A stretch of 64,000 nucleotides of DNA, taken from positions 248,001-312,000 of the forward strand of contig NC_012883.1 in NCBI RefSeq assembly GCF_000022545.1, written 5' to 3'. Within the stretch, counting starts at the first letter, position 1; the number at the start of each line of letters is the position of its first letter. The notes beneath the pieces are model-generated. The model saw only the letters and a program-made list of their open reading frames with translations, did no database searches and was not told the origin of the DNA. The stretch comes from Thermococcus sibiricus MM 739 (lineage in GTDB: Archaea > Methanobacteriota_B > Thermococci > Thermococcales > Thermococcaceae). The position numbers and the translations under genes are program-made. Shown here in pieces: positions 1 to 64,000 of this stretch.

Positions 1-204
1 GAACTGTTTGTATCCGGATTTGGCAATTTAAAATTAAGCAACCATGCAGACTTTTGGGAGCTTGTAAAGATAATTGAAAAAGTGAGCCCTGAAAAAATCT
101 ACACTCGATATGGTCATGCTAGGGAATTTGCCCAAATTTTAGGAGGTCTTGGATATGATGCCCGGCCTTTAGAAGAAGTTTTATTTTTTGGTGAATTGAT
201 TTAA
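1..204 (+). CDS. MBL-fold exonuclease-like protein, C-terminal end (partial)
   Basis: The open frame enters from outside the window and stops at 202-204, leaving 67 residues. The fragment contains SNHADFWELVKIIEKVSPEK followed by YTRYGHAREFAQILGGLGYDA. This resembles the C-terminal end of metallo-beta-lactamase fold nucleases of the beta-CASP/Cft2-like type, where a 'SNHAD' motif and a later 'HG.A..FA..L...G' motif belong to the metal-binding region. The fold assignment is inference from these short motifs only, because the catalytic HxHxDH part lies outside the window. It converges on gcvH, with 11 bases between the two stop codons. Confidence 0.5.
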   Translation, partial: ELFVSGFGNLKLSNHADFWELVKIIEKVSPEKIYTRYGHAREFAQILGGLGYDARPLEEVLFFGELI

Positions 205-215
205 AGAGAAGAAAA

Positions 216-620
216 TCAGAGGGATTCTAAATACTCGGCGTACTTTTCGGCAGTCATGAGATCTTTTAATTCCTCCTCAAGATTGCTTGGTTTTATTTTG
301 GCAATCCATGCATCATAAGGATCTTCGTTGATCTTTTCTGGAGCTTCTTCGAGTTCTTCATTAACTTCAATGACTTCACCACTTACTGGAGCATAGACCT
401 CACTTACAGCTTTTACGCTCTCTACTTCACAGAGAACGTCACCCTTTGACACTTCTTTTCCGACTTCTGGGAGTTCAACATAAGCCAAGTCTCCAAGTTC
501 CTTTTGGGCATAGTCACTTATTCCTACCAAAACTGTTCCATCTTCCATAATTTGGGCCCATTCATGGTCCTTAGTGTAGTAGAGCCCTTCTTTAACTTTA
601 GATTCTCCGGCCTCAATCAT
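216..620 (-). CDS. gcvH: Glycine cleavage system H protein
   Basis: This is the lipoyl carrier of the glycine cleavage system, which shuttles the aminomethyl group between the P, T and L proteins. The 134-residue length matches the family. The lipoyl-accepting lysine lies in the ESVKAVS motif (about residue 70) within a barrel-sandwich hybrid domain, followed by PVSGEVIEVNEEL and a C-terminal helical part. I start at the ATG at 620 because GGTGAT lies 4 bases upstream. An in-frame ATG at 632 has no such site. No gcvP or gcvT is nearby. A candidate archaeal lipoyl synthase component lies at 34.2 kb. Confidence 0.95.
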   Translation of the reverse strand: MIEAGESKVKEGLYYTKDHEWAQIMEDGTVLVGISDYAQKELGDLAYVELPEVGKEVSKGDVLCEVESVKAVSEVYAPVSGEVIEVNEELEEAPEKINEDPYDAWIAKIKPSNLEEELKDLMTAEKYAEYLESL

Positions 621-700
621 AACAATCACCATGACATTTTATAGCTGAGAAACATTTAAATCTTTCTCTATCAAGAAAAGTTTCAATAGGAACCCTTATT

Positions 701-826
701 AATGCTGATTTGAATGGTGCTTTTAATATTTTGAGGAAATTGGTCGGCAATTTCCCCATTAGTGTGATAGTCAGTAGTGGTAGCATGACCCGGCCAGTAA
801 GGCGAGACTTTCAAAAAGAAAGGTAG
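701..826 (+). pseudogene. Remnant of TnpB 3' end (IS200/IS605-type)
   Basis: The frame from 701 reads NADLNGAFNILRK and then a tail with SGSMTRPVRRDF before a stop at 824-826. NAD.NGA.NIL is the last RuvC motif of TnpB, with its catalytic aspartate. The tail resembles that of the tnpB copy at 27-28.2 kb (GSGRVNRPVRVRL). Everything upstream of the last RuvC motif is missing, so this is a dead 3' scrap of a related element, probably including part of its right end. Confidence 0.8.
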
Positions 827-849
827 AAAGTATTTCATCAAGATCGCTG

Positions 850-1011
850 GGGGGATGGATAGAATTAAAAGATGAAATTAATTATTTAGACAAAGACATG
901 GAAGTAATCATATTTCAGAATTTCTCTGAGGAAGAGAAAATAAGTTTCCAAAGCTACTTCAAAAAATTTTCCAAAATCTGGGGGATAGAGGATGAGTCAA
1001 AAAGTTACTAA
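850..1011 (+). pseudogene. Possible C-terminal remnant of a MarR-like regulator
   Basis: An open frame without a start runs through GWIELKDEINYLDKDMEVII and then FSEEEKISFQSYFKKFSKIW, stopping at 1009-1011. The 'FSEEEK...F...FKKFSKI' stretch resembles the last dimerisation helix of MarR-type regulators. The frame overlaps the start of the MATE gene by 20 bases, as in a regulator-exporter operon. The N-terminal DNA-binding part is absent, and the TnpB scrap lies directly upstream. The MarR assignment is a guess from a short helix; the coding character of the frame is better supported. Confidence 0.4.
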
Positions 1012-2368
1012 AGGTGTTCAAATGTTACTGGGAGAGCCTAAGAGGGCAGTGATTAAACTTTCCCTTCCCATGATGGTAGGGATGTTAGTTCAATCTCTCT
1101 ACAATCTAGTCGATGGCATCTGGGTAGCAGGTTTAGGTTCTAATGCATTGGTTGCTATTGGTTTGTTCTTTCCAATATTTATGGGTTTAATAGCTCTTGC
1201 ATCTGGATTGGGAGTAGGAGCAAGCTCAGCCATTTCCCGTAGGATAGGGGCCCAGAATAAGAAGGGTGCGGATAATGTTGCAGATCATGCAGTAATAACA
1301 GGCTTATTCTTAGGAGTCCTATTATCAGTGCTTTTGTTTCCTGTAATTGAGACCATATTTGTAGAGATGGGAGCAACCCAAGAAATTGTTGAATTGGCGG
1401 TTAAATATTCAAGGATTTTGATACTTGGGGCATCCGTGATAGTATTTAATAACGTAGCAAATGGAATCCTTAGAGGGGAAGGGGATACAAAAAGATCCAT
1501 GTATGCAATGGTTCTTGGTTCCGGATTAAATATAATACTGGATCCCATCTTCATTTACACTTTGGGACTGGGAGTGGTTGGGGCAGCATATGCTACTTTG
1601 CTTTCGATGATAATAACCTCAGGATTCTTGATCTTTTGGTTGTTTTTTAAAAGAGATACTTATGTGGATATAACGCTTAAAGATTTTGACCCCAACAGAG
1701 AAATTTTTATAGATATTCTCAGAGTGGGCCTCCCTTCTGCCTTGGCCCAGCTAGCAATGTCTTTTGCAATGTTTTTCATAAATACCATAATTATTAGAAT
1801 TGGTAGTAGTGATGCAGTGGCAATATTCACAAGTGCTTGGAGAATTATAATGCTGGGAACAGTCCCACTTTTAGGAATGGCTACCGCAACAACTGCTATT
1901 GTAGGGGCATCATATGGAGCTAAGGATATTGAAAAACTTGAAATTGCATATCTCTACGCTATAAAATTAGGATTTTTGGTTGAACTCTTAGTTACTATGT
2001 TTATTTTCATATTTGCCTCCCCAATAACGTATCTTTTCACATATTCAGAAGGGGCTGAACAACTGGCAAATGGACTTGTTAGGGCACTAAGAATACTTGC
2101 ATTATTTTTACCGTTTGTACCTTTTGGCATGTTAACAGGAGCGATGTTTAGAGGTATTGGCCAAGGAGAAAAATCACTTATTGTGACAACATTAAGAACA
2201 ATTATAATGCAGGTTGGGTTTGCTTATATTTTTGCATTCTATTCTGATATAGGTTTGAGTGGTGTTTGGATAGGGGTCGCTCTTGGAAATATGATAGCAG
2301 CGCTTGTGAGTTTTACATGGGGTAAGATGACTATAATAAGGTTAAAAGAAAAGTTTTCGATTTTTTAA
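992..2368 (+). CDS. MATE family efflux transporter
   Basis: This is a 458-residue polytopic membrane protein of the MATE (NorM/DinF-like) superfamily, which exports organic cations and drugs in exchange for Na+ or H+. About 12 hydrophobic segments are visible in two related halves. The family signature GEPKRAVIKLSLPMMVGMLV is at the N terminus, and ARRIGA-like text (ISRRIGAQNKKGADN) follows TM2. The start ATG has GGGGGATAGAGG just before it. It may once have been co-transcribed with the regulator whose tail overlaps its start. It is distinct in sequence from the MATE pair at 28-31 kb. Confidence 0.9.
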   Translation: MSQKVTKGVQMLLGEPKRAVIKLSLPMMVGMLVQSLYNLVDGIWVAGLGSNALVAIGLFFPIFMGLIALASGLGVGASSAISRRIGAQNKKGADNVADHAVITGLFLGVLLSVLLFPVIETIFVEMGATQEIVELAVKYSRILILGASVIVFNNVANGILRGEGDTKRSMYAMVLGSGLNIILDPIFIYTLGLGVVGAAYATLLSMIITSGFLIFWLFFKRDTYVDITLKDFDPNREIFIDILRVGLPSALAQLAMSFAMFFINTIIIRIGSSDAVAIFTSAWRIIMLGTVPLLGMATATTAIVGASYGAKDIEKLEIAYLYAIKLGFLVELLVTMFIFIFASPITYLFTYSEGAEQLANGLVRALRILALFLPFVPFGMLTGAMFRGIGQGEKSLIVTTLRTIIMQVGFAYIFAFYSDIGLSGVWIGVALGNMIAALVSFTWGKMTIIRLKEKFSIF

Positions 2369-2387
2369 TTGGTTTATAATATTCAGC

Positions 2388-2425
2388 TGACTGATCTTCT
2401 CCCCGTCCTGAATGGCGAGGCTTGA
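2388..2425 (-). repeat. IS200/IS605 right-end scar (inverted)
   Basis: CTTCTCCCCGTCCTGAATGG and the following CGAGGCTTG match, with few changes, the reverse complement of the right-end hairpin of the complete IS at 8966-8993 (CTCCCCGCCCTGAAGGGCGAGG). No transposase frame adjoins it, so it is an isolated end left by excision or decay. Confidence 0.6.
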
Positions 2426-2439
2426 AAAAGAAAAAAGTC

Positions 2440-2475
2440 AAAGACCTTATCTATAAGGACGGGTAGTTCATTTGT
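2440..2475 (+). repeat. Scar of tnpB-only element right end
   Basis: TATAAGGACGGGTAGTTCAT resembles the end of the tnpB-only element near 28233-28263 (CCGTAAGGGCGGGGTAGTTCA). It lies 15 bases after another IS-end scar, so two elements have probably visited this gap. No coding remnant is visible between them. Confidence 0.45.
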
Positions 2476-2599
2476 AGCAAGATATCCAAAGGCCAGGTTA
2501 CGGAAGTTTGAAATTAGAAAAAAAGTTGAAAAGAAGTGGCCGTCTGGAGCTATCTTTCTCTACTCTTCCAAAAGATTTAAATATTCTAATTATCAAGAT

Positions 2600-2712
2600 A
2601 AAGGCCGATGCTTATGAGGGGGGATCGAGTTCTCCATAATCTGGTATTCCTCTTATGCTGACTTTATTAGCTTACCCCCTAGCTTTAACTCCGGCTCTCT
2701 TTGTTGTGGGCA
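2600..2712 (+). ncRNA. Candidate small structured RNA
   Basis: A strong TATA-like element (AGATTTAAATATTC, about 2574-2587) lies about 25 bases upstream of a stretch with no open frame. This stretch ends in the T-rich CTCTCTTTGTTG, before a separate leuS TATA box (CTTTTAAAAGG, about 2716). Inside it, AGGGGG at 2617-2622 can pair with CCCCCT at 2675-2680 to close a 50-base loop region. I do not find convincing C/D or ACA boxes. The promoter spacing is what supports transcription; any function is unknown. Confidence 0.25.
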
Positions 2713-2757
2713 AACTCTTTTAAAAGGCATTTTTAACAACTTCAAGGAGGTTAGAAC

Positions 2758-5634
2758 ATGGTAGATTTCAAAGCTATTGAAGAAAAATGGCAGAACAAAT
2801 GGTTGGAAGAGAAAGTATTTGAGCCTCAAATGGATGAAAAAGTGCCAAAATTCTACATAACGGTTGCGTTCCCATATTTATCCGGGCATCTACATGTTGG
2901 GCATGCTAGAACTTATACAATACCAGACGTGATTGCAAGATTCAAGAGGATGCAGGGATACAACGTTTTGTTCCCGATGGCATGGCATATAACCGGTTCT
3001 CCAATAGTTGGGATAGCTGAGAGGATAAAGCATCGTGATCCTCAAACAGTTTACTTATATAGAGATATTTATAAAGTCCCGGAAGATATTCTATGGAGTT
3101 TCGAAGATCCAATAAACATAGTAAAATACTTTATGAAAACTGCAAGGGAAACCTTCATCAGAGCAGGTTTTAGCGTTGATTGGAGTAGAGAGTTCCATAC
3201 TACATCTCTTTTTCCGCCCTTCAGTAAGTTCATAGAATGGCAGTTCCTGAAGTTAAAAGAGAAAGGTTTGGTAGTTAAGGGGACTCACTACGTTAGGTGG
3301 GATCCAATAGTTGGAACTCCTTTGGGGGATCATGACTTAATTGAGGGGGAAGATGTTCAAATATTGGACTATGTTCTGATAAAGTTCATCCTTGAAGAAA
3401 ACGGCGAGGTTGCTTACTTGCCAGCAGCCACATTAAGACCTGAAACAGTGTATGGAGTAACAAACATGTGGTTGAATCCAGAAGCAACATATGTAAAAGC
3501 AAAAATCAAGAACAAAGACATAGAGGAAGTTTGGATAATAACTAAAGAAGCTGCTTACAAGTTAAGCTTCCAAGATAAAGAAATTGAAATTTTGGAAGAG
3601 TTTAAGGGAGAGAAGCTCATTGGAAAATGGGTTAAAAATCCCGTTACTGAGGATGAGATAATTATCTTACCTGCAGACTTTGTAGATCCAGATAATGCCA
3701 CTGGGGTTGTCATGAGTGTTCCAGCACATGCTCCATTTGATCATGCGGCTTTGGAAGACATAAAGAAAAATACTAACTTGTTGGTGAAATATGATATAGA
3801 TCCGAGAATAGTTGAAAATATAACTTATGTCTCTCTGATAAAGCTAGAGGGTTATGGAGAATTTCCTGCAGTCGATGAAAGTGAAAAGTTGAGTGTTAAA
3901 AGTCAAAAAGATGTGGAAAAACTTGAGCAAGCAACAAAGAATATTTACAAGGCCGAATACCACAGAGGTATCTTTAAAATTGAACCTTATAAAGGAAAGC
4001 CGGTTAGTGAAGTGAAGGACTTAGTAGCTAAGGACATGACCGAAAAAGGAATCGCCGACAGAATGTACGAGTTTTCTGATAAGAACGTTATCTCAAGATT
4101 TGGAAACAGAGCAGTGGTGAAAATAATCCATGATCAGTGGTTCATTGACTATGGAAATCCGGAGTGGAAGGCAAAGGCAAGAGAGGCTTTGGCAAACATG
4201 AAAATCCTGCCAGAGTCAAGGAGAACACAATTTGAGGCTATTTTAGAGTGGCTTGACAAGAAGGCCTGTGTAAGGAAAGTTGGTTTAGGTACTCCTCTTC
4301 CATGGGATCCAGAATGGGTGATTGAGAGCCTTAGCGATTCCACGATATATATGGCATACTACACAATATCAAGAGCCATAAACAAGTACGGCATTAAAGG
4401 AGAGCAACTAGTCCCAGAGGTTTTTGACTATCTATTCCTTGAAGAAAAGAGTGAAGCTAGGGAAGAAGAACTGAGCGAGAAAACAGACATTCCAAAGGAA
4501 TTCCTGAGGGAAATGAAAGAAGAGTTCGAGTACTGGTACCCACTTGACTGGCGCTGCTCTGCCAAAGACCTTATACCAAACCACTTAACGTTCTTCATAT
4601 TCAACCACGTGGCCATCTTTAGGAAGAAGCACTGGCCAAGAGGTATAGCGGTGAATGGCTTTGGAACCCTCGAAGGAGCCAAGATGAGCAAGAGTAAAGG
4701 TAACGTCCTGAACTTCATAGACGCAATAGAAGAGAACGGGGCCGATGTAGTCAGGCTTTACATAATGAGCCTTGCCGAGCACGACAGTGACTTTGACTGG
4801 AAGAGAAGCGAGGTTGGAAAGCTTAGAAAACAAATCGAGAGATTTTACGAGCTGATAAGCGAGTTCGCCCAATATGAAGAAAAAGATGTTGAGCTAATGG
4901 ACATCGATAAGTGGTTACTGCACAGAGTTAACAAAGCCATAAAAGGTACTACCGAGGCTTTGGAAGAATTTAGAACCAGAACGGCAGTCCAGTGGGCTTT
5001 CTACAGCATACTAAACGACCTGAGATGGTACATGAGGAGGACAGAGGGAAGGGACGACGAAGCAAAGCGCTCGACACTAAGAAAGCTGGCCGGTGTATGG
5101 GTTAGGTTAATGGCACCGTTCACACCACACATATGTGAAGAGCTATGGGAGAGACTTGGAGGAGAGGGCTTTGTAAGCTTGGCCGAGTGGCCAGAACCCG
5201 TTGAGGAGTGGTGGAACAAAACAATAGAGCTTGAGGAAGAGTATATCAAGACCCTCATCGAGGACATAAAGGAGATCGTCAGCGTTGCGAAGCTTGAGAA
5301 CGCGAAGAGGGCTTACATCTACACTGCAGAGGAATGGAAGTGGAAAGTTGCCCAAGTGGTTGCAGAGAAGAAGGACTTCAAGGCGGCAACGAGCGAAGTC
5401 ATGAAGGATCCCGAGATGAGGAAGCACGGCAAGGGAGTTTCAAAGCTAATTCAGAAGCTCGTCAAGGAGAGAGCTTTTGACCTCAAGCGCATTGATGAGG
5501 AGAAAGCCCTAAGACAGGCAAAGGACTTCATAGAGCGTGAAACCGGCCTCGAGATTATCATAAACCCTGAAGAAGACAAAGGCGGAAAGAAGAAACAAGC
5601 AATGCCAATGAAACCTGCAGTTTATATTGAGTGA
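2758..5634 (+). CDS. leuS: Leucyl-tRNA synthetase
   Basis: This class Ia synthetase charges tRNA-Leu with leucine. At 958 residues it has the archaeal/eukaryotic size. The HIGH motif reads HLHVGHA (about 44-50) and KMSKS occurs exactly (about 642-646). Between them lies the CP1 editing domain with [13 protein letters not shown] and the [15 protein letters not shown] stretch. The C-terminal anticodon-binding and extension parts follow ([17 protein letters not shown]). AAGGAGGTT precedes the ATG. Codon and base composition change inside the gene: the part before about 4500 is AT-rich like its surroundings, while the part after is richer in G and C. This may reflect recombination. Confidence 0.98.
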
Positions 5635-5689
5635 GTAGTGAATATTGCCTTTGTTTTTCTTCTTTTAACTTTAGCATATGTATCTGTCT

Positions 5690-5727
5690 CATCCTGGCCC
5701 TCTCCTCCTAAAGGGCAAGGTTTTCAG
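5690..5727 (-). repeat. Degenerate IS-end-like hairpin
   Basis: CTGGCCCTCTCCTCCTAAAG followed by GGCAAGG is a worn version of the inverted IS200/IS605 end (CTGACCTCCTCCCCGCCCTGAAGGGCGAGG). It lies between leuS and the DUF234 ATPase, with no transposase remains. Confidence 0.35.
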
Positions 5728-5780
5728 ATAGTAACATTTATATATCACTAACCATAATTAGCATAATGGTGATTAGCATA

Positions 5781-7019
5781 ATGAAGATTATTGAACGTCA
5801 CGAGCTTAGGGATGTTCTGGATGCAAAATGGTTGCTGGTTTATGGAAGAAGAAAAACGGGAAAAACATTCTACATTAGAGAGAGGGCAAAATATTCCCAC
5901 TACTTTATTGTAACGAGTGGTAGGGAGATATTTGAAATAAAGAGAGGCGAAATATATTCGTTCTCGGAGTTCATGAGAGTATTTCCACTTCTCCTGAAGC
6001 AAGGAAAAGTTGTCATTGACGAGTTTCACAGGCTTGGCGAACCCTTCTTCTCAGCCATTCAGGGATTGTCAGGAATGGGTGAGCTTATACTTATAACTTC
6101 AACAAGGCACTATTTCAAGAGGTTTATAGGGAGCAACAGCCCATTGCTAGGGCTTTTTTATCTAAGGGAGTTGGGTTTGGTTGATCCACAGGATGCTATT
6201 AATTTTGTTGAAGGATTAGGTCACAGTGGAAAAACCCTGATAGAGCTCGCCGTTCTTGTTCAAGAACCCTGGTTGGCTCCAGCCATTGAAAATCTTGGCG
6301 AGAGAGTTTTTTCAACCTTTGGGGCGACTTTGAAGGGGAACGTTCCCAGCTTAATTGGTGAAATCTTCACAGAAGAAGAGAGGGAATTAACAATGAGATA
6401 CTCCGCAATACTTGAGGCCGTTGCAGATGGGAAGTCAAGTTCGGGGGAGATAGCTAACGAGCTTTATTCAAGGGGGCTCATAGAAAAGGAAACTCACAGT
6501 GCAGTTGCCCCTTATCTTGAGACACTTGTTAACATGGGAATCCTTGAGAGAATACCAATCTTCGGGAAGAGGAAGAAAATATTCAAGTACAGACATTTGT
6601 CCCCTGTGGTGGATTTCGCATATTATTTGAACGCCAAATATGGTTTCTTTGAAACCGAGGTTCCAGACGAAGTTGTGGAAAGAATCCTTAGGGAGAGAAT
6701 GCCACACTACGTTGAGAGGTTCTTCGAAAGATTGCTGGCAAAACAATACTCCCTCCAGCCTGTCAGGATTGAGATGCCAGATTTGGAAGTAGATATTGCA
6801 TTATTGAGAAATAAAAAGCTGTACTTGGTTGCCGAGGCTAAATGGAAGGAGAAGATTAAAGAGAAGGACATCAGAAAGGTTGAGGAGAAATTTGAAGGCC
6901 TTAATGCCAAGAAGAAGCTTCTTATAGTTCCGGACAAGAAAGTATTGCCGAGAGCTCCAGAAAATGCAGAAGTTCTTGACTGCAGGGATGTTACAAAGCC
7001 TTGCAAAGCTCAACCTTAG
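5781..7019 (+). CDS. Archaeal AAA+ ATPase with DUF234 C-terminal domain
   Basis: This 412-residue protein has the architecture of the archaeal ATPase/DUF234 family found in many copies in Thermococcales. Near the N terminus is a Walker A motif (GRRKTGKT), followed by Walker B (KVVIDEFHR). A winged-helix segment lies in the middle (AVADGKSSSGEIANEL). The C-terminal domain contains VDIALLRNKKLYLVAEAKWK, which fits the D...ExK core of a PD-(D/E)xK nuclease-like fold. The biological role of the family is unknown; a link to mobile DNA is often suspected. The start at 5781 has GGTGAT 7 bases upstream; an in-frame ATG at 5766 lacks a site. TTATATATCA near 5737 is a likely TATA box. Confidence 0.85.
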   Translation: MKIIERHELRDVLDAKWLLVYGRRKTGKTFYIRERAKYSHYFIVTSGREIFEIKRGEIYSFSEFMRVFPLLLKQGKVVIDEFHRLGEPFFSAIQGLSGMGELILITSTRHYFKRFIGSNSPLLGLFYLRELGLVDPQDAINFVEGLGHSGKTLIELAVLVQEPWLAPAIENLGERVFSTFGATLKGNVPSLIGEIFTEEERELTMRYSAILEAVADGKSSSGEIANELYSRGLIEKETHSAVAPYLETLVNMGILERIPIFGKRKKIFKYRHLSPVVDFAYYLNAKYGFFETEVPDEVVERILRERMPHYVERFFERLLAKQYSLQPVRIEMPDLEVDIALLRNKKLYLVAEAKWKEKIKEKDIRKVEEKFEGLNAKKKLLIVPDKKVLPRAPENAEVLDCRDVTKPCKAQP

Positions 7020-7236
7020 TTACGCCTTATCCAAAAGCTAAAATTGGAAAAGAAAGCTTTCGTTGGTATCCCTCAAGGATGTTATTAAATCGTGCATTTC
7101 TCATCCTTCTTTACTTTTTCTTTTGAATGCCTTGTCCTTTAGGGCGGGGATGCAGTAATTCCAAAACAAGTCCTCCACCTATGAAAGCGAAAAACATTTA
7201 AACCTCAAGTGCGTACCATACATTAGAGGGTTCAAT

Positions 7237-7671
7237 ATGGAGACCAGAATACCAGCATTTAGCTCAACGAGACACGTAAAACACTTCCTCGCCTACCACT
7301 TCGTATGGATACCAAAATACCGAAGGGACATCCTCACCGGGAAAGTCGCTGAAAGATTAAAACAAATGCTCAAAGAATTCGCCGGAGAAATCGGGTGTGA
7401 AGTGATCTCCCTTGAAGTAATTCCCGACCACGTTCACGTCTTCCTCAGAGCAAAACCCGACCTCGCCCCAGCAAGAATAATCAACCACCTGAAGGGGAAG
7501 AGTGCAAGAAAACTCCTCCAAGAATTTCCAGAATTGAGAACAAAAACTGCCCACGGGAGGTTATGGTCACGCTCCTATTTTGTAGCCTCGGCCGGATACA
7601 TAACCGACGAGATCGTAAAACACTACGTAGAAACCCAATGGGAGCGTGAGTTAAAACGAAGAGGACAGTAA
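7237..7671 (+). CDS. tnpA: IS200/IS605 transposase TnpA (HUH, Y1)
   Basis: This single-stranded-DNA transposase is 144 residues, the usual size. The HUH metal-binding motif is PDHVHVF (His65 and His67). The predicted nucleophile is Tyr130 in KHYVETQ, on the helix near the C terminus. The N-terminal YHFVWIPKYRRDILTG is the family hallmark. GAGGG lies about 8 bases before the ATG, and CATTTAAAC about 40 bases upstream is a likely TATA box. The tnpB frame begins before the tnpA stop codon, so the two are probably translated together. Confidence 0.95.
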   Translation: METRIPAFSSTRHVKHFLAYHFVWIPKYRRDILTGKVAERLKQMLKEFAGEIGCEVISLEVIPDHVHVFLRAKPDLAPARIINHLKGKSARKLLQEFPELRTKTAHGRLWSRSYFVASAGYITDEIVKHYVETQWERELKRRGQ

Positions 7672-7751
7672 GGATAAAACTCCAGCCCTCAAAAGAACAA
7701 GAGAAAGCCCTCTTCGAGCTAGCTGACGCTGGTGCCAAAGTCTGGAATGAA

Positions 7752-8960
7752 GTGAATTACCTTCGCAGGCAACAGTTCTTCAACCACGAACCTGTTGATT
7801 TTAACAGGACTGAAAAAATCGTTTATGAGAAGTACAAGGGTGAGATTGGCTCTGCGACAGTTCAGCAGATAGCGAGGAAGAACGCTGAAGCTTGGAGGAG
7901 CTTCTTCTCCCTCATAAAGAAGCGAAAAGAACTTCCCAAGTGGCTGAGGCCAAAACCACCGAACTACCTGAAAGAAGAGGGAAAGAGGAAGCCCTTAATT
8001 GTCCTCAGGAACGACCAGTACAGGATTGATGGGAACAAGGTAATTCTCAAGGGGCTTGGGAAATTCAAAAAGCTGGAAGTCCAGTTTAAGGGGCGGATAC
8101 ACCTGAAAGGCAAGCAAGGGCGCTTGGAAATCATCTACGACGACGTGAAGAGGAAGTGGTACGCCCACATCAGCTACACCGTCGAAGAGAAGCTGGAAGG
8201 CAATTCTTGGGTTAAACTCCCAAGAACGCCGAAAGGCAACCTCGTGGCTGGCATTGACCTAGGAGTGAACAATTTAATGGCCGTTTACGTTGAGAATGGG
8301 GAGAGTTTTCTGGTCAATGGTAGGCCGTTGAAGAGCATTGGCTTTTACTGGCAGAAGAGGATTGCTGAGTATCAGTCAAAACTCAACAAGAGTGGGGCTA
8401 AGGCGAGCAGAAAGCTCAAGAGAATGCACGAGAAGGCAAAACTCCAAGCGGGACACTACATTAACACCGCAGTCAGGCAGACGGTTAGGAGGCTTTACGA
8501 GCTGGGAGTTTCGAGGATTGTAGTTGGCTATCCAAAGGAGATTTCAAGAGAACCAGACAAGGGCAGAAAGCAGAATTTCGTCCTTTCTCACGTTTGGCGG
8601 TTTAATTACGTGATTAAACGTTTAACAGAGGTTGCTGAGGAGTATGGTATTCAGGTCGTGGTTGTGAATGAGGCTTTCACTTCTCAGACGTGCCCTCTCT
8701 GCGGGAAGCCTCATAAAGGGGCGAGGTTTGTCCGTGGGCTGTATATGTGTCCCGTGGAGGGGCTTGTGTTCAATGCTGATTTAGTTGGTGCTTTCAACAT
8801 TTTGAGGAAGGCCGTGAAAACGATAACCCCGAATCTGAGCGGTCTTTATGCTCAGGGGAGGGGTAACGGGCCTGAGACCGGGCCAGAGGGGTTGAAGCCC
8901 CACTTTATCTTGGGTCCGAATGAGACCCCTCAAACCTCCCCGTCAATGGCGAGGGATTAA
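7752..8960 (+). CDS. tnpB: TnpB RNA-guided nuclease of IS200/IS605
   Basis: TnpB proteins are RuvC-fold, RNA-guided DNA endonucleases that favour retention of the IS. From the GTG at 7752 the product has 402 residues. Catalytic candidates are Asp169 (GIDLGVNN), Glu263 (GYPKEIS) and Asp343 (NADLVGAF). The zinc ribbon is unusual: Cys314, Cys317 and Cys333 are present, but the fourth position is Glu336 (CPVEG instead of CPxCG). In-frame homology continues upstream to about 7650 (RIKLQPSKEQEKALFELADA), overlapping tnpA, but without ATG, GTG or TTG. The true start is therefore either non-standard or lost. Confidence 0.9.
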   Translation: MNYLRRQQFFNHEPVDFNRTEKIVYEKYKGEIGSATVQQIARKNAEAWRSFFSLIKKRKELPKWLRPKPPNYLKEEGKRKPLIVLRNDQYRIDGNKVILKGLGKFKKLEVQFKGRIHLKGKQGRLEIIYDDVKRKWYAHISYTVEEKLEGNSWVKLPRTPKGNLVAGIDLGVNNLMAVYVENGESFLVNGRPLKSIGFYWQKRIAEYQSKLNKSGAKASRKLKRMHEKAKLQAGHYINTAVRQTVRRLYELGVSRIVVGYPKEISREPDKGRKQNFVLSHVWRFNYVIKRLTEVAEEYGIQVVVVNEAFTSQTCPLCGKPHKGARFVRGLYMCPVEGLVFNADLVGAFNILRKAVKTITPNLSGLYAQGRGNGPETGPEGLKPHFILGPNETPQTSPSMARD

Positions 8961-8998
8961 GCCGAACCCTCGCCCTTCAGGGCGGGGAGGAGGTCAGT
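8820..8998 (+). ncRNA. Probable omega/reRNA region at IS right end
   Basis: In TnpB systems the guide RNA is transcribed from the 3' end of tnpB through the right end of the IS. Here the tnpB tail and right end form a GC-rich stretch, with the CGCCCT/AGGGCG hairpin at 8970-8985, and the guide would be read from DNA just beyond about 8998. The placement follows the known arrangement of the family; transcription is not shown by the sequence. Confidence 0.4.
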
Positions 8999-9535
8999 TT
9001 GAAATCTCTTCACTGCATCTAGGTAAAAGGGAATTGTTGCAAATACTGAGATAAGTTCCGGAATTGCCACTCCTTTTGGGACATCGTAAGCGAAATGAAT
9101 AACCCACGCAACCACTGCAACTGCCAAGGCGGGAAGTGGGAGGTAGCTTTTGAAATATATCCCGTAGGCAATTAGGAACACTGCAAGAGAGAGGAAGAAT
9201 GCCACGGAAACTGCAAAATGAAGTCCCCTGTAAACTTCATCGAAAACTGCCACCAGAATTAGGGTAAATCCAACTAGGAATCCCACCACGGAAAAAGCTT
9301 TGCTAATTTTGTATATGCACAATGTTGAGGTGTAGATTATAAGGGCCCCTCCAAGGCTCAGGCCGAAGTTAAATATTGGTGCAACTGGGCTTTTTGTGGC
9401 ATGCCCGAGGTCGCTTAGGGCGTTGTTTGTGATGCTGAACCAATCTGAGAGAAGTATTGCTATGGCGATTGAGATTAACGGTACAGCTACGGAGAGATAC
9501 GCCAAAGACAGGCAGGGCGTTTTATTTATCTTCAT
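8957..9535 (-). CDS. DUF998-family membrane protein with IS-derived C terminus
   Basis: This is a 192-residue integral membrane protein with six or so hydrophobic segments. The N-terminal pattern (LLSDWFSITNNALSDLGHA) is typical of DUF998, whose function is unknown. The last residues (about TDLLPALKGEGSA) are read from the right-end hairpin of the adjoining IS, so insertion removed the native stop codon and supplied a new one, which overlaps the tnpB stop. Upstream, CTTATATAAG near 9560 is a good TATA box, placing the transcript start close to the ATG (nearly leaderless). Confidence 0.8.
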   Translation of the reverse strand: MKINKTPCLSLAYLSVAVPLISIAIAILLSDWFSITNNALSDLGHATKSPVAPIFNFGLSLGGALIIYTSTLCIYKISKAFSVVGFLVGFTLILVAVFDEVYRGLHFAVSVAFFLSLAVFLIAYGIYFKSYLPLPALAVAVVAWVIHFAYDVPKGVAIPELISVFATIPFYLDAVKRFQTDLLPALKGEGSA

Positions 9536-9601
9536 GGTTTTTAGTTTGTCGCTTAACTTATATAAGGCTTTTTTGAGAGAGGTTAAAAATTAGAAAAATG
9601 G

Positions 9602-10924
9602 CTAAAACTTCAAGACCCTTGCCAAGATCACCAATGGATCCCATACTGGTGCAAATGGTGGGGCATAGGCTAAGTCTGCAAAGAACAAGTCTTTAGTCGT
9701 AAACCCTGCCTGCAGAGCAATTGCAAGGGCATCTACCCTTGGAAGTATTTCCGCTCCTACCGCTTGCAGACCTAGAAGTCTTCCTGTTTCTTTATCCGCC
9801 ACGGCTTTAAGCCATATCTTCTTTGCTCCCGGATAGTAGTGGGGCTTTGTCCTCGCTTCTATAAAAGCCGTTTTGACATCGTAGCCCTCTTTTAGTGCTT
9901 CTCCTTCTGTTAATCCCGTTTTTCCGATCTCCAGATCCATAAATTTAGTTATAGCTGTCCCAAGAACACCCGGAAAGCTTATCTCAGCTCCAGCTATATT
10001 GCTTCCCGCTACATAGCCCATTTTGTTCCCCGGTGGGGCTAATGGTATCCATACCCTTTTACCCGTTATGAGGTGCCTTGTCTCCGCAACGTCCCCAGCT
10101 GCATAGACGTTTTCCACACTTGTCTGCATTTTCTCATTCGTCCATATTGCTCCGGTCTCCCCAATCTTAACCCCCAGCTGTTCTGCAAGCTCGGTGTTTG
10201 GCTTGATTCCTGTGGCTATTATTACCAAATCTGCTTTATACTCTCCCGCATCGGTGATTACTTTCTCTACTCTGTCCTTTCCTTCTATCCTTAGTGTAGA
10301 TTCATTTAGGCGGAGGTTTAGGTGTTCCCTAAGTTTTGCTTCTACTATGTCGGTGATTTCTTTGTCAAAGGTTTTTCTTAAGATCCTCTCGCTCCTTCCA
10401 ATGAGTGTTACGTTTTTCCCTTGAACCACAAAAGCTTCAGCCATCTCAAGTGCTATGTAGCCCGTTCCAATAACCAAAACGTCCCTTACATCGTTCTTTT
10501 CCATGTACTCCCTTATTGCAACAGCATCTGGGGGCAAATCTGCGGTAAAGACTCCCTTCAAGTCAATGCCCTCTATATTCGGAATTCGAGGAGAAGCCCC
10601 GTTTGCGAAAACTAGGTAGTCCCACTCGTAAGTGTGTTCCCCATCTTTTTCCCGTACTCTCACGCTGCCCTGTTCAACTTCTATGACCTCTGCGTTCAAA
10701 TGTAGATCAATCCCTCTCTTTTTAATGAAAAATTCCGGTGGATAGTGCATGAGCTTCTCCTTTGGAGAAATTCCTTCAACTACATATGGCACTCCACATG
10801 GGGCATGACTAACCCATTCAGTCGCTTCAAACACTTTAACGTCCCATTCGGGTTTTAACCTCTTTACCCTTGACGCGGCACTCATCCCAGCCGCTCCGCC
10901 ACCTATGATCACTACTTTTTTCAT
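9602..10924 (-). CDS. CoA-disulfide reductase / NAD(P)H sulfur oxidoreductase
   Basis: This is a flavoprotein of the pyridine nucleotide-disulfide family. In Thermococcales, close relatives reduce elemental sulfur or polysulfide with NAD(P)H in a CoA-dependent manner (Nsr), and also reduce CoA disulfide. The 440-residue protein has the FAD motif [13 protein letters not shown] at the start, the single redox Cys43 in SHAPCGVPY, a second nucleotide-binding motif ([14 protein letters not shown]), the FAD motif VYAAGDVAE and a C-terminal dimerisation domain. The start at 10924 has GGTGAT 4 bases upstream; the ATG at 10936 lacks one. A SurR-type operator lies just upstream, suggesting control by the sulfur-response regulator. 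Confidence 0.92.
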
Positions 10925-10942
10925 AACCATCACCAAAGAAGG

Positions 10943-10959
10943 GTTGTAAACCTAAGGTT
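10943..10959 (-). promoter_or_regulatory. SurR-type operator at sulfur reductase promoter
   Basis: GTTGTAAACCTAAGGTT exactly fits GTTn3AACn5GTT, the extended site of the Thermococcales redox regulator SurR. On the minus strand the TATA-like TTAATTTTTTAA lies at about 10961-10972. The site therefore falls between the TATA box and the gene, at the expected transcription start, which is a repressing position. Confidence 0.75.
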
Positions 10960-10977
10960 AAAAAATTAATGAAAAAG

Positions 10978-12045
10978 TCAAACATTCAAAGGAAGCCTCA
11001 CGTAATCAAGAACGATTCCATAGCTCTTCTTTATCTCAACGTGCTCAACAAGCTCCTTGAATTCTCCTCCAGCCAGACCATCGCCAATTATTGCACTTCC
11101 TTGGGCAGCTTCTTTTGCCTTTCCTTCCAACCCTCTAAGCTTGACAACTGGAAGATCGAATTTATCCTCAAAGAGATCTTTAACGTCTTTTTTAAGCTCT
11201 TCTATGCGCATAAGCCTGCCCGAGAGTATTATCTCTTTTGCATCCCCCACAACGGCAAGTTCACTCGCAACGGCTTTGAGGAAGCCGTCTTTCATAGCTT
11301 CCCAGGCGTTTGCGAAGGGTTCTTCGTCCAAACGCTTTGCAAACTCTTCCGGTGGCAATATCTTCTCGGCAACTATCATGGAGGCACCTCCCCAGAATAA
11401 GTGTTGCTTTCTGACATTCCCCATTAGGTATGCAACCTCTCCATCCAATGCTCCGCTGTTAACGTAACCTACTCCGGGAAATATGGTGCCCCCAATTCCA
11501 TCTATTATTTTTCCGTTTTTGACTGCTCCAGCGTAGTTGTAGCCAAAGCCAACCTCCAGCAGAACGAAGGAAACTTCACTGTACTCTACCCCAAGTCTCT
11601 TAGCCTGATCGTAGATGCCAAGAACCGTTATGGCCATTTTATCTGCTGTCCCCATGTCAATTTTGTTGTACTTTCTCCACTCGGGAACCGTGGGGAGGTG
11701 AATAACACCGGGAATGAACCACACGTTCATGTTCTTTTCGGCCATCTCGTCTATCATTTTTTGAAGTCCAATGAGAACAGGGATTTCTTTCATTTCTTCT
11801 TCCCTTACAAGTGTCATCTCAAAGCGGTCTCTCTCAGTAAGCTCTTTTATGTGCTTAAGGGGAACACCATATCCGGAGGGGCCAATGATAATGTCTGCGT
11901 TGAAGTCTTCTATTGCCTTGACGATTTTGCTCGGCTCTTCTGCAACCACCTCGCTCGGAAAGCTGAGGTCAAGTTTTATCTTTCCGTTTTCAAGCCCGAT
12001 AGCATCAAAACTTCTCGTACCAGGGTCAACACCTATAACTCTCAT
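10978..12045 (-). CDS. DUF1464 family protein (ASKHA-like kinase fold)
   Basis: This 355-residue protein begins MRVIGVDPGTRSFD, a phosphate-1-like motif of the acetate kinase/sugar kinase/Hsp70 (ASKHA) fold. Later come GGTIFPGVGYVNSGALDGEVA and, near the C terminus, IILSGRLMRI and AAQGSAIIGDGLAGG, which fit a phosphate-2/adenosine arrangement. DUF1464 members have been annotated as predicted butyrate kinase-like, but the substrate is unknown. It ends 53 bases before the sulfur reductase gene on the same strand, a gap that holds that gene's own promoter and SurR site. An upstream GGTGATAAA precedes the ATG. Confidence 0.85.
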   Translation of the reverse strand: MRVIGVDPGTRSFDAIGLENGKIKLDLSFPSEVVAEEPSKIVKAIEDFNADIIIGPSGYGVPLKHIKELTERDRFEMTLVREEEMKEIPVLIGLQKMIDEMAEKNMNVWFIPGVIHLPTVPEWRKYNKIDMGTADKMAITVLGIYDQAKRLGVEYSEVSFVLLEVGFGYNYAGAVKNGKIIDGIGGTIFPGVGYVNSGALDGEVAYLMGNVRKQHLFWGGASMIVAEKILPPEEFAKRLDEEPFANAWEAMKDGFLKAVASELAVVGDAKEIILSGRLMRIEELKKDVKDLFEDKFDLPVVKLRGLEGKAKEAAQGSAIIGDGLAGGEFKELVEHVEIKKSYGIVLDYVRLPLNV

Positions 12046-12086
12046 TTTATCACCAAAAGAAAATAGGCAAGAGGTTTAAAAAATGC

Positions 12087-13244
12087 TCACTTTTTCTCTT
12101 CGATATAGTATCTTCCCTTAACCTTAATGAGCTTGTAAATCTCTCCCTCTTTTACTTCAAACCTCGGTTTTTCGAGTTCAAACGTTTCGTAGCTTTTCAT
12201 GTCCATGAACTGGACTTCTCTTGGTGTTAAGCTCGTAGTCATTGCCTCAAGCCTTTCATGCTCTATTGTGTCTATTTCATCCCGTTTTGCGCTCTTCCAG
12301 TCTTTGTGCTCACTTTCATGTGTCAATAGGTTCTTTAAGAGCATGCCCTTCCCATTAACTTCCTCAACCCGGTACACGTTGCCTTTTTTGTCGCAGACTA
12401 TATCTCCTTTCCTGAACTTTGGAATTCTAATCCTAACGCTCGTCCTGTAGACTTCTTTACTTGTTATTCTGTCTTGTCCAATCAGCTGATAGGCCTCGCT
12501 TATGCTTCCTCCATATCTGTCCCTTATTATCTGAGCAAGCTTTCTTGCTGCAGCAGTTGAACCCATGTAAAAGTCTAAGCCTTCTTCTTTTTCTACCGTA
12601 TCTTGAATGAATCCCATTCTATCCCGCTTCATAATTTCGTCAACCTTCTCTTCAACGAGCTTTGAAATTTCGTCTTTCTCTTCTTTTGTTAGTACTCTAT
12701 CTTCAGCTCTAGCTTGTAAAATTGCTTCAAAGTAACCTCCAAGGAACTTTTGACATCTCGGACAAACCGTCTGCCTCACATAAACTGTGACAATCTTTTT
12801 CTCATGATGAAGTTCCTTTTGCATTTCATGGATTCTTGCTTTAATCTCCACTTCGTAGTTAATTATTGCTGGGAAGTATTCGACATGCCATTCAAGGGGC
12901 TGAAAACTTACGTGGGCAGTTCCTATGGAGAGCTCTTCAATTTCCTCAAGCTCCTCTCTCGGAGCTATTTTTATACTCTTGACTCTTTCGTTGAGGGCAA
13001 GGTTCTCAATGAGGGCATTATCTGCCACTTCAAAGATAAGCTCCTCAAGATTGTAAGTCTTTGGATCAACCCAAGTGCCTTTAACCTTATAGCTTCCGCA
13101 GTTTTGACAGAGCTCGGTATTTATTTCATCCTCTATGAGAAGCACAGGGTTCTCCTTTCTAAAACAAACCTGACAGAGGCCATCTATTAATGGGCCCCCT
13201 TCATTCTCGCTAATCCCACACCTGTAGCAGAACCTTTCGCTCAT
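12087..13244 (-). CDS. nmd3: Nmd3-family ribosome biogenesis protein
   Basis: This is the archaeal homologue of eukaryotic Nmd3, which in eukaryotes is the export adaptor of the 60S subunit; in archaea it is expected to act in large-subunit maturation. The protein has 385 residues with N-terminal zinc-binding pairs: Cys6/Cys9 (CYRC), Cys24/Cys27 (CQVC), CQNC about 20 residues on, and a later CPRC in the VRQTVCPRCQKFLGG segment. The C-terminal half (RIRIPKFRKGDIVCDKKGN) is the OB/SH3-like part. The start at 13244 has GGTGAG 5 bases upstream; the ATG at 13256 is less well placed. Confidence 0.9.
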   Translation of the reverse strand: MSERFCYRCGISENEGGPLIDGLCQVCFRKENPVLLIEDEINTELCQNCGSYKVKGTWVDPKTYNLEELIFEVADNALIENLALNERVKSIKIAPREELEEIEELSIGTAHVSFQPLEWHVEYFPAIINYEVEIKARIHEMQKELHHEKKIVTVYVRQTVCPRCQKFLGGYFEAILQARAEDRVLTKEEKDEISKLVEEKVDEIMKRDRMGFIQDTVEKEEGLDFYMGSTAAARKLAQIIRDRYGGSISEAYQLIGQDRITSKEVYRTSVRIRIPKFRKGDIVCDKKGNVYRVEEVNGKGMLLKNLLTHESEHKDWKSAKRDEIDTIEHERLEAMTTSLTPREVQFMDMKSYETFELEKPRFEVKEGEIYKLIKVKGRYYIEEKK

Positions 13245-13334
13245 TCTTCTCACCACTACCAGCTGAGATTCAATGATTAAAAACTTAACTTCTTGGCAAA
13301 ATTTTTATGAAGTTTAGCATAAGAAAAACGGGGG

Positions 13335-13409
13335 ATGAAATCTCTTATCGGGGAATTTAGGGGGAGAAAAAGTGTTCTATGCCTTGGATGTTGTGGAGAT
13401 AGAAAATAG
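13335..13409 (+). other. Short unassigned open frame between nmd3 and DUF424
   Basis: After GGGGG, an ATG opens a 24-residue frame (MKSLIGEFRGRKSVLCLGCC...). Just after it, a second frame continues as KVFYALDVVEIENRALVARY to a stop at about 13451. Together they may be the frameshifted remains of one small gene, or chance. A TATA-like AATTTTTATGAA lies upstream. No family is recognised. Confidence 0.2.
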
Positions 13410-13446
13410 GGCCCTGGTTGCGAGATACTCTCCGTGGTGCATCTCT

Positions 13447-13746
13447 TCATAACAACTTTGCCATCTGGGCATGGGGGATGCCTTGGACTCTCAACACTCT
13501 CTCGGGATCAACGTAGCCCAGGTCAATAGCCTTTTTTACGCATCTCTCTCCTGTGAGATTTGCTATCGTTGCGTCTTCCAACAGTTCTTCCAGCACATCA
13601 ATTTCCTTCAGCTCGCCCTTGTAAAATCTCTCTTTTACTTCCAATTTAAGCTCCCCTTCTCTGAATGTTTTGCCTAGGAGTTCCTCATCACATGCAGCAA
13701 CAAGGACTTCTCCTTGAACGCGGTAAACTTTAATGTAGATTTTCAT
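13447..13746 (-). CDS. DUF424 family protein
   Basis: This 99-residue protein (start MKIYIKVYRVQGEVLVAACD) has the size and pattern of archaeal DUF424, including LLGKTFREGELKLEV and the GERCVKKAIDLGYVDPERVL end region. Function is unknown; in many archaea the family is found near translation genes, and here it is next to nmd3. The ATG at 13746 has GTGAT 5 bases upstream, whereas the ATG at 13755 is too close to it. Confidence 0.85.
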   Translation of the reverse strand: MKIYIKVYRVQGEVLVAACDEELLGKTFREGELKLEVKERFYKGELKEIDVLEELLEDATIANLTGERCVKKAIDLGYVDPERVLRVQGIPHAQMAKLL

Positions 13747-13854
13747 AAGTATCACAAAAGAAAAGGGAAACTGAGGTTTAAAAATTTAATTAATAAGGCA
13801 GATAATACCTTGAAATTTTATAAAAAGAGGGGAATATTAAAAAATTAAAAGATT

Positions 13855-16800
13855 TTAAGAACCTTCTATTTCTTCTATAGCTTTCTCAAGGACTTTTATG
13901 GCATTTCTTATGTTTAAATATGCGTTTCTTAGAGGTACTATTAATCTCATGTCTCCTAAGTATGGAGGTATGTGGTAGTCACTCATTTCTATTGCAGAGT
14001 TGTAGTATCTAGCAGCTGTTTGATTGAGTGTTAATGCTTGTTGTAATGTGTCATTACTAACTCCCAGGTCTAGAGCTTCGTTATAGAGTTTGTTAAACTT
14101 GAATACTTGTGCCCGATAGGAGACGTAATAGAAATAGTTTAATTGAAGTATAAGTTCCTGTCCTGTGAGTGAGTATAACACTAGGATTTGTGTTCTGTTG
14201 GCAGGAGAGGTTATCTGGACTTGTACCTTAAGGGCTCTTGTTTCTGGTAACTCTATAAGGGTTCTTGATAGTTCCTGTCCCCCAGAGATTCTTAAGTAGT
14301 ATCCCGGCCTGTCTTTAGGAATGTCGATGAATACGGTCACTATAGCACCGTTTTCACCTTCTAAAGTTGTTTCTACTTTCTTTCCACCAACAGTGTTCAC
14401 TTGAACTATTTCGGCAAATCCTATGCTTTCACTGAATAATGCTTTTTTACTCTTAAGTTCATTTCCAAATGTAGTCTCTTCGTAAGCTTGGGCATAGACT
14501 AATTCTTCGTTGTTTTCTATGTTCATGTCGTAGGGAGCATTTACAACAAATTTGTACTCATGTAATAGGGAATCCATCATAGGTATGCTGAAGGTCACAT
14601 TGTATATTTCTCCTGGGGCAATAGTTGGTATTGATACTTGAATATCAGTTGGAACATTATCTCTTACGACCCTCACCTCGACATCTGTGGCATTACTGAG
14701 TCCTTCGTTTGTTACGTAGATAGTTACATTGTAAATACCATCTACATATGGCACACCACTAGTTTCAACTCCTGCGATTTTAACATCATAGGGCGAAGGT
14801 GTTAATACAACCGGTACTTGGAAGAGGAGTGGATTCTTGTTTGTCCCGATGAGGATTATACCATTAAGCGGTAATGTGGCATTCATATGTTCCTCTGTTA
14901 AATTATAAGCAGCAGTTATGGTATAAGTTCCATTGAATTCTGTGATATTCTTGACCTGAAGTTCTGTTCCGTCTATTGTTGTAATCTTCAAGTCGTAAGT
15001 AGCGCTTCCTGGAGCAGGGTTAGACCATGAGTAAACTTCGATAACATATTGACCAGGAGTGGGGAAGTCAAGTGTGACCGTTTCATCTGAAGTTGCGGTT
15101 GTTGAGCTTCCTACTTCGATGAGAGTACCACTCTCGTTGTAGTATACATAAAGATCTAAGTCAAGGCCCGCAAGTTCGTCCCAGACACTATTGAGTTCTA
15201 CGTCAAGAATTGGTGAGGTAGCTACGTTTACGGCATAATAATGAGAGTCTCCAGTAGATGGTGCTATTACGTTACTGTAAGCCCTTGGAGTACTAAATCC
15301 AAAAGCTGTCGCTGTAATATTTCCGGCACATGCTGGGAGTTCAACTATGAATGTATTCTCTCCAGTTTGTGAATCAAGAGTCGCTACCCATCTCTCGGGA
15401 TATATTTTAGCAAGACCTACCTTTCCGGAGAATGTTTCATAGTTCTTAGTGCCGTTAAGGAGTACATTATGTAACAATATGGCATTTAGTCCATTGATAG
15501 CTTTTGCTCCTATCAGCTCTTCTGTATCTCCACTGGTAGTCTGATAAAGGAATAATCCAGCACTTACGTAGGCATCATCGCTTCCGCCTATTTCTTTTAG
15601 TGTATATGGCCCAAATATATCCGGATATGTTGTACTCCACTCATCTAAAATGGGACCAAGTAGATGTAAGTTTATATCTGTCATTTCATTTTCCCAGTCT
15701 AAGTCAACTAGTACGTAGCTTCCTTCTTCACTTTCTGGAATATTGAAGTGGAAAACTCTCCAGTCACCGCTTTCGTATCTCCATCCCCAATCGAAGGTAC
15801 CATAGACATTGCTGTTGTCATAGAGACCCGTTGCATTTGAGTTCCCTCCAAAGGTGAAGTTTGGAGTAGGTGATGCAACTGTAATACTTATTGGAATAAC
15901 GGTTTCATGGTCATTGTACCTGAGGTAGATAGCTCCTCCATATGTTCCAAATTCTGCATCACTTGGTACACTAGCTGTTGCTTTAAACGTTGCCTTTTGG
16001 TTGGGTTCTACAGTTAGTGTGTTCTTGTCCAACTTGATCCAGGTCCAAGGAACTCTCTTGTAGAACTCAAGCTTGAGCTTTGCTGGGTAGGTATAGGACC
16101 TCCAAAGATCTCTAATTTGTACCCACAAGTCATCGTGCATTTTTTCTAGTGGGTTTCCTACAGCTGCCCATGTAGTGGTTCCTTCATTAAGTCCTTGTTG
16201 TAATAGATTAAGCGTTGGAGTCCCATCTACGTAGGTGACGTCGAATATTCTGAACCATGGATACGCGTCAGAGGAATAATCCATGTTGGGATCAAAGTAT
16301 TGATAACTCGTGTATAACGTTACTTTCATTAACTCTGTTCCGTTAGGTATTAAGCTCCCTATTGAGTAGTATGCAAATGAATTCCCTACTACGTCTAGTT
16401 CTACTTCTCCAATTTTTTGGAATATTTCAGCGGAGATTTCAACAGTCACATTTTCATTTGGATTTATGTTTTCTACTGTAAATGTTTTAGAGGCACTTTC
16501 TCCTGGGTAAAGTACATTAGCAAACATTGGATAGTTAGTCTTACCAGCCTGCCAGGAGGAAGGTGAAACTTTAATCCCTTCTTGATTCATTGCGAGCTTA
16601 ACTGCTCTATAGGCATCTAAGAATCCCGCCCCTTGGCTGAAGACGTCATGGTTAACGTTCTTTGCTGTACTCATTAGTATCTCTTTTACCTCATGGGCAG
16701 TTGGCCACCTTCCATGGCTTTCATAGAAAGCTTCGTAAACTAAAGCTGCGATACCAGCAGCCATTGGTGTAGCCAGGCTTGTTCCACTCCATAGATCCGC

Positions 16801-19467
16801 AGCCCAGAACCCATCTCCTACGTAATTTACAGGCAGGCTTCCAAGCGCATATGCTCCTACCGCTATTACATCTGGCTTTACTCTACCCAATGCATTGGGT
16901 CCCCTATCTGAGAACCAAACGACATCACCGTAATTTGCTAATTCATAACCCCATGGACCATTGTCGTAACCAAATAATGCTCTATAACCAAATTCTACTG
17001 CTGCACCTACTCCAATCACAGCTGGTGAAGATGCATATCTATGAGTTGTGCCATATCCCGGTCCTCCGTTACCCATGGCGAATAAGAACGCTGTGTTCGG
17101 AGCATACATTTCAGTCATGTAATAGAGGAATCTCTCATACCAACTAAATCCTTTTTGGATATCAGAGGATACAGAATAGCTGTTGCTTACCACAAGAGCT
17201 TCATCCCCTGTGGCAACTATTCCGTCGTACCCTTCAACTGCAAAGTAAAGGTAATCTAACCAGCTACCTCCTTGGTATAATGAACCTTCGGCAATTATCT
17301 TTGTTCCAATTGCATTACCAAATGTTAGTCCTAGGAAAGTTCTACCTCTAGCACCCACAGCAGCAGCACAAAGTGTTCCGTGGTCTCCTCCTCCAATATA
17401 AACATTGCCTATCATGAATGCTACCAGATCACCATTTCCGGGTATCCTAAGTGGGAGCCCCCATCTCTCAGCAACTTTGTCAGAATAGGGTATTGGTGTT
17501 TCTCCATCGGCTATGAAGTAGATTAATCCTCCTGAAAGATCTGCATACCCGTCTTGGCCAAACCAGTTTTCAAAGGTATCCCAGAAGTCTAATTGAACCA
17601 CAGGGTTATCTTTAGTGTGGCCAGTGTCTTTGTTAAAATCAATGACTACTGAGGGAGTTAGGTCAACATATACGGTATCGTATGTTTGGTTTGCATTTGG
17701 ATCTGTTACGAGGACAAACCCTCCATACCAGTCATACCATAGTGCAAGGTCAGGGTGAAGTCCAAGTTTCATAGTTCCGCTCTGGGTGGGAATGGTTAGA
17801 TCTTTTGTAAGTGGGAGTTTTATGTCAACATAGTAGCCGTATAGTTGAGGATCGTATGCATAGACTGTGTAGCCAGTGAGGAGAATTGTTGCATTGGCAT
17901 CTGGTACGATATAATCTGCAGCTATATCAGTTGGGCTTTCCCATAGTCCTTGGTAGACTTCTCCTCCGTAATAGGCATCTCCGTTGTAATCATATATTAC
18001 TGTTGGAACAGGATAGTCTTCTATAGCATCGGCGATGTGTAAATAGTTAGTTGTAAAGTTGTTGTCTAACCCTACATCATATAAGTAGTCACTACTTATT
18101 AGCCAAAGCTTTCCTCCATTTTCTAAGTATTGGGTAAGGTTCCCAATGTCTGCATTTGTAAGGGTGTTGGTGTAGGTAGCTCCTGTGAACCATATGACAA
18201 GGCTGTAATTACTTAATACTGTAACATTTGGTCCGTTAGCAGTCTCATCTGGAATTTCATAGTAAGTGTAATTAACACCCAAATAGTCCAGAGCCTCTAT
18301 ATAGAACAGTTCTAACAAGTCGCCTCCGTCATCGTCCACTAGGAGAATGTTTGTAACATTTCCGACCCACTTGAGAGTGTTGTTAATGAGCTGGGATCTT
18401 TCGTAATCATCAGGTATATTGGCTAAACTCATGGATGTGAATACGGTGGTGTAATTGCCTTTGTATCCAATTCCGAAGTATCCGTATACGGGATAAGGTT
18501 CAATTGGATACTCTGTGTTAGCATACCATGAATAGAGGTAGCCGGAAAATGTGGCAAAATCAAGGAATGTTGCTCCGAAGAGTAAGTAGTAAAGCATTGA
18601 ATTTCCATCAAAGGCTATTGGCCATCCGTAATAAGGTGAGTTGAGGTTTGTGTCTACGGCGTAGGCATCTTGAAGATCTGGGTTTCCAAAATCGACACCA
18701 CTGTCTATTACTGCCACATTCACGCCTTCTCCTGTGATTCCCAAGTCAAACCAAGTATTCCAAGAACCATGGTGATATATGGCAAAATAATCAGTAGGTT
18801 GTGATGGAACCTTGACATTGGTACGTGAGAAGGCTAATTTGGCTTCTCCAGTGCTTGCTGGACTGTTTTCTCTAAGTTTTTTGAGTTCCCCTGAGAGAAC
18901 ATCTTTGAAAGAGAGAACCCTCTTTTCACTCAAACTTTCTTTTGGCCTCAACGTTTTAACCCTTTCAGCGAATTTTGACTGGGGTAGTTCCATGAATGCT
19001 AAAGAATTTTCTTCATTTTTATTGATTTCAACAGGTTCTACTGGGTTCATACGTGTGATTGCTTCTACTTCTGGAAGAGATGCGATCTTTCTTAATGTGA
19101 TTTTGCTATCTCTCTTTAATGGGACTTTTACAATGTAAATGTAATTATTTAGGACTTTCGTCTTTCCTAGGATTTCCGCACCGAGTATTCTAGAACTAAT
19201 TTCCTTCGTTGTTATAATATGAAGTAGGATTATCTTCTGATTATTGAGTTCAAGAACTCCTTGTGTTTCTTTTCCATCTAGGATCTCAAGTAATTTGGGA
19301 TCAATTTTTTCTAATGGGTCTGTGGATGTCTCTTGGTTATTATTTGCGGGGACGATTTTTGTTACTTTATAAGAAATTTGAGAGGTCTTTGCAGAACCTA
19401 TGGCAGTAGGAATTGCTGAAAGTACAACCAATATTACGATAAGAAGACTCAATGTCCTTCTATCCAT
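13855..19467 (-). CDS. Very large secreted subtilisin-like serine protease (pyrolysin-like)
   Basis: This is an extracellular S8 protease of 1870 residues, clearly longer than P. furiosus pyrolysin (about 1400). An N-terminal signal peptide is visible (RRTLSLLIVILVVLSAIPTA, cleavage near residue 25), followed by a propeptide. The triad is Asp in VAVIDSGVDFG (about 255), His in GDHGTLCAAAVG (about 694) and Ser in SGTSLATPMAAG (about 898). The 440-residue Asp-His gap holds an inserted domain with ILLVDDDGGDLLELFYIEAL. C-terminal parts include two PPC-like beta domains, a CARDB-like repeat with many N-x-T/S sequons, and a helical tail. No clear membrane anchor is seen. GGAGGG precedes the ATG. 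The enzyme presumably feeds peptides to the cell. Confidence 0.93.
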   Translation of the reverse strand: MDRRTLSLLIVILVVLSAIPTAIGSAKTSQISYKVTKIVPANNNQETSTDPLEKIDPKLLEILDGKETQGVLELNNQKIILLHIITTKEISSRILGAEILGKTKVLNNYIYIVKVPLKRDSKITLRKIASLPEVEAITRMNPVEPVEINKNEENSLAFMELPQSKFAERVKTLRPKESLSEKRVLSFKDVLSGELKKLRENSPASTGEAKLAFSRTNVKVPSQPTDYFAIYHHGSWNTWFDLGITGEGVNVAVIDSGVDFGNPDLQDAYAVDTNLNSPYYGWPIAFDGNSMLYYLLFGATFLDFATFSGYLYSWYANTEYPIEPYPVYGYFGIGYKGNYTTVFTSMSLANIPDDYERSQLINNTLKWVGNVTNILLVDDDGGDLLELFYIEALDYLGVNYTYYEIPDETANGPNVTVLSNYSLVIWFTGATYTNTLTNADIGNLTQYLENGGKLWLISSDYLYDVGLDNNFTTNYLHIADAIEDYPVPTVIYDYNGDAYYGGEVYQGLWESPTDIAADYIVPDANATILLTGYTVYAYDPQLYGYYVDIKLPLTKDLTIPTQSGTMKLGLHPDLALWYDWYGGFVLVTDPNANQTYDTVYVDLTPSVVIDFNKDTGHTKDNPVVQLDFWDTFENWFGQDGYADLSGGLIYFIADGETPIPYSDKVAERWGLPLRIPGNGDLVAFMIGNVYIGGGDHGTLCAAAVGARGRTFLGLTFGNAIGTKIIAEGSLYQGGSWLDYLYFAVEGYDGIVATGDEALVVSNSYSVSSDIQKGFSWYERFLYYMTEMYAPNTAFLFAMGNGGPGYGTTHRYASSPAVIGVGAAVEFGYRALFGYDNGPWGYELANYGDVVWFSDRGPNALGRVKPDVIAVGAYALGSLPVNYVGDGFWAADLWSGTSLATPMAAGIAALVYEAFYESHGRWPTAHEVKEILMSTAKNVNHDVFSQGAGFLDAYRAVKLAMNQEGIKVSPSSWQAGKTNYPMFANVLYPGESASKTFTVENINPNENVTVEISAEIFQKIGEVELDVVGNSFAYYSIGSLIPNGTELMKVTLYTSYQYFDPNMDYSSDAYPWFRIFDVTYVDGTPTLNLLQQGLNEGTTTWAAVGNPLEKMHDDLWVQIRDLWRSYTYPAKLKLEFYKRVPWTWIKLDKNTLTVEPNQKATFKATASVPSDAEFGTYGGAIYLRYNDHETVIPISITVASPTPNFTFGGNSNATGLYDNSNVYGTFDWGWRYESGDWRVFHFNIPESEEGSYVLVDLDWENEMTDINLHLLGPILDEWSTTYPDIFGPYTLKEIGGSDDAYVSAGLFLYQTTSGDTEELIGAKAINGLNAILLHNVLLNGTKNYETFSGKVGLAKIYPERWVATLDSQTGENTFIVELPACAGNITATAFGFSTPRAYSNVIAPSTGDSHYYAVNVATSPILDVELNSVWDELAGLDLDLYVYYNESGTLIEVGSSTTATSDETVTLDFPTPGQYVIEVYSWSNPAPGSATYDLKITTIDGTELQVKNITEFNGTYTITAAYNLTEEHMNATLPLNGIILIGTNKNPLLFQVPVVLTPSPYDVKIAGVETSGVPYVDGIYNVTIYVTNEGLSNATDVEVRVVRDNVPTDIQVSIPTIAPGEIYNVTFSIPMMDSLLHEYKFVVNAPYDMNIENNEELVYAQAYEETTFGNELKSKKALFSESIGFAEIVQVNTVGGKKVETTLEGENGAIVTVFIDIPKDRPGYYLRISGGQELSRTLIELPETRALKVQVQITSPANRTQILVLYSLTGQELILQLNYFYYVSYRAQVFKFNKLYNEALDLGVSNDTLQQALTLNQTAARYYNSAIEMSDYHIPPYLGDMRLIVPLRNAYLNIRNAIKVLEKAIEEIEGS

Positions 19468-19504
19468 TTTTGTCCCTCCAATAATCTATTTCATCATTTT
19501 ATTA

Positions 19505-19540
19505 TGATGTACATTAATATAAATATTTCGACATTACAGT
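19505..19540 (-). promoter_or_regulatory. Promoter of the giant protease gene
   Basis: Read on the minus strand, CGAAATATTTATATTAATG carries an archaeal TATA box about 50 bases upstream of the start codon, with a purine-rich element before it. The wider gap 19468-19685 has no open frame and no other recognised signal. Confidence 0.55.
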
Positions 19541-19685
19541 TTAACTATGTCCATAATTGTTATGAATTATTCTCTAAAGTCCAATCATAGTTATTGAGAT
19601 ATTAACAACAGAAAAGAGATGAATTAGAAATTTCTCAACAAACAATCTAAATAAATGGAAAAATCTTACAAATTAAAAGATAAAA

Positions 19686-20828
19686 CTAAACTATCTCAAA
19701 AGCTAGTCCAACTTCCAAGGCCGTTCCTAATGGGAGGACTTCTTCATCTACATTGAACTTCGGGTGGTGGTGTGGATAGATTATTCTTTTTTCCTCGTTT
19801 CTAATGCCTAGAGCTATAAATGCTCCTGGCACTTTTTGCAGGTAGAATGAAAAGTCCTCAGATCCCATACTCTTTGGGACTTCCTCAACTTTTAATCCTA
19901 ACTTTTGAGCAACCCTCTTAGTGAGAGATGCCATTGAGGAATCGTTTATTGTTGGAGGAGCGACTTCCTCTATCTTGAGTTTGTAAGATGCATTATTAGC
20001 AATGACTATGCCCTTTAAAACTTCTTCAATTCTTTTTTCAATCAGCTTTTTTGTTTCTTGTGTGAAGAACCTGTAAGTGCCATTCATATAAACTCTCTCT
20101 GGGATTACGTTAAATGCTTCTCCCGCTTTTATTGTCCCCACGCTAACCACACCACTCTCTAGGGGGTTGAGGTTTCTGCTTATGATTGTTTGGAATGCTA
20201 AAATGACCTGAGCTGCTATGGGTACTGGATCTATTGTTTCATGCGGCGAGGCTCCATGGCCACCTTTGCCCTCTATCTCTATATCGAACCTTCCGACTCC
20301 GGCCATAAATGGGCCTTCTCTAATTCCAACAATGCCACTTGGCAACTCCATCCATACGTGGAGACCGAAGATAGCATCTACACCTTTTAGGGCCCCATCT
20401 TCGATCATTTTTAGTGCTCCGTTTCCTCCTTCCTCTGCCGGCTGGAAGATTAACCTCACTTTGTTGGGGAGTTCTTCTTTGTGCTCTGCAATTATCTTTG
20501 AAGCTCCGAGGAGCATTGCGGTGTGAGCATCGTGACCGCAGGCATGCATTTTTCCCGGAACTCTCGACTTGTAAGGAACATCATTCTCTTCTTGGACGGG
20601 CAGGGCATCCATATCTGCTCTCAAAGCTACAGTTTTCCCTTCTTTTCCAATATCGGCTATTATACCAGTCCCAACGCGCTTTGTTCTGTATCCCCATTCT
20701 TTCAAATGTTCTTCAACTATTTTGGAAGTTCGTTCCTCTTCATAACCAAGTTCGGGGTGCATATGAAAATCTCTTCGCCAGGCAATTATCTGATCTTTAA
20801 TTTTAAGAGCCTCTTTGAGTGGGTTCAT
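19686..20828 (-). CDS. M20 family amidohydrolase / carboxypeptidase
   Basis: This 380-residue zinc hydrolase of the M20D group includes Thermococcales and Sulfolobus carboxypeptidases and aminoacylases that cleave N-acyl amino acids or C-terminal residues. Metal ligands sit in HACGHDAH (Cys97, His99), PAEEGGNGA (Glu132-133) and a late FSFYLQKVPG/HHHPKFNVDEE region. The small dimerisation domain is marked by GKGGHGASPHETIDP. It lies downstream of the giant protease on the same strand but with a separate promoter region, which fits stepwise peptide use. It may be co-transcribed with the membrane protein gene 21 bases upstream. Confidence 0.9.
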   Translation of the reverse strand: MNPLKEALKIKDQIIAWRRDFHMHPELGYEEERTSKIVEEHLKEWGYRTKRVGTGIIADIGKEGKTVALRADMDALPVQEENDVPYKSRVPGKMHACGHDAHTAMLLGASKIIAEHKEELPNKVRLIFQPAEEGGNGALKMIEDGALKGVDAIFGLHVWMELPSGIVGIREGPFMAGVGRFDIEIEGKGGHGASPHETIDPVPIAAQVILAFQTIISRNLNPLESGVVSVGTIKAGEAFNVIPERVYMNGTYRFFTQETKKLIEKRIEEVLKGIVIANNASYKLKIEEVAPPTINDSSMASLTKRVAQKLGLKVEEVPKSMGSEDFSFYLQKVPGAFIALGIRNEEKRIIYPHHHPKFNVDEEVLPLGTALEVGLAFEIV

Positions 20829-20849
20829 AGGATCACCATTGTAATTAAT

Positions 20850-21893
20850 TCAAATTTGTATTTTAGCCTTTCGATGCATAACTAAGACCCCTCCAAAAAG
20901 CAATAACACAGAAAGGACAAAGGCATCAATTCCGCTCTCAAGGGCATATATCAGCGTCGCCAAAACGACACTCGCAGTTCTCTCATCAGCCTCCGATAAT
21001 TTGAGTAAACTTCCGATAAGATATGTTTCAATTATTCCTAAAACTCCAAAATCCGCTATTGGCTGGCCGAATAGGAAGTATGTATATCTGCTGTTAAGGG
21101 TAAACATAAATGCCACTCTCCATCTTGGATCGCTGTGGAGCAACAATCTGCCATGGAAAAATCCAAGTGGGAGGGAGACAGAGACTATGTTGTGGAACAC
21201 CAGAAACGTAAATCCCACCCTTACTAAAAGACTTTCAAGATTTCCGCTTAGGTATATAACAACCAAAAAGATGGGGACTGCTACTAGAACTTGTTTAAAT
21301 GCCAGTTTGTTCTCATAATAATAGGGGAGGATGTAAAAAAGAAATACCAGTAGCATTAGAGACCTAAAAGTTCCTAAAAAGAAAAGAACTTCAAGTATTA
21401 AAAGAGCAAGTATCTTGGGCTTCCAGTTTAACCTGCAGTATGTGAGAGAAATTCCAGACAAAAATGCTAAGAATACTAAAGGTTTAACAAGCTTAAACCT
21501 CAGTCCCCACTGGAAAAATGGGATACCTTCAAACGAATAGAGAACTAGTATGGAGAGGATGGAGCCCAAGAGGACAAATTTCGCATATTTTTCAAAGGCG
21601 TTGTATTCCCTTGAAAGGAGAAACATTACTAAAACAGCCAGCTGGCCATAAATTGGGAGTGCAAAGGAGAGGATAAATATAAGGAGCCAGTAAACCCATT
21701 CTGGAAATTGTATTGGCTTTAAATAACCAAGAACTAAAACCCCCCAGAATATCAGAGCAATTATGAGGGCACTCATGATTTTATGAGAAGGCAGAGCAAC
21801 AGCATACAACCTATCCTTGAGGAGAATATTGGCACAAACCATTAAAAATAAGTATGTGAAAAATGCAAAGGTGAAGAGCTTTAGGCCTTTCAT
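20850..21893 (-). CDS. Polytopic membrane protein, possibly O-antigen ligase/polymerase-like
   Basis: This 347-residue protein has about ten hydrophobic segments and short polar loops. A central loop holds FRSLMLLVFLFYILPYYYEN and a larger extracytoplasmic-like loop holds HGRLLLHSDPRWRVAFMFTL. The overall pattern recalls oligosaccharide-repeat polymerases and ligases (Wzy/WaaL), but no decisive motif is present, so the family is not firmly recognised. It is divergent from, and 57 bases away from, the STT3-like gene, which supports a role in surface glycan assembly. Function remains unknown. Confidence 0.55.
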   Translation of the reverse strand: MKGLKLFTFAFFTYLFLMVCANILLKDRLYAVALPSHKIMSALIIALIFWGVLVLGYLKPIQFPEWVYWLLIFILSFALPIYGQLAVLVMFLLSREYNAFEKYAKFVLLGSILSILVLYSFEGIPFFQWGLRFKLVKPLVFLAFLSGISLTYCRLNWKPKILALLILEVLFFLGTFRSLMLLVFLFYILPYYYENKLAFKQVLVAVPIFLVVIYLSGNLESLLVRVGFTFLVFHNIVSVSLPLGFFHGRLLLHSDPRWRVAFMFTLNSRYTYFLFGQPIADFGVLGIIETYLIGSLLKLSEADERTASVVLATLIYALESGIDAFVLSVLLLFGGVLVMHRKAKIQI

Positions 21894-21950
21894 TAAACCA
21901 CCAACTTTAATAAAGTTGAGAGAATATTAAAAGGGTTAGGGGTGTGGAAG

Positions 21951-24386
21951 ATGAGGCGAAATAAATTTGCACTGCTCATGATTGTTTCATTCATTGTAAG
22001 ACTTATTCCCCATAGGACTCTACTGCTGGCAGTTTATGATGAATACCTTCACAGGGATTTGACACTGAGAATAGTCAATAATGGGATAGGAGTCCTTTCA
22101 AAAGATTTGGGATCCCTTTTAGGCCTTAAAGCTTATAGTTATCCTCCATTATTCCACGTAATTGGGGCTCTCTTCTATGGAATTTTTAAGACTGATTACA
22201 TCTTCTTTATACTTCCTGCTATTTATGGAACTCTTTCACTTGTGGCCTTTTATTACCTCTCAAAGGAAATTCTAGAAGATGAAAAAAAGGCCTTTCTAGC
22301 AGCTCTCTTGGTGGGGTTTGCTCCGAATTTCCTCTACAGAACAAGCCTCTATATACCAGAAAATCTTGGTATTTTATTCTTTATAGTTGGCATGTGGCTG
22401 TTGGTGAGATTCCTCAAAACTGGAAAAACAAATTACATGCTTTCTTTGATAATCTTACTCCCGATCTACATGGTTACGCATAGAGGCTGGGTATTTTTTG
22501 TTGGAGTTGGTGCATTGATGGGTTTTATTTACTTCATTCCATGGGTTAAAAAGCACCTTCATTACCTGGTGGTTTTAGGTATAGTAGGCTTGGCACTCTA
22601 TTACGCTCCCATAAGTGGGGAGTTCATAAGAGGTCTTATTTCAAGAATGCCAAGGGAAGAAGTTACAGCTTTAGGGTATTTGAAGTGGATTGGTATTGTC
22701 CAGCTGATCTTTGGGGTTCTGGCCACTGAGAAATATTTTGAAGAGGGGCCAATCAAACAGGGATTGGCCTTGTGGGCTTGGTCTTTTATGATTCTTGGAA
22801 GTATTGCCTTTAGATTTAGAGATCCATATGCTTCGTTGCCCCTTTCAATAATGGCAGCGGATTTTTTGGTTGATGAAGTCTTCCCGAGAATTTCAAAAAT
22901 TTTAGAAAAAATCACTGTTGACATGAGTGGAATAGGTTCTAGCATCTTCAAAAAGGTTTTATTAAACAAGAAAATGACTTCTGTTATAGTCGCTTTACTA
23001 ATCCTTGGCCCAATTCTTCAAGGGGCTTATTCCTCATATGCATACATAATTCCACCCACGGTAAAGGACAAGGAGGCCTTTGAGTGGATAAAAGAAAATA
23101 CGCCTGAAGATGCAGTATTTTTGGTTTGGTGGGATTTAGGCTATTTATTAATTGGTAATACTCATAGAAAAGATGTTGTGATGTGGAAGAAGGTTTATCA
23201 GGGCTTTTTTGAAGAGGCCCCAGATCCACAAGAAGCCAATAAGGCTTATGCAGATCACGTAGTGATGTTCAGTTCCACTCAGAAAGATAGGGTTTACACA
23301 CTAATGAAAGCATACAATGTGAGTTATATATATGTGGATAAATATAGGAGGGCTTATGGCCTCATAAAATATGGCCTTATGGAGTATGCTCCCTATGATA
23401 CTCATTTTAAAACACTCTTTGTCAATGGAAATTCAGAACTTTATCAGTTTATCCCAAATCCTACGCTTTTACCGCCGGATCGGGATAAATTGGAGTACTC
23501 TGGGAGCTATGAAGTGTTGGTGAACTTTTTGGAAAAATTCTGGACCGGTTATAATTATGCGGACTTTGATGATGGATATAAGGGAGATTACTTCCTCAAT
23601 GCGAGGATAGCAGAAATATACTCCTACTTATATCAAAAAACGGGAGATGAAAAATTTAAAGAACGATACGAATGGCTCTTGAAATGGCTTGCATATAAAC
23701 AACTTGAAAATGGTGGTTTTCCGGAGGGAATACCCCCGAATGACTTTACTCTTTACACTGCTTTTACAATAGAACCTCTTAAAAGATTATCCTTTGAAGG
23801 TCAAGAAAAAACTATGAAATATTTGAGAGACCGCATTCAGGAAGATTATATCATGACTACATCAAAAGACAAAAAGGGAGATTTATTTGCTGAGGCTCAG
23901 ATGTTGCCCATTCTCTATGAGTATGAATTACTTAATAAGACTGTGTTGGATAATATAATAACAAAGATCTTGGATGAACAAAGAAACGATGGGAGCTGGA
24001 AAAAGAGCTTGGGAGGCACAATAGTTACAGCATTTGCCTTGGCCAGATATTACCAACTTAGTGAAGATGAGAGGGTTTTGCCAGCAATTAAAAAGGCAGC
24101 AGAATGGATTAGAGAGCAGCAGGAGGATAATGGTAGGTTTAAAGGTGAAAAAGGTTATGGCTATTCAAGGGTCACTTATGCAGATGTTCTTTTTGTTTAT
24201 CACATTGCAGGAATGGAGCATGAAAAGGAGCAAATGCTTGAGATCATCAAAACCACTTATGAACTCAATAAAGAACCGAGGCCGTTACAGAGCATATTGG
24301 ACATCTTTCGGGCTCTAGAGTACATTTATGGCACTGAAAATGCTATCAATTTGGTTGAAAACATAATTTCTTCCCAATCTTTTTGA
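21951..24386 (+). CDS. STT3/AglB-like GT-C membrane protein fused to a toroid-like domain
   Basis: This 811-residue protein has about 11-12 N-terminal membrane segments. It carries an early acidic motif (VYDEYLHRD), as in the first loop of GT-C enzymes, and WWDLGYLLIGNTHRKDVV, a variant of the WWDYG signature of oligosaccharyltransferases. The soluble C-terminal part is different from AglB. Repeated helical units such as KQLENGGFPEGIPPNDF and NDGSWKKSLGGTIVTAFALA resemble the alpha-alpha toroid of terpene-cyclase or GH-like proteins. I infer a membrane glycosyltransferase with a sugar- or lipid-binding toroid. GGGGTG lies 6 bases before the ATG at 21951; the upstream GTG at 21942 is less likely. 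Confidence 0.75.
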   Translation: MRRNKFALLMIVSFIVRLIPHRTLLLAVYDEYLHRDLTLRIVNNGIGVLSKDLGSLLGLKAYSYPPLFHVIGALFYGIFKTDYIFFILPAIYGTLSLVAFYYLSKEILEDEKKAFLAALLVGFAPNFLYRTSLYIPENLGILFFIVGMWLLVRFLKTGKTNYMLSLIILLPIYMVTHRGWVFFVGVGALMGFIYFIPWVKKHLHYLVVLGIVGLALYYAPISGEFIRGLISRMPREEVTALGYLKWIGIVQLIFGVLATEKYFEEGPIKQGLALWAWSFMILGSIAFRFRDPYASLPLSIMAADFLVDEVFPRISKILEKITVDMSGIGSSIFKKVLLNKKMTSVIVALLILGPILQGAYSSYAYIIPPTVKDKEAFEWIKENTPEDAVFLVWWDLGYLLIGNTHRKDVVMWKKVYQGFFEEAPDPQEANKAYADHVVMFSSTQKDRVYTLMKAYNVSYIYVDKYRRAYGLIKYGLMEYAPYDTHFKTLFVNGNSELYQFIPNPTLLPPDRDKLEYSGSYEVLVNFLEKFWTGYNYADFDDGYKGDYFLNARIAEIYSYLYQKTGDEKFKERYEWLLKWLAYKQLENGGFPEGIPPNDFTLYTAFTIEPLKRLSFEGQEKTMKYLRDRIQEDYIMTTSKDKKGDLFAEAQMLPILYEYELLNKTVLDNIITKILDEQRNDGSWKKSLGGTIVTAFALARYYQLSEDERVLPAIKKAAEWIREQQEDNGRFKGEKGYGYSRVTYADVLFVYHIAGMEHEKEQMLEIIKTTYELNKEPRPLQSILDIFRALEYIYGTENAINLVENIISSQSF

Positions 24387-24400
24387 TATTTCTTTTTTTA
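24387..24400 (+). terminator. T-rich terminator after the STT3-like gene
   Basis: TATTTCTTTTTTTA directly follows the stop codon. Runs of T without a required hairpin are the usual archaeal termination signal. Confidence 0.5.
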
Positions 24401-24448
24401 CGCCTGTTTTGAGTGGTATTTTATGGGCCTAAAAGCCATTTTTGGACA

Positions 24449-24490
24449 GTTAATTTTAAATAGACTCTCTCTATATCACCCACGGTTATT
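24449..24490 (+). promoter_or_regulatory. ppsA promoter with a degenerate TGM-like site
   Basis: GTTAATTTTAAATAG (about 24449-24463) is the likely TATA box. TATCAC-CCACG-GTTATT at 24474-24490 partly fits the Thermococcales glycolytic motif TATCAC-N5-GTGATA bound by the TrmB-like regulator Tgr. The first half is exact; the second matches 4 of 6 bases. Confidence 0.3.
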
Positions 24491-24508
24491 CTAAAAGGAG
24501 GGATCGAA

Positions 24509-26875
24509 ATGGAATATAAATTCATAAAGTGGTTTGAGGAATTGAGAAAAGAAGACGTCCCACTTGTAGGTGGGAAAGGTGCAAACCTCGGAGAAATGAC
24601 AAGCGCTGGAATTCCAGTTCCACCGGGGTTCTGTGTTACAGCTGAGGCATATAAGTATTTTGTTGAAAACGTCAAAGTTGAAGATGGAAGGACACTTCAA
24701 GAGTGGATTATGGATCTCATAAGCAAGACCAATGTTGATGATAGCAGGCAACTCCAAGAGAACACTGCCAAGATTAGAGAGAAGATAATTTCAATGGAGA
24801 TGCCTGAAGAAATCGCTAGTGAAATTGAACAGGCCTACAAAAAGCTTTCACAGAGATTTAATATGGAAGAGGTCTACGTCGCTGTAAGAAGCTCTGCTAC
24901 AGCAGAGGATCTTCCAGAGGCTTCCTTTGCTGGTCAACAAGAGACATACCTTGATGTTCTTGGCGTTGAAGATGTTAAAGAGAAAGTTAAAAAGTGTTGG
25001 GCTTCACTCTGGACTGCAAGAGCAACCTTTTACAGAGCAAAGCAAGGATTTGATCACTCAAAGGTTTACTTGAGTGCAGTTGTCCAAAAGATGGTTAACA
25101 GTGAGACAAGCGGTGTTATGTTCACAGCTAATCCTGTCACGAATGATAGAAGCGAGATAATGATCAACGCTGCTTGGGGACTTGGTGAGGCTGTAGTTAG
25201 TGGTGCTGTAAGCCCAGATGAATACATTGTTGAAAAGGGAACTTGGAAGATTAAGGAAAAATTCGTTGCTAAGAAGGAGATAATGATCGTCAGAAATCCT
25301 GAAACAGGAAGGGGAACTGTTAAGGTCTCAACTGCTGAGTTTCTTGGCCCAGAATATGTTGAAAAACAAGTTCTTACAGATGATCAAATAATTGAAGTTG
25401 CTCAGATAGGTGCCAGGATTGAGGAACATTATGGATGGCCTCAAGATATTGAGTGGGCTTATGATAAAGATGATGGTAAGCTTTATATTGTTCAATCAAG
25501 GCCGGTTACAACTCTAAAAGAAGAGGTAAAGACGGAGGAAGCTGAAATGACTGAAGAGATGAAAGTTCTTCTTAAGGGTCTCGGTGCCTCACCGGGTATC
25601 GGTGCAGGAAAAGTTGTTGTAATCTTCGAGGCTGACGAAATTGATAAGGTAAAAGAAGGCGATGTTCTTGTTACAACAATGACAAACCCCGATATGGTTC
25701 CAGCAATGAAAAGGGCAAGTGCTATTGTGACTGATGAAGGTGGGAGAACATGCCATGCTGCCATTGTTTCAAGAGAGCTTGGAATACCAGCTGTTGTCGG
25801 TACAAAAGACGCTACAAAAGTCCTTAAAGATGGGATGCTCATAACAGTTGACGGTACAAGAGGTGTTGTTTACGAAGGTATTGTCAAGAGCCTTGTCGAG
25901 AAGAAAGAAGAAGAAAAAGCAGCAGGCCAAGTTGTAGTTGCTGGTGCTCCACTTGTAACAGCTACAGAAGTCAAGGCAAACGTTTCAATGCCTGAAGTTG
26001 CAGAGAGAGCAGCTGCAACTGGAGCAGACGGTGTTGGGTTGCTTAGAGCAGAGCACATGATCCTTGGTATTGGTGCTCACCCAGTGAAATTCATCAAAGA
26101 AGGAAAGGAAGAAGAACTCATAGAGAGACTTGTAGAAGGTATTAGAACAGTGGCAACGGCGTTCTATCCAAGAAGGGTTTGGTATAGAACACTCGACGCT
26201 CCAACAAACGAATTCAGAGAACTCCCAGGTGGAGAAGATGAGCCAGAAGAACGAAACCCGATGCTTGGATGGAGGGGAATTAGAAGAGGGCTTGACCAAC
26301 CAGAACTTCTAAAGGCCGAGTTCAAGGCCATTAAGAGGCTTGTTGATGAAGGCTACGACAATCTTGGTGTAATGCTCCCACTGGTCAGCCACGTTGAGCA
26401 GCTCAGAGAAGCAAAGAGACTTGCAAGAGAAGTTGGTCTTGAACCACACAAAGACGTAGAATTTGGTGTCATGGTTGAAACACCCTCTTCAGCACTCATT
26501 ATTGAGGATCTTTGTAAAGAAGGCCTTGACTTCATAAGCTTTGGTACAAACGACCTCACTCAGTACACACTCGCTATCGATAGAGACAATGAGAGGGTCT
26601 TCAAGTTATACGATGAGACTCACCCAGCAGTTCTCAAATTAATAAAGCACGTTATCAAGGTATGTAAGAAGTACGGGGTTGAGACAAGTATCTGTGGACA
26701 GGCTGCAAGTGATCCAAAAATGGCAAAGATCCTCGTTAGACTTGGAATTGACAGTCTTTCAGCCAACCCAGATGCAGTACAACTCATAAAACAAGTGGTT
26801 GCAAGAGAGGAACAAAGGATCATGCTTGAAAATGCTAGAAGACAACTTTACAAGGATGAAGAGTTAGAATTCTGA
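24509..26875 (+). CDS. ppsA: Phosphoenolpyruvate synthase
   Basis: The enzyme interconverts pyruvate + ATP and phosphoenolpyruvate + AMP + phosphate, at the junction of glycolysis and gluconeogenesis in Thermococcales. The 788-residue protein has the N-terminal ATP-binding domain (GGKGANLGEMTSAGIPVPPG), the phospho-histidine His416 in GGRTCHAAIVSRELGIP, and the C-terminal PEP/pyruvate barrel with FISFGTNDLTQYTLA and Cys729 in SICGQAASDP. GGAGGG precedes the ATG. No intein interrupts the gene. It is flanked by T-rich stretches, so it is probably a single-gene transcript. Confidence 0.98.
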   Translation: MEYKFIKWFEELRKEDVPLVGGKGANLGEMTSAGIPVPPGFCVTAEAYKYFVENVKVEDGRTLQEWIMDLISKTNVDDSRQLQENTAKIREKIISMEMPEEIASEIEQAYKKLSQRFNMEEVYVAVRSSATAEDLPEASFAGQQETYLDVLGVEDVKEKVKKCWASLWTARATFYRAKQGFDHSKVYLSAVVQKMVNSETSGVMFTANPVTNDRSEIMINAAWGLGEAVVSGAVSPDEYIVEKGTWKIKEKFVAKKEIMIVRNPETGRGTVKVSTAEFLGPEYVEKQVLTDDQIIEVAQIGARIEEHYGWPQDIEWAYDKDDGKLYIVQSRPVTTLKEEVKTEEAEMTEEMKVLLKGLGASPGIGAGKVVVIFEADEIDKVKEGDVLVTTMTNPDMVPAMKRASAIVTDEGGRTCHAAIVSRELGIPAVVGTKDATKVLKDGMLITVDGTRGVVYEGIVKSLVEKKEEEKAAGQVVVAGAPLVTATEVKANVSMPEVAERAAATGADGVGLLRAEHMILGIGAHPVKFIKEGKEEELIERLVEGIRTVATAFYPRRVWYRTLDAPTNEFRELPGGEDEPEERNPMLGWRGIRRGLDQPELLKAEFKAIKRLVDEGYDNLGVMLPLVSHVEQLREAKRLAREVGLEPHKDVEFGVMVETPSSALIIEDLCKEGLDFISFGTNDLTQYTLAIDRDNERVFKLYDETHPAVLKLIKHVIKVCKKYGVETSICGQAASDPKMAKILVRLGIDSLSANPDAVQLIKQVVAREEQRIMLENARRQLYKDEELEF

Positions 26876-26892
26876 GCTTTTTAATTCTTTTA
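26876..26892 (+). terminator. T-rich terminator after ppsA
   Basis: CTTTTTAATTCTTTTAT follows the ppsA stop codon closely and matches the usual archaeal oligo-T signal. Confidence 0.5.
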
Positions 26893-26993
26893 TCATTCTG
26901 TTGCTTGCAAGATCCCTTCCGAAAGGGAGGGGATACGCAAGGGGAGGTGGGTGGGATCAAAAACTGTTTAAACTTTTGTTATTAAAAAATAAT

Positions 26994-28258
26994 ATGATGT
27001 ATCTAACCCAGAAAAATCACATTAGATGTGATAAGAAAATCTACAAAATTCTTAGAATACTGACTCGTCTCTCTAAGAACCTATACAACTTCACTCTATA
27101 CACCGTAAGACAGTATTACCTCAACAACGGGAAATATCTACCGTATGAGGAAGCCTACCATTTGGTAAAGCACAATGAGGATTACAAACTACTCCCTTCG
27201 CAGGTTGCACAGCAAACGATGAAGGTTGCTGATAGGAACATGCGTTCATTCTTCCATGTTCTTAACGAGAGGAAGAAGGGTAATTACAACGCCCTGTATC
27301 CATGCCGAAATACCTACCAAAAGATAGTTACTTTATTTGCATCTTCCAGAAAGATATGTTCAAGGTGAACGGAGATAAGATTAGACTGTCTCTCGGAAAA
27401 AATTTCACCAAGGAGTTTGGTGTCAGGTTTCTGGAGTTCAAGCTCCCCTCAACAGTTGTAGGTAAAAAGATTAAGGAGGTGAGGATAGTACCGAGGTGTA
27501 AGGGGTTGTGGTTTGAGATTGAGTATGTATATGAAGTAGAACCTCAAAAAGCGGATTTGGATTACAACAAGTATTTATCGATTGATTTAGGCTTGGATAA
27601 CTTCGCTACATGCGTTCCCACCAGCGGGACTCCCTTCATAATTGAAGGGAGGGGTTTGAAATCTTTCAACCGTTGGTGGAACAAGGAGAAAGTTAAACTA
27701 CAATCAATATATGATAAACAAGGGATTAAGATGGGAAGAAAGATGGCCTGGCTTTTGAGAAAGCGTAGAAACGTAATCAACAACTTCATGAACCAAGCTA
27801 TGAACTACATCGTGAAATACTGCCTCAAAAACAAAATCGGCAATATAGTCATAGGAGAGCTTAAAGAAATCAAAAATGGGATGAATTTGGGTAGAAGAAA
27901 CAACCAGAACTTTCAGTATATCCCCTACGGTCTTTTCAAGCAGAAGCTCAAGTCGAAGTGTGAGTATTACGGAATCAACTACATTGAGGTTGATGAAGCC
28001 TACACCTCTCAAACATGCTCGGTTTGTGGAGATGTAAACAGGAACAACAGGAAATACAGAGGGTTATACATCTGCAAGAAATGTGGAAATGTGATGAACG
28101 CCGACTTCAATGGTGCTATAAACATTTTAAAGAAAGTAGCCCCCGAATCCGTAAGGATAGGGGGTAGTGGCCGTGTGAACCGGCCAGTGAGAGTGAGGCT
28201 ACCGGCAACGGGATGCCGAGTGAACTCTCACGAAGCCCCGTCCGTAAGGGCGGGGTAG
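26994..28258 (+). pseudogene. tnpB: TnpB, disrupted by one frameshift
   Basis: The N-terminal part opens at the ATG at 26994 (MMYLTQKNHIRCDKKIYKIL) and runs to about 27292. The rest continues in the next frame (MPKYLPKDSYFICIFQKDMF onward) to 28258. A single missing C in the CCC run of AACGCCCTG at about 27290-27293 would restore one protein of about 420 residues. RuvC motifs are present (SIDLGLDNF, GELKEI, NADFNGAINIL), and the zinc ribbon has all four cysteines (CSVCG and CKKCG). The defect is small and lies in a homopolymer, so it could be recent or a sequencing error. Confidence 0.85.
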
Positions 28259-28265
28259 TTCACAA
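28130..28265 (+). ncRNA. Probable omega/reRNA region of tnpB-only element
   Basis: The tnpB 3' end and right flank contain strong pairing elements (GCCGTGTGAACCGGC and CCCCGTCCGTAAGGGCGGGG) in the place where TnpB guide RNAs are encoded. This is an assignment by position and structure only. Confidence 0.35.
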
Positions 28266-28380
28266 GGACAATTTATCCACAGTAAACTTTTTATAATAAC
28301 GTTTCGATTTTTGTTTGATACCTTAGGTGTTCAATTTTGAGCGGAAGAATTATTGTAAATGAACATCAATCCTTCAACAG

Positions 28381-29760
28381 GTGACGGGTTTGGATGGAGA
28401 GAAGATTCAGGCAATGCGACAGGAGATTGTGGAAGGCCATATAGAAAAAACAATGCTTAAGCTAGCTTATCCCCTAATAATCAATAACATGGTTCAGGTT
28501 CTTTACAATCTTACAGATATGTTTTGGTTAGGGAGATTAGGCACAGAAGAGCTTTCTGCCCCGGGAACAGCGTGGCCTCTTGTGTGGTTTTTCATGAGCA
28601 TTGGAATGGGATTTGCAACTGCTGGATTTGCATTCGTGAGTCAATACATTGGAGCAAAGGACTATGAGAAAGCCAATCGTGCTGCTGGTGCACTGTATTC
28701 ACTTATGATGATTTTTTCAGTTTTTGTTGCAATATTCGGTTTGATAATAGCTCCCTTCGCACTTGATTTCATGAGGGTTACACCCGAAGTTTATCCCTAT
28801 GCCCTTAATTATATTAGGGTGATATTTATTGAGATTCCGTTTTCATTTACGTTATTTGCATTTAACTTTCTCCTTAGAGCAGTTGGAGACACTAGAACTC
28901 CTGTAAAAATCAACATGTTTACTGTCTTCCTTAACATAATCCTCGATCCGCTGTTAATTTTTGGCTGGCTTGGATTCCCAAAGCTTGGAGTTATAGGTGC
29001 CGCTGTAGCAACCATGTTCTCTAATAGTGTTGGCTCATTGATTGGAGGTTATCTGCTTTTTAAGGGAACAGTAGGAATACATTTGACTCTTGAGACTCTC
29101 AAGCCCGAGTGGGATTTTTATAAGCGTATTTTCAGAGTGGGATTGCCTTCAAGTGTTGGTTCTTCCACAGATGCCTTCGGCTTTGTTGTGCTTACGAGGA
29201 TAATCTATGCCTACGGAACTGTTGCCTTTGCGACATATACCATAGGGAATCGTCTCACAAACTTCATGTTTGCCATAGCGGATGGAATAAGCATGGCCAT
29301 GGGGACCATGGTAGGTCAGAACGTTGGCGCTGAAAAATATGAAAGAGCAAAGAAGATCGCTGAAAAAGCAATGCTGACGAATCTCGTAGTATTGAGCATT
29401 GGTACCCTTATAGTGGCTGTATTTAGGGCTCAGATATTTGGATTTTTCATAAATGATGAGAGAGTTTTAGCCGAGAGCGTTAAGTTTGTTAAGTATTTTG
29501 CCTTTTCCTTGCCATTTTTCGGCATTTTTTCTGCTGTAAGCAATGTATTCCAGAGCTCGGGTCATACAAAGAAAAGCATGATTCTGGGCATGATAAGATT
29601 ATGGGCGCTTAGAATCCCGCTTGCATACGGTCTTGGGAAGTTTATGGCAGACACAGTCGGAGTATGGCTTGGAATGGGTTTAAGCAACTTTTTGGCGGCA
29701 TTAATTGGCTTTGTCTGGTTCCTAAAGGGTTCATGGATGAGAAGGATAATAGACCATTAA
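28381..29760 (+). CDS. MATE family efflux transporter (first of a tandem pair)
   Basis: This 459-residue protein has twelve predicted membrane segments in two related halves. MLKLAYPLIINNMVQVLYNL near the N terminus is followed by the ...FVSQYIGAKDYEKANRAAGA... loop typical of MATE proteins; the second half holds GMGLSNFLAALIGF. Substrate is unknown. The start is uncertain: GTG at 28381 opens the frame, but GGTGAC is better spaced for the TTG at 28390, and MRQEIVEG at about 28414 aligns with the neighbour's N terminus. The downstream copy is a decayed duplicate. Confidence 0.9.
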   Translation: MTGLDGEKIQAMRQEIVEGHIEKTMLKLAYPLIINNMVQVLYNLTDMFWLGRLGTEELSAPGTAWPLVWFFMSIGMGFATAGFAFVSQYIGAKDYEKANRAAGALYSLMMIFSVFVAIFGLIIAPFALDFMRVTPEVYPYALNYIRVIFIEIPFSFTLFAFNFLLRAVGDTRTPVKINMFTVFLNIILDPLLIFGWLGFPKLGVIGAAVATMFSNSVGSLIGGYLLFKGTVGIHLTLETLKPEWDFYKRIFRVGLPSSVGSSTDAFGFVVLTRIIYAYGTVAFATYTIGNRLTNFMFAIADGISMAMGTMVGQNVGAEKYERAKKIAEKAMLTNLVVLSIGTLIVAVFRAQIFGFFINDERVLAESVKFVKYFAFSLPFFGIFSAVSNVFQSSGHTKKSMILGMIRLWALRIPLAYGLGKFMADTVGVWLGMGLSNFLAALIGFVWFLKGSWMRRIIDH

Positions 29761-29791
29761 TCCATATTAACGCTTCGACAATTGTTTTATT

Positions 29792-30955
29792 ATGACCCGA
29801 GTAGACAAAATGAGAGAAGAAATCTTAGAGGGAGGCATAGAAAAGACTCTTTTCAGGTTAGCTTGGCCTTTAATCCTTAATAATCTTGTACAGGTGCTTT
29901 ATAATATAACCGATACATTCTGGCTTGGAAAAATTGGGAGAGAGGCTTTATCAGCTCCAGGAGTTTCTTGGCCCTTAATTGGAACTCTCATGAACTTGGG
30001 CCAAGGATTCGCTGTTGCAGGATTTGCATTTGTGGTCCAGTATATAGGGGCAAAGCTCTATGATAAGGCTAATAGGGCCGCTGGAGCTTTGTATTCTCTG
30101 CTCTTGCTTTTTGCATCTATTACTGCGGTCATCGGTTTCATTATAACTCCTAAAACTTTGGAGTTCATGAAGGTTACACCGAATGTATATCCCTATGCCC
30201 TCACATATGTAAGAATAATTTTTGTAGGCATCCCCTTCTCTTTCACTGGGTTTGCATTTAGTGCTCTTGTCACTAAGAGATCTTAAACCGGATTTCGAGT
30301 TTTACAAGCGCATATTTAAAGTGGGCCTGCCTGCTGGAGTGGGCCAATCTGCGAACAGTTTTGGATTTGTCATCTTAGCTCGTATAATATTTGGCTTTGG
30401 TGATGTTACATACGCTGCTTATACAATTACAACTCGCCTTGTGAACTTTCTCACGAGTATCTCTAGAGGGATAAGCATGGCGATGGGAACTATGATAGCC
30501 CAAAACGTAGGAGCCGAGAACTATAAGAGGGCAAAGAAAATTGCCGAGAGGACGATGATAGTAAACGTTGCTATAGCAACTACAGCTGTTATCGTCATTG
30601 GGGCTTTAAGAGTACCGATTTTTAGAATTTTCCTCAATGATAAAGCGGTTATTGAGGAAAGTGCAATTGTTTGGAAGTACTTCTTAACCTCAGTACCTTA
30701 TTTTTTAATGGCATCTTTGTTGTAGTCAATAACGTTTTTAGAGCCTCAGGACATACAAAGAAGAGTATGATGCTTGGAATTCTGAGACTCTGGGGATTGA
30801 GAATTCCCCTTAGCTATCTCTTAGGCTACTTGATTCTGGGATCTTCGATAGGAGTCTTCCTTGGGATGGGTCTTAGTAATGTGATTGTTGGGTTTTTTGG
30901 TTTTATTTGGTTCTTGAAGGGCACGTGGATGAGAAGAATTATAGAGGAAGAGTAA
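29792..30955 (+). pseudogene. MATE transporter pseudogene (second of tandem pair)
   Basis: Three consecutive frames align end to end with the intact upstream MATE. The first, from ATG at 29792, ends abnormally after PFSFTGFAFSALVTKRS. The next resumes at LRDLKPDFEFYKRIFKVGLP. Compared with the intact copy, about 80 residues in the middle are missing, with the junction near 30265-30275. A second break lies at about 30705-30710 in a run of T, where one extra T would rejoin VPYF to FNGIFVVVNNVF. The C terminus (GTWMRRIIEEE) is intact. The large deletion cannot be a sequencing slip, so the gene is truly inactive. Confidence 0.88.
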
Positions 30956-31009
30956 GTTATCGAAAGGTTTATACTGGAAGTGGTTTTCTATATAGATTGG
31001 TGGGGTAAT

Positions 31010-31924
31010 ATGGAGTTTCGAAAGATACAATTTACAGGTAGGAGTTCCTACATAATTTCTCTTCCGAAGAAGTGGGTTAAGGAGAATGAATTAAAACAGG
31101 GAGATGCAGTTCCAATAGCTATTAATCCTGATGGATCACTCTTGATACTCCCTAAAAAACCTAAGGAAGTAACTGAGAGCAAAGAACTTGTAATTTCCAA
31201 AGAGATTTCTCCAGACATGGCGGTTAGATTGCTGATCTCTGCTTATATCCAAGGGTATGACATTATCGATGTCAAATTCACAGAAGACATGCCACTGTAT
31301 AAAGTAAAAATACGCCAAACGATCCAAAATCTTCCAGGTTTGGAGATAATTTTAGAAGAGCCCCTTAGGATTACAAGCAAGAGCCTGCTGGCAGATGAAG
31401 AGGTTAACCTGAAGGAGATAATAGAGCGGTTGGCATCGATCCTAGTTTCTATGATAGAGGATTTGGCACTTATAAATGAGTTTGAGAGAAAGGAGGTTCT
31501 CAGAGACATTAATGGCCTTGAGAACGAACTTGACCGGTTTTATTTCCTCACGTTGAGAACTGTAAACAAAGCTCTATCTGGAGGAAGTATAGGAGAAGAT
31601 AGAGGATTTATTAAAAGGAACTTTGATCTTCTTGGAGTTCTCTTTATAGTACGCAATATTGAGAGGATAGGGGATCATATAGTGAGGATTGCAGAGAACT
31701 TTGATCGTGATCTTGATATTGAATACTTGAAGGGAATGATACGTAAAGTAATCTCTCAGATAACTGAGAAGGATCTGAAGAAAATTGACGAAATAATGCT
31801 TGAGCTAAAGAATTACATAAAATCAATAGACTACAGAAAATCCATCGCCATGGACAGCTATCGTAGAATACTGGAATATATTGAAAACATAGGAGAAACA
31901 ATAATTAACATGAGTTTGAGTTGA
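31010..31924 (+). CDS. AbrB/PhoU-like phosphate uptake regulator
   Basis: This 304-residue protein has an N-terminal SpoVT/AbrB-type domain (MEFRKIQFTGRSSYIISLPK, with KWVKENELKQGDAV) and a C-terminal helical PhoU-like domain (LFIVRNIERIGDHIVRIAEN). The same pairing in archaea is annotated as a PhoU-type regulator of phosphate transport. No pst genes adjoin it here. GGTGGGG lies about 4 bases before the chosen ATG; an upstream in-frame GTG at 30980 lies too near the TATA-like GGTTTATACTGG (about 30966) to be the start. Confidence 0.88.
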   Translation: MEFRKIQFTGRSSYIISLPKKWVKENELKQGDAVPIAINPDGSLLILPKKPKEVTESKELVISKEISPDMAVRLLISAYIQGYDIIDVKFTEDMPLYKVKIRQTIQNLPGLEIILEEPLRITSKSLLADEEVNLKEIIERLASILVSMIEDLALINEFERKEVLRDINGLENELDRFYFLTLRTVNKALSGGSIGEDRGFIKRNFDLLGVLFIVRNIERIGDHIVRIAENFDRDLDIEYLKGMIRKVISQITEKDLKKIDEIMLELKNYIKSIDYRKSIAMDSYRRILEYIENIGETIINMSLS

Positions 31925-31974
31925 GAACGTAGGAGATTTTCAATTTTGTACTTTAGGAAATTTTCTGATTTTTT

Positions 31975-32000
31975 CAAGCCTCGCCCTTTGGGAGGGGAAC
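31975..32000 (+). repeat. IS-end-like hairpin scar
   Basis: TCAAGCCTCGCCCTTTGGGAGGGG resembles the right-end hairpin of the IS200/IS605 element (CCTCGCCCTTCAGGGCGGGG). It stands alone between the PhoU-like and asparaginase genes; no transposase remnant is visible. Confidence 0.4.
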
Positions 32001-32097
32001 AGATAGTGGAAGAAGCTATTAAGAATTTTACATAAACTGTTTTTCGTTTCCATAATGCTTTTAACCATTCGAAGACATTATTGGGTGGTGATTTTTG

Positions 32098-33015
32098 ATG
32101 GTTGCTATCATTGTTCATGGAGGAGCTGGTACAATAAAGAATAAGGAAAGAATCCCCAAAGTGATGGAGGGGGTAAGAAATGCCGCTTTGATTGGATGGA
32201 AGGAGTTAAAAAGAGGTTCAGCTATCGACGCTGTTGAAGAGGCAATCAAAACATTAGAAGATAATCCAATATTTAATGCTGGAACAGGGAGTGTTCTAAC
32301 ATTGGATGGGAAAGTTGAAATGGATGCAGCTATTATGCGATCTAATCTTGAAGCTGGTGCGGTAGCCGGTATCTGGGGGGTAAAAAACCCGATAAGTATT
32401 GCAAGAAAGGTCATGGAGAAAACTGATCACGTTCTCCTCGCTGGGGAAGGAGCCGTTAAATTTGCTCGTTTGATGGGATTTGGAGAATATAATCCAATAA
32501 TTGAGGAAAGAATTGAACAATGGAAAAAGCTTAGAGAAAAACTTCTTGAAAAAGGTATCATTTCTCACTGGAAAAAGATTAGTGAGCTTATAAAGGAATA
32601 CCCGGAAGTCCTTAGGAGCACTGTTGGTGCTGTGGCATTTGATGGTAAAGAAATAGTTGCAGGTACATCCACTGGAGGAGTTTTCTTAAAGATGTTTGGA
32701 AGAGTGGGAGACACTCCAATAATAGGTGCCGGCACTTATGCAAATGAGTTCGCTGGAGTTTCGTGTACAGGACTTGGAGAGGTTGCCATAAAGCTTTCTC
32801 TTGCTAAAACTGCTACAGATTTTGTTAGGTTTGGTTTAAATGCTCAAAAGGCAAGTGAAGCTGCAATAGAGCTTGCAACTAGATATTTTGGTTCCGAAAA
32901 TATGGGAATAATTATGGTGGATAAAAATGGGAACATAGGCTTTGCCAAGAACACAAAACACATGAGTGTTGCATATATGAAGGAAAGCATGGAAGAACCA
33001 GAGACGAGAATTTAG
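32098..33015 (+). CDS. Plant-type L-asparaginase / isoaspartyl peptidase (Ntn hydrolase)
   Basis: This Thr-nucleophile hydrolase activates itself by autocleavage and releases aspartate from asparagine or isoaspartyl peptides, a repair need at high temperature. In the 305-residue protein the predicted cleavage and nucleophile site is Thr175 in RSTVGAVAFD, with substrate-binding GTSTGG and GAGTYAN downstream. The N-terminal VHGGAGTI motif is typical. The start at 32098 has GGTGGTGAT 6-7 bases upstream. The gene is followed by an MFS transporter after only 10 bases, suggesting one operon. Confidence 0.93.
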   Translation: MVAIIVHGGAGTIKNKERIPKVMEGVRNAALIGWKELKRGSAIDAVEEAIKTLEDNPIFNAGTGSVLTLDGKVEMDAAIMRSNLEAGAVAGIWGVKNPISIARKVMEKTDHVLLAGEGAVKFARLMGFGEYNPIIEERIEQWKKLREKLLEKGIISHWKKISELIKEYPEVLRSTVGAVAFDGKEIVAGTSTGGVFLKMFGRVGDTPIIGAGTYANEFAGVSCTGLGEVAIKLSLAKTATDFVRFGLNAQKASEAAIELATRYFGSENMGIIMVDKNGNIGFAKNTKHMSVAYMKESMEEPETRI

Positions 33016-33025
33016 GGGGTAAAAA

Positions 33026-34192
33026 ATGGAGAGAAAAGACTTATGGTTTCTCCATTTTTCAGCATTTTTCTTCTTGGGGTATGTTTTAGTGGCTCCGTTA
33101 ATCTCCCCCTTGGCGATAACGTTTGGGGCCAGTCCTTTTATTGTGGGGATAGTAGCTTCTGTCTCGTCAATTTTTGCACTTATTTTAAAACCCTTAGGGG
33201 GTATTTTAGGGGATAAAGGAAAAAGCTTTGAGGTCATGATGGTTGGTGCAATTTTTGGAGCCTTTGCAGGATTTTTTTATATTTTGTCTTTTTTTATTAA
33301 GAGTTTAGTTATTTTTGCGGTAGGTAGAGCATTGCATGGAGTTGCAGCAGCATTTTTCTTCCCTTCTTCTCTCTCGACCGCTATCACCCTTGCTCCAAAA
33401 GGTAGGGTTGGAGAGACACTTGGATGGAGAGGAACGATGTTTTCTGTGAGTCAACTCCTTGGGCCAGCTGTGGGGGGTTTTGTTGCAGAGTACTTGGGAT
33501 TTCATTCCGCATTTATTTTAACCGTCATTCTTTCTTTAATAGGATTTTTCTTTGTTTTAACTGCATACAGAGAGATTAAAAACAAAATGCATGTCAAAGA
33601 AGAAGCGGAAGGAAAGATATCTTATAAAGAGCTTGTTAACCTCTCATTTATTTTTGCAGCGGTCTCATTATTTTTCATGGTCTTTGCATACAGTGGGATG
33701 TATACTTTTCTTCCTGCATATTACAAGCTTTTAGGATTTGGTACAAGTGTTTTTGGAGTTTATGCTAGTGTAATGGGTGGTTTTAGCATTTTAACAAGGG
33801 TTTTTGGTGGAAGGGAGGCTGATAAGAGGGGCCCAGTCCCTGTGGCGTTAGTGGGATTGCTTCTAAGTTCGATATCTTATGCTATTCTAGTTATATATCT
33901 CCTACCCCCGGAAGCATATCTAAGTGCGGCTATCTTGGGAATGGGATTTGGATTGGCTGTTCCAGCTCTTCAGATGTTAGCTTTGGTAAATCTTCCCAAG
34001 AGCATCCGGGGAATAGGTTCAAGCATATATACGATGTTTTTTGATTTGGGTTATCTATCAGGACCTTTGGTCCTTGGATACCTCGCAGAAAGTGAGAGTT
34101 ATAAATCGGTGTTCTTCTTTCTCCCTATATTAACATTTTTATCCTTACTAAACCTTATGATTCTTAGATTATGGAGGAGGAAAAAGGTATGA
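33026..34192 (+). CDS. MFS transporter
   Basis: This 388-residue protein has 12 predicted membrane helices. It carries the MFS loop 2-3 signature in the form GGILGDKGKSFEVMMVG and a second-half counterpart GGREADKRGPVPVALVG. Substrate is not predictable from sequence. It sits between the asparaginase gene and a radical SAM gene, and its stop codon overlaps the next start (ATGA at 34189-34192), so it is translationally coupled to the radical SAM gene. GGGGGTAAAAA precedes its ATG. Confidence 0.9.
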   Translation: MERKDLWFLHFSAFFFLGYVLVAPLISPLAITFGASPFIVGIVASVSSIFALILKPLGGILGDKGKSFEVMMVGAIFGAFAGFFYILSFFIKSLVIFAVGRALHGVAAAFFFPSSLSTAITLAPKGRVGETLGWRGTMFSVSQLLGPAVGGFVAEYLGFHSAFILTVILSLIGFFFVLTAYREIKNKMHVKEEAEGKISYKELVNLSFIFAAVSLFFMVFAYSGMYTFLPAYYKLLGFGTSVFGVYASVMGGFSILTRVFGGREADKRGPVPVALVGLLLSSISYAILVIYLLPPEAYLSAAILGMGFGLAVPALQMLALVNLPKSIRGIGSSIYTMFFDLGYLSGPLVLGYLAESESYKSVFFFLPILTFLSLLNLMILRLWRRKKV

Positions 34193-35133
34193 AAATAAGG
34201 GTTTCATATGGAACAGCAATAATGTTGGGGTTGAAAAGGGGCCAAATGTTAGCAAGGCCAACAACAGCATATTTTATGACATATCATGAAGGAAGATGTA
34301 TTAATAATTGTGCTTTTTGTGTACAGGCGAGGAAAAGTAGGGCCGATATAGAAAAACTTTCAAGGATAACTTGGCCAGTATTTGACTTAGAAGATGTAGT
34401 CTCTAAGCTTGAGAAAACGAAATTTGCAAGACTATGCATCCAAACTATAGATTATCCTGCCCTTAAAGAAGATGTTGTATCAATTCTTGAGAGTCTTTCT
34501 CCCATTGGTTTACCGGTCTCTCTTTCAATTACACCAGTGGAGGAGGCATCCCTTAAAACATTCAAAAAACTGGGTGTTGACTACATAGGAGTGGGCTTGG
34601 ATGCTGCGAGTGAGGAGATTTATAATAAGGTAAAGGATTCATATTATTCTTGGAGTGAAATGTGGAACTTTGCAGAGGGTGTTATAAAGATTTTTGGAGA
34701 GAAGAAGGCATTCATTCATTTGATATTCGGACTGGGGGAGACTGAGGAGGCCTTTTTGAGTACAATTCAGGAGGCATATGATATTGGGGCAGAAGTGTCT
34801 ATATTTGCATTTACTCCTATTAAAGGGACTGCTTTAGAGAATAAGACATCCCCAAGTCTTTACAGATATAGATTAATGCAAATAGGCCTTTATTTAATTA
34901 AAAATGGGATAAAAAGAGTTGAAGATTTTGAATTTAGAAAGGGGATGATTGTTGATTTTGGGTTTTCACGAGAGGAGCTTTTAGAAGTTCTTAGCGAAAG
35001 AGTTTTCACGACTCATGGATGTCCTGGGTGTAATAGGCCTTATTACAACGAAAAACCAAGCAAAGAACCTTACAACTTCCCTGTAAGACCTGAAAAAGAG
35101 TACTTGAATAAATTGCTTAAGAAATTGTTCTAA
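34189..35133 (+). CDS. Radical SAM protein, BioB-like; candidate LipS-type lipoyl synthase component
   Basis: This 314-residue radical SAM enzyme has the cluster motif Cys37-x3-Cys41-x2-Cys44 (GRCINNCAFC). The N-terminal SYGTAIMLGL and TTAYFMTYHEGRC text, the lack of a MoaA-type twitch domain and a second C-terminal Cys pair (THGCPGCNRPYY) separate it from bacterial BioB. Thermococcales have a two-protein lipoyl synthase (LipS1/LipS2) made of BioB-like radical SAM enzymes, and this protein fits that description; this is an inference. A lipoate acceptor (GcvH) is encoded in the window. The start is the ATG in the ATGA overlap with the MFS stop, preceded by GGAGGAGG. Confidence 0.75.
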   Translation: MKIRVSYGTAIMLGLKRGQMLARPTTAYFMTYHEGRCINNCAFCVQARKSRADIEKLSRITWPVFDLEDVVSKLEKTKFARLCIQTIDYPALKEDVVSILESLSPIGLPVSLSITPVEEASLKTFKKLGVDYIGVGLDAASEEIYNKVKDSYYSWSEMWNFAEGVIKIFGEKKAFIHLIFGLGETEEAFLSTIQEAYDIGAEVSIFAFTPIKGTALENKTSPSLYRYRLMQIGLYLIKNGIKRVEDFEFRKGMIVDFGFSREELLEVLSERVFTTHGCPGCNRPYYNEKPSKEPYNFPVRPEKEYLNKLLKKLF

Positions 35134-35609
35134 TCTTCTAGGAGTGAATATAAGATGTTTTTAAGTTCATCTGTTTTTAATTTATCCGCTGTTAAGTAGA
35201 CTTCTTTGTAGTTTTCTCTTGCTAGGGCATTTAGGGCTTTTGAAAAGTAATATAATTCCTCATTTTTGTCCTCTATCTTGTGAAAACTGTCAGTGAGATC
35301 GCTTAATCTTCCACTTTTCTTTATTATTGCAAGAATACTTCTCACTCTTTCCACTCCTAGAAGGTACACCTCCTGATTTGGAGCATGTAAAAGAGCTTTA
35401 AATGCACTATCCATTGCGCTTTTATAGTCTTCTTTCTCTATATAGACTTTCACTAAACCGAAACAGGCTTCAAAATACAGCCATGGGTGGGGATCCTCTG
35501 TCAATCTTATAATATTTTCAAATTTTTCCTTTGCTACATCTAACTTTTTATCCTTTAGGGTTTTCTGGGCCTCTTTGAAAATGCTTATTGCAAGTTCTTC
35601 TTTTTCCAT
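35130..35609 (-). CDS. TPR-like helical repeat protein
   Basis: This 159-residue, all-helical protein has recurring 34-residue spacing (AKEKFENIIRLTEDPHPWLY, YKSAMDSAFKALLHAPNQEV), which fits tetratricopeptide repeats. It has no signal peptide or membrane segment, so a cytosolic scaffold is likely. Function is unknown. It starts 5 bases after the rio2 stop on the same strand, so it is probably co-expressed with RIO2, and it converges on the radical SAM gene with a 4-base overlap of the 3' ends. Confidence 0.7.
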   Translation of the reverse strand: MEKEELAISIFKEAQKTLKDKKLDVAKEKFENIIRLTEDPHPWLYFEACFGLVKVYIEKEDYKSAMDSAFKALLHAPNQEVYLLGVERVRSILAIIKKSGRLSDLTDSFHKIEDKNEELYYFSKALNALARENYKEVYLTADKLKTDELKNILYSLLED

Positions 35610-35614
35610 GGTTA

Positions 35615-36538
35615 TTACTCCCTTTTAAGGCTTTTTTGAAGACTCAATTCGAACTCCTTCCAGATTTTGTTTTTTTCCACTTGCACTCCCCATTTTTTCT
35701 TGAATGAATTTAAGAGTACTTGGAGATCTCTTTCAAGATAGTACCTAGCTTCAGGGAATGCACTTGTAAGATATTGAGGCCAATCGATTATTAATATGTC
35801 TCCATTACTTTTAAGGACTATGTTGTAGAGACTCATGTCAGAATGGATTATCCCAAATTCCACTATCTTCTTATATTCCTCTAAAACTTTGTTAAGCACC
35901 TCAAGAGCTTCTTCTTTTGTTAAATCTGTATCTGTCAACTCTATTAACTCAATTCCATCTATAAACTCCATAACGATTGCGTGCCTGTTCCATGCGATTG
36001 GCTTTGGCACCTTGGCTATTGGACTTAGAAGTTGTAATGCTTCGTATTCTCGTTGGGCAACAAGCCGGGAGACATATAGCCATGAGATATGCCGTTTATC
36101 TATAAGATTTGGTCGATATAGTTTTATTCTTGTAAAACTGGTTCTGCCAACTCGATTAAATTTAACTGCCACTCTCTCCTCATTTGGTGTTATTCCGATA
36201 TACACATCAGCCTCTTTTCCTACCCCTATCTGAGTCTGACTTATTGCTTTGATAATACCTTTTTGAGCAAATGTTCTTATAGCTAGAGCATCATATCCAT
36301 GTATTGTGAGTTGGTAGCCTATGTATCCTATGTCACTTCTCCTTTTCACAAGGCCCCAATTATCGAGTTTTCCAAGTCGATGAGAAGTAGTTTCGATGTC
36401 TACTCTTGCAAATTTTGCAATGGTTTCTAAGGGCACCCATTCATAATGACGCATATTTAGCTCTATCCCTCTCAGTATCCTGAAGTCAAGGTCTTTTAGA
36501 TTTGGATAAATTTCTAGAGCCAAAAGTTTACTGACCAT
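35615..36538 (-). CDS. rio2: RIO2-type serine kinase/ATPase
   Basis: This atypical protein kinase acts in small-subunit rRNA maturation. An N-terminal winged helix (LETIAKFARVDIETTSHRLG) is followed by the RIO kinase domain: the glycine-rich GVGKEADVYIG, VAVKFNRVGRTSF with the ATP-binding Lys, the catalytic loop IIHSDMSLYNIV (HSD in place of the more common HGD) and the metal-binding LIIDWPQ. The start at 36538 gives MVSKLLALE, the usual family N terminus, and 307 residues; an ATG at 36556 would add six. Neither has a clear ribosome binding site, and the TATA box (GTTTAAAAAATT) is close, suggesting a leaderless mRNA. Confidence 0.93.
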   Translation of the reverse strand: MVSKLLALEIYPNLKDLDFRILRGIELNMRHYEWVPLETIAKFARVDIETTSHRLGKLDNWGLVKRRSDIGYIGYQLTIHGYDALAIRTFAQKGIIKAISQTQIGVGKEADVYIGITPNEERVAVKFNRVGRTSFTRIKLYRPNLIDKRHISWLYVSRLVAQREYEALQLLSPIAKVPKPIAWNRHAIVMEFIDGIELIELTDTDLTKEEALEVLNKVLEEYKKIVEFGIIHSDMSLYNIVLKSNGDILIIDWPQYLTSAFPEARYYLERDLQVLLNSFKKKWGVQVEKNKIWKEFELSLQKSLKRE

Positions 36539-36617
36539 GGTGATTCGATTTTTCATTTTTTCTTTTTATAGTTAACTCTTCGATAATTTTTTAAACGCTT
36601 AATTTTTCATTTAAGAT

Positions 36618-37715
36618 ATGCGTAGGAAACTCCTCTTATTGCTTTCTATTGGGTGGATATTCAACTACGTACATAGAATGGCTATTCCTCCTCTTATTCC
36701 AATCATTAAAAATGAGCTTGGTATAACAAACGCACAAGCAGGGTTATTGATGACTTCTCTCTTGCTTCCCTATGCGTTGACTCAAGTCCCAGCAGGGTAT
36801 TTTGGAGATAAAATTGGGAGAAAAAGACTTGTGGTAATCAGTATTCTTGGTTATTCGTTGGCTAGCTCTTTAATGGTTTTTGCAAGGCAATATTGGCACT
36901 TAATAAGTGTTAGAGCACTTTATGGTGTTTTTGCTGACCTTTATTATGCACCATCCACAGCTTTGATAAGTGAAGTTTATAAAGAGAAAAAGGGTTCAGC
37001 ATTAGGAGTTTTCATGATTGGCCCTCCGGTAGGCAGTGCTATTGCCCCAGCAATTGTTGTTCCTATAGCTCTTGCTTTGGAGTGGAGATATTCTTTTGTA
37101 ATCATTTCATTAATGAGTGCTTTGATTGGGATTGCATTAATTCATGGAGTTAAAGGTGAAGTGAGACACGTTGAAAGAGTAAATTTTGCAATACCAAAAA
37201 ATGTGTTTAGATTAAGTCTTATGAACTTTATAGCACTTGCTGCGTTTTTTGGAATGTTAACATTTCTACCGGATTTCTTTGTAGATAAAGGTAGAAGTAT
37301 AGAAGAGGCCTCTTTTTACTTTTCTCTCCTTTCAATAGTAGGTATTTTTGGATCTATTGCAGGTGGGACTATTTATGACAGAGTTGGAAAGGGTAGTCTA
37401 TTTTCTGCCTTATTTTTCAACATGTTCCTCTCGTTTCTTTTGGTAAAAACTACGTATCCTATTTTAGTGCTTCCGCTGGGGTTGTTTTTCTATTCGGTTG
37501 GCCCAATAGTCACCGCGTACACGAGTGAACACGCAACTCCAGAGAACCTTGGTACTGTTATGGGATTTGTTAATATGATGGGCTTTTTTGGAGCCACTAT
37601 TGGTCCATATTTTATAGGGCTTTTGATAGATAGAGTAGGTTATGAAATGGCGTTTTATTCGATTTCCGGGATGTATTTAGTGAGTTTGTTAATCTTCATG
37701 TTTGAGTGGAAATAA
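36618..37715 (+). CDS. MFS transporter
   Basis: This 365-residue polytopic protein has MFS signatures GYFGDKIGRKRLVVISILG (loop 2-3) and GGTIYDRVGKGSLFSAL (loop 8-9). The N-terminal NYVHRMAIPPLIPIIKNELG is typical of the family's first helix. Substrate is unknown. It is divergently arranged with rio2 across an 80-base gap holding promoters for both. No ribosome binding site precedes the ATG, so a leaderless transcript is likely. It has only modest similarity to the other MFS protein in the window. Confidence 0.88.
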   Translation: MRRKLLLLLSIGWIFNYVHRMAIPPLIPIIKNELGITNAQAGLLMTSLLLPYALTQVPAGYFGDKIGRKRLVVISILGYSLASSLMVFARQYWHLISVRALYGVFADLYYAPSTALISEVYKEKKGSALGVFMIGPPVGSAIAPAIVVPIALALEWRYSFVIISLMSALIGIALIHGVKGEVRHVERVNFAIPKNVFRLSLMNFIALAAFFGMLTFLPDFFVDKGRSIEEASFYFSLLSIVGIFGSIAGGTIYDRVGKGSLFSALFFNMFLSFLLVKTTYPILVLPLGLFFYSVGPIVTAYTSEHATPENLGTVMGFVNMMGFFGATIGPYFIGLLIDRVGYEMAFYSISGMYLVSLLIFMFEWK

Positions 37716-37852
37716 GCAAATATTCCCTTGTATTTTTGTGATGTGTGGACGTTTAAGAACAAATTTTTACATTAATGTGATTTGTTTGGGCATTGGTGTA
37801 AGCGCTTGGTGCCTATAAATTGAATGAAATAGTTTTTGGAAGTTAATTTACC

Positions 37853-37875
37853 ATTTTAAACCTTTGGTTAAAAAG
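37853..37875 (+). promoter_or_regulatory. SurR-type activator site upstream of hydrogenase operon
   Basis: ATT-TTA-AAC, then CTTTG, then GTT-AAA-AAG, matches the full palindromic SurR arrangement GTTn3AACn5GTTn3AAC except for the outermost G and C. It lies about 20 bases upstream of the TATA box at 37895-37902, an activating position. Confidence 0.65.
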
Positions 37876-37889
37876 CTAAGGGTTTAGAA

Positions 37890-37926
37890 ATGCTTTTTTA
37901 TACATGAAACAACCCTTTGATGAAGA
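37890..37926 (+). promoter_or_regulatory. Hydrogenase operon promoter
   Basis: TTTTTATAC at about 37895-37903 is the TATA box, preceded by the purine-rich AGAAATG as a possible BRE. Transcription should start near 37926, leaving a leader of about 50 bases. The remainder of the 37716-37978 gap has no open frame. Confidence 0.6.
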
Positions 37927-37978
37927 TGAATAAAAGTGTTCATTAGGGGTATTTATGTACATTAATGGGGTGATGGAG

Positions 37979-39082
37979 TTGAGATACGTTAAGTTGCCAA
38001 AAGAAAATACTTATGCATTCCTCGAGAGTTTAAAAGATTGGGGAGTACTTTATGCTCCAGTGAAGATATCTGAAAAGTTCTATGATTTCAGGGAAATAGA
38101 CGACGTAAGAAAAATCGAGTTTAGGTACAACAGGACAATAATGCCACCAAAGAAGTTTTTCTTCCTGCCTAAGGAGAAGATATTTGAGTTTAGCATTTCA
38201 AAAGCAGATTACAATGAAGTCATTGAAAACGTAGAGTCATTCATTGTCTTTGGAGTTCATGCATGTGATATTTTTGGGCTTAAGATAATGGACACTATAT
38301 ACCTTGATGAACTTCCTGACAAGTACTACAGAGTTAGGAGAGAAAAAGGCATAATAATAGGCATTAGCTGTGTCCCAGATGAATACTGTTTCTGCAACTT
38401 AAGAGAAACCGATTTTGCAGACGATGGTTTTGACTTGTTCCTTCATGAGCTCCCTGATGGGTGGTTAGTCAGGGTAGGTACTCCAACAGGACACATAATA
38501 GTGGATAAAAACATCAAGCTCTTTGAGGAAGTTACAACTCAAGATGTATGTGAGTTTAGGGAATTTGAAAATAAAAAACACCAAATGTTCAAGTATCATG
38601 AAGATTGGGGTAATCTCCGCTACTTACTCGAAATGGAAATGGAACATCCAATGTGGAATGAACAAAGTGAACTTTGTTTGGCCTGTGGTAACTGTAATTT
38701 AACATGTCCAACCTGTAGATGCTATGAGGTTCAAGACATCCCAAACCTTGATGGTGATACAGGTGCTAGGATTAGAAGATGGGATTCTTGTCAGTTAAGG
38801 AGTCACGGTCTTGTAGCTGGAAACCATAACTTTAGACCAACTAAAAAATCCCGTTTTATGAACAGGTATCTATGTAAGAACTCATACAACGAGAAGCTTG
38901 GTATAAGCTATTGTGTTGGATGTGGAAGGTGTACTTATTTCTGTCCAGCGGAGATAAGCTTTGTAGAAAACTTGAGAACTATTCTGGGATTAAAAGAAGA
39001 TTCATGTCCACCTGAGATTACAGAGGAGATGCCGAAAAGAGGATTTGCTTATGGTACTTCTACTGGGGGTGAGGAACTATGA
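37979..39082 (+). CDS. hydB: Sulfhydrogenase I beta subunit (Fe-S protein)
   Basis: This electron-transfer subunit of cytosolic NADP-linked NiFe hydrogenase I (sulfhydrogenase) passes electrons between the flavin and the hydrogenase dimer, and is also linked to polysulfide reduction. Two 4Fe-4S binding groups are visible: [14 protein letters not shown] and [13 protein letters not shown], with further cysteines in [13 protein letters not shown] choose the TTG at 37979, giving (M)[11 protein letters not shown] and 367 residues. GGTGAT lies 4 bases upstream and this matches the known Pyrococcus length. In-frame ATGs at 37955 and 37973 are alternatives. It is the first gene of the hydBGDA operon. 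Confidence 0.97.
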
Positions 39083-39972
39083 ACAATCCAGGAGATTTAA
39101 TCCCTAAGGAAATCATAATGCCTCAGGAAAATCCATATATCCTTCATAAAGCAAAAGTACTTAAAGTTTACAAATTAACAGAAACAGAAAAGTTATTCCT
39201 CTTCCGTTTTGAGGATCCAGAATTAGCTAAAAAATGGACTTTCAAACCAGGTCAATTCGTTCAACTTACAATTCCCGGTGTAGGGGAAGTTCCAATCAGT
39301 ATATGCTCATCCGCTATGAGAAAAGGGTTCTTTGAATTATGTATCAGAAAAGCTGGGAGAGTTACTACAGTGATTCATAAACTTAAACCTGGAGACACAG
39401 TCTTGGTTAGAGGCCCCTATGGAAATGGGTTTCCTGTTGATGAGTGGGAGGGGATGGATTTACTCCTTATAGCGGCAGGCCTTGGAACTGCACCTCTTAG
39501 AAGTGTCTTTCTCTATGCAATGGACAACAGATGGAAGTACGGAAATATCACGTTCATAAATACTGCAAGGTATGGAAAAGACTTGCTGTTTTACAAAGAG
39601 TTAGAGGCAATGAAAGACCTTGCTGAAGCTGAAAATGTCAAGATAATCCAGAGTGTTACTAGGGATCCAGATTGGCCAGGACTAAAAGGAAGACCCCAGC
39701 AATTTGTTGTAGAGGCAAATACAAATCCAAAAAACACTGCAATAGCTGTGTGTGGGCCTCCAAGAATGTATAAAGCAGTTTTTGAGTCACTTATAAACTA
39801 TGGTTATCGCCCAGAGAATATCTACGTAACACTTGAGAGGAAAATGAAATGTGGAATAGGCAAATGTGGTCACTGTAATGTAGGAACAAGTACCTCTTGG
39901 AAATACATATGTAAAGATGGGCCTGTATTTGGGTACTTTGACATAATCTCAACACCTGGATTGCTTGACTGA
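39079..39972 (+). CDS. hydG: Sulfhydrogenase I gamma subunit (FAD/NAD(P)H-binding)
   Basis: This ferredoxin-NADP reductase-like subunit carries FAD and one Fe-S cluster and exchanges hydride with NADP(H). The 297-residue protein has the FAD-binding stretch [20 protein letters not shown], the nucleotide-binding [15 protein letters not shown] and CGPPRMYK, and the C-terminal cluster motif [11 protein letters not shown]. The ATG overlaps the hydB stop (ATGA), so the two are translationally coupled. Its 3' end overlaps the upstream region of hydD. Confidence 0.97.
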
Positions 39973-39982
39973 GGTGAGAAGA

Positions 39983-40768
39983 ATGAGCGAGAAAGTTAAA
40001 ATTGGATTTTACGCTTTAACTTCATGCTATGGCTGTCAGCTTCAATTTGCCATGATGGATGAAGTGCTCCAACTTTTAGATAAAGCAAATATAGAATGCT
40101 GGTTTATGCTAGAGAGAGGCAGTGATGAAGATAAAGAAGTTGATATAGCCTTCATAGAGGGGAGCGTTTCAACTCAAGAAGAAGTCGAGCTCGTAAAGAA
40201 GATCAGGGAAAAAGCAAAAATAGTCATAGCGGTAGGTTCATGTGCCGTTCATGGGGGTGTGCAAAGCTGGGATAAAGACAAAGAGTTCAATGAATTATGG
40301 AAAACTGTTTATGGAGATGCCCATGTCAAATTTGAACCAAAAATGGCCGAGCCAGTAGAAAAGTACATTAAAGTTGACTACAAGCTTTACGGTTGTCCAC
40401 CAGAGAAGAAAGACTTCCTCTATGCATTAGGGACACTTCTCATTGGTTCATGGCCAGAAGATATAGATTATCCAGTGTGTGTCGAGTGTAGGCTCAGAGG
40501 CAATCCCTGCCTCCTTATAGAAAAAGGTGAACCATGTTTAGGTCCATTAACAGTTGCAGGATGTGATGCTAGGTGCCCGGCATTTAACATTGCTTGCATT
40601 GGATGCAGAGGGGCCGTTAAGGATGTTGCATGGTTCGATTCACTTGCATTGGAGTTGAAGAAAAAAGGCCTAAAAAAGGAGGAAATACTAGAGAGAATGA
40701 AAATATTCAACGCTCACAATCCCAAGCTTGAGGGGATGGTTAACAAGATATTTGAGGAGGGAGGATGA
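39983..40768 (+). CDS. hydD: Sulfhydrogenase I delta subunit (NiFe hydrogenase small subunit)
   Basis: The NiFe small subunit relays electrons from the active site through Fe-S clusters. The 261-residue protein has the proximal-cluster cysteines in [15 protein letters not shown] and YGCPP, and a distal group in [24 protein letters not shown] and CIGCRG. The start at 39983 has GAGGTGA 6 bases upstream and gives the expected length; an upstream ATG at 39965 would overlap hydG. Its stop overlaps the hydA start. Confidence 0.97.
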
Positions 40769-42051
40769 TGTATATTCCGATTACAGTTGATCATATAGCC
40801 CGTGTGGAGGGAAAGGGCGGTATCGAGATAGTAACAAGTGATGAAGGGATTAAAGAAGTAAAGCTCAATATAATAGAAGGGCCAAGGTTTTTTGAAGCTA
40901 TTACTCTTGGTAAAAAGCTTGAAGAAGCCTTGGCAGTCTACCCAAGGATTTGTTCATTCTGTTCAGCTGCTCACAAGCTTACTGCAGTGGAAGCAGCCGA
41001 AAAAGCTGTGGGTTTCACTCCAAGACCTGAAATTCAGGATCTAAGAGACCTACTTTACATCGGAGACATGATAGAAAGCCATGCCTTGCATCTTTACCTA
41101 CTTGTTCTCCCGGATTATCTTGGCTATTCAAACCCCCTTGCAATGGTGGATAAATATATGAAAGAAATTGAGTATGCAATGGCCCTCAAGAACATTGGTT
41201 CGAAGATAATGGATTACCTTGCATCAAGAGCAATACATCAAGAAAACGCCATACTTGGTGGGTTTGGCAAACTTCCAACAAGGAGTCAGTTTGAGGAGCT
41301 TAAAAAGGAACTTAAAGAAGCCTTGCCTATGGCAGAGTACACTGTAGAGTTATTCTCGAAACTTGACCAGTATGAAGAAGTTAAAGACGAAGAAATGATC
41401 CACATGGCAGTTAAACCAAGAAACGGCGTTTATGGCATATTCGGAGACTATATCAAGGTAAGTGACGGATTTAAATTCCCTGTGGAAGATTACAAAAAGC
41501 ACATAGTTGAAAAAGTTGTAGGCCATAGCTTTGCAAAGCACTCTTTCTACAATAATGAGAAGCATTTTATGGTTGGTGCGATCTCAAGAATAGTTAATAA
41601 TGCTGACCTTCTCTATGGAAGAGCTAAGGAACTCTACAGTCAGTATAAAGACCTCCTAAGATACGACAACTGCTTTGCCAACAACTTTGCTCAAGCACTT
41701 GAGCTTGTTTACTTTGTGGAGAGGGCAATAGACATAATTGATGACACTCTCGCAAAATGGCCTATAAAAGAAAGAGATGAAGTAGAAATAAAGGATGGCT
41801 TTGGAGTAAGCATCACTGAGGCTCCAAGAGGGTTACTGGTTTATGCTCTTGAAGTCAAAGATGGGAAGGTAGACTATGTGGATATAATTACTCCAACTGC
41901 AATGAATCTAGCCATAATGGAGCGTCACGTTAGAATGATGGCAGAAAAACACTGGCAAGATGACCCAGAAACACTTAAATTGCTTACAGAGATGACTGTT
42001 AGAGCATACGATCCATGTATTTCATGTTCAGTACACGTAGTTAAGCTCTGA
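40765..42051 (+). CDS. hydA: Sulfhydrogenase I alpha subunit (NiFe hydrogenase large subunit)
   Basis: This catalytic subunit holds the NiFe(CN)2CO centre that makes or oxidises H2. Nickel ligands are Cys63 and Cys66 ([10 protein letters not shown]) and Cys418 and Cys421 (DPCISCSVH). Maturation by an endopeptidase is expected after His424, removing VVKL. The length, 428 residues, equals that of Pyrococcus hydrogenase I and separates it from the longer membrane-bound enzymes. ATGATG at 40765 offers two adjacent starts; the first overlaps the hydD stop. GAGGAGGGAGG precedes them. It is the last structural gene of the operon. Confidence 0.98.
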
Positions 42052-42102
42052 TTTTCTCCAAACTTTTTAAGCACTTTCTCTAATTTTTGTTTGGTGGGAG
42101 TA

Positions 42103-42549
42103 ATGAGCACTTTAATCCTTGCGCTTGGCAATGAGCTTATGAAAGATGATGGGGTGGGATTAAAAGTTGGTAGGATTTTAGCTGAGAAAGGGTATAATGT
42201 CCTTGAAGTGGGTACCGACATTTTTAGACTTCAACGGCATTATAGTGGTGAAGAAAGGATAATTATCATAGATGCAATATTGAGTGAAAAGTATAAACCT
42301 GGTCAAGTTGTTCATTTAAAGGGAGATGAAGCTTTTGAAAAGCTTAGAGCTGAAATACGAAGTGCTCATTTCATGGGGACAATTGATGGACTCAAACTGT
42401 TGAGGCTTATTGACAAGAGGCTTGCAAAAGCCGAAATCCATTTCGTTGGCATTGTTGCTAAAGAAATTGATCTTGGGATGGAACTTAGCGAGGAAGTTAA
42501 AGGTAATATTCATAACATTATTAATATAATAGAATCTCTTGTGGAATAG
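42103..42549 (+). CDS. Hydrogenase maturation endopeptidase (M52 family)
   Basis: This 148-residue nickel-dependent protease of the HycI/HybD type trims the C-terminal tail of NiFe large subunits after metal insertion. The N-terminal LALGNELMKDDGVGLKVG is the family motif, with a nickel-binding acidic residue in the NELMKDDG turn; IIIDAILSEK supplies the second acidic site, and a His lies in SAHFMGTIDG. It follows hydA by 51 bases, so HydA ([13 protein letters not shown]) is the likely substrate. GGTGGGAG precedes the ATG; a GTG at 42091 is an unlikely alternative. TTTTTAAGCA upstream may be a weak promoter of its own. Confidence 0.92.
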   Translation: MSTLILALGNELMKDDGVGLKVGRILAEKGYNVLEVGTDIFRLQRHYSGEERIIIIDAILSEKYKPGQVVHLKGDEAFEKLRAEIRSAHFMGTIDGLKLLRLIDKRLAKAEIHFVGIVAKEIDLGMELSEEVKGNIHNIINIIESLVE

Positions 42550-42599
42550 TTTTGCAAAAAATTTTCATACGTTTAAAGATGTAGGAGGGTGGAATAGTT

Positions 42600-42660
42600 C
42601 GAAAGTCTTTTAAATAAATTCTTTTTACCCCACTACAGCTTTAAAAATATAAAAATATAA
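42600..42660 (+). promoter_or_regulatory. Promoter region of the ribosomal super-operon
   Basis: CTTTTAAATAAATTC (about 42607-42621) and TTTAAAAATATAAAAATATA (about 42641-42660) are TATA-like. The first gives a start near 42635-42645 and fits a short leader before the SPOUT gene. Confidence 0.5.
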
Positions 42661-42672
42661 AGGATGACTGAA

Positions 42673-43449
42673 ATGGCATGGCATATCTTTATTCCAGATT
42701 CACTCCTCGAAGAGACATCGGATCCAAAAATCAAGACGTATAAAGTTGGACAAATTGGCAGGGCAGCAGCAATCTTTGGCGTGGAACACATATGGATTTA
42801 CAAAGCTGGTGGCAGAGAAGGCAAATTCATTAAGCTTGTCTTGGAGTACATGGAAACCCCACAGTATCTACGAAAAACGCTCATTCCCCTTACTAAGGAG
42901 CTCAAATATGCGGGGATTTTGCCCCCACTAAGGACACCCCATCATAAACTCAAAAGAGAACCAAAAGTTGGAGAAATCAGAGAGGGAGTTATAATCAAAA
43001 AAGGTAAGAGGCTTTATGCAGATATTGGTCTTGATGAACTCGCCCTTGTGGAGGGGAGTGGAGAAGGCCGTATGACATTTGAAATAATATCAGTAATCCC
43101 TCTCAAAGTAGCACCAACAAAACCTCGGGAATATTGGGGGTATAGGGTTCACTTAACGAGGATGTCTCTGGCAAAAACACTTAAAAAGGCAAAACTTAAC
43201 CTTGCAATCGCGACCTCACGAATGGGTGAGGATGTGAGAAAAGTGAACCTTCCTCCATTGGAAGGAGAAGTGGGATTTGTATTTGGATCTCCTCGGAAGG
43301 GGATAATGGAGATCCTGAGAGACTTCAATGAGGATTATCCCTTTGATTTAATCCTCAATACAATTCCAAATCAAAAAACGAAAACCGTTAGAACGGAGGA
43401 AGCCGTGTTGGTGACATTGGCGATATTTAATGTCATAAGGAGGGATTGA
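42673..43449 (+). CDS. SPOUT-class RNA methyltransferase-like protein (DUF171)
   Basis: This 258-residue archaeal protein heads the ribosomal cluster in Thermococcales. The family has a SPOUT knot fold with an OB-like insertion and is annotated as a putative rRNA uridine N3-methyltransferase. Visible features are the N-terminal [12 protein letters not shown], the inserted beta-barrel ([20 protein letters not shown]) and the C-terminal knot part ([33 protein letters not shown]). The start at 42673 gives MAWHIFIPD, the family N terminus, with GGATGA upstream; ATG at 42664 would add three residues. L3 starts 2 bases after it. Confidence 0.88.
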
Positions 43450-43450
43450 A

Positions 43451-44530
43451 ATGGGAAGAATTAGCAGACCAAGAAGAGGTTCATTGGCATATTCTCCAAG
43501 AAAAAGAGCCAAGAGCATAGTCCCAAGAATTAGAAAGTGGCCGCAGGAACAAGAGGTTAGAATGCTTGGATTTGCAGGATACAAGGCCGGAATGACTCAT
43601 GTGCTTATGATAGACGATGCTCCGGGGCTTACAAAGGGCAAAGAAATATTTGTCCCAGTCACGATAGTTGAAGCCCCACCACTCATGGTCTATGGCATTA
43701 GGGCTTACAAAAGAGGATACTTTGGTCTTGAAACCGCTACCGAAGTCATAGTTCCTGATTTCAAGCTTGAAAATTACCCATCAAAGAGAGCAAAGAATGT
43801 CACATTTTACAAACTCCTTGAAAGGAGAATCAAAACTCTTCCAAAAAACTACACAGAAGAAGTTTTCCAACAAAAGCTTGGGGAACTTGAAGATCTTGTA
43901 AAAACTGGAGAAGTTGTTGAATTAAGGGCATTAGTAGCAACTCAACCTTGGTTGGCACGCATAAAGAAAAAGCCAGAAGTTATGGAATATGCTGTCGGTG
44001 GAACAAGCATTGAAGAGAAATTCAATTATATCAAAGAGAAGCTTGGAAAAGAAATCAGAGTTGGAGAAATCCTTCAGGAAGGAGAACTTCTTGATATTGT
44101 GGCAGTTACTAAAGGGAAGGGAACCCAAGGGCCTGTCAAAAGATGGGGAGTTAAATTGACTTCTCACAAGGACAGCAAGGGCAGAAGAAAAGTTGCAACC
44201 ATCGGCCCATGGCATCCCGCAAGGGTTATGTGGACAGTTCCAAGGGCTGGACAAATGGGTTTCCACCACAGAACAGAGTTTAACAAGAGACTTTTAAGAA
44301 TAGGTGAGAATGGTAAACTCACCCTTAACGGGGAGAAAATCGAGATTACACCAAATGGTGGATTTCCACACTATGGAGTAGTCAAGAACGACTTCATAAT
44401 GATTGCTGGAACTATACCTGGAGCAATAAAGAGAATCATTAGAATGAGGCCTGCAGTAAGGCCACCCGCAAAGAGGCCACCTGCTGAAGCTCCGCAGATC
44501 ACATACATTAGTAGGGAATCAAAGCAATGA
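43451..44530 (+). CDS. rpl3: 50S ribosomal protein L3
   Basis: The 359-residue protein is of the archaeal/eukaryotic type, which reaches the peptidyl-transferase centre. The N terminus [19 protein letters not shown] and the loop [14 protein letters not shown], which contacts rRNA, are characteristic. AGGAGGG before the ATG overlaps the SPOUT stop, so translation is likely coupled. First ribosomal protein of the S10-like part of the cluster; no rps10 precedes it. Confidence 0.98.
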
Positions 44531-44541
44531 GGTGAGGATTT

Positions 44542-45309
44542 ATGAAAGTTAAAGTATTTTCACTCAATGGCGAGCCGATAGAAGAGATAACGCTTCCGAA
44601 GGTATTCCAAACCCCATTTAGGCCAGATCTTATTAAAAGAGCTGTCATTGCCTCATGGACACACAGAATTCAACCCCAAGGGAGGGACCCCTTGGCAGGT
44701 AAAAGAAGGGTTACAGAGAATATAGGAAAAGGCCGTGGCATGGCAAGGGTAGAGAGAATAAAGACTTCCCCTAGATTTGCTGCATTTGTACCTTTTGCAA
44801 GAGGCGGAAGGAGAGCTCACCCACCAAAGGTTGAGAAGGTGATTTGGGAAGGCATAAACAAGAAAGAGAAGAAACTTGCTTTGATGAGTGCAATTGCTGC
44901 TACTGCTAACTATGATCTTGTAAGAGCTAGAGGACATGTAATTGACAACATACCTCAAGTTCCTCTTGTTGTTGAAAATGAACTTGAAAAAGTTTACAGA
45001 ACCGCCCAAACAAGGGAAATATTCAAAAAACTCGGTATATGGGAAGACATTGAGAGAGCAAAGAGAAATACCAAAGTTAGGGCTGGAAAGGGCAAAATGA
45101 GAGGTAGAAGGTACAAAAAGGCAAAAGGCCCACTTATTGTGGTTGCAAAGAACGAGGGGATAATTCAAGGTGCAAGAAATCACCCAGGTGTGGATGTAGT
45201 TGTAGTTGACAACTTGGGGGTAGAGCTATTAGCTCCAGGTGCCCATCCTGGAAGACTTACCATATGGACAAAGGGAGCGATAGAGAGATTAAGGGAGTTT
45301 TATGGGTGA
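44542..45309 (+). CDS. rpl4: 50S ribosomal protein L4 (L4e-type)
   Basis: 255 residues of archaeal L4/L1e type. The [20 protein letters not shown] extension, which lines the exit tunnel, and the [20 protein letters not shown] segment are recognisable. GAGGTGAGGATTT precedes the ATG. It is spaced 11 bases from L3 and 6 from L23. Confidence 0.97.
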
Positions 45310-45315
45310 TGAGAC

Positions 45316-45576
45316 ATGGATCCCTATAAGGTTATTGTAAGGCCTGTGGTTACAGAAAAAGCAATTTCAATGGTGGAAAGAGAAAATAAGCTTACTTTCA
45401 TAGTGGACAAAAGAGCAACTAAGCCAGACATAAAGAAAGCGGTTGAAACAGTTTATGAAGTAAAAGTAGATAAAGTAAATATTGTTATAACTATGAAAGG
45501 CGAAAAGAAAGCTTATGTAAAGTTAAAACCTGAATACAGCGCAAGTGAGGTTGCTGCTAGAATAGGATTATTCTGA
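45316..45576 (+). CDS. rpl23: 50S ribosomal protein L23
   Basis: 86 residues, the short archaeal form. [20 protein letters not shown] at the N terminus and the [17 protein letters not shown] strand region are typical. It sits at the tunnel exit and is a docking site for SRP and the translocon; secY lies at the end of the same cluster. Confidence 0.97.
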
Positions 45577-45587
45577 GGTGAGTGAGA

Positions 45588-46307
45588 ATGGGTAAGAGTT
45601 TAATTCAACAAAGGAGAGGAAAGGGAACAACAACATTTAGAGCTCCATCTCATAGGTATAGAGGTGCTGTTAAATATGTTCCACTAAACTTTACTCAAGA
45701 TAAGACTCTTGCTGGGAAAGTTGTTGAGATTTTGCATGATCCCGGAAGAACAGCCCCTGTTGCTAGAGTTAAGTTTGAAAATGGTTTAGAAAAACTTATC
45801 CTTGCTTCAGAAGGACTTTTAGTTGATCAAGAAGTTTATATTGGTCCAGAAGCTCCAATTGCAATTGGGAACACACTTCCACTCGAGAAAATCCCAGAGG
45901 GAACGTACGTTTACAACCTTGAAGCTTCACCCGGGGATGGCGGAAAATTCGTGAGGTCTGGAGGAAGTTATGCTTTAGTAGTTTCAAGAGAGAAAAATAG
46001 GGTTATTGTTCAACTTCCAAGTGGTGAACTCAAAGGTTTTCACCCTGGCTGCAGAGCAACAATAGGGGTAGTTGCTGGTGGAGGAAGGCTTGAAAAGCCA
46101 ATAGTCAAAGCGGGTAAGGCATACTACATCATGAAAGCAAGAAACAGATTCTGGCCTAAGCCAAGAGGTGTCAAAATGAATGCTGTTAACCACCCGCATG
46201 GTGGTAAGGAGCATCATATTGGTAAACCAAGTACAATATCAAAGAGAGCTCCACCTGGAAGAAAAGTTGGTCACATAGGAGCGAGAAGAACTGGAAGAAA
46301 GAAGTGA
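45588..46307 (+). CDS. rpl2: 50S ribosomal protein L2
   Basis: 239 residues. The C-terminal loop [20 protein letters not shown] corresponds to the conserved region near the peptidyl-transferase centre with its functionally important His. GAGGTGAG lies before the ATG at 45588; the GTG at 45582 lies within that site, so it is not the start. Confidence 0.98.
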
Positions 46308-46317
46308 GGTGGTTTAG

Positions 46318-46719
46318 ATGGCAAGAAAAAAGGAGTTTAAATATCGCGGTTACACATTTGAAGAACTTATAAATATGTCGCTTGAAGACCTAAGCAAGTT
46401 ACTTCCCTCAAGACAAAGGAGAAGCCTTAAGCGTGGTCTAACACCAGAACAAAAGAAACTCCTTAGGAAAATAAGGCTTGCAAAGAAAGGTAAATACAAA
46501 AAGCCCATAAGAACTCACAGTAGAGACATGGTTATACTCCCTGAAATGGTTGGGATGATGATCTATGTCCACAATGGTAAAGAATTTGTCCCAGTACAAA
46601 TTAGAGAGGAAATGATTGGTCACTATATTGGAGAATTTGCTTTAACAAGAAAGAGAGTTCAACACGGATCACCGGGTGTTGGTGCTACAAGATCATCAAT
46701 GTTCGTGGCAATCAAGTGA
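46318..46719 (+). CDS. rps19: 30S ribosomal protein S19
   Basis: 133 residues with the archaeal N-terminal extension ([20 protein letters not shown]). The conserved core includes [20 protein letters not shown] and [17 protein letters not shown]19 binds 16S rRNA in the head, next to S13. GAGGTGGTTTAG precedes the ATG. Confidence 0.97.
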
Positions 46720-46730
46720 GGTGGTAAATA

Positions 46731-47195
46731 ATGGCAAAGTTTTCCTACTCTTTCCAAAATTTTGACCCTGAGAGAATGGCAAAAGCAAGTAGGAGAGATT
46801 TGAGGATCTCACCAAAGCTTTCAATAGAAGTTTGCAGAGAAATCAAAGGCATGATGGTTAATGATGCTATAAAACTACTTGATGATGTGATTGCTAAGAA
46901 AAGACCTATTCACCTAAGGAGGTTCAACGACTCACAGGGACACAAGAGAGGCGACGGCTTTGGCCCTGGAAGATACCCAGTAAAAGTTGCTAAGGAAGTC
47001 AGAAAGTTGCTCTTAAATGTAAGGAATAATGCAGAACAGAAGGGCTTAGATCCAGATAGATTAAGAATAATCCATGTAGCAGCTCACAGGGGCCCAGTAT
47101 TGAGAGGTTACATTCCAAGGGCATTCGGAAGAGCCACTCAGTTCAACGAACAGACAACACACATTGAGATAATTGTTGAGGAGATTAGGAGGTGA
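46731..47195 (+). CDS. rpl22: 50S ribosomal protein L22
   Basis: 154 residues of archaeal type. The N-terminal region ([20 protein letters not shown]) and the beta-hairpin region near [20 protein letters not shown], which lines the exit tunnel, are clear. It starts 11 bases after S19 and ends 4 bases before S3. Confidence 0.97.
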
Positions 47196-47199
47196 ATCC

Positions 47200-47823
47200 A
47201 TGGCGATCGAGAGATACTTCATAAAGGAAGGCATTAAGGAAATGCTCATCGATGAATATCTTGAAAAGGAATTAAGAAGAGCAGGTTATGGTGGACTAGA
47301 TATCAAAAAGACTCCTCTCGGAACCAAGGTTGTTATCTTTGTCGAAAGGCCCGGATTTGTTATTGGAAGAGGAGGTAGAAAGATTAGAGAATTAACAAGG
47401 ATTCTTGAAAGGCGTTTTAATCTAGAGAACCCACAAATAGAAGTGGAAGAAATCAAAAACTCCTACTTTAACGCCAAAGTCCAAGCAACCAGACTTGCCC
47501 AAGCACTAGAAAGAGGAGTTCACTTTAGAAGGGCTGCATATGCAGCAATAAGGGCCATTATGAGTAATGGTGCTAGAGGAGTAGAAATCAGGATCAGTGG
47601 TAAACTAACAGGAGAAAGAGCTAAGAGTGTTAGGTTCTACCAGGGATACATAGCAAAAGTTGGAAACCCTGCAGAAACCTTAGTTTCAAGAGGATATGCT
47701 CAAGCTTTACTTAAACTTGGAGTTCTTGGAGTAAAAGTTTCAATAATGCCACCTGATGCAAGACTTCCAGATGAGATTGAAATTGTTGAGAAGCCAATTG
47801 AAGAAGAGGTGAGCGAACAATGA
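47200..47823 (+). CDS. rps3: 30S ribosomal protein S3
   Basis: 207 residues. The N-terminal KH domain has the GxxG loop in [19 protein letters not shown]. The C-terminal domain contains [21 protein letters not shown]3 forms part of the mRNA entry channel. GAGGTGAATCC precedes the ATG at 47200; in-frame codons further upstream overlap rpl22. The stop overlaps the L29 start (ATGA). Confidence 0.98.
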
Positions 47824-48020
47824 AGCCAAGTGAGATTAGAGAGATGAACTTGGAAGAAATTGAGAAGAAAATTATAGAACTTAGACTTGAGCTTGCTAAG
47901 GAGAGAGGAATGCTCACTATGGGCACCTCCTTGGAAAACCCAATGGTTATTAGGGATCTCAGGAGGGATATCGCCCGTCTGTTGACAATAAAAAAGGAAA
48001 AGTTGAGGAGTAAAAGGTGA
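47820..48020 (+). CDS. rpl29: 50S ribosomal protein L29
   Basis: 66 residues, a helical hairpin ([20 protein letters not shown] then [16 protein letters not shown]). The ATG overlaps the rps3 stop. L29 sits beside L23 at the tunnel exit. A GTG-started aIF1 gene follows after 6 bases. Confidence 0.96.
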
Positions 48021-48026
48021 TGGTTA

Positions 48027-48323
48027 GTGCCTAGGATTGTGAACCCCTTGGATGAGATGTTATTTAAAGAAGTATTGAAAGAACAGCAGAGAATAAGGGT
48101 TTATATTGAAAAAGCACGCTATGGAAAGCTCAAAACGATAATAGAGGGTATTGATGAGAAAGAGTTTAATCTTGATGAGATAGCAAAAAAACTCAAGGCG
48201 AAATTGGCATGTGGAGGAACAGCCAAAAATGGAAGAATAGAGCTTCAAGGAGACCACAGAGAAAAGGTGAAGCGCTTATTGACAAACTTTGGATTTTCAG
48301 AGGACTTGATAGAGGTAGAATGA
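48027..48323 (+). CDS. Translation initiation factor aIF1 (SUI1 family)
   Basis: 98 residues of the SUI1/eIF1 family, which monitors start-codon selection on the 30S subunit. The core KLKAKLACGGTAKNGRIELQ followed by GDHREKVKRLL is diagnostic. The start is GTG at 48027 with GGTGAT 5 bases upstream. The last 115 bases of the gene are also open in another frame that continues into the RNase P protein gene. Its stop overlaps the internal ATG of that gene (ATGA at 48320). Confidence 0.95.
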   Translation: MPRIVNPLDEMLFKEVLKEQQRIRVYIEKARYGKLKTIIEGIDEKEFNLDEIAKKLKAKLACGGTAKNGRIELQGDHREKVKRLLTNFGFSEDLIEVE

Positions 48324-48577
48324 CAAAAAAGACATTGCTCATGCATGAACTCATAGGATTGAAAGTTAAAGTGGTCAAGAGCTCTCATCCAGGGTTGATA
48401 GGGATTGAGGGATATGTAATTGACGAAACTAAAAACACTCTCACAATCCTTGGAACTAAAGTGTGGGCAATCCCAAAAATCGTTGCGGAGTTTGAATTTG
48501 AAGTTGGCGATAAAAAAATTCGAATAAAGGGAGAAGAACTGGTTGGAAGGCCTGAGATGAGGTTAAAAAAGAGGTGA
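48320..48577 (+). CDS. rnp1: RNase P protein component 1 (Rpp29/Pop4)
   Basis: This Sm-like protein subunit of archaeal RNase P pairs with Rpp21 and acts on tRNA 5' ends. From the ATG at 48320 it has 85 residues covering the whole core ([48 protein letters not shown]). GAGGT lies 3 bases upstream, and the ATGA overlap with aIF1 supports this start. The same frame is open from an ATG at 48209, which would give 122 residues, close to the length annotated in Pyrococcus. The extra residues (MWRNSQKWKNRASRRPQR...) are an out-of-frame reading of conserved aIF1 codons, and no ribosome binding site precedes 48209. Confidence 0.92.
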
Positions 48578-48582
48578 AAAGC

Positions 48583-48918
48583 ATGAGAGACATTGGATTG
48601 AAAATACAGCCTCCTGCGGAAAAGTGTGATGATCCGAAGTGTCCATGGCATGGCCATACAAAAGTGCACGGTAGAGTATTCGAAGGAATAGTTGTTAGTG
48701 ATAAACCAAGACACACTATCACTGTTGAGAGACAGTACTATCACTATCTAAGAAAGTACGAACGTTATGAACTCAGGAGAAGCAGGGTTCATGCTCATAA
48801 TCCACCCTGTGTCAATGCAAAGGCTGGGGATAAAGTGATCGTAGCTGAGACTAGGCCCCTTAGCAAAACAAAGAGCTTTGTAGTAATAGCAGTTACACAA
48901 AAAGCAGAGGAGGGGTGA
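48583..48918 (+). CDS. rps17: 30S ribosomal protein S17
   Basis: 111 residues, archaeal/eukaryotic S11-like form. The N-terminal extension has [11 protein letters not shown], a possible metal-binding group, and the OB-fold core follows ([20 protein letters not shown]). GAGGTGAAAAGC precedes the ATG at 48583; a GTG at 48574 lies within this signal. It overlaps nothing and ends 6 bases before L14. Confidence 0.96.
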
Positions 48919-48924
48919 TGAGAC

Positions 48925-49350
48925 ATGGCAAAGAAGGGTGCTGGTGCTACAAGAGGCGTATCCCCTGTGAGACCAACACGAGCTCTTCCTATCGGAGCTT
49001 ACCTTAATGTAGCAGATAACTCTGGAGCAAAGGTCATTCAAGTTATTGGGGTAGTTGGTTACAAAGGCGTTAGAAGAAGACTAGCCTCAGCGGGTGTTGG
49101 AGATATGGTAATCGCAACAGTCAAGAAAGGAAGGCCAGATATAAGACACCAAGTTGTTAGAGCAGTTATAGTTAGGCAAAGAAAGGAATACAAGAGGCTT
49201 GATGGAATGAGGGTCAAGTTTGAAGATAATGCGGCAATCATAACAACTCCTGAAGGTGTTCCAAGAGGAACTGAAATTAGAGGGCCTGTGGCAAGGGAGG
49301 CAGCTGAAAAGTGGGTTAGAGTTGGAAGTATTGCGAGCATAATATTGTGA
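48925..49350 (+). CDS. rpl14: 50S ribosomal protein L14
   Basis: 141 residues, with the archaeal N-terminal extension ([20 protein letters not shown]) and the conserved core ([20 protein letters not shown], then GSIASIIL at the end). It is on the subunit interface beside L19e and L24. GGGGTGATGAGAC precedes the ATG. Confidence 0.97.
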
Positions 49351-49360
49351 GGTGAGATAG

Positions 49361-49723
49361 ATGAAATTGAAGAGTAAACAACCTAGGAAGCAGAGGAAGT
49401 TTTTGTACAATGCTCCTCTTCATTTAAGGCACAAAATAGTTAGTGCCCCCCTATCGGTAGAACTAAGACAAAAATATGGGATTAGGAGTTTACCAATAAG
49501 GAGCGGTGATAAGGTAAAGGTACTCAGAGGAGACTTCAAAGGTCATGAAGGAAAAGTGGTGGAAGTAGATCTTAAGAGATACAGAGTTCATGTTGAGGGA
49601 GCAACAATGAAGAAGGTAAGTGGAACCGAAGTGTTCTACCCTATCCATCCATCGAACGTTATGATTGTTGATCTAAATCTTGAAGATGAGAGAAGAAAGA
49701 AAATAATTGAGAGGAGGGCTTGA
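49361..49723 (+). CDS. rpl24: 50S ribosomal protein L24
   Basis: 120 residues (L26e-like). A KOW motif is clear in [20 protein letters not shown]. The N terminus is rich in basic residues ([20 protein letters not shown]). L24 is an assembly-initiating protein. GAGGTGAGATAG precedes the ATG, and the next gene follows after 2 bases. Confidence 0.97.
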
Positions 49724-49725
49724 AC

Positions 49726-50472
49726 ATGGCGAGGAAAGGTGCTAAGAGACACCTTAAGAGACTTGCTGCTCCAACCCAATGGTATATTGAGAGAAAAGTC
49801 TTTAAGTGGGCAGTTAGGCCATCTCCGGGTCCACATGACATGAGGACTTCGATACCCCTCATTTACATAATTAGGGACTACTTGGGTTATGCAAAGACAG
49901 GAAGAGAGGTTAGGAAAGTCCTGAATGAGGAAAAGGTACTTGTGGACGGGAGAGTTAGGAAGGACTATAAGTTCCCAGTAGGTATAATGGACGTTGTGTC
50001 CATTCCTGAGACTGGAGAGCACTACAGGGTTCTTCCAAACAGAATTGGAAAATTGATCCTCCACCCAATAACTGAAGAAGAAGCCAAATTAAAGCCTCTT
50101 AGAATAAGCAATAAAAGGATGGTAAAAGGCGGTAACTTACAACTTAATTTCCATGATGGTACAAACCACTTGGTTAAGCTCAGTTCACTTACAGATGAAA
50201 CCAAGGATTCATTTAGAACTGCAGACACTGTTCTAGTAAAGGTTCCAGAGAGAGAAATAGTGGAAGTAGTACCATTTGAAGTGGGTGCGTTTGTGTTTGT
50301 TGTCCAAGGTAAAAACGTTGCAAGAGTAGGGAAGATAGTTGAAGTGAGACACTTCCCAGGTGGATGGCCAGACGTGGTTACAATTGAAGACAGAGATGGA
50401 GAGCTCTTTGATACACTTAAGGATTATGCGTTTGTTTTGGGTAAAGAAGAGCCAAGGATTTCATTACCGTGA
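49726..50472 (+). CDS. rps4e: 30S ribosomal protein S4e
   Basis: 248 residues, an archaeal/eukaryotic protein absent from bacteria. It has an S4-type RNA-binding domain ([20 protein letters not shown]) and a C-terminal KOW segment ([20 protein letters not shown]). GGAGGG lies 7 bases before the ATG at 49726; the TTG at 49720 is not needed. Confidence 0.97.
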
Positions 50473-50482
50473 GGTGAAAAAA

Positions 50483-51034
50483 ATGGTAGCTAACAGAGAG
50501 GCAATCCTAGCTGATTGGGAAGCTCATCCTATGAGAAAGCCGAGAATTGAAAAAGTCACTATAAACATTGGTGTTGGTGAGAGTGGGGAGAGATTAACAA
50601 AGGCAGAGAAAATGCTGGAGACATTTGTAGGGCAGAAACCAATAAGAAGAAAGGCAAAAAAAACTAACAGGGACTTTGGGATTAGGAGAGGAGAACCAAT
50701 AGCCCTTAAGGTGACCCTTAGAGGAAAAAAAGCTTCTGACTTATTGAAGAGATTATTGGCTGCTGTTGACAACAGAATTAAGATTTCGAGCTTTGATGAG
50801 CATGGAAACGTCTGTTTTGGAATCGATGAGCACATAAACATACCAGGAGTCGAGTATGATCCAGAGATTGGTATATTCGGCATGGATGTATGTGTAACAT
50901 TAGAAAGACCAGGTCACAGAATTGCCATAAGAAAGAGAAGAAGACACCATATTCCAACAAAACACAAGCTCACTAAGGAAGAGGGAATAATTTTCATGCA
51001 AGAAGAATTTGGAGTTCAAATTGTGGAGGGATGA
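50483..51034 (+). CDS. rpl5: 50S ribosomal protein L5
   Basis: 183 residues. The [21 protein letters not shown]-terminal strand, [20 protein letters not shown] and the C-terminal [20 protein letters not shown] are typical. L5 binds 5S rRNA. The ATG at 50483 follows GAGGTGA; the frame is open further upstream only because it overlaps rps4e. Confidence 0.97.
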
Positions 51035-51036
51035 GA

Positions 51037-51207
51037 ATGGCAAAGGCTGATTACAATAAGAGAAAGCTCAGAAAATTTGGTAAAGGTGCGAGAAGATGCG
51101 TTAGATGTGGCCAATTCGGACCAATAATTAGGATACATGGATTGATGCTATGCAGGCACTGCTTTAGAGAGATAGCTCCAAAATTAGGATTTAAGAAATA
51201 TGACTGA
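51037..51207 (+). CDS. rps14: 30S ribosomal protein S14 (zinc type)
   Basis: A 56-residue gene, easily missed for its size. It begins [20 protein letters not shown] and carries the four zinc ligands CVRC and CRHC. GAGGG lies 6 bases before the ATG at 51037; a second in-frame ATG at 51031 overlaps the rpl5 stop and is too close to the site. The stop is TGA at 51205-51207, followed by the GAGGTGA of rps8. Confidence 0.95.
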
Positions 51208-51218
51208 GGTGAGATGAG

Positions 51219-51611
51219 ATGACTTTATTAGATCCCTTGGCAAATGCATTGTCACATATCACAAATAGCGAGAAAGTGGGTAAGAGCGAAGTGTACATAA
51301 AACCAGCTTCAAAGCTTATTGGTGAAGTACTAAGAGTCATGCAAGAAAATGGGTACATTGGAGAATTTGAATTTATTGATGATGGAAGGGCTGGTATTTA
51401 CAGAGTCCAGCTTTTAGGAAAAGTCAATAAAGCAGGTGCAATAAAACCAAGATTCTCAGTAAAAGCTAAAGAATACGAGAAATGGGAGAAAAGATTTCTA
51501 CCCGCGTTTGAATTCGGTATATTGGTAGTATCAACCTCTCAAGGGGTTATGACTCACAAGGAGGCCCTAGAAAAGGGCATTGGTGGAAGACTAATAGCCT
51601 ATGTCTACTGA
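51219..51611 (+). CDS. rps8: 30S ribosomal protein S8
   Basis: 130 residues. The N terminus [20 protein letters not shown] and the C-terminal [20 protein letters not shown] are diagnostic. S8 binds the central domain of 16S rRNA and in many organisms represses its own operon. It ends 10 bases before L6. Confidence 0.97.
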
Positions 51612-51621
51612 GGTGAGAAAA

Positions 51622-52176
51622 ATGCCAGTTGATGCATGGGTGAGGGAAGAAGTTAAAATTCCAGAAGGAATCACAGTCGAAATAGAAGGTAACCTTGTGA
51701 AAGTGAAAGGACCAAAAGGAGAAATTGATCGTGAACTTAGCTATCCAGGGTTTAAACTTTTTACCGAGGACAATAAAGTTGTTATCTACAAGGGCTTCCC
51801 AAGGAGAAATGACATAGCAATTGCAAGAACATTCAGAGCCCATATAGCAAACATGATTAAAGGAGTCACCGATGGGTTTACCTACAGACTAAAAGTGGTT
51901 TATAGCCACTTCCCAATAACAGTAAAGGTCCAAGGTGACAAAGTATACATTGAAAACTTCCTTGGTGAAAAAGCTCCGAGGATTGCTGAAATACTCCCAG
52001 GGGTTACAGTAAAAGTCATGGGAGGAGAACTCCTAGTAGAGGGTATAGATAAAGAAAAGGTAGGTCAAACTGCAGCAAATATTGAGCAAGCAACCAAGGT
52101 GGTTGGGAAAGATAGGAGAGTATTCCAAGATGGTATTTACATTGTAGAAAAAGCTGGTAAGTCTATAAAGTTCTGA
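51622..52176 (+). CDS. rpl6: 50S ribosomal protein L6
   Basis: 184 residues with two related alpha-beta units ([20 protein letters not shown] and [20 protein letters not shown]). GAGGTGAGAAAA precedes the ATG at 51622. Open frame upstream of it overlaps rps8 and is not coding for L6. Confidence 0.97.
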
Positions 52177-52186
52177 GGTGTGAGAA

Positions 52187-52570
52187 ATGAATGAAAAAGT
52201 GAGACTGTTGAAAATAAGGGCCAAAATCAAGAGAAAAAAACCTAAGTTCCTTAGACAGGAATGGTGGAGATTTCCAAAGTTCAAAAATGATCCTAAGTGG
52301 CGGAAACCAAAAGGAACAGATAGTAAGATGAGAGTTAAGCTAAAGGGCAAAGCAAGGTCACCAAGTATTGGATGGAGCTCACCAAAGGCTGTTAGAGGAC
52401 TTCACCCCAGTGGGTATGAGGAGGTACTTGTTTACAATGTTAAGGATCTTGAGCTTATTGACTCAAAAAGACAAGCAGCTAGAATTGCAGCCACTGTCGG
52501 AAAGAAAAAGAGAATCATGATAATTGAGAGGGCTAGAGAATTAGGTATTAAGGTGCTCAACGCGAGGTGA
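52187..52570 (+). CDS. rpl32e: 50S ribosomal protein L32e
   Basis: 127 residues, found only in archaea and eukaryotes. The core [20 protein letters not shown] and [20 protein letters not shown] are diagnostic. GAGGTGTGAGAA precedes the ATG. The downstream L19e start follows 5 bases after the stop. Confidence 0.96.
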
Positions 52571-52575
52571 GAATC

Positions 52576-53022
52576 ATGCTTAAGATGCAGAGAAGAATTG
52601 CTGCTGAATTGTTAAAATGTGGCGAGAATAGGGTTTGGATAGACCCTGAGAGGATCGAAGACGTTAAATCCGCAATTACTAGAGAAGATATTAGAAGATT
52701 GATAAATGAGGGCGTGATCAAGAAAAAGCTCCTTAAAGGACAAAGCAGATATAGAGCAAAAATTAGACAAGAAGCAAAGAAAAAAGGCAGGCACAGGGGT
52801 CATGGAAATAGAAAAGGTAAGAAAACTGCCAGAATGGGTAGAAAAGAGAGATGGATAATGACGATCAGAGCGCTAAGAAAGGAGCTTAGAAAGCTCAAAG
52901 CTGAGAAAAAGATTGATGAACACATATACCGCAGCCTTTACATAAGGGCTAAAGGCGGTCAGTTTAAGAGCAAGCACCAGCTTTACTTGTTCATGGAAGA
53001 GAGAGGGATATTAAAGAGGTGA
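52576..53022 (+). CDS. rpl19e: 50S ribosomal protein L19e
   Basis: 148 residues, archaeal/eukaryotic. The N-terminal helical domain ([39 protein letters not shown]) and the basic linker ([19 protein letters not shown]) are clear. GAGGTGA lies 5 bases before the ATG at 52576; that signal overlaps the end of rpl32e. Confidence 0.97.
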
Positions 53023-53027
53023 TATAA

Positions 53028-53630
53028 ATGGCTCACGGACCAAGATATAGGGTTCCATTCAGAAGAAGGAGAGAAGGTAAGACTAACTATCACAAGAGGC
53101 TTGCACTTCTTAAATCAGGCAAGCCTAGATTAGTTGTGAGGAAGACACTTAACCATCATGTTGCACAAATAGTCCTTTACGCTCCAGAAGGAGATAAAAC
53201 AGTTGTCTCAGCTCATACAAGAGAGCTTATGAGAGACTTTGGGTGGAAGGGACATGGTGGAAACACTCCAAGTGCTTATCTCCTTGGACTACTAATTGGG
53301 TACAAAGCTCTTGAAAAGGGTATAGAGGAGGCTATACTTGATATAGGGCTTCATCCGCCAACAAAGGGTTCAAGCATATTTGCAGTGCTTAAAGGAGCAG
53401 TTGACGCTGGTCTTAATGTTCCTCATAGTGAAGAAATTTACCCTGGAGAAGAGAGGATAAATGGGAAACACATAGCCGAGTATGCAAAAATGCTCAAAGA
53501 AGATGACGAGAACTACAAAAAGCAGTTTGGGGGATATCTTGTTAAGGGACTTGAACCTGAAAAGCTTCCTGAACACTTTGAAGAAGTTAAAGCGAGAATC
53601 ATTGAGAAATTTGAGAAGGTGAGAGCATGA
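53028..53630 (+). CDS. rpl18: 50S ribosomal protein L18
   Basis: 200 residues, the archaeal L5e-like form. [20 protein letters not shown] at the N terminus and [20 protein letters not shown] are diagnostic. L18 binds 5S rRNA together with L5. The stop overlaps the rps5 ATG (ATGA at 53627-53630). Confidence 0.97.
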
Positions 53631-54334
53631 GTCAAGAATGGAAGGAATACGCTCAAAGAGTTTTAGAGGAATGGCAACCTAAAACAAAACTTGGTATGCT
53701 AGTTAAAGAAGGACAGATCACTGACATTCATGAGATTTTCAGAAAAGGATACCAAATAAAGGAGCCAGAAATAGTTGATGTGCTCCTTCCAGAGGTTAAC
53801 TCAAGAGAGAACCAAGAAGTAATTGATATTGCCCTAACAGTGAGAATGACAGATAGCGGTAGAAGAGTCAGATTTAGGGTATTGGCAGTCGTTGGTAACA
53901 GAGACGGATATGTAGGACTTGGCATTGGCCACGGAAAGGAAGTTGGAATAGCAATAAGGAAAGCAATAAATTACGCTAAGATGAACATAATTGAGATCAA
54001 AAGAGGATGTGGTTCATGGGAATGCAGATGTAGAAGGCCTCATTCAATCCCGTTTGCTGTTGAAGGTAAAAGCAGTAGTGTGAAGGTCAAACTCATGCCA
54101 GGACCAAGAGGACTCGGACTTGTGATTGGTGACGTTGGTAAAAAGATACTTACTCTAGCAGGGGTCAAAGATGCTTGGTCTCAAACCCTTGGGGAGACAA
54201 GAACTACGGTTAACTTTGCAAAAGCAGTTTTTGAGGCTCTCTACAACACTAACAGTGTCGCTGTAAAGCCTGAAATGGCTGAACGGTATGGTATAGTTGT
54301 GGGTAAGGAGATGCCACAGAACTTTGAGCTGTGA
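53627..54334 (+). CDS. rps5: 30S ribosomal protein S5
   Basis: 235 residues. The double-stranded-RNA-binding part includes [20 protein letters not shown] and [20 protein letters not shown]; the C-terminal part has [21 protein letters not shown]5 shapes the mRNA entry tunnel and affects decoding accuracy. It is coupled to rpl18 through an ATGA overlap. Confidence 0.97.
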
Positions 54335-54345
54335 GGTGAACTAAG

Positions 54346-54810
54346 ATGTCAAAATTTGCATTGATTAGGGTAAGAGGTAGAGTGAACGTAAAGAGACCTG
54401 TGAAGGATACTTTGGCCATGCTTAGGCTCCATAAAGTAAATCATCTTGTGATAATTGATGAAAGTCCTTCATATAATGGAATGATCCAGAGAGTCAAAGA
54501 CTACATAACTTGGGGTGAAATAAACGCTGAAACTCTAGCAAAACTCATTGAGAGAAGAGGGAGACTCTCAGGAAATAGACGTGTGACTGAAGAATACGTG
54601 CAGGAGAAACTTGGAATGACTATCAAAGAATTTGCAGAAAAAGTGATTGCAGGGGAAATGACACTTAGTGACTTACCGGGCCTCAAGCCAGTTTTCAGAA
54701 TGCACCCACCAAGGGGCGGCTTTAGAAACAAGAAGAGGAGTTTCAAAGAAGGCGGATCTTTAGGCTATAGAGGGGAAGCAATAAATGAGCTTATAGAGAG
54801 AATGTTATGA
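54346..54810 (+). CDS. rpl30: 50S ribosomal protein L30
   Basis: 154 residues, the long archaeal L7e-like form. [20 protein letters not shown] and [20 protein letters not shown] form the conserved core; the C-terminal half is the archaeal extension. GAGGTGAACTAAG precedes the ATG. Confidence 0.96.
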
Positions 54811-54820
54811 GGTGTGCGAG

Positions 54821-55264
54821 ATGATTAGGAGAAAAAGAAAAGTGAGAAAACTTCGTGGTTCCCACACTCATGGATGGGGTTGTAAGAAGAAACACCGTGG
54901 CAGTGGGCACAAAGGCGGTAAAGGAATGGCGGGAACAGGAAAGAGGAAGAAGACAAAGTGGACTTGGGTCATCAAATACATGCCAGAGCACTTGGGTAAG
55001 AGAGGATTTAAGAGACCAGTTGAGGCCCAAAATGAGGTAATGGCAGTTAACCTCAGATTTATAGATGAGCACTTAGATGAATTTATGCAACTCGGCATTG
55101 CCTACGAGGAAGAAGGAAAAATAGTCGTTGACACCACTCAATTTGCAGATAAAGTCCTTGGAAGTGGAAAAATAACTAAGCCTCTCGTTATTAAAGCGAG
55201 GGCATTCTCTCCTAAAGCTGAAGAAAAAATTGTTCAAGCTGGGGGAGAGGCCCTCCTTGCTTGA
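54821..55264 (+). CDS. rpl15: 50S ribosomal protein L15
   Basis: 147 residues, archaeal L27a-like form. The glycine-rich basic N terminus ([20 protein letters not shown]) and the C-terminal [20 protein letters not shown] domain are clear. GAGGTGTGCGAG precedes the ATG at 54821. A 33-base AT-rich gap to secY may hold a weak promoter or terminator. Confidence 0.96.
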
Positions 55265-55297
55265 TTTTTAATTATTAATATTTTTGAGGTGTAATCT

Positions 55298-56683
55298 ATG
55301 GGAGCAAGGGATTTAATCTATAAAGTGGAGCATGCATTTCCAGAAATTGATCGACCAAAGAGACATGTAGCATTAAAAGAGAAATTTGCATGGACTGGAG
55401 TTGCATTATTATTATATTTTGTCATGGCTGAGATTCCTCTTTTCGGTATACCAGCAGAGGTCCAAGATTACTTTCAAACTTTGAGAGTGGTTCTTGCAGG
55501 TAGAAACGGCAGTCTCTTGACATTAGGTATTGGACCCATAGTAACTGCTGGGATTATCATGCAACTGTTAGTCGGTTCGGAAATAATAAGATTGGACTTG
55601 TCAAATCCAGAGGATAGAAGATTTTATCAAGCACTTCAGAAAGTTTTTGCAGTTTTCATGTGTTTCTTTGAAGCAGGAGTATATGTATTTGCAGGAGCTT
55701 TTGGAAATCCAGCAATTGCAATTAAACTGCTTTTAGTACTCCAATTAGCTTTTGGTGGAATAATGATCATGATCATGGATGAACTTGTAAGCAAATGGGG
55801 AATTGGGAGTGGTATAAGTTTATTCATTGCTGCTGGAGTCTCCCAAACAATCCTGACTCTCTCTCTTAATCCCCTTACGACTAGTGCGGCCCTTGATCCG
55901 TTAACAGGAGAGCCTGCAATAATCGGTGCTATACCTGCTTTTATCCAACATATAATCCAAGGCGATCTTTTGGGGGCCCTTTATAGAAGAGGAATGCCAG
56001 ATATGGTTAGTGTTCTAGCCACTATAGTAATATTCCTTATAGTGGTGTATTTAGAAAGTATGCGGGTTGAGATTCCCCTCAGCTATGGAAGGGTAACTGT
56101 AAGGGGAAGGTACCCAATTAGGTTTATGTATGTGAGCAACATTCCAATCATTTTGACATTTGCTCTTTATGCCAACATACAACTCTGGGCCAGACTCCTC
56201 CAAAGAATAGGTTACCCCCTACTTGGAAGGTTTGATGAGAGTGGTGCGGTAGTTTCAGGATTTGTCAGATACGTGTTGCCCCCTAGGGATATATTCAGTG
56301 TCATGGCCGATCCAGTGAGGGCTTTGGTTTACGCTATATTAACAATATTCTTTGCTTTGATCTTTGGATTCCTTTGGGTTGAACTCACAGGACTTGATGC
56401 AAGGAGTATTGCAAGGCAACTTCAAAGAGCTGGACTACAGATACCAGGATTTAGAAGAGATCCGAGAATACTTGAAAGGGTTCTTCAGAGATATATCCCT
56501 TACGTTACCTTTTGGGGAGCTTTTACATTGGCAGTTGTAGCAGTGCTTGCAGATTTTCTAGGTGCATTGGGAACTGGAACAGGCATATTGCTTACGGTTG
56601 GTATTCTCTACAGGTTCTACGAAGAAATAGCAAGAGAACAAGCAAGTGAGATGTTTCCAGCATTGCGTAGATTTTTTGGATGA
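55298..56683 (+). CDS. secY: Preprotein translocase subunit SecY
   Basis: 461 residues with ten predicted membrane helices, forming the protein-conducting channel of the cytoplasmic membrane. [40 protein letters not shown], the [20 protein letters not shown] stretch and the cytosolic loop [20 protein letters not shown] are family hallmarks. It ends the ribosomal block, as in most archaea. A 92-base gap with a T-rich stretch (56684-56703) follows, then a TATA-like AACCTTATAAACC before the kinase gene. Confidence 0.98.
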
Positions 56684-56775
56684 TTTCTTCTTCTCTATCT
56701 TATTCCTGAAAAACCTTATAAACCAATTTTTCTTTGTAGTGTTTGGAGTGCGAGTTTTTATTAAGGTGATATAAA

Positions 56776-57366
56776 ATGCCGTTTGTGGTGGTTATTACAG
56801 GTATTCCGGGGGTAGGAAAGAGCACGATCACACGATTGGCATTGCAGAGGACTAGAGCAAAATTTAGAGTTGTTAACTTTGGAGATATAATGTTTCAAGA
56901 AGCAGTAAAAGCAGGTTGGGTTTCTCACAGGGATGAAGTGAGGAAATTAAGTTTGAAGGTTCAAAGAGAATTACAATTGAAAGCTGCCCAGAGAATTCTT
57001 GAAATATCTCAAAAAGAACCTGTGTTGCTCGATACGCATGCTACAATTAAGACTCCTTTAGGGTATATGTTAGGTTTTCCAAGAGAGGTAATTGAAGTCA
57101 TAAATCCGAGGTTTATGGTTATAATAGAAGCTAATCCGAGTGAGATACTGGGTAGGCGTTTGAGAGATTTAAAAAGAGATAGAGATGTTGAAACAGAGGA
57201 TCAAATTCAAAGACACCAAGATTTAAATAGGGCTGCTACAATCAGTTATGCGATGCATTCCAATGCACTTATAAAGATAATTGAAAATCATGAAGACAAA
57301 GGTTTAGAAGAAGCTGTTAATGAATTGGTAAAAATACTTGATTTGGCGGTGAATGAAGATGCTTGA
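56776..57366 (+). CDS. adkA: Archaeal adenylate kinase (AdkA)
   Basis: 196 residues of the archaeal-type adenylate kinase, which equilibrates ATP, ADP and AMP. The P-loop is GIPGVGKST near residues 8-16. [20 protein letters not shown] and [19 protein letters not shown] carry the AMP and phosphate contacts, and [20 protein letters not shown] forms the lid-like arm. GGTGATATAAA precedes the ATG. It opens a short second transcript unit with the EMC3-like gene, whose start it overlaps. Confidence 0.95.
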
Positions 57367-57886
57367 GGGAGTTTATTTGGCTTTGGATAAATTATTTGGG
57401 CCTTTGGTCATGAATGCTCATCCACTGTGGGTAGTAACCCTCTCTGGTGCCATACTTGGTGGATTTTTCACACTAGTAAATCACTTTTTAATTGACCAAG
57501 AGAAAATGAAAAAACTTCAAAAGATGAGCAAAGAGTTCCAAAAAGAGTGGAAAGCTGCTCAACAGGCAAAGGATGAAAAGAAACTAAGAAAATTACAACA
57601 AAAGCAAATGGAGTTACTAAAGCTTCAAAATGAGGTTATGAAGGACTCGATGTTCAAACCGATGCTCTTTACAATGCCGATATTTTTCATATTCTCTGGC
57701 TGGATGAGAAGATGGTATGTTGAGACTGCAATCGTGAAGTCACCATTTAACTTTTTCCTCTTTGATTGGTTCCATAGGTTCTATCATTCTGCTCTTCCAG
57801 CCAACGAACTTGGCTACATTGGTTGGTACATCTTGACTTCAATGATTGTTGGGCAAGTTTTAAGAAAGCTCTTAGATTCATATTAG
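57359..57886 (+). CDS. EMC3/TMCO1-family membrane insertase-like protein (DUF106)
   Basis: 175 residues. Archaeal DUF106 proteins belong to the Oxa1/YidC/EMC3 superfamily of membrane insertases. Visible are an N-terminal hydrophobic segment ([20 protein letters not shown]), a long charged coiled coil ([20 protein letters not shown] and following), then further membrane segments ([35 protein letters not shown]). The ATG at 57359 has GGCGGTGA 6-7 bases upstream. Location beside secY suits a role in membrane protein insertion. Confidence 0.9.
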
Positions 57887-57933
57887 TTAAATTTAAAAAT
57901 GTTGCACAAAAAAGCTAAGCGAGGTGGAGAGGT

Positions 57934-58200
57934 ATGAAGACAATGCACAGATCAAGATCATGGAGAAGGAAATACGTTAGGACTCCCGGAGGGAGAACTG
58001 TAATACACTTTGAGAGAAAAAAGCCAAAAGTAGCACACTGTGCAATGTGTGGAAGACCCCTTAATGGGATTCCTAGAGGAAGGCCCAATGAACTCAGAAA
58101 GTTGCCTAAAACAAAGAAAAGGCCTGAAAGACCAATGCCAAACCTTTGCCCAAGCTGCATGCGCAGGATTATGAAAGCACAAGCAAGGGCTACTTTATAA
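57934..58200 (+). CDS. rpl34e: 50S ribosomal protein L34e
   Basis: 88 residues, archaeal/eukaryotic. The start [20 protein letters not shown] and a zinc ribbon made of [10 protein letters not shown] and CPSCMRR are diagnostic. GAGGTGGAGAGGT precedes the ATG. It lies between the EMC3-like gene and cmk in the usual order. Confidence 0.96.
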
Positions 58201-58226
58201 GGTTAGGTTAAATAAAGGGATGCTAT

Positions 58227-58808
58227 ATGTCAAGAAAATGCCTAGTAATCACAGTGAGTGGTTTGGCAGGAAGTGGGACAACGACTCTCTGTAGAAACTT
58301 ATCTAGGTATTATGGATTTAAACACATATATGCAGGTTTAATATTTCGTCAAATGGCAAAAGAAATGGGAATGAGCCTACAACAATTTCAAGAGTATGCA
58401 GAAATGCATCCTGAAATCGATAGAGAGGTGGATAGGAGACAAATAGAGGCCGCAGAAGATTGTAATGTTGTTATTGAAGGTCGTTTAGCTGGCTGGATGG
58501 TGAAAGAGGCTGATTTAAAGGTATGGCTTGAAGCACCAATTCAAGTAAGAGCTCAGCGAGTGGCCAGAAGGGAAGGCATAAGTATTGAAGAGGCATTCAT
58601 GCAAATTGCCGAGAGGGAAATGCAAAACAGAAAAAGATATTTAAACCTATATGGAATCGATATTAACGACCGTTCAATTTATGATTTAGTGATTAATACT
58701 TTCAAATGGGGTCCTGATGGGGTCTTCGCGATTGTGAAGGCCGCCATCGACCACCTATACCCCGACGGTGACGCGGGGTCGGGTGCAAACCCGGGCAACA
58801 AAAGTTAA
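58227..58808 (+). CDS. cmk: Cytidylate kinase
   Basis: 193 residues. It phosphorylates CMP/dCMP. The P-loop is [49 protein letters not shown] and the lid [20 protein letters not shown] are family features. The last 30 or so codons (from about 58705) are GC-rich, end in [15 protein letters not shown] and coincide with strong potential RNA hairpins. The rest of the gene is AT-rich. This suggests either a recombination joint or an embedded RNA element. Confidence 0.94.
58704..58800 (+). other. GC-rich multi-hairpin element within the cmk 3' end
   Basis: Three helices can form in series. First, GATGG (58716-58720) plus GTCTTC (58722-58727) with GAAGGC (58736-58741) plus CCATC (58744-58748). Second, ACCCCG (58759-58764) with CGGGGT (58774-58779). 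Third, CGGGT (58780-58784) with ACCCG (58789-58793) around a GCAA tetraloop, followed by ACA at 58798-58800. It could be a structured RNA or attenuator, or merely a consequence of GC-rich sequence. Confidence 0.35.
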
Positions 58809-58822
58809 GGAGGTGGAATGAA

Positions 58823-59074
58823 ATGCCAGCAATTGATATTGGGAGGTTAGCTGTAGTTATTGCCGGAAGGAGAGCCGGACAAAAAGTGGTTGTTGTTGAC
58901 ATAATTGACAAGAACTTTGTCCTCGTTACAGGCGCTGGTTTGAACAAGGTGAAGAGGAGAAGGATGAACATAAAGCACCTTGAGCCCCTTCCGGAGAAGA
59001 TTAACATCGAGCGCGGTGCTGACGACGAGGCTGTCAAGGCCGCTCTTGAACAAGCTGGAATAAGTCTTGAGTGA
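58823..59074 (+). CDS. rpl14e: 50S ribosomal protein L14e
   Basis: 83 residues, archaeal/eukaryotic. [20 protein letters not shown] and [20 protein letters not shown] are diagnostic, containing a KOW-like core. GGAGGTGG precedes the ATG. The gene is GC-rich compared with the ribosomal block. In related genomes a tRNA pseudouridine synthase gene (cbf5) commonly follows; here it is replaced by genes on the other strand. Confidence 0.95.
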
Positions 59075-59193
59075 TCTTGAGCGATTTGTTCATTCTCTTT
59101 TCACTTTGCAACCTTTCTTTTCTTAAGCTTCTGCCTGCGATGTCTTGTCAAATTTGGGAGCTTTATTAAGCAAAAAATAGAAAAGGGACATCA

Positions 59194-59976
59194 TTACTCG
59201 GCGTATATCATTTTAATGGTCATTCCACCGTCCACAACGAAGTTCACACCTGTTATAAAGCCGGCTTTTTCGGAATCGGCCAAAAAGGCGCATATGTGGG
59301 CTATGTCCATTGGATCCCCGACCCTTCCTACGGGGTGCTGCTCATGGTCAATCGGCCTTAGGTTTGGCTCCTTTCTTAGCCGTGACTTCTTCCACCTTGA
59401 AGTTTCTATCCACCCGGGGCTCACGCAGACGACCCTTATTCTGTACTTTGCAAGGCTTATGGCGAGGGAATGAGTTAAAGCCACCAAGCCGCCCTTGGAT
59501 GCCGAGTAAGGCTCGGTGTCAGGCTCAGACATGAAGGCCCTCGTGCTGGCGATGTTTATTATGACTCCTCCTCCCCTCTTTATCATCTCTTCGGCCGCAT
59601 AGCGGGAGCAGATGTACGGCCCGGTGAGGTTCACCCTTATGACACGCTCCCACTCCTCAAGGGTTCTCTCGAATATGCTTTTCACGGACATTATGGCCGC
59701 ATTGTTCACGAGTATGTCGACTCCCCCGTAGAGTTCCACGGTTTTTTTGACCATGTTCTTTACAGATTCTTCGTCGGCAACGTCAGTCTTTATGAAGGTA
59801 ACGTCAAAGCCCTCTTTTCTCAGCATTTCCTCCCTCTCTCTGCCAGCCTCCTCGTCTATCTCCGCTATGACAACTTTAGCACCGTTTTGGGCGAACAGCT
59901 GGGCTATGGCGGCGCCTATGCCCTGTCCTCCACCCGTAACTATTGCAACCTTCTCCTCAAGGTTGTAGATGCTCAT
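59194..59976 (-). CDS. Short-chain dehydrogenase/reductase
   Basis: 260-residue classical SDR. TGGGQGIGAAIAQLF is the cofactor-binding motif, with an acidic residue after beta-2 (VVIAEIDEEA) favouring NAD(H). NNAAIM, a serine in NIASTRAF and YSASKGG form the catalytic set. Substrate is unknown; the family includes glucose/sugar and alcohol dehydrogenases. It lies 13 bases downstream of another SDR gene in a minus-strand block ending in a probable laminarinase, so a role in sugar or alcohol redox chemistry is likely. Confidence 0.92.
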   Translation of the reverse strand: MSIYNLEEKVAIVTGGGQGIGAAIAQLFAQNGAKVVIAEIDEEAGREREEMLRKEGFDVTFIKTDVADEESVKNMVKKTVELYGGVDILVNNAAIMSVKSIFERTLEEWERVIRVNLTGPYICSRYAAEEMIKRGGGVIINIASTRAFMSEPDTEPYSASKGGLVALTHSLAISLAKYRIRVVCVSPGWIETSRWKKSRLRKEPNLRPIDHEQHPVGRVGDPMDIAHICAFLADSEKAGFITGVNFVVDGGMTIKMIYAE

Positions 59977-59989
59977 AAATTCTCCCCCC

Positions 59990-60694
59990 TCAGTATTCTG
60001 GTCTCTGGTAGACGGAGCGTAGCATAAGCTCCTCGACTCTGACGTCTTTGGGGAGTTTCAGCAGGCACCTGACGGCTTCTGCTATTTCATCCGGCTTCAG
60101 GTAGCCTTTCTCCTTGGGTTTTCCTGGCTTACTTCCTCCAAAGTACGTGTCAACAGCCCCGGGCCTGAGTTCAAAGAACCTCACGTCTGGGTTCTCGATC
60201 TGGAAAGTCCTGACGAGGGCCCTGGCAGCCCACTTGGTTGAGACGTAGCCCCCTCCGTAGGGAATGAGCCTTGCCGATACGTCGGAGGTTGTCACAAGTG
60301 CCAAACCGCCGGTTCTCTTCAAGCTGTCAAGGAAGGCCTTTAAGGTTCTCCAGACGCCGAGGAGGTTAACCTCTATCATCTCGTGGAACTCCTCTTCGCT
60401 CAGTTCTTCAAGCCGTTTAAAATAGCCTAAACCGGCGTTTGCAACAACAACGTCAACGTCTCCAAAGCGTTCGAGGACTTTCTTTGAAAACTCTTCCACG
60501 CTCTCTGCCTTTGAAACGTCGAGGTGGTGATAAAATACTTCCACACCCTGCTCCTGCATCAGCTCGTGGGCAATTTTTTCCAGCCTATCAACGCTCCTAG
60601 CACCAAGTGCAAGGGCGTAGCCGTCTCTGGCCAGAGCTCTGGCAATAGCTTCCCCTATACCGCGAGATGCCCCTGTTATCACAGCAACCTTCAT
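59990..60694 (-). CDS. Short-chain dehydrogenase/reductase (AdhA-like)
   Basis: 234-residue classical SDR with TGASRGIGEAIARAL; the Arg in GARSVDRLEK after beta-2 suggests NADP(H) use. Catalytic Ser lies in VTTSDVSARL and Tyr-Lys in YVSTKWAAR. The size and the lamA-side location recall the short-chain alcohol dehydrogenase of the Pyrococcus lamA cluster. The start at 60694 has GGAGGTG 6 bases upstream; the frame stays open further upstream only because it overlaps the next gene's 3' end. Confidence 0.92.
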   Translation of the reverse strand: MKVAVITGASRGIGEAIARALARDGYALALGARSVDRLEKIAHELMQEQGVEVFYHHLDVSKAESVEEFSKKVLERFGDVDVVVANAGLGYFKRLEELSEEEFHEMIEVNLLGVWRTLKAFLDSLKRTGGLALVTTSDVSARLIPYGGGYVSTKWAARALVRTFQIENPDVRFFELRPGAVDTYFGGSKPGKPKEKGYLKPDEIAEAVRCLLKLPKDVRVEELMLRSVYQRPEY

Positions 60695-60741
60695 ATTTAC
60701 ACCTCCTTCAAAACAATAGGATAAATGAAAAAACGAAATGT

Positions 60742-63700
60742 TCAATCAGATGGAAGGTAAACATCTATATCCTTAACTTTGCCCTCCCTGACCATTAGGG
60801 CGAGCTCCCCCTTTAGAGCGTTCCCTTTGACCTCAACGCTTTTACCGTCCTTCAGGTGTAGAACGGTTCTTGCCTTGTTAAGGTCGAGCTTCCAGGTGTC
60901 TTTTCTGCCCGGGTTGTGGTAGGTGACTCTACACTTTCCGAGGAAGTTGAAACTCACATTTCCTTCTTCATCAAACAGCCCTTCTGGGAGGGCGGGCTTA
61001 AAGGTAAGGGTCAGTTCTCCGTTTTCCAAACTAAAGGGTTTATCGCCCACGAACATGTTTTTCCATATGCTGAGGAACTCGGCGTTGGCACCTGTAAGTC
61101 TTGCAACGAAGCCTGTTCCATGGAGGGACTCGTCGGGGTAGGCGCTACTGACTATGAACGAGGAATTTTCGAGGGGGCTTCTTCCATAGACTGCCGGGTC
61201 AAGGAAGGCAATGATAACGTGCTTGAAGTCCTGATAGAACTCGTCGTAAACCTTACTCTTTATAAGCTCAAGCATGTACTTGTATTCCATGTGGAGCCAA
61301 ATGGACTCATTTTCTAGCCATCCGGGGGTGAACGCCCTCGCCCTGCCGATTTCTATTGGTTGGTCTTTCAGGGGGGCGTTGAGCTTGTACATCCTCAGCT
61401 TTCTGTCGTAAAGGTCGCTCTCTTTGACATTCCTGTAAACTCTCCTTAAAAGCTCCCTATTCTTGAAAACTCTGAACTGCTTGACGATACCCTCAAGGAA
61501 AAGGGGCATGCTCTTTCTCTCGAACCTTAAGATCTTTACTTCCCCGTCTTCTCCAAGTTTGTATTCTACGGGCTCGTAGTAGAAGTACATCGGAAGTAGG
61601 CCATTGTTCTCTTCCATGGCTTGCTCGAGACCGACCCATAGCTTGTTACGGAGTCTTCTTAGGCCCTCAAGAAGTTTTCCTGTCCTCACTTTTATCTCCT
61701 TGCCATTGAACCCGAGTTTTGTCCTCTCCCTGTACTCCTCGCGCAGTTTTGAGAGATTATCCCAGAGCCAGTGATCCTTCTTTTCGTCATTCCTCTGGTT
61801 GTATTCCTCGATAAACTTGAGTTCCCCACTGTAAAGATCCCAGATCTCCACGGGGATTCTTAGCTCTTCATCGGGGAACTCCTCAAAGGCTTCAATTATG
61901 AGATCAAAGAGCCTTACCAGCTCAGCACTTTCTCCCACTGAGGATCCAAAGAGTCCTGGAAGTCCATTGAGGGCATCGTACCATCCAGGCTTCCCTGCCT
62001 CCATCTCTATTCCAATTCCCGCTGGATCAAGCGTTGCGAATTTAATGAGGGCTAGGTTAAGGAGTTTGGTAATGAGATTTGTCCTATATATTTCTTCTCT
62101 CCTTCCTGCTCTCATTATGTGCTTATGCTCTTTCCTTGAGTCTATTAGTGCCTTCTTCTCTTTATCCTCCACAAGAGAGTTATACTGCCTTACCTTTCCC
62201 TTCTCAACAACATACCTTTTGCTCCTCGGGAGGACAACCATTGAATTATCGTAGTATGTGTAACTATAGTCTTCAAAGAGAAGCTCCTTCTTTTTGTCAG
62301 GGTATATTCCCAAGTAGCTTTCTATTAGGTCTAAGTTATATGTCCAATGATCGCACCAGTAGCCTTCACCGTGGACGGCGTCGATCTCTTCCTCGCAGTG
62401 TTTAAGGATTTGCCTGAGGAACTCCTCTTCGGATACTTTAAGCTTAATCCCACTGTCGTCAAGGAACATAATCAGCCTTCCTGGTGTGAAGGGTTCCTTT
62501 AAGAACTCGGTAAGCGGTTCAGGATTCTCAACGAGCTCTTTAAGGAAGTCGGAATTTTGAACCTTAAGGCGATATTTCACACCATTAATAATGAGCGGAT
62601 TGTAACCGTCTGCCTGTATGAGGTTCATGAAAAACCTTATGTCATAGTTCCTTATCTCGGGATGAAAGAAAACGTTCTCCCGCCTGTTCTGATTAACATC
62701 TCTGTAAGCACCGTTTCCAGTCGAATAGTACTCGGGGGTGAGGGCGAAGTAGTTGTAATCCCTCTCCTGGTCGCCGTGTTTCCTCAGGTAGAGGTAGTAG
62801 ACAAAGGGCCTTTCCTCTTCAAGGACAAGTGGATACCCACCCCGAAGGATGTTATCGAGGTAACACTGCTTGGCGTATTCATCAAAAAGCCTTAGGGAGG
62901 TTCTCGTTGATATATCATTTACTATCTCATCTATTATCGCATTTCCCTCGGCATATTTCTGCTCAAGGTACCTTTTGTCGGCAAAATTCTTTGCGTAGCC
63001 TTCGAGCATTGCTATATGGGGCACGTAGCCGATTACAGAGTAAAGTTTAACATCCTCTCCCGGTTTGAGTTGGAGCTCAATGGGGGAGAATGCCGAGGGG
63101 AGTTTGTTAAAGGTTATCTGTCTCGCCTTGACAAGCTCGCTTAACGGCCTGTTGATGAAGTTTTCGGGCCGGAGCATAGATGTATCACTACCAAAAACAA
63201 GATCAGGGTCAACTATAGGCCTCACAAGTTCGCTCTTTCCGTCTCTGTTTACAAGGGAGATATAGAATGTACCCTCAGTTAGTTCCTCCACCTTTGGGAC
63301 ATCTTCTGTTGAGGATCTGAGCTTGAAGAAGGGCATCCCCTTTTCGAGGTTGTGAACTTCCATCCAAGCCTTTATCGTTGTGAGCATGTACTTTAGGACG
63401 TAGTCGTTTACGCCGTAAGGAACAATAGTGGACATGCCGTCAAGCACTTCAATCCTTTTGGTGGTAGTAGAAATATTTTCTATTGTGACTTTCCTAACGA
63501 GGGCCGGAATCCTCTCCCCTGGGATGGTGTAATAAAGGATGTTGATTTTTAACCCGAGGTCCTTGTTGAGTTCCTCGATCTCAAGCTCGTTCCGCCCAAT
63601 GTACATCCTCTGGGTGGCATGTTCATTGGGAGTGAAAGGCTCGTAGAAGGACCCTTCCTCCGGCAGTTTTATGAATGTCCTGAATCCGTGAGTTCTCACT

Positions 63701-63918
63701 CTCTGATAGGCCTTAACGGCAGACTCAAACTCCATTATTGGATGATCTTTGTCTTGTATACCAAAGGAGCTTATACACTGTGCCCTGTTAACGTAGAATA
63801 CCCAGAGAGGTATACCCCTTTTTCCGGCTATGCCAGGCAGAAAGCTTGCGAATGGCTTGGAATAGTTATAGTTCTCCATAAAAAACCTGCCTTTCTCGTC
63901 GAAGCCATATGGTGTCAT
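60742..63918 (-). CDS. Large GH94/GH149/GH161-like glycoside phosphorylase
   Basis: This 1058-residue protein has the multi-domain build of cellobiose phosphorylase-like enzymes. A beta-sandwich N domain (YGFDEKGRFFMENY, then PWVFYVNR-like strands) is followed by an (alpha/alpha)6 barrel with YWCDHWTYNLDLIESYLG, whose Asp is a candidate general acid, and GIEMEAGKPGWYDALNGLPG. A C-terminal beta domain follows. No signal peptide is seen, so it is cytosolic. Given the adjoining GH16-like end, phosphorolysis of beta-1,3-gluco-oligosaccharides is the likely role; the exact family needs a search. GGAGTGATGAG precedes the ATG. Confidence 0.75.
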   Translation of the reverse strand: MTPYGFDEKGRFFMENYNYSKPFASFLPGIAGKRGIPLWVFYVNRAQCISSFGIQDKDHPIMEFESAVKAYQRVRTHGFRTFIKLPEEGSFYEPFTPNEHATQRMYIGRNELEIEELNKDLGLKINILYYTIPGERIPALVRKVTIENISTTTKRIEVLDGMSTIVPYGVNDYVLKYMLTTIKAWMEVHNLEKGMPFFKLRSSTEDVPKVEELTEGTFYISLVNRDGKSELVRPIVDPDLVFGSDTSMLRPENFINRPLSELVKARQITFNKLPSAFSPIELQLKPGEDVKLYSVIGYVPHIAMLEGYAKNFADKRYLEQKYAEGNAIIDEIVNDISTRTSLRLFDEYAKQCYLDNILRGGYPLVLEEERPFVYYLYLRKHGDQERDYNYFALTPEYYSTGNGAYRDVNQNRRENVFFHPEIRNYDIRFFMNLIQADGYNPLIINGVKYRLKVQNSDFLKELVENPEPLTEFLKEPFTPGRLIMFLDDSGIKLKVSEEEFLRQILKHCEEEIDAVHGEGYWCDHWTYNLDLIESYLGIYPDKKKELLFEDYSYTYYDNSMVVLPRSKRYVVEKGKVRQYNSLVEDKEKKALIDSRKEHKHIMRAGRREEIYRTNLITKLLNLALIKFATLDPAGIGIEMEAGKPGWYDALNGLPGLFGSSVGESAELVRLFDLIIEAFEEFPDEELRIPVEIWDLYSGELKFIEEYNQRNDEKKDHWLWDNLSKLREEYRERTKLGFNGKEIKVRTGKLLEGLRRLRNKLWVGLEQAMEENNGLLPMYFYYEPVEYKLGEDGEVKILRFERKSMPLFLEGIVKQFRVFKNRELLRRVYRNVKESDLYDRKLRMYKLNAPLKDQPIEIGRARAFTPGWLENESIWLHMEYKYMLELIKSKVYDEFYQDFKHVIIAFLDPAVYGRSPLENSSFIVSSAYPDESLHGTGFVARLTGANAEFLSIWKNMFVGDKPFSLENGELTLTFKPALPEGLFDEEGNVSFNFLGKCRVTYHNPGRKDTWKLDLNKARTVLHLKDGKSVEVKGNALKGELALMVREGKVKDIDVYLPSD

Positions 63919-63957
63919 TTCTCATCACTCCTTGTAGATAGAAAGATTAGAGAAGAA

Positions 63958-64000
63958 TTAGTTCTCAACAAGCCGGTAAACCCTCACGTAATCCACATAC
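63958..64000 (-). CDS. C-terminal end of probable GH16 laminarinase (partial)
   Basis: The last 13 codons before the stop at 63958-63960 read YVDYVRVYRLVEN. '(Y/V)VD(Y/W)VRVY' is the classic end of GH16 endo-beta-1,3-glucanases, including Pyrococcus LamA. Only this scrap lies inside the window, so the call rests on a short but characteristic motif and on the phosphorylase-like gene beginning 40 bases downstream. Confidence 0.6.
   Translation of the reverse strand, partial: YVDYVRVYRLVEN

Follow-up and report, generated by a model that had tools for sequence, protein, structure and literature searches.

A predicted GH161 beta-1,3-glucan phosphorylase in the laminarin/beta-glucan island of Thermococcus sibiricus

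Introduction

A 1058-residue open reading frame lies at one end of the window considered here, a stretch of 64,000 nucleotides from Thermococcus sibiricus MM 739 (contig NC_012883.1, positions 248,001 to 312,000). Its position beside a laminarinase gene raises the question of whether this archaeon dismantles beta-1,3-glucan by phosphorolysis rather than by hydrolysis. A sequence-only reading of the window had proposed that laminarin is cut outside the cell, taken up and then cleaved by a phosphorylase. This phosphorolytic interpretation largely holds and is supported by the comparisons described below. They point, with a probability of roughly 0.88, to a cytoplasmic GH161 beta-1,3-glucan phosphorylase that serves a degradative route within a laminarin/beta-glucan island. 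A "saccharolytic gene island" has been published for T. sibiricus (Mardanov et al., 2009, as cited in PMC4574382 and PMC6981617) and, as far as these citations describe it, is almost certainly the GH161 locus. The GH161 assignment of the gene may or may not be new relative to the 2009 genome paper.

Gene Arrangement of the Locus

The genes are listed in their order along the minus strand, from downstream to upstream. Coordinates with the prefix L002 refer to C1:308000-326000, which was taken from the same genome for the sequence beyond the window.

59194..59976, minus strand: short-chain dehydrogenase (SDR) 2, 260 aa, absent from the conserved neighbourhood of other islands
59990..60694 (alternative end 60745), minus strand: SDR 1, 234 aa, matching the solved structures 3L77/3TN7
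60742..63918, minus strand: predicted GH161 beta-1,3-glucan phosphorylase, 1058 aa, ATG start (phmmer, profile search, predicted fold, active-site alignment)
63958..64000, minus strand: 3' end of the GH16 laminarinase gene, last ~14 codons (319 aa whole), the rest lying outside the window (C1:311958-312917 = L002:3959-4918)
L002:4924-5412, minus strand, outside the window: PIN-like ORF, preceded by a small antitoxin-like ORF
L002:5629-7140, minus strand, outside the window: GH1 beta-glucosidase
L002:7137-8612, minus strand, outside the window: GH50-like protein, 491 aa, with a lipoprotein-like N-terminus
L002:8654-9790 and 9909-13277, minus strand, outside the window: GH12-fold proteins
L002:13359 onward, divergent, outside the window: ABC transporter (family-5 binding protein, two permeases, ATPase)

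The stop codon of the GH16 gene (63958-63960) and the ATG of the phosphorylase gene (63916-63918) are separated by ~40 nt, so the sequence-only description of the one starting directly after the other is accurate. Going upstream on the minus strand, the order is GH16, PIN-like, antitoxin-like, GH1, GH50-like and GH12-fold, and then the divergent ABC transporter; the locus thereby shows the usual, not obligatory, context of GH161 genes (GH1, GH3 or GH16 together with an ABC transporter). Downstream, two SDR genes follow, also as described. The first scores 510 bits over 234 aa against the solved alcohol dehydrogenase 3L77/3TN7. Since 3L77 has its first residue at the same place, this gene probably starts at the ATG at 60694; its position beside GH161 is conserved across Thermococcales islands. 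The second was considered as a member of the system and rejected, since it is not conserved in the other islands; it probably stands outside the pathway. A promoter and terminator scan, together with one short motif (TATCAC), returned nothing above chance; the scan is of bacterial type and uninformative for archaea.

The upstream gene belongs to GH16, as had been assumed. It matches PF00722 with 103 bits (E 1.4e-29, cut-off 22), and its product includes the catalytic ExDxxE motif as EIDIME at residue 192. By eye, the N-terminus shows a hydrophobic stretch followed by a lipobox-like GFIGGC. The nearest solved relative is the endo-beta-1,3-glucanase LamA of Pyrococcus furiosus (2vy0, E 1.9e-135). 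The lamA locus of P. furiosus contains alcohol dehydrogenase genes and is not known to contain a GH161 gene.

Family Assignment and Active Site of the Phosphorylase

The 1058-aa ORF shares 70-84% identity over its full length with other archaeal homologues, and because of this conservation it is not a chance ORF. Residues ~11-1054 match the GH161 entries 9h8v/9qqk in a phmmer search of the PDB (E ~1e-272), and a profile built from 17 archaeal and bacterial relatives places the same two entries on top with 1478 bits, followed at far lower scores by GH149 (6hq6) and the GH94 laminaribiose phosphorylase 6ggy. The predicted model has the clan GH-Q fold and is closer to GH161 structures than to those of GH149 or GH94, with TM-scores of 0.91 to GH161 (9gy9), 0.74 to GH149 (6hq6) and 0.67 to GH94 (6ggy); its confidence is lowest at the active-site loops. 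The best match is therefore to a phosphorylase family, GH161, as the phosphorolytic interpretation had anticipated.

Membership of the two related families was considered and rejected. With the NCBIfam model of GH149 it scores only 93.7 bits, where the cut-off is 1150, and the protein has no Pfam GH94 match; a Pfam search of the protein finds no family at E 0.1, and PF17167 (GH94) has zero matches across the whole T. sibiricus genome.

The active-site residues of THA_1941 have been mapped onto the cellobiose phosphorylase of Cellvibrio gilvus (PMC5501786), and the corresponding positions were transferred to the T. sibiricus protein from sequence offsets and the alignment rather than from superposed structures. 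This alignment places the catalytic aspartate at D648, the phosphate-binding positions at R386, H876, T942 and G943, and the sugar-site positions at R406, D407, W646, F863, E869, N870 and W874. Ten of these 12 residues are identical to those of the C. gilvus enzyme and the other two differ conservatively (F863, Tyr there; W874, Phe there). All 12 are invariant across the ten archaeal GH161 sequences compared. Together, sequence, predicted fold and mapped active site assign the protein to GH161 as a predicted beta-1,3-glucan phosphorylase.

A Putative Phosphorolytic Route

The proposed route would begin outside the cell, where the GH16 lipoprotein, putatively exported, would cut beta-1,3-glucan. 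The oligosaccharides would be imported by the divergent ABC transporter, which gives substance to the uptake step that the sequence-only reading had assumed. The nearest solved relatives of its binding protein are from Thermotoga maritima (2o7i, E 5e-150; 4jsd, E 1.6e-148). Of the structures of this T. maritima protein, tmCBP, 4jsd is the laminaribiose and 4jso the laminaripentaose complex, and tmCBP accepts both beta-1,3 and beta-1,4 glucans as ligands (PMC3850815). This dual binding, together with the presence of GH50-like and GH12-fold proteins, suggests that the natural substrate may be mixed.

Inside the cell, the GH161 protein, in which no signal peptide was seen, would use phosphate to remove the terminal glucose, releasing alpha-glucose-1-phosphate and a shorter chain, down to laminaribiose. 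Laminaribiose would then be hydrolysed to glucose by the cytoplasmic GH1 enzyme, which is the likely candidate for this step since the genome is without GH94. Phosphoglucomutase and ADP-dependent glucokinase would carry both products into glycolysis; a search of the genome gives three strong matches to phosphohexomutases, and two genes for ADP-dependent sugar kinases are present as well. Phosphorolysis would spare one phosphorylation per glucose released. As a set of predicted genes, the chain from GH16 through the ABC transporter and GH161 with GH1 to glycolysis is complete. For the GH161 protein itself we infer catalysis, a beta-1,3 preference, a minimum DP of 3 and a degradative direction, and for the island co-expression; the characterized bacterial relatives PapP and TaCDP, the latter thermophilic, cleave laminaritriose and longer chains but neither laminaribiose nor cellotriose (PMC6484121).

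Other Genes of the Island

The ORF at L002:4924-5412 on the minus strand and a 71-aa ORF just upstream of it form a VapBC-like pair between GH1 and GH16. The pair occupies the same position in four other islands, where the antitoxin-like ORF is 57-78% identical; the name is tentative, because the PIN and VAPB_antitox Pfam matches are below the cut-off.

The GH12-fold surface proteins, one of which carries a CGP-CTERM sorting signal, reach a TM-score of 0.84 to the T. maritima GH12 endoglucanase. A GH12-fold protein has Tyr288 at the position aligned with the acid/base Glu, and the assignment of the second catalytic Glu is uncertain too; these are possibly non-catalytic glucan-binding proteins. 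In the multi-domain GH12-like gene an in-frame TGA (L002:11754-11756, minus strand) splits the coding sequence where relatives have glycine. The frame is continuous across the TGA, with no frameshift, and the break is either a nonsense mutation or a sequencing error.

The 491-aa GH50-like protein is related to GH50 agarases (E 4e-53), and its gene is kept in all full islands and in both Thermoproteota loci. Because of the neighbouring genes, its substrate may be a beta-glycan other than agar.

Distribution and History

GH161 occurs in seven of 94 Thermococcaceae genomes and is full length in five of them; a search of 115 genomes of the phylum found no GH161 beyond these seven. The four full-length cases other than T. 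sibiricus share one order (GH12-like, GH50-like, GH1, antitoxin-like, PIN-like, GH16, GH161, SDR). The Thermococcaceae genomes with GH16 are exactly the five with full-length GH161 islands, a co-occurrence whose p of 3.8e-7 overstates independence because kinship is ignored. In one genome with a truncated copy (G077, L094:7640-7740), truncated copies of GH161 and of the binding-protein gene abut directly, as if ~10 kb including the GH16, GH1 and GH12-like genes had been deleted, unless an assembly error is responsible.

Outside Thermococcaceae, GH161 is present in a Staphylothermus MAG (81% identity) and a Thermoprotei MAG (84%), and in three further genomes among 398 of Thermoproteota, two of which have broken frames. 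An origin of the MAG hits as stray Thermococcus contigs was judged unlikely, because a TauE-like gene neighbours GH161 in two independent MAGs, in L004 the gene and the contig that carries it have equal GC content, and GH161 also lies on a contig of 1.3 Mb (G308). Bacterial relatives reach at most 46% identity in a genome search that was run without Thermotogota and Halobacteria. A maximum-likelihood tree was built from 31 sequences and rooted only at the midpoint, with the bacterial sequences acting as outgroup to the archaeal ones. It unites archaeal GH161 in a single clade (100/100), within which the Thermoproteota sequences are nested in Thermococcales beside T. sibiricus. This nesting suggests that the gene passed from a Thermococcus to Thermoproteota.

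In Thermoproteota the gene stands apart from other glucan genes; the Staphylothermus contig has a damaged SDR gene beside it. The two genomes G308 and G115, with intact GH161, have a second locus with GH16, ABC transporter, GH50-like and GH12-like genes, about 43-66% identical to those of the Thermococcus island. In G355 (L128) and G502 (L129), where the GH161 frame is interrupted, neither GH16 nor an island-type binding protein was found. In the incomplete genome of the Thermoprotei MAG (G116), GH161 is present and no GH16 was found. The pairing of intact GH161 with an unlinked GH16/ABC locus, and of broken GH161 with none, covers four genomes, too few for a firm rule. Tentatively, and at a little under even odds, the phosphorolytic step could be a detachable module: the Thermococcus GH161 gene, alone or with the SDR gene, would have moved into Thermoproteota, upgraded unlinked hydrolytic beta-glucan loci, and decayed where import and GH16 genes are missing. 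This idea draws on tree nesting, isolated gene positions, separate loci and broken frames, in two intact and two broken cases.

Alternative Explanations

The linkage specificity is the point at which another reading comes closest, although it is still improbable: the enzyme might be a phosphorylase acting mainly on beta-1,4 or mixed-linkage glucan oligosaccharides of the cellodextrin or lichenan type. The relative of the island's binding protein, tmCBP, also binds cello-oligosaccharides, the island holds GH12-fold proteins, T. sibiricus has been reported to grow weakly on cellulose (Mardanov et al., 2009, in the form cited in PMC4853606), and THA_1941 was initially published as a cellodextrin phosphorylase (PMC5501786). 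However, THA_1941 and PapP were later found to be active on laminaritriose and not on cellotriose (PMC6484121), and the adjoining GH16 protein is closest to an endo-beta-1,3-glucanase.

Two further readings accept beta-1,3-glucan and assign GH161 a different part. Laminarin could be degraded hydrolytically by GH16 and GH1, with GH161 as a minor or decaying passenger; GH1 could indeed complete degradation alone, and damaged copies of GH161, interrupted or cut short, occur in G077, G355 and G502. The broken copies, though, sit in genomes in which no GH16 was found, whereas the gene is full length with an intact active site in the five Thermococcaceae, where it is kept at 70-82% identity, and in the Thermoproteota genomes G115 and G308, which makes a passenger role very unlikely. 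Least probable of all, with only a slight chance, is a mainly synthetic enzyme that would make beta-1,3-glucan from glucose-1-phosphate, for example as a reserve. The reaction is reversible, TaCDP forms insoluble beta-1,3-glucan in vitro (PMC6484121), and in some Thermoproteota GH161 lies outside any glucan locus; against this, GH161 is downstream of GH16 and near the ABC importer or glucan genes in five of five full Thermococcaceae islands, and an intact GH161 accompanies the locus with GH16 and importer in G308 and G115. The degradative beta-1,3-glucan phosphorylase thus remains the preferred reading.

Comparison with Known Systems

GH161 is an established family with bacterial and algal members. 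T. sibiricus GH161 shares its family, the mapped catalytic and phosphate residues and the cytoplasmic site with PapP of Paenibacillus polymyxa and with TaCDP/THA_1941 of Thermosipho africanus. The gene of PapP also adjoins GH1 and ABC transporter genes (PMC6484121). The archaeal clade shares only some 46% identity with those bacterial relatives that the searches reached. The laminarin locus of Bacillus weihaiensis Alg07, to the extent that it is described in PMC6484121, contains GH16, GH30, GH1 and GH161. Set against that description, T. sibiricus likewise has a GH16 laminarinase, a cytoplasmic GH1 enzyme and GH161; unlike Alg07, no GH30 gene was seen in its island, which has a GH50-like protein, GH12-fold surface proteins and a T. 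maritima-type importer instead.

Among archaea, a GH161 gene has been reported in curdlan-degrading haloarchaea and connected with their growth on this glucan and on laminarin (PMC9726719, 2022). These are Halobacteria, in which GH161 occurs with GH81 and GH3. The literature searched contained no assayed archaeal GH161 and no paper on GH161 in Thermococcales. The sequence-only statement that such a route is not well described in archaea consequently stands for the enzymology and, within that literature, for Thermococcales; beyond this it has to be narrowed, because the saccharolytic island is published and GH161 is listed for curdlan-growing haloarchaea (PMC9726719).

Significance

What is new is the common arrangement in five Thermococcaceae, the restriction of GH16 to these five among 94 genomes and the single archaeal GH161 clade, as well as the occurrence in some Thermoproteota of an isolated GH161 nested beside the T. 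sibiricus gene. The apparent transfer from Thermococcales to Thermoproteota offers a natural comparison of one pathway in its hydrolytic and its phosphorolytic form, and a hyperthermophilic GH161 would be useful in beta-1,3-glucan synthesis. The island indicates a way in which certain hyperthermophilic archaea may feed on beta-1,3-glucan from algae, by cutting it outside the cell, importing the fragments and cleaving them with phosphate. The phosphorylation spared per sugar matters to fermenters living near the energy limit, for example in oil reservoirs and vents.
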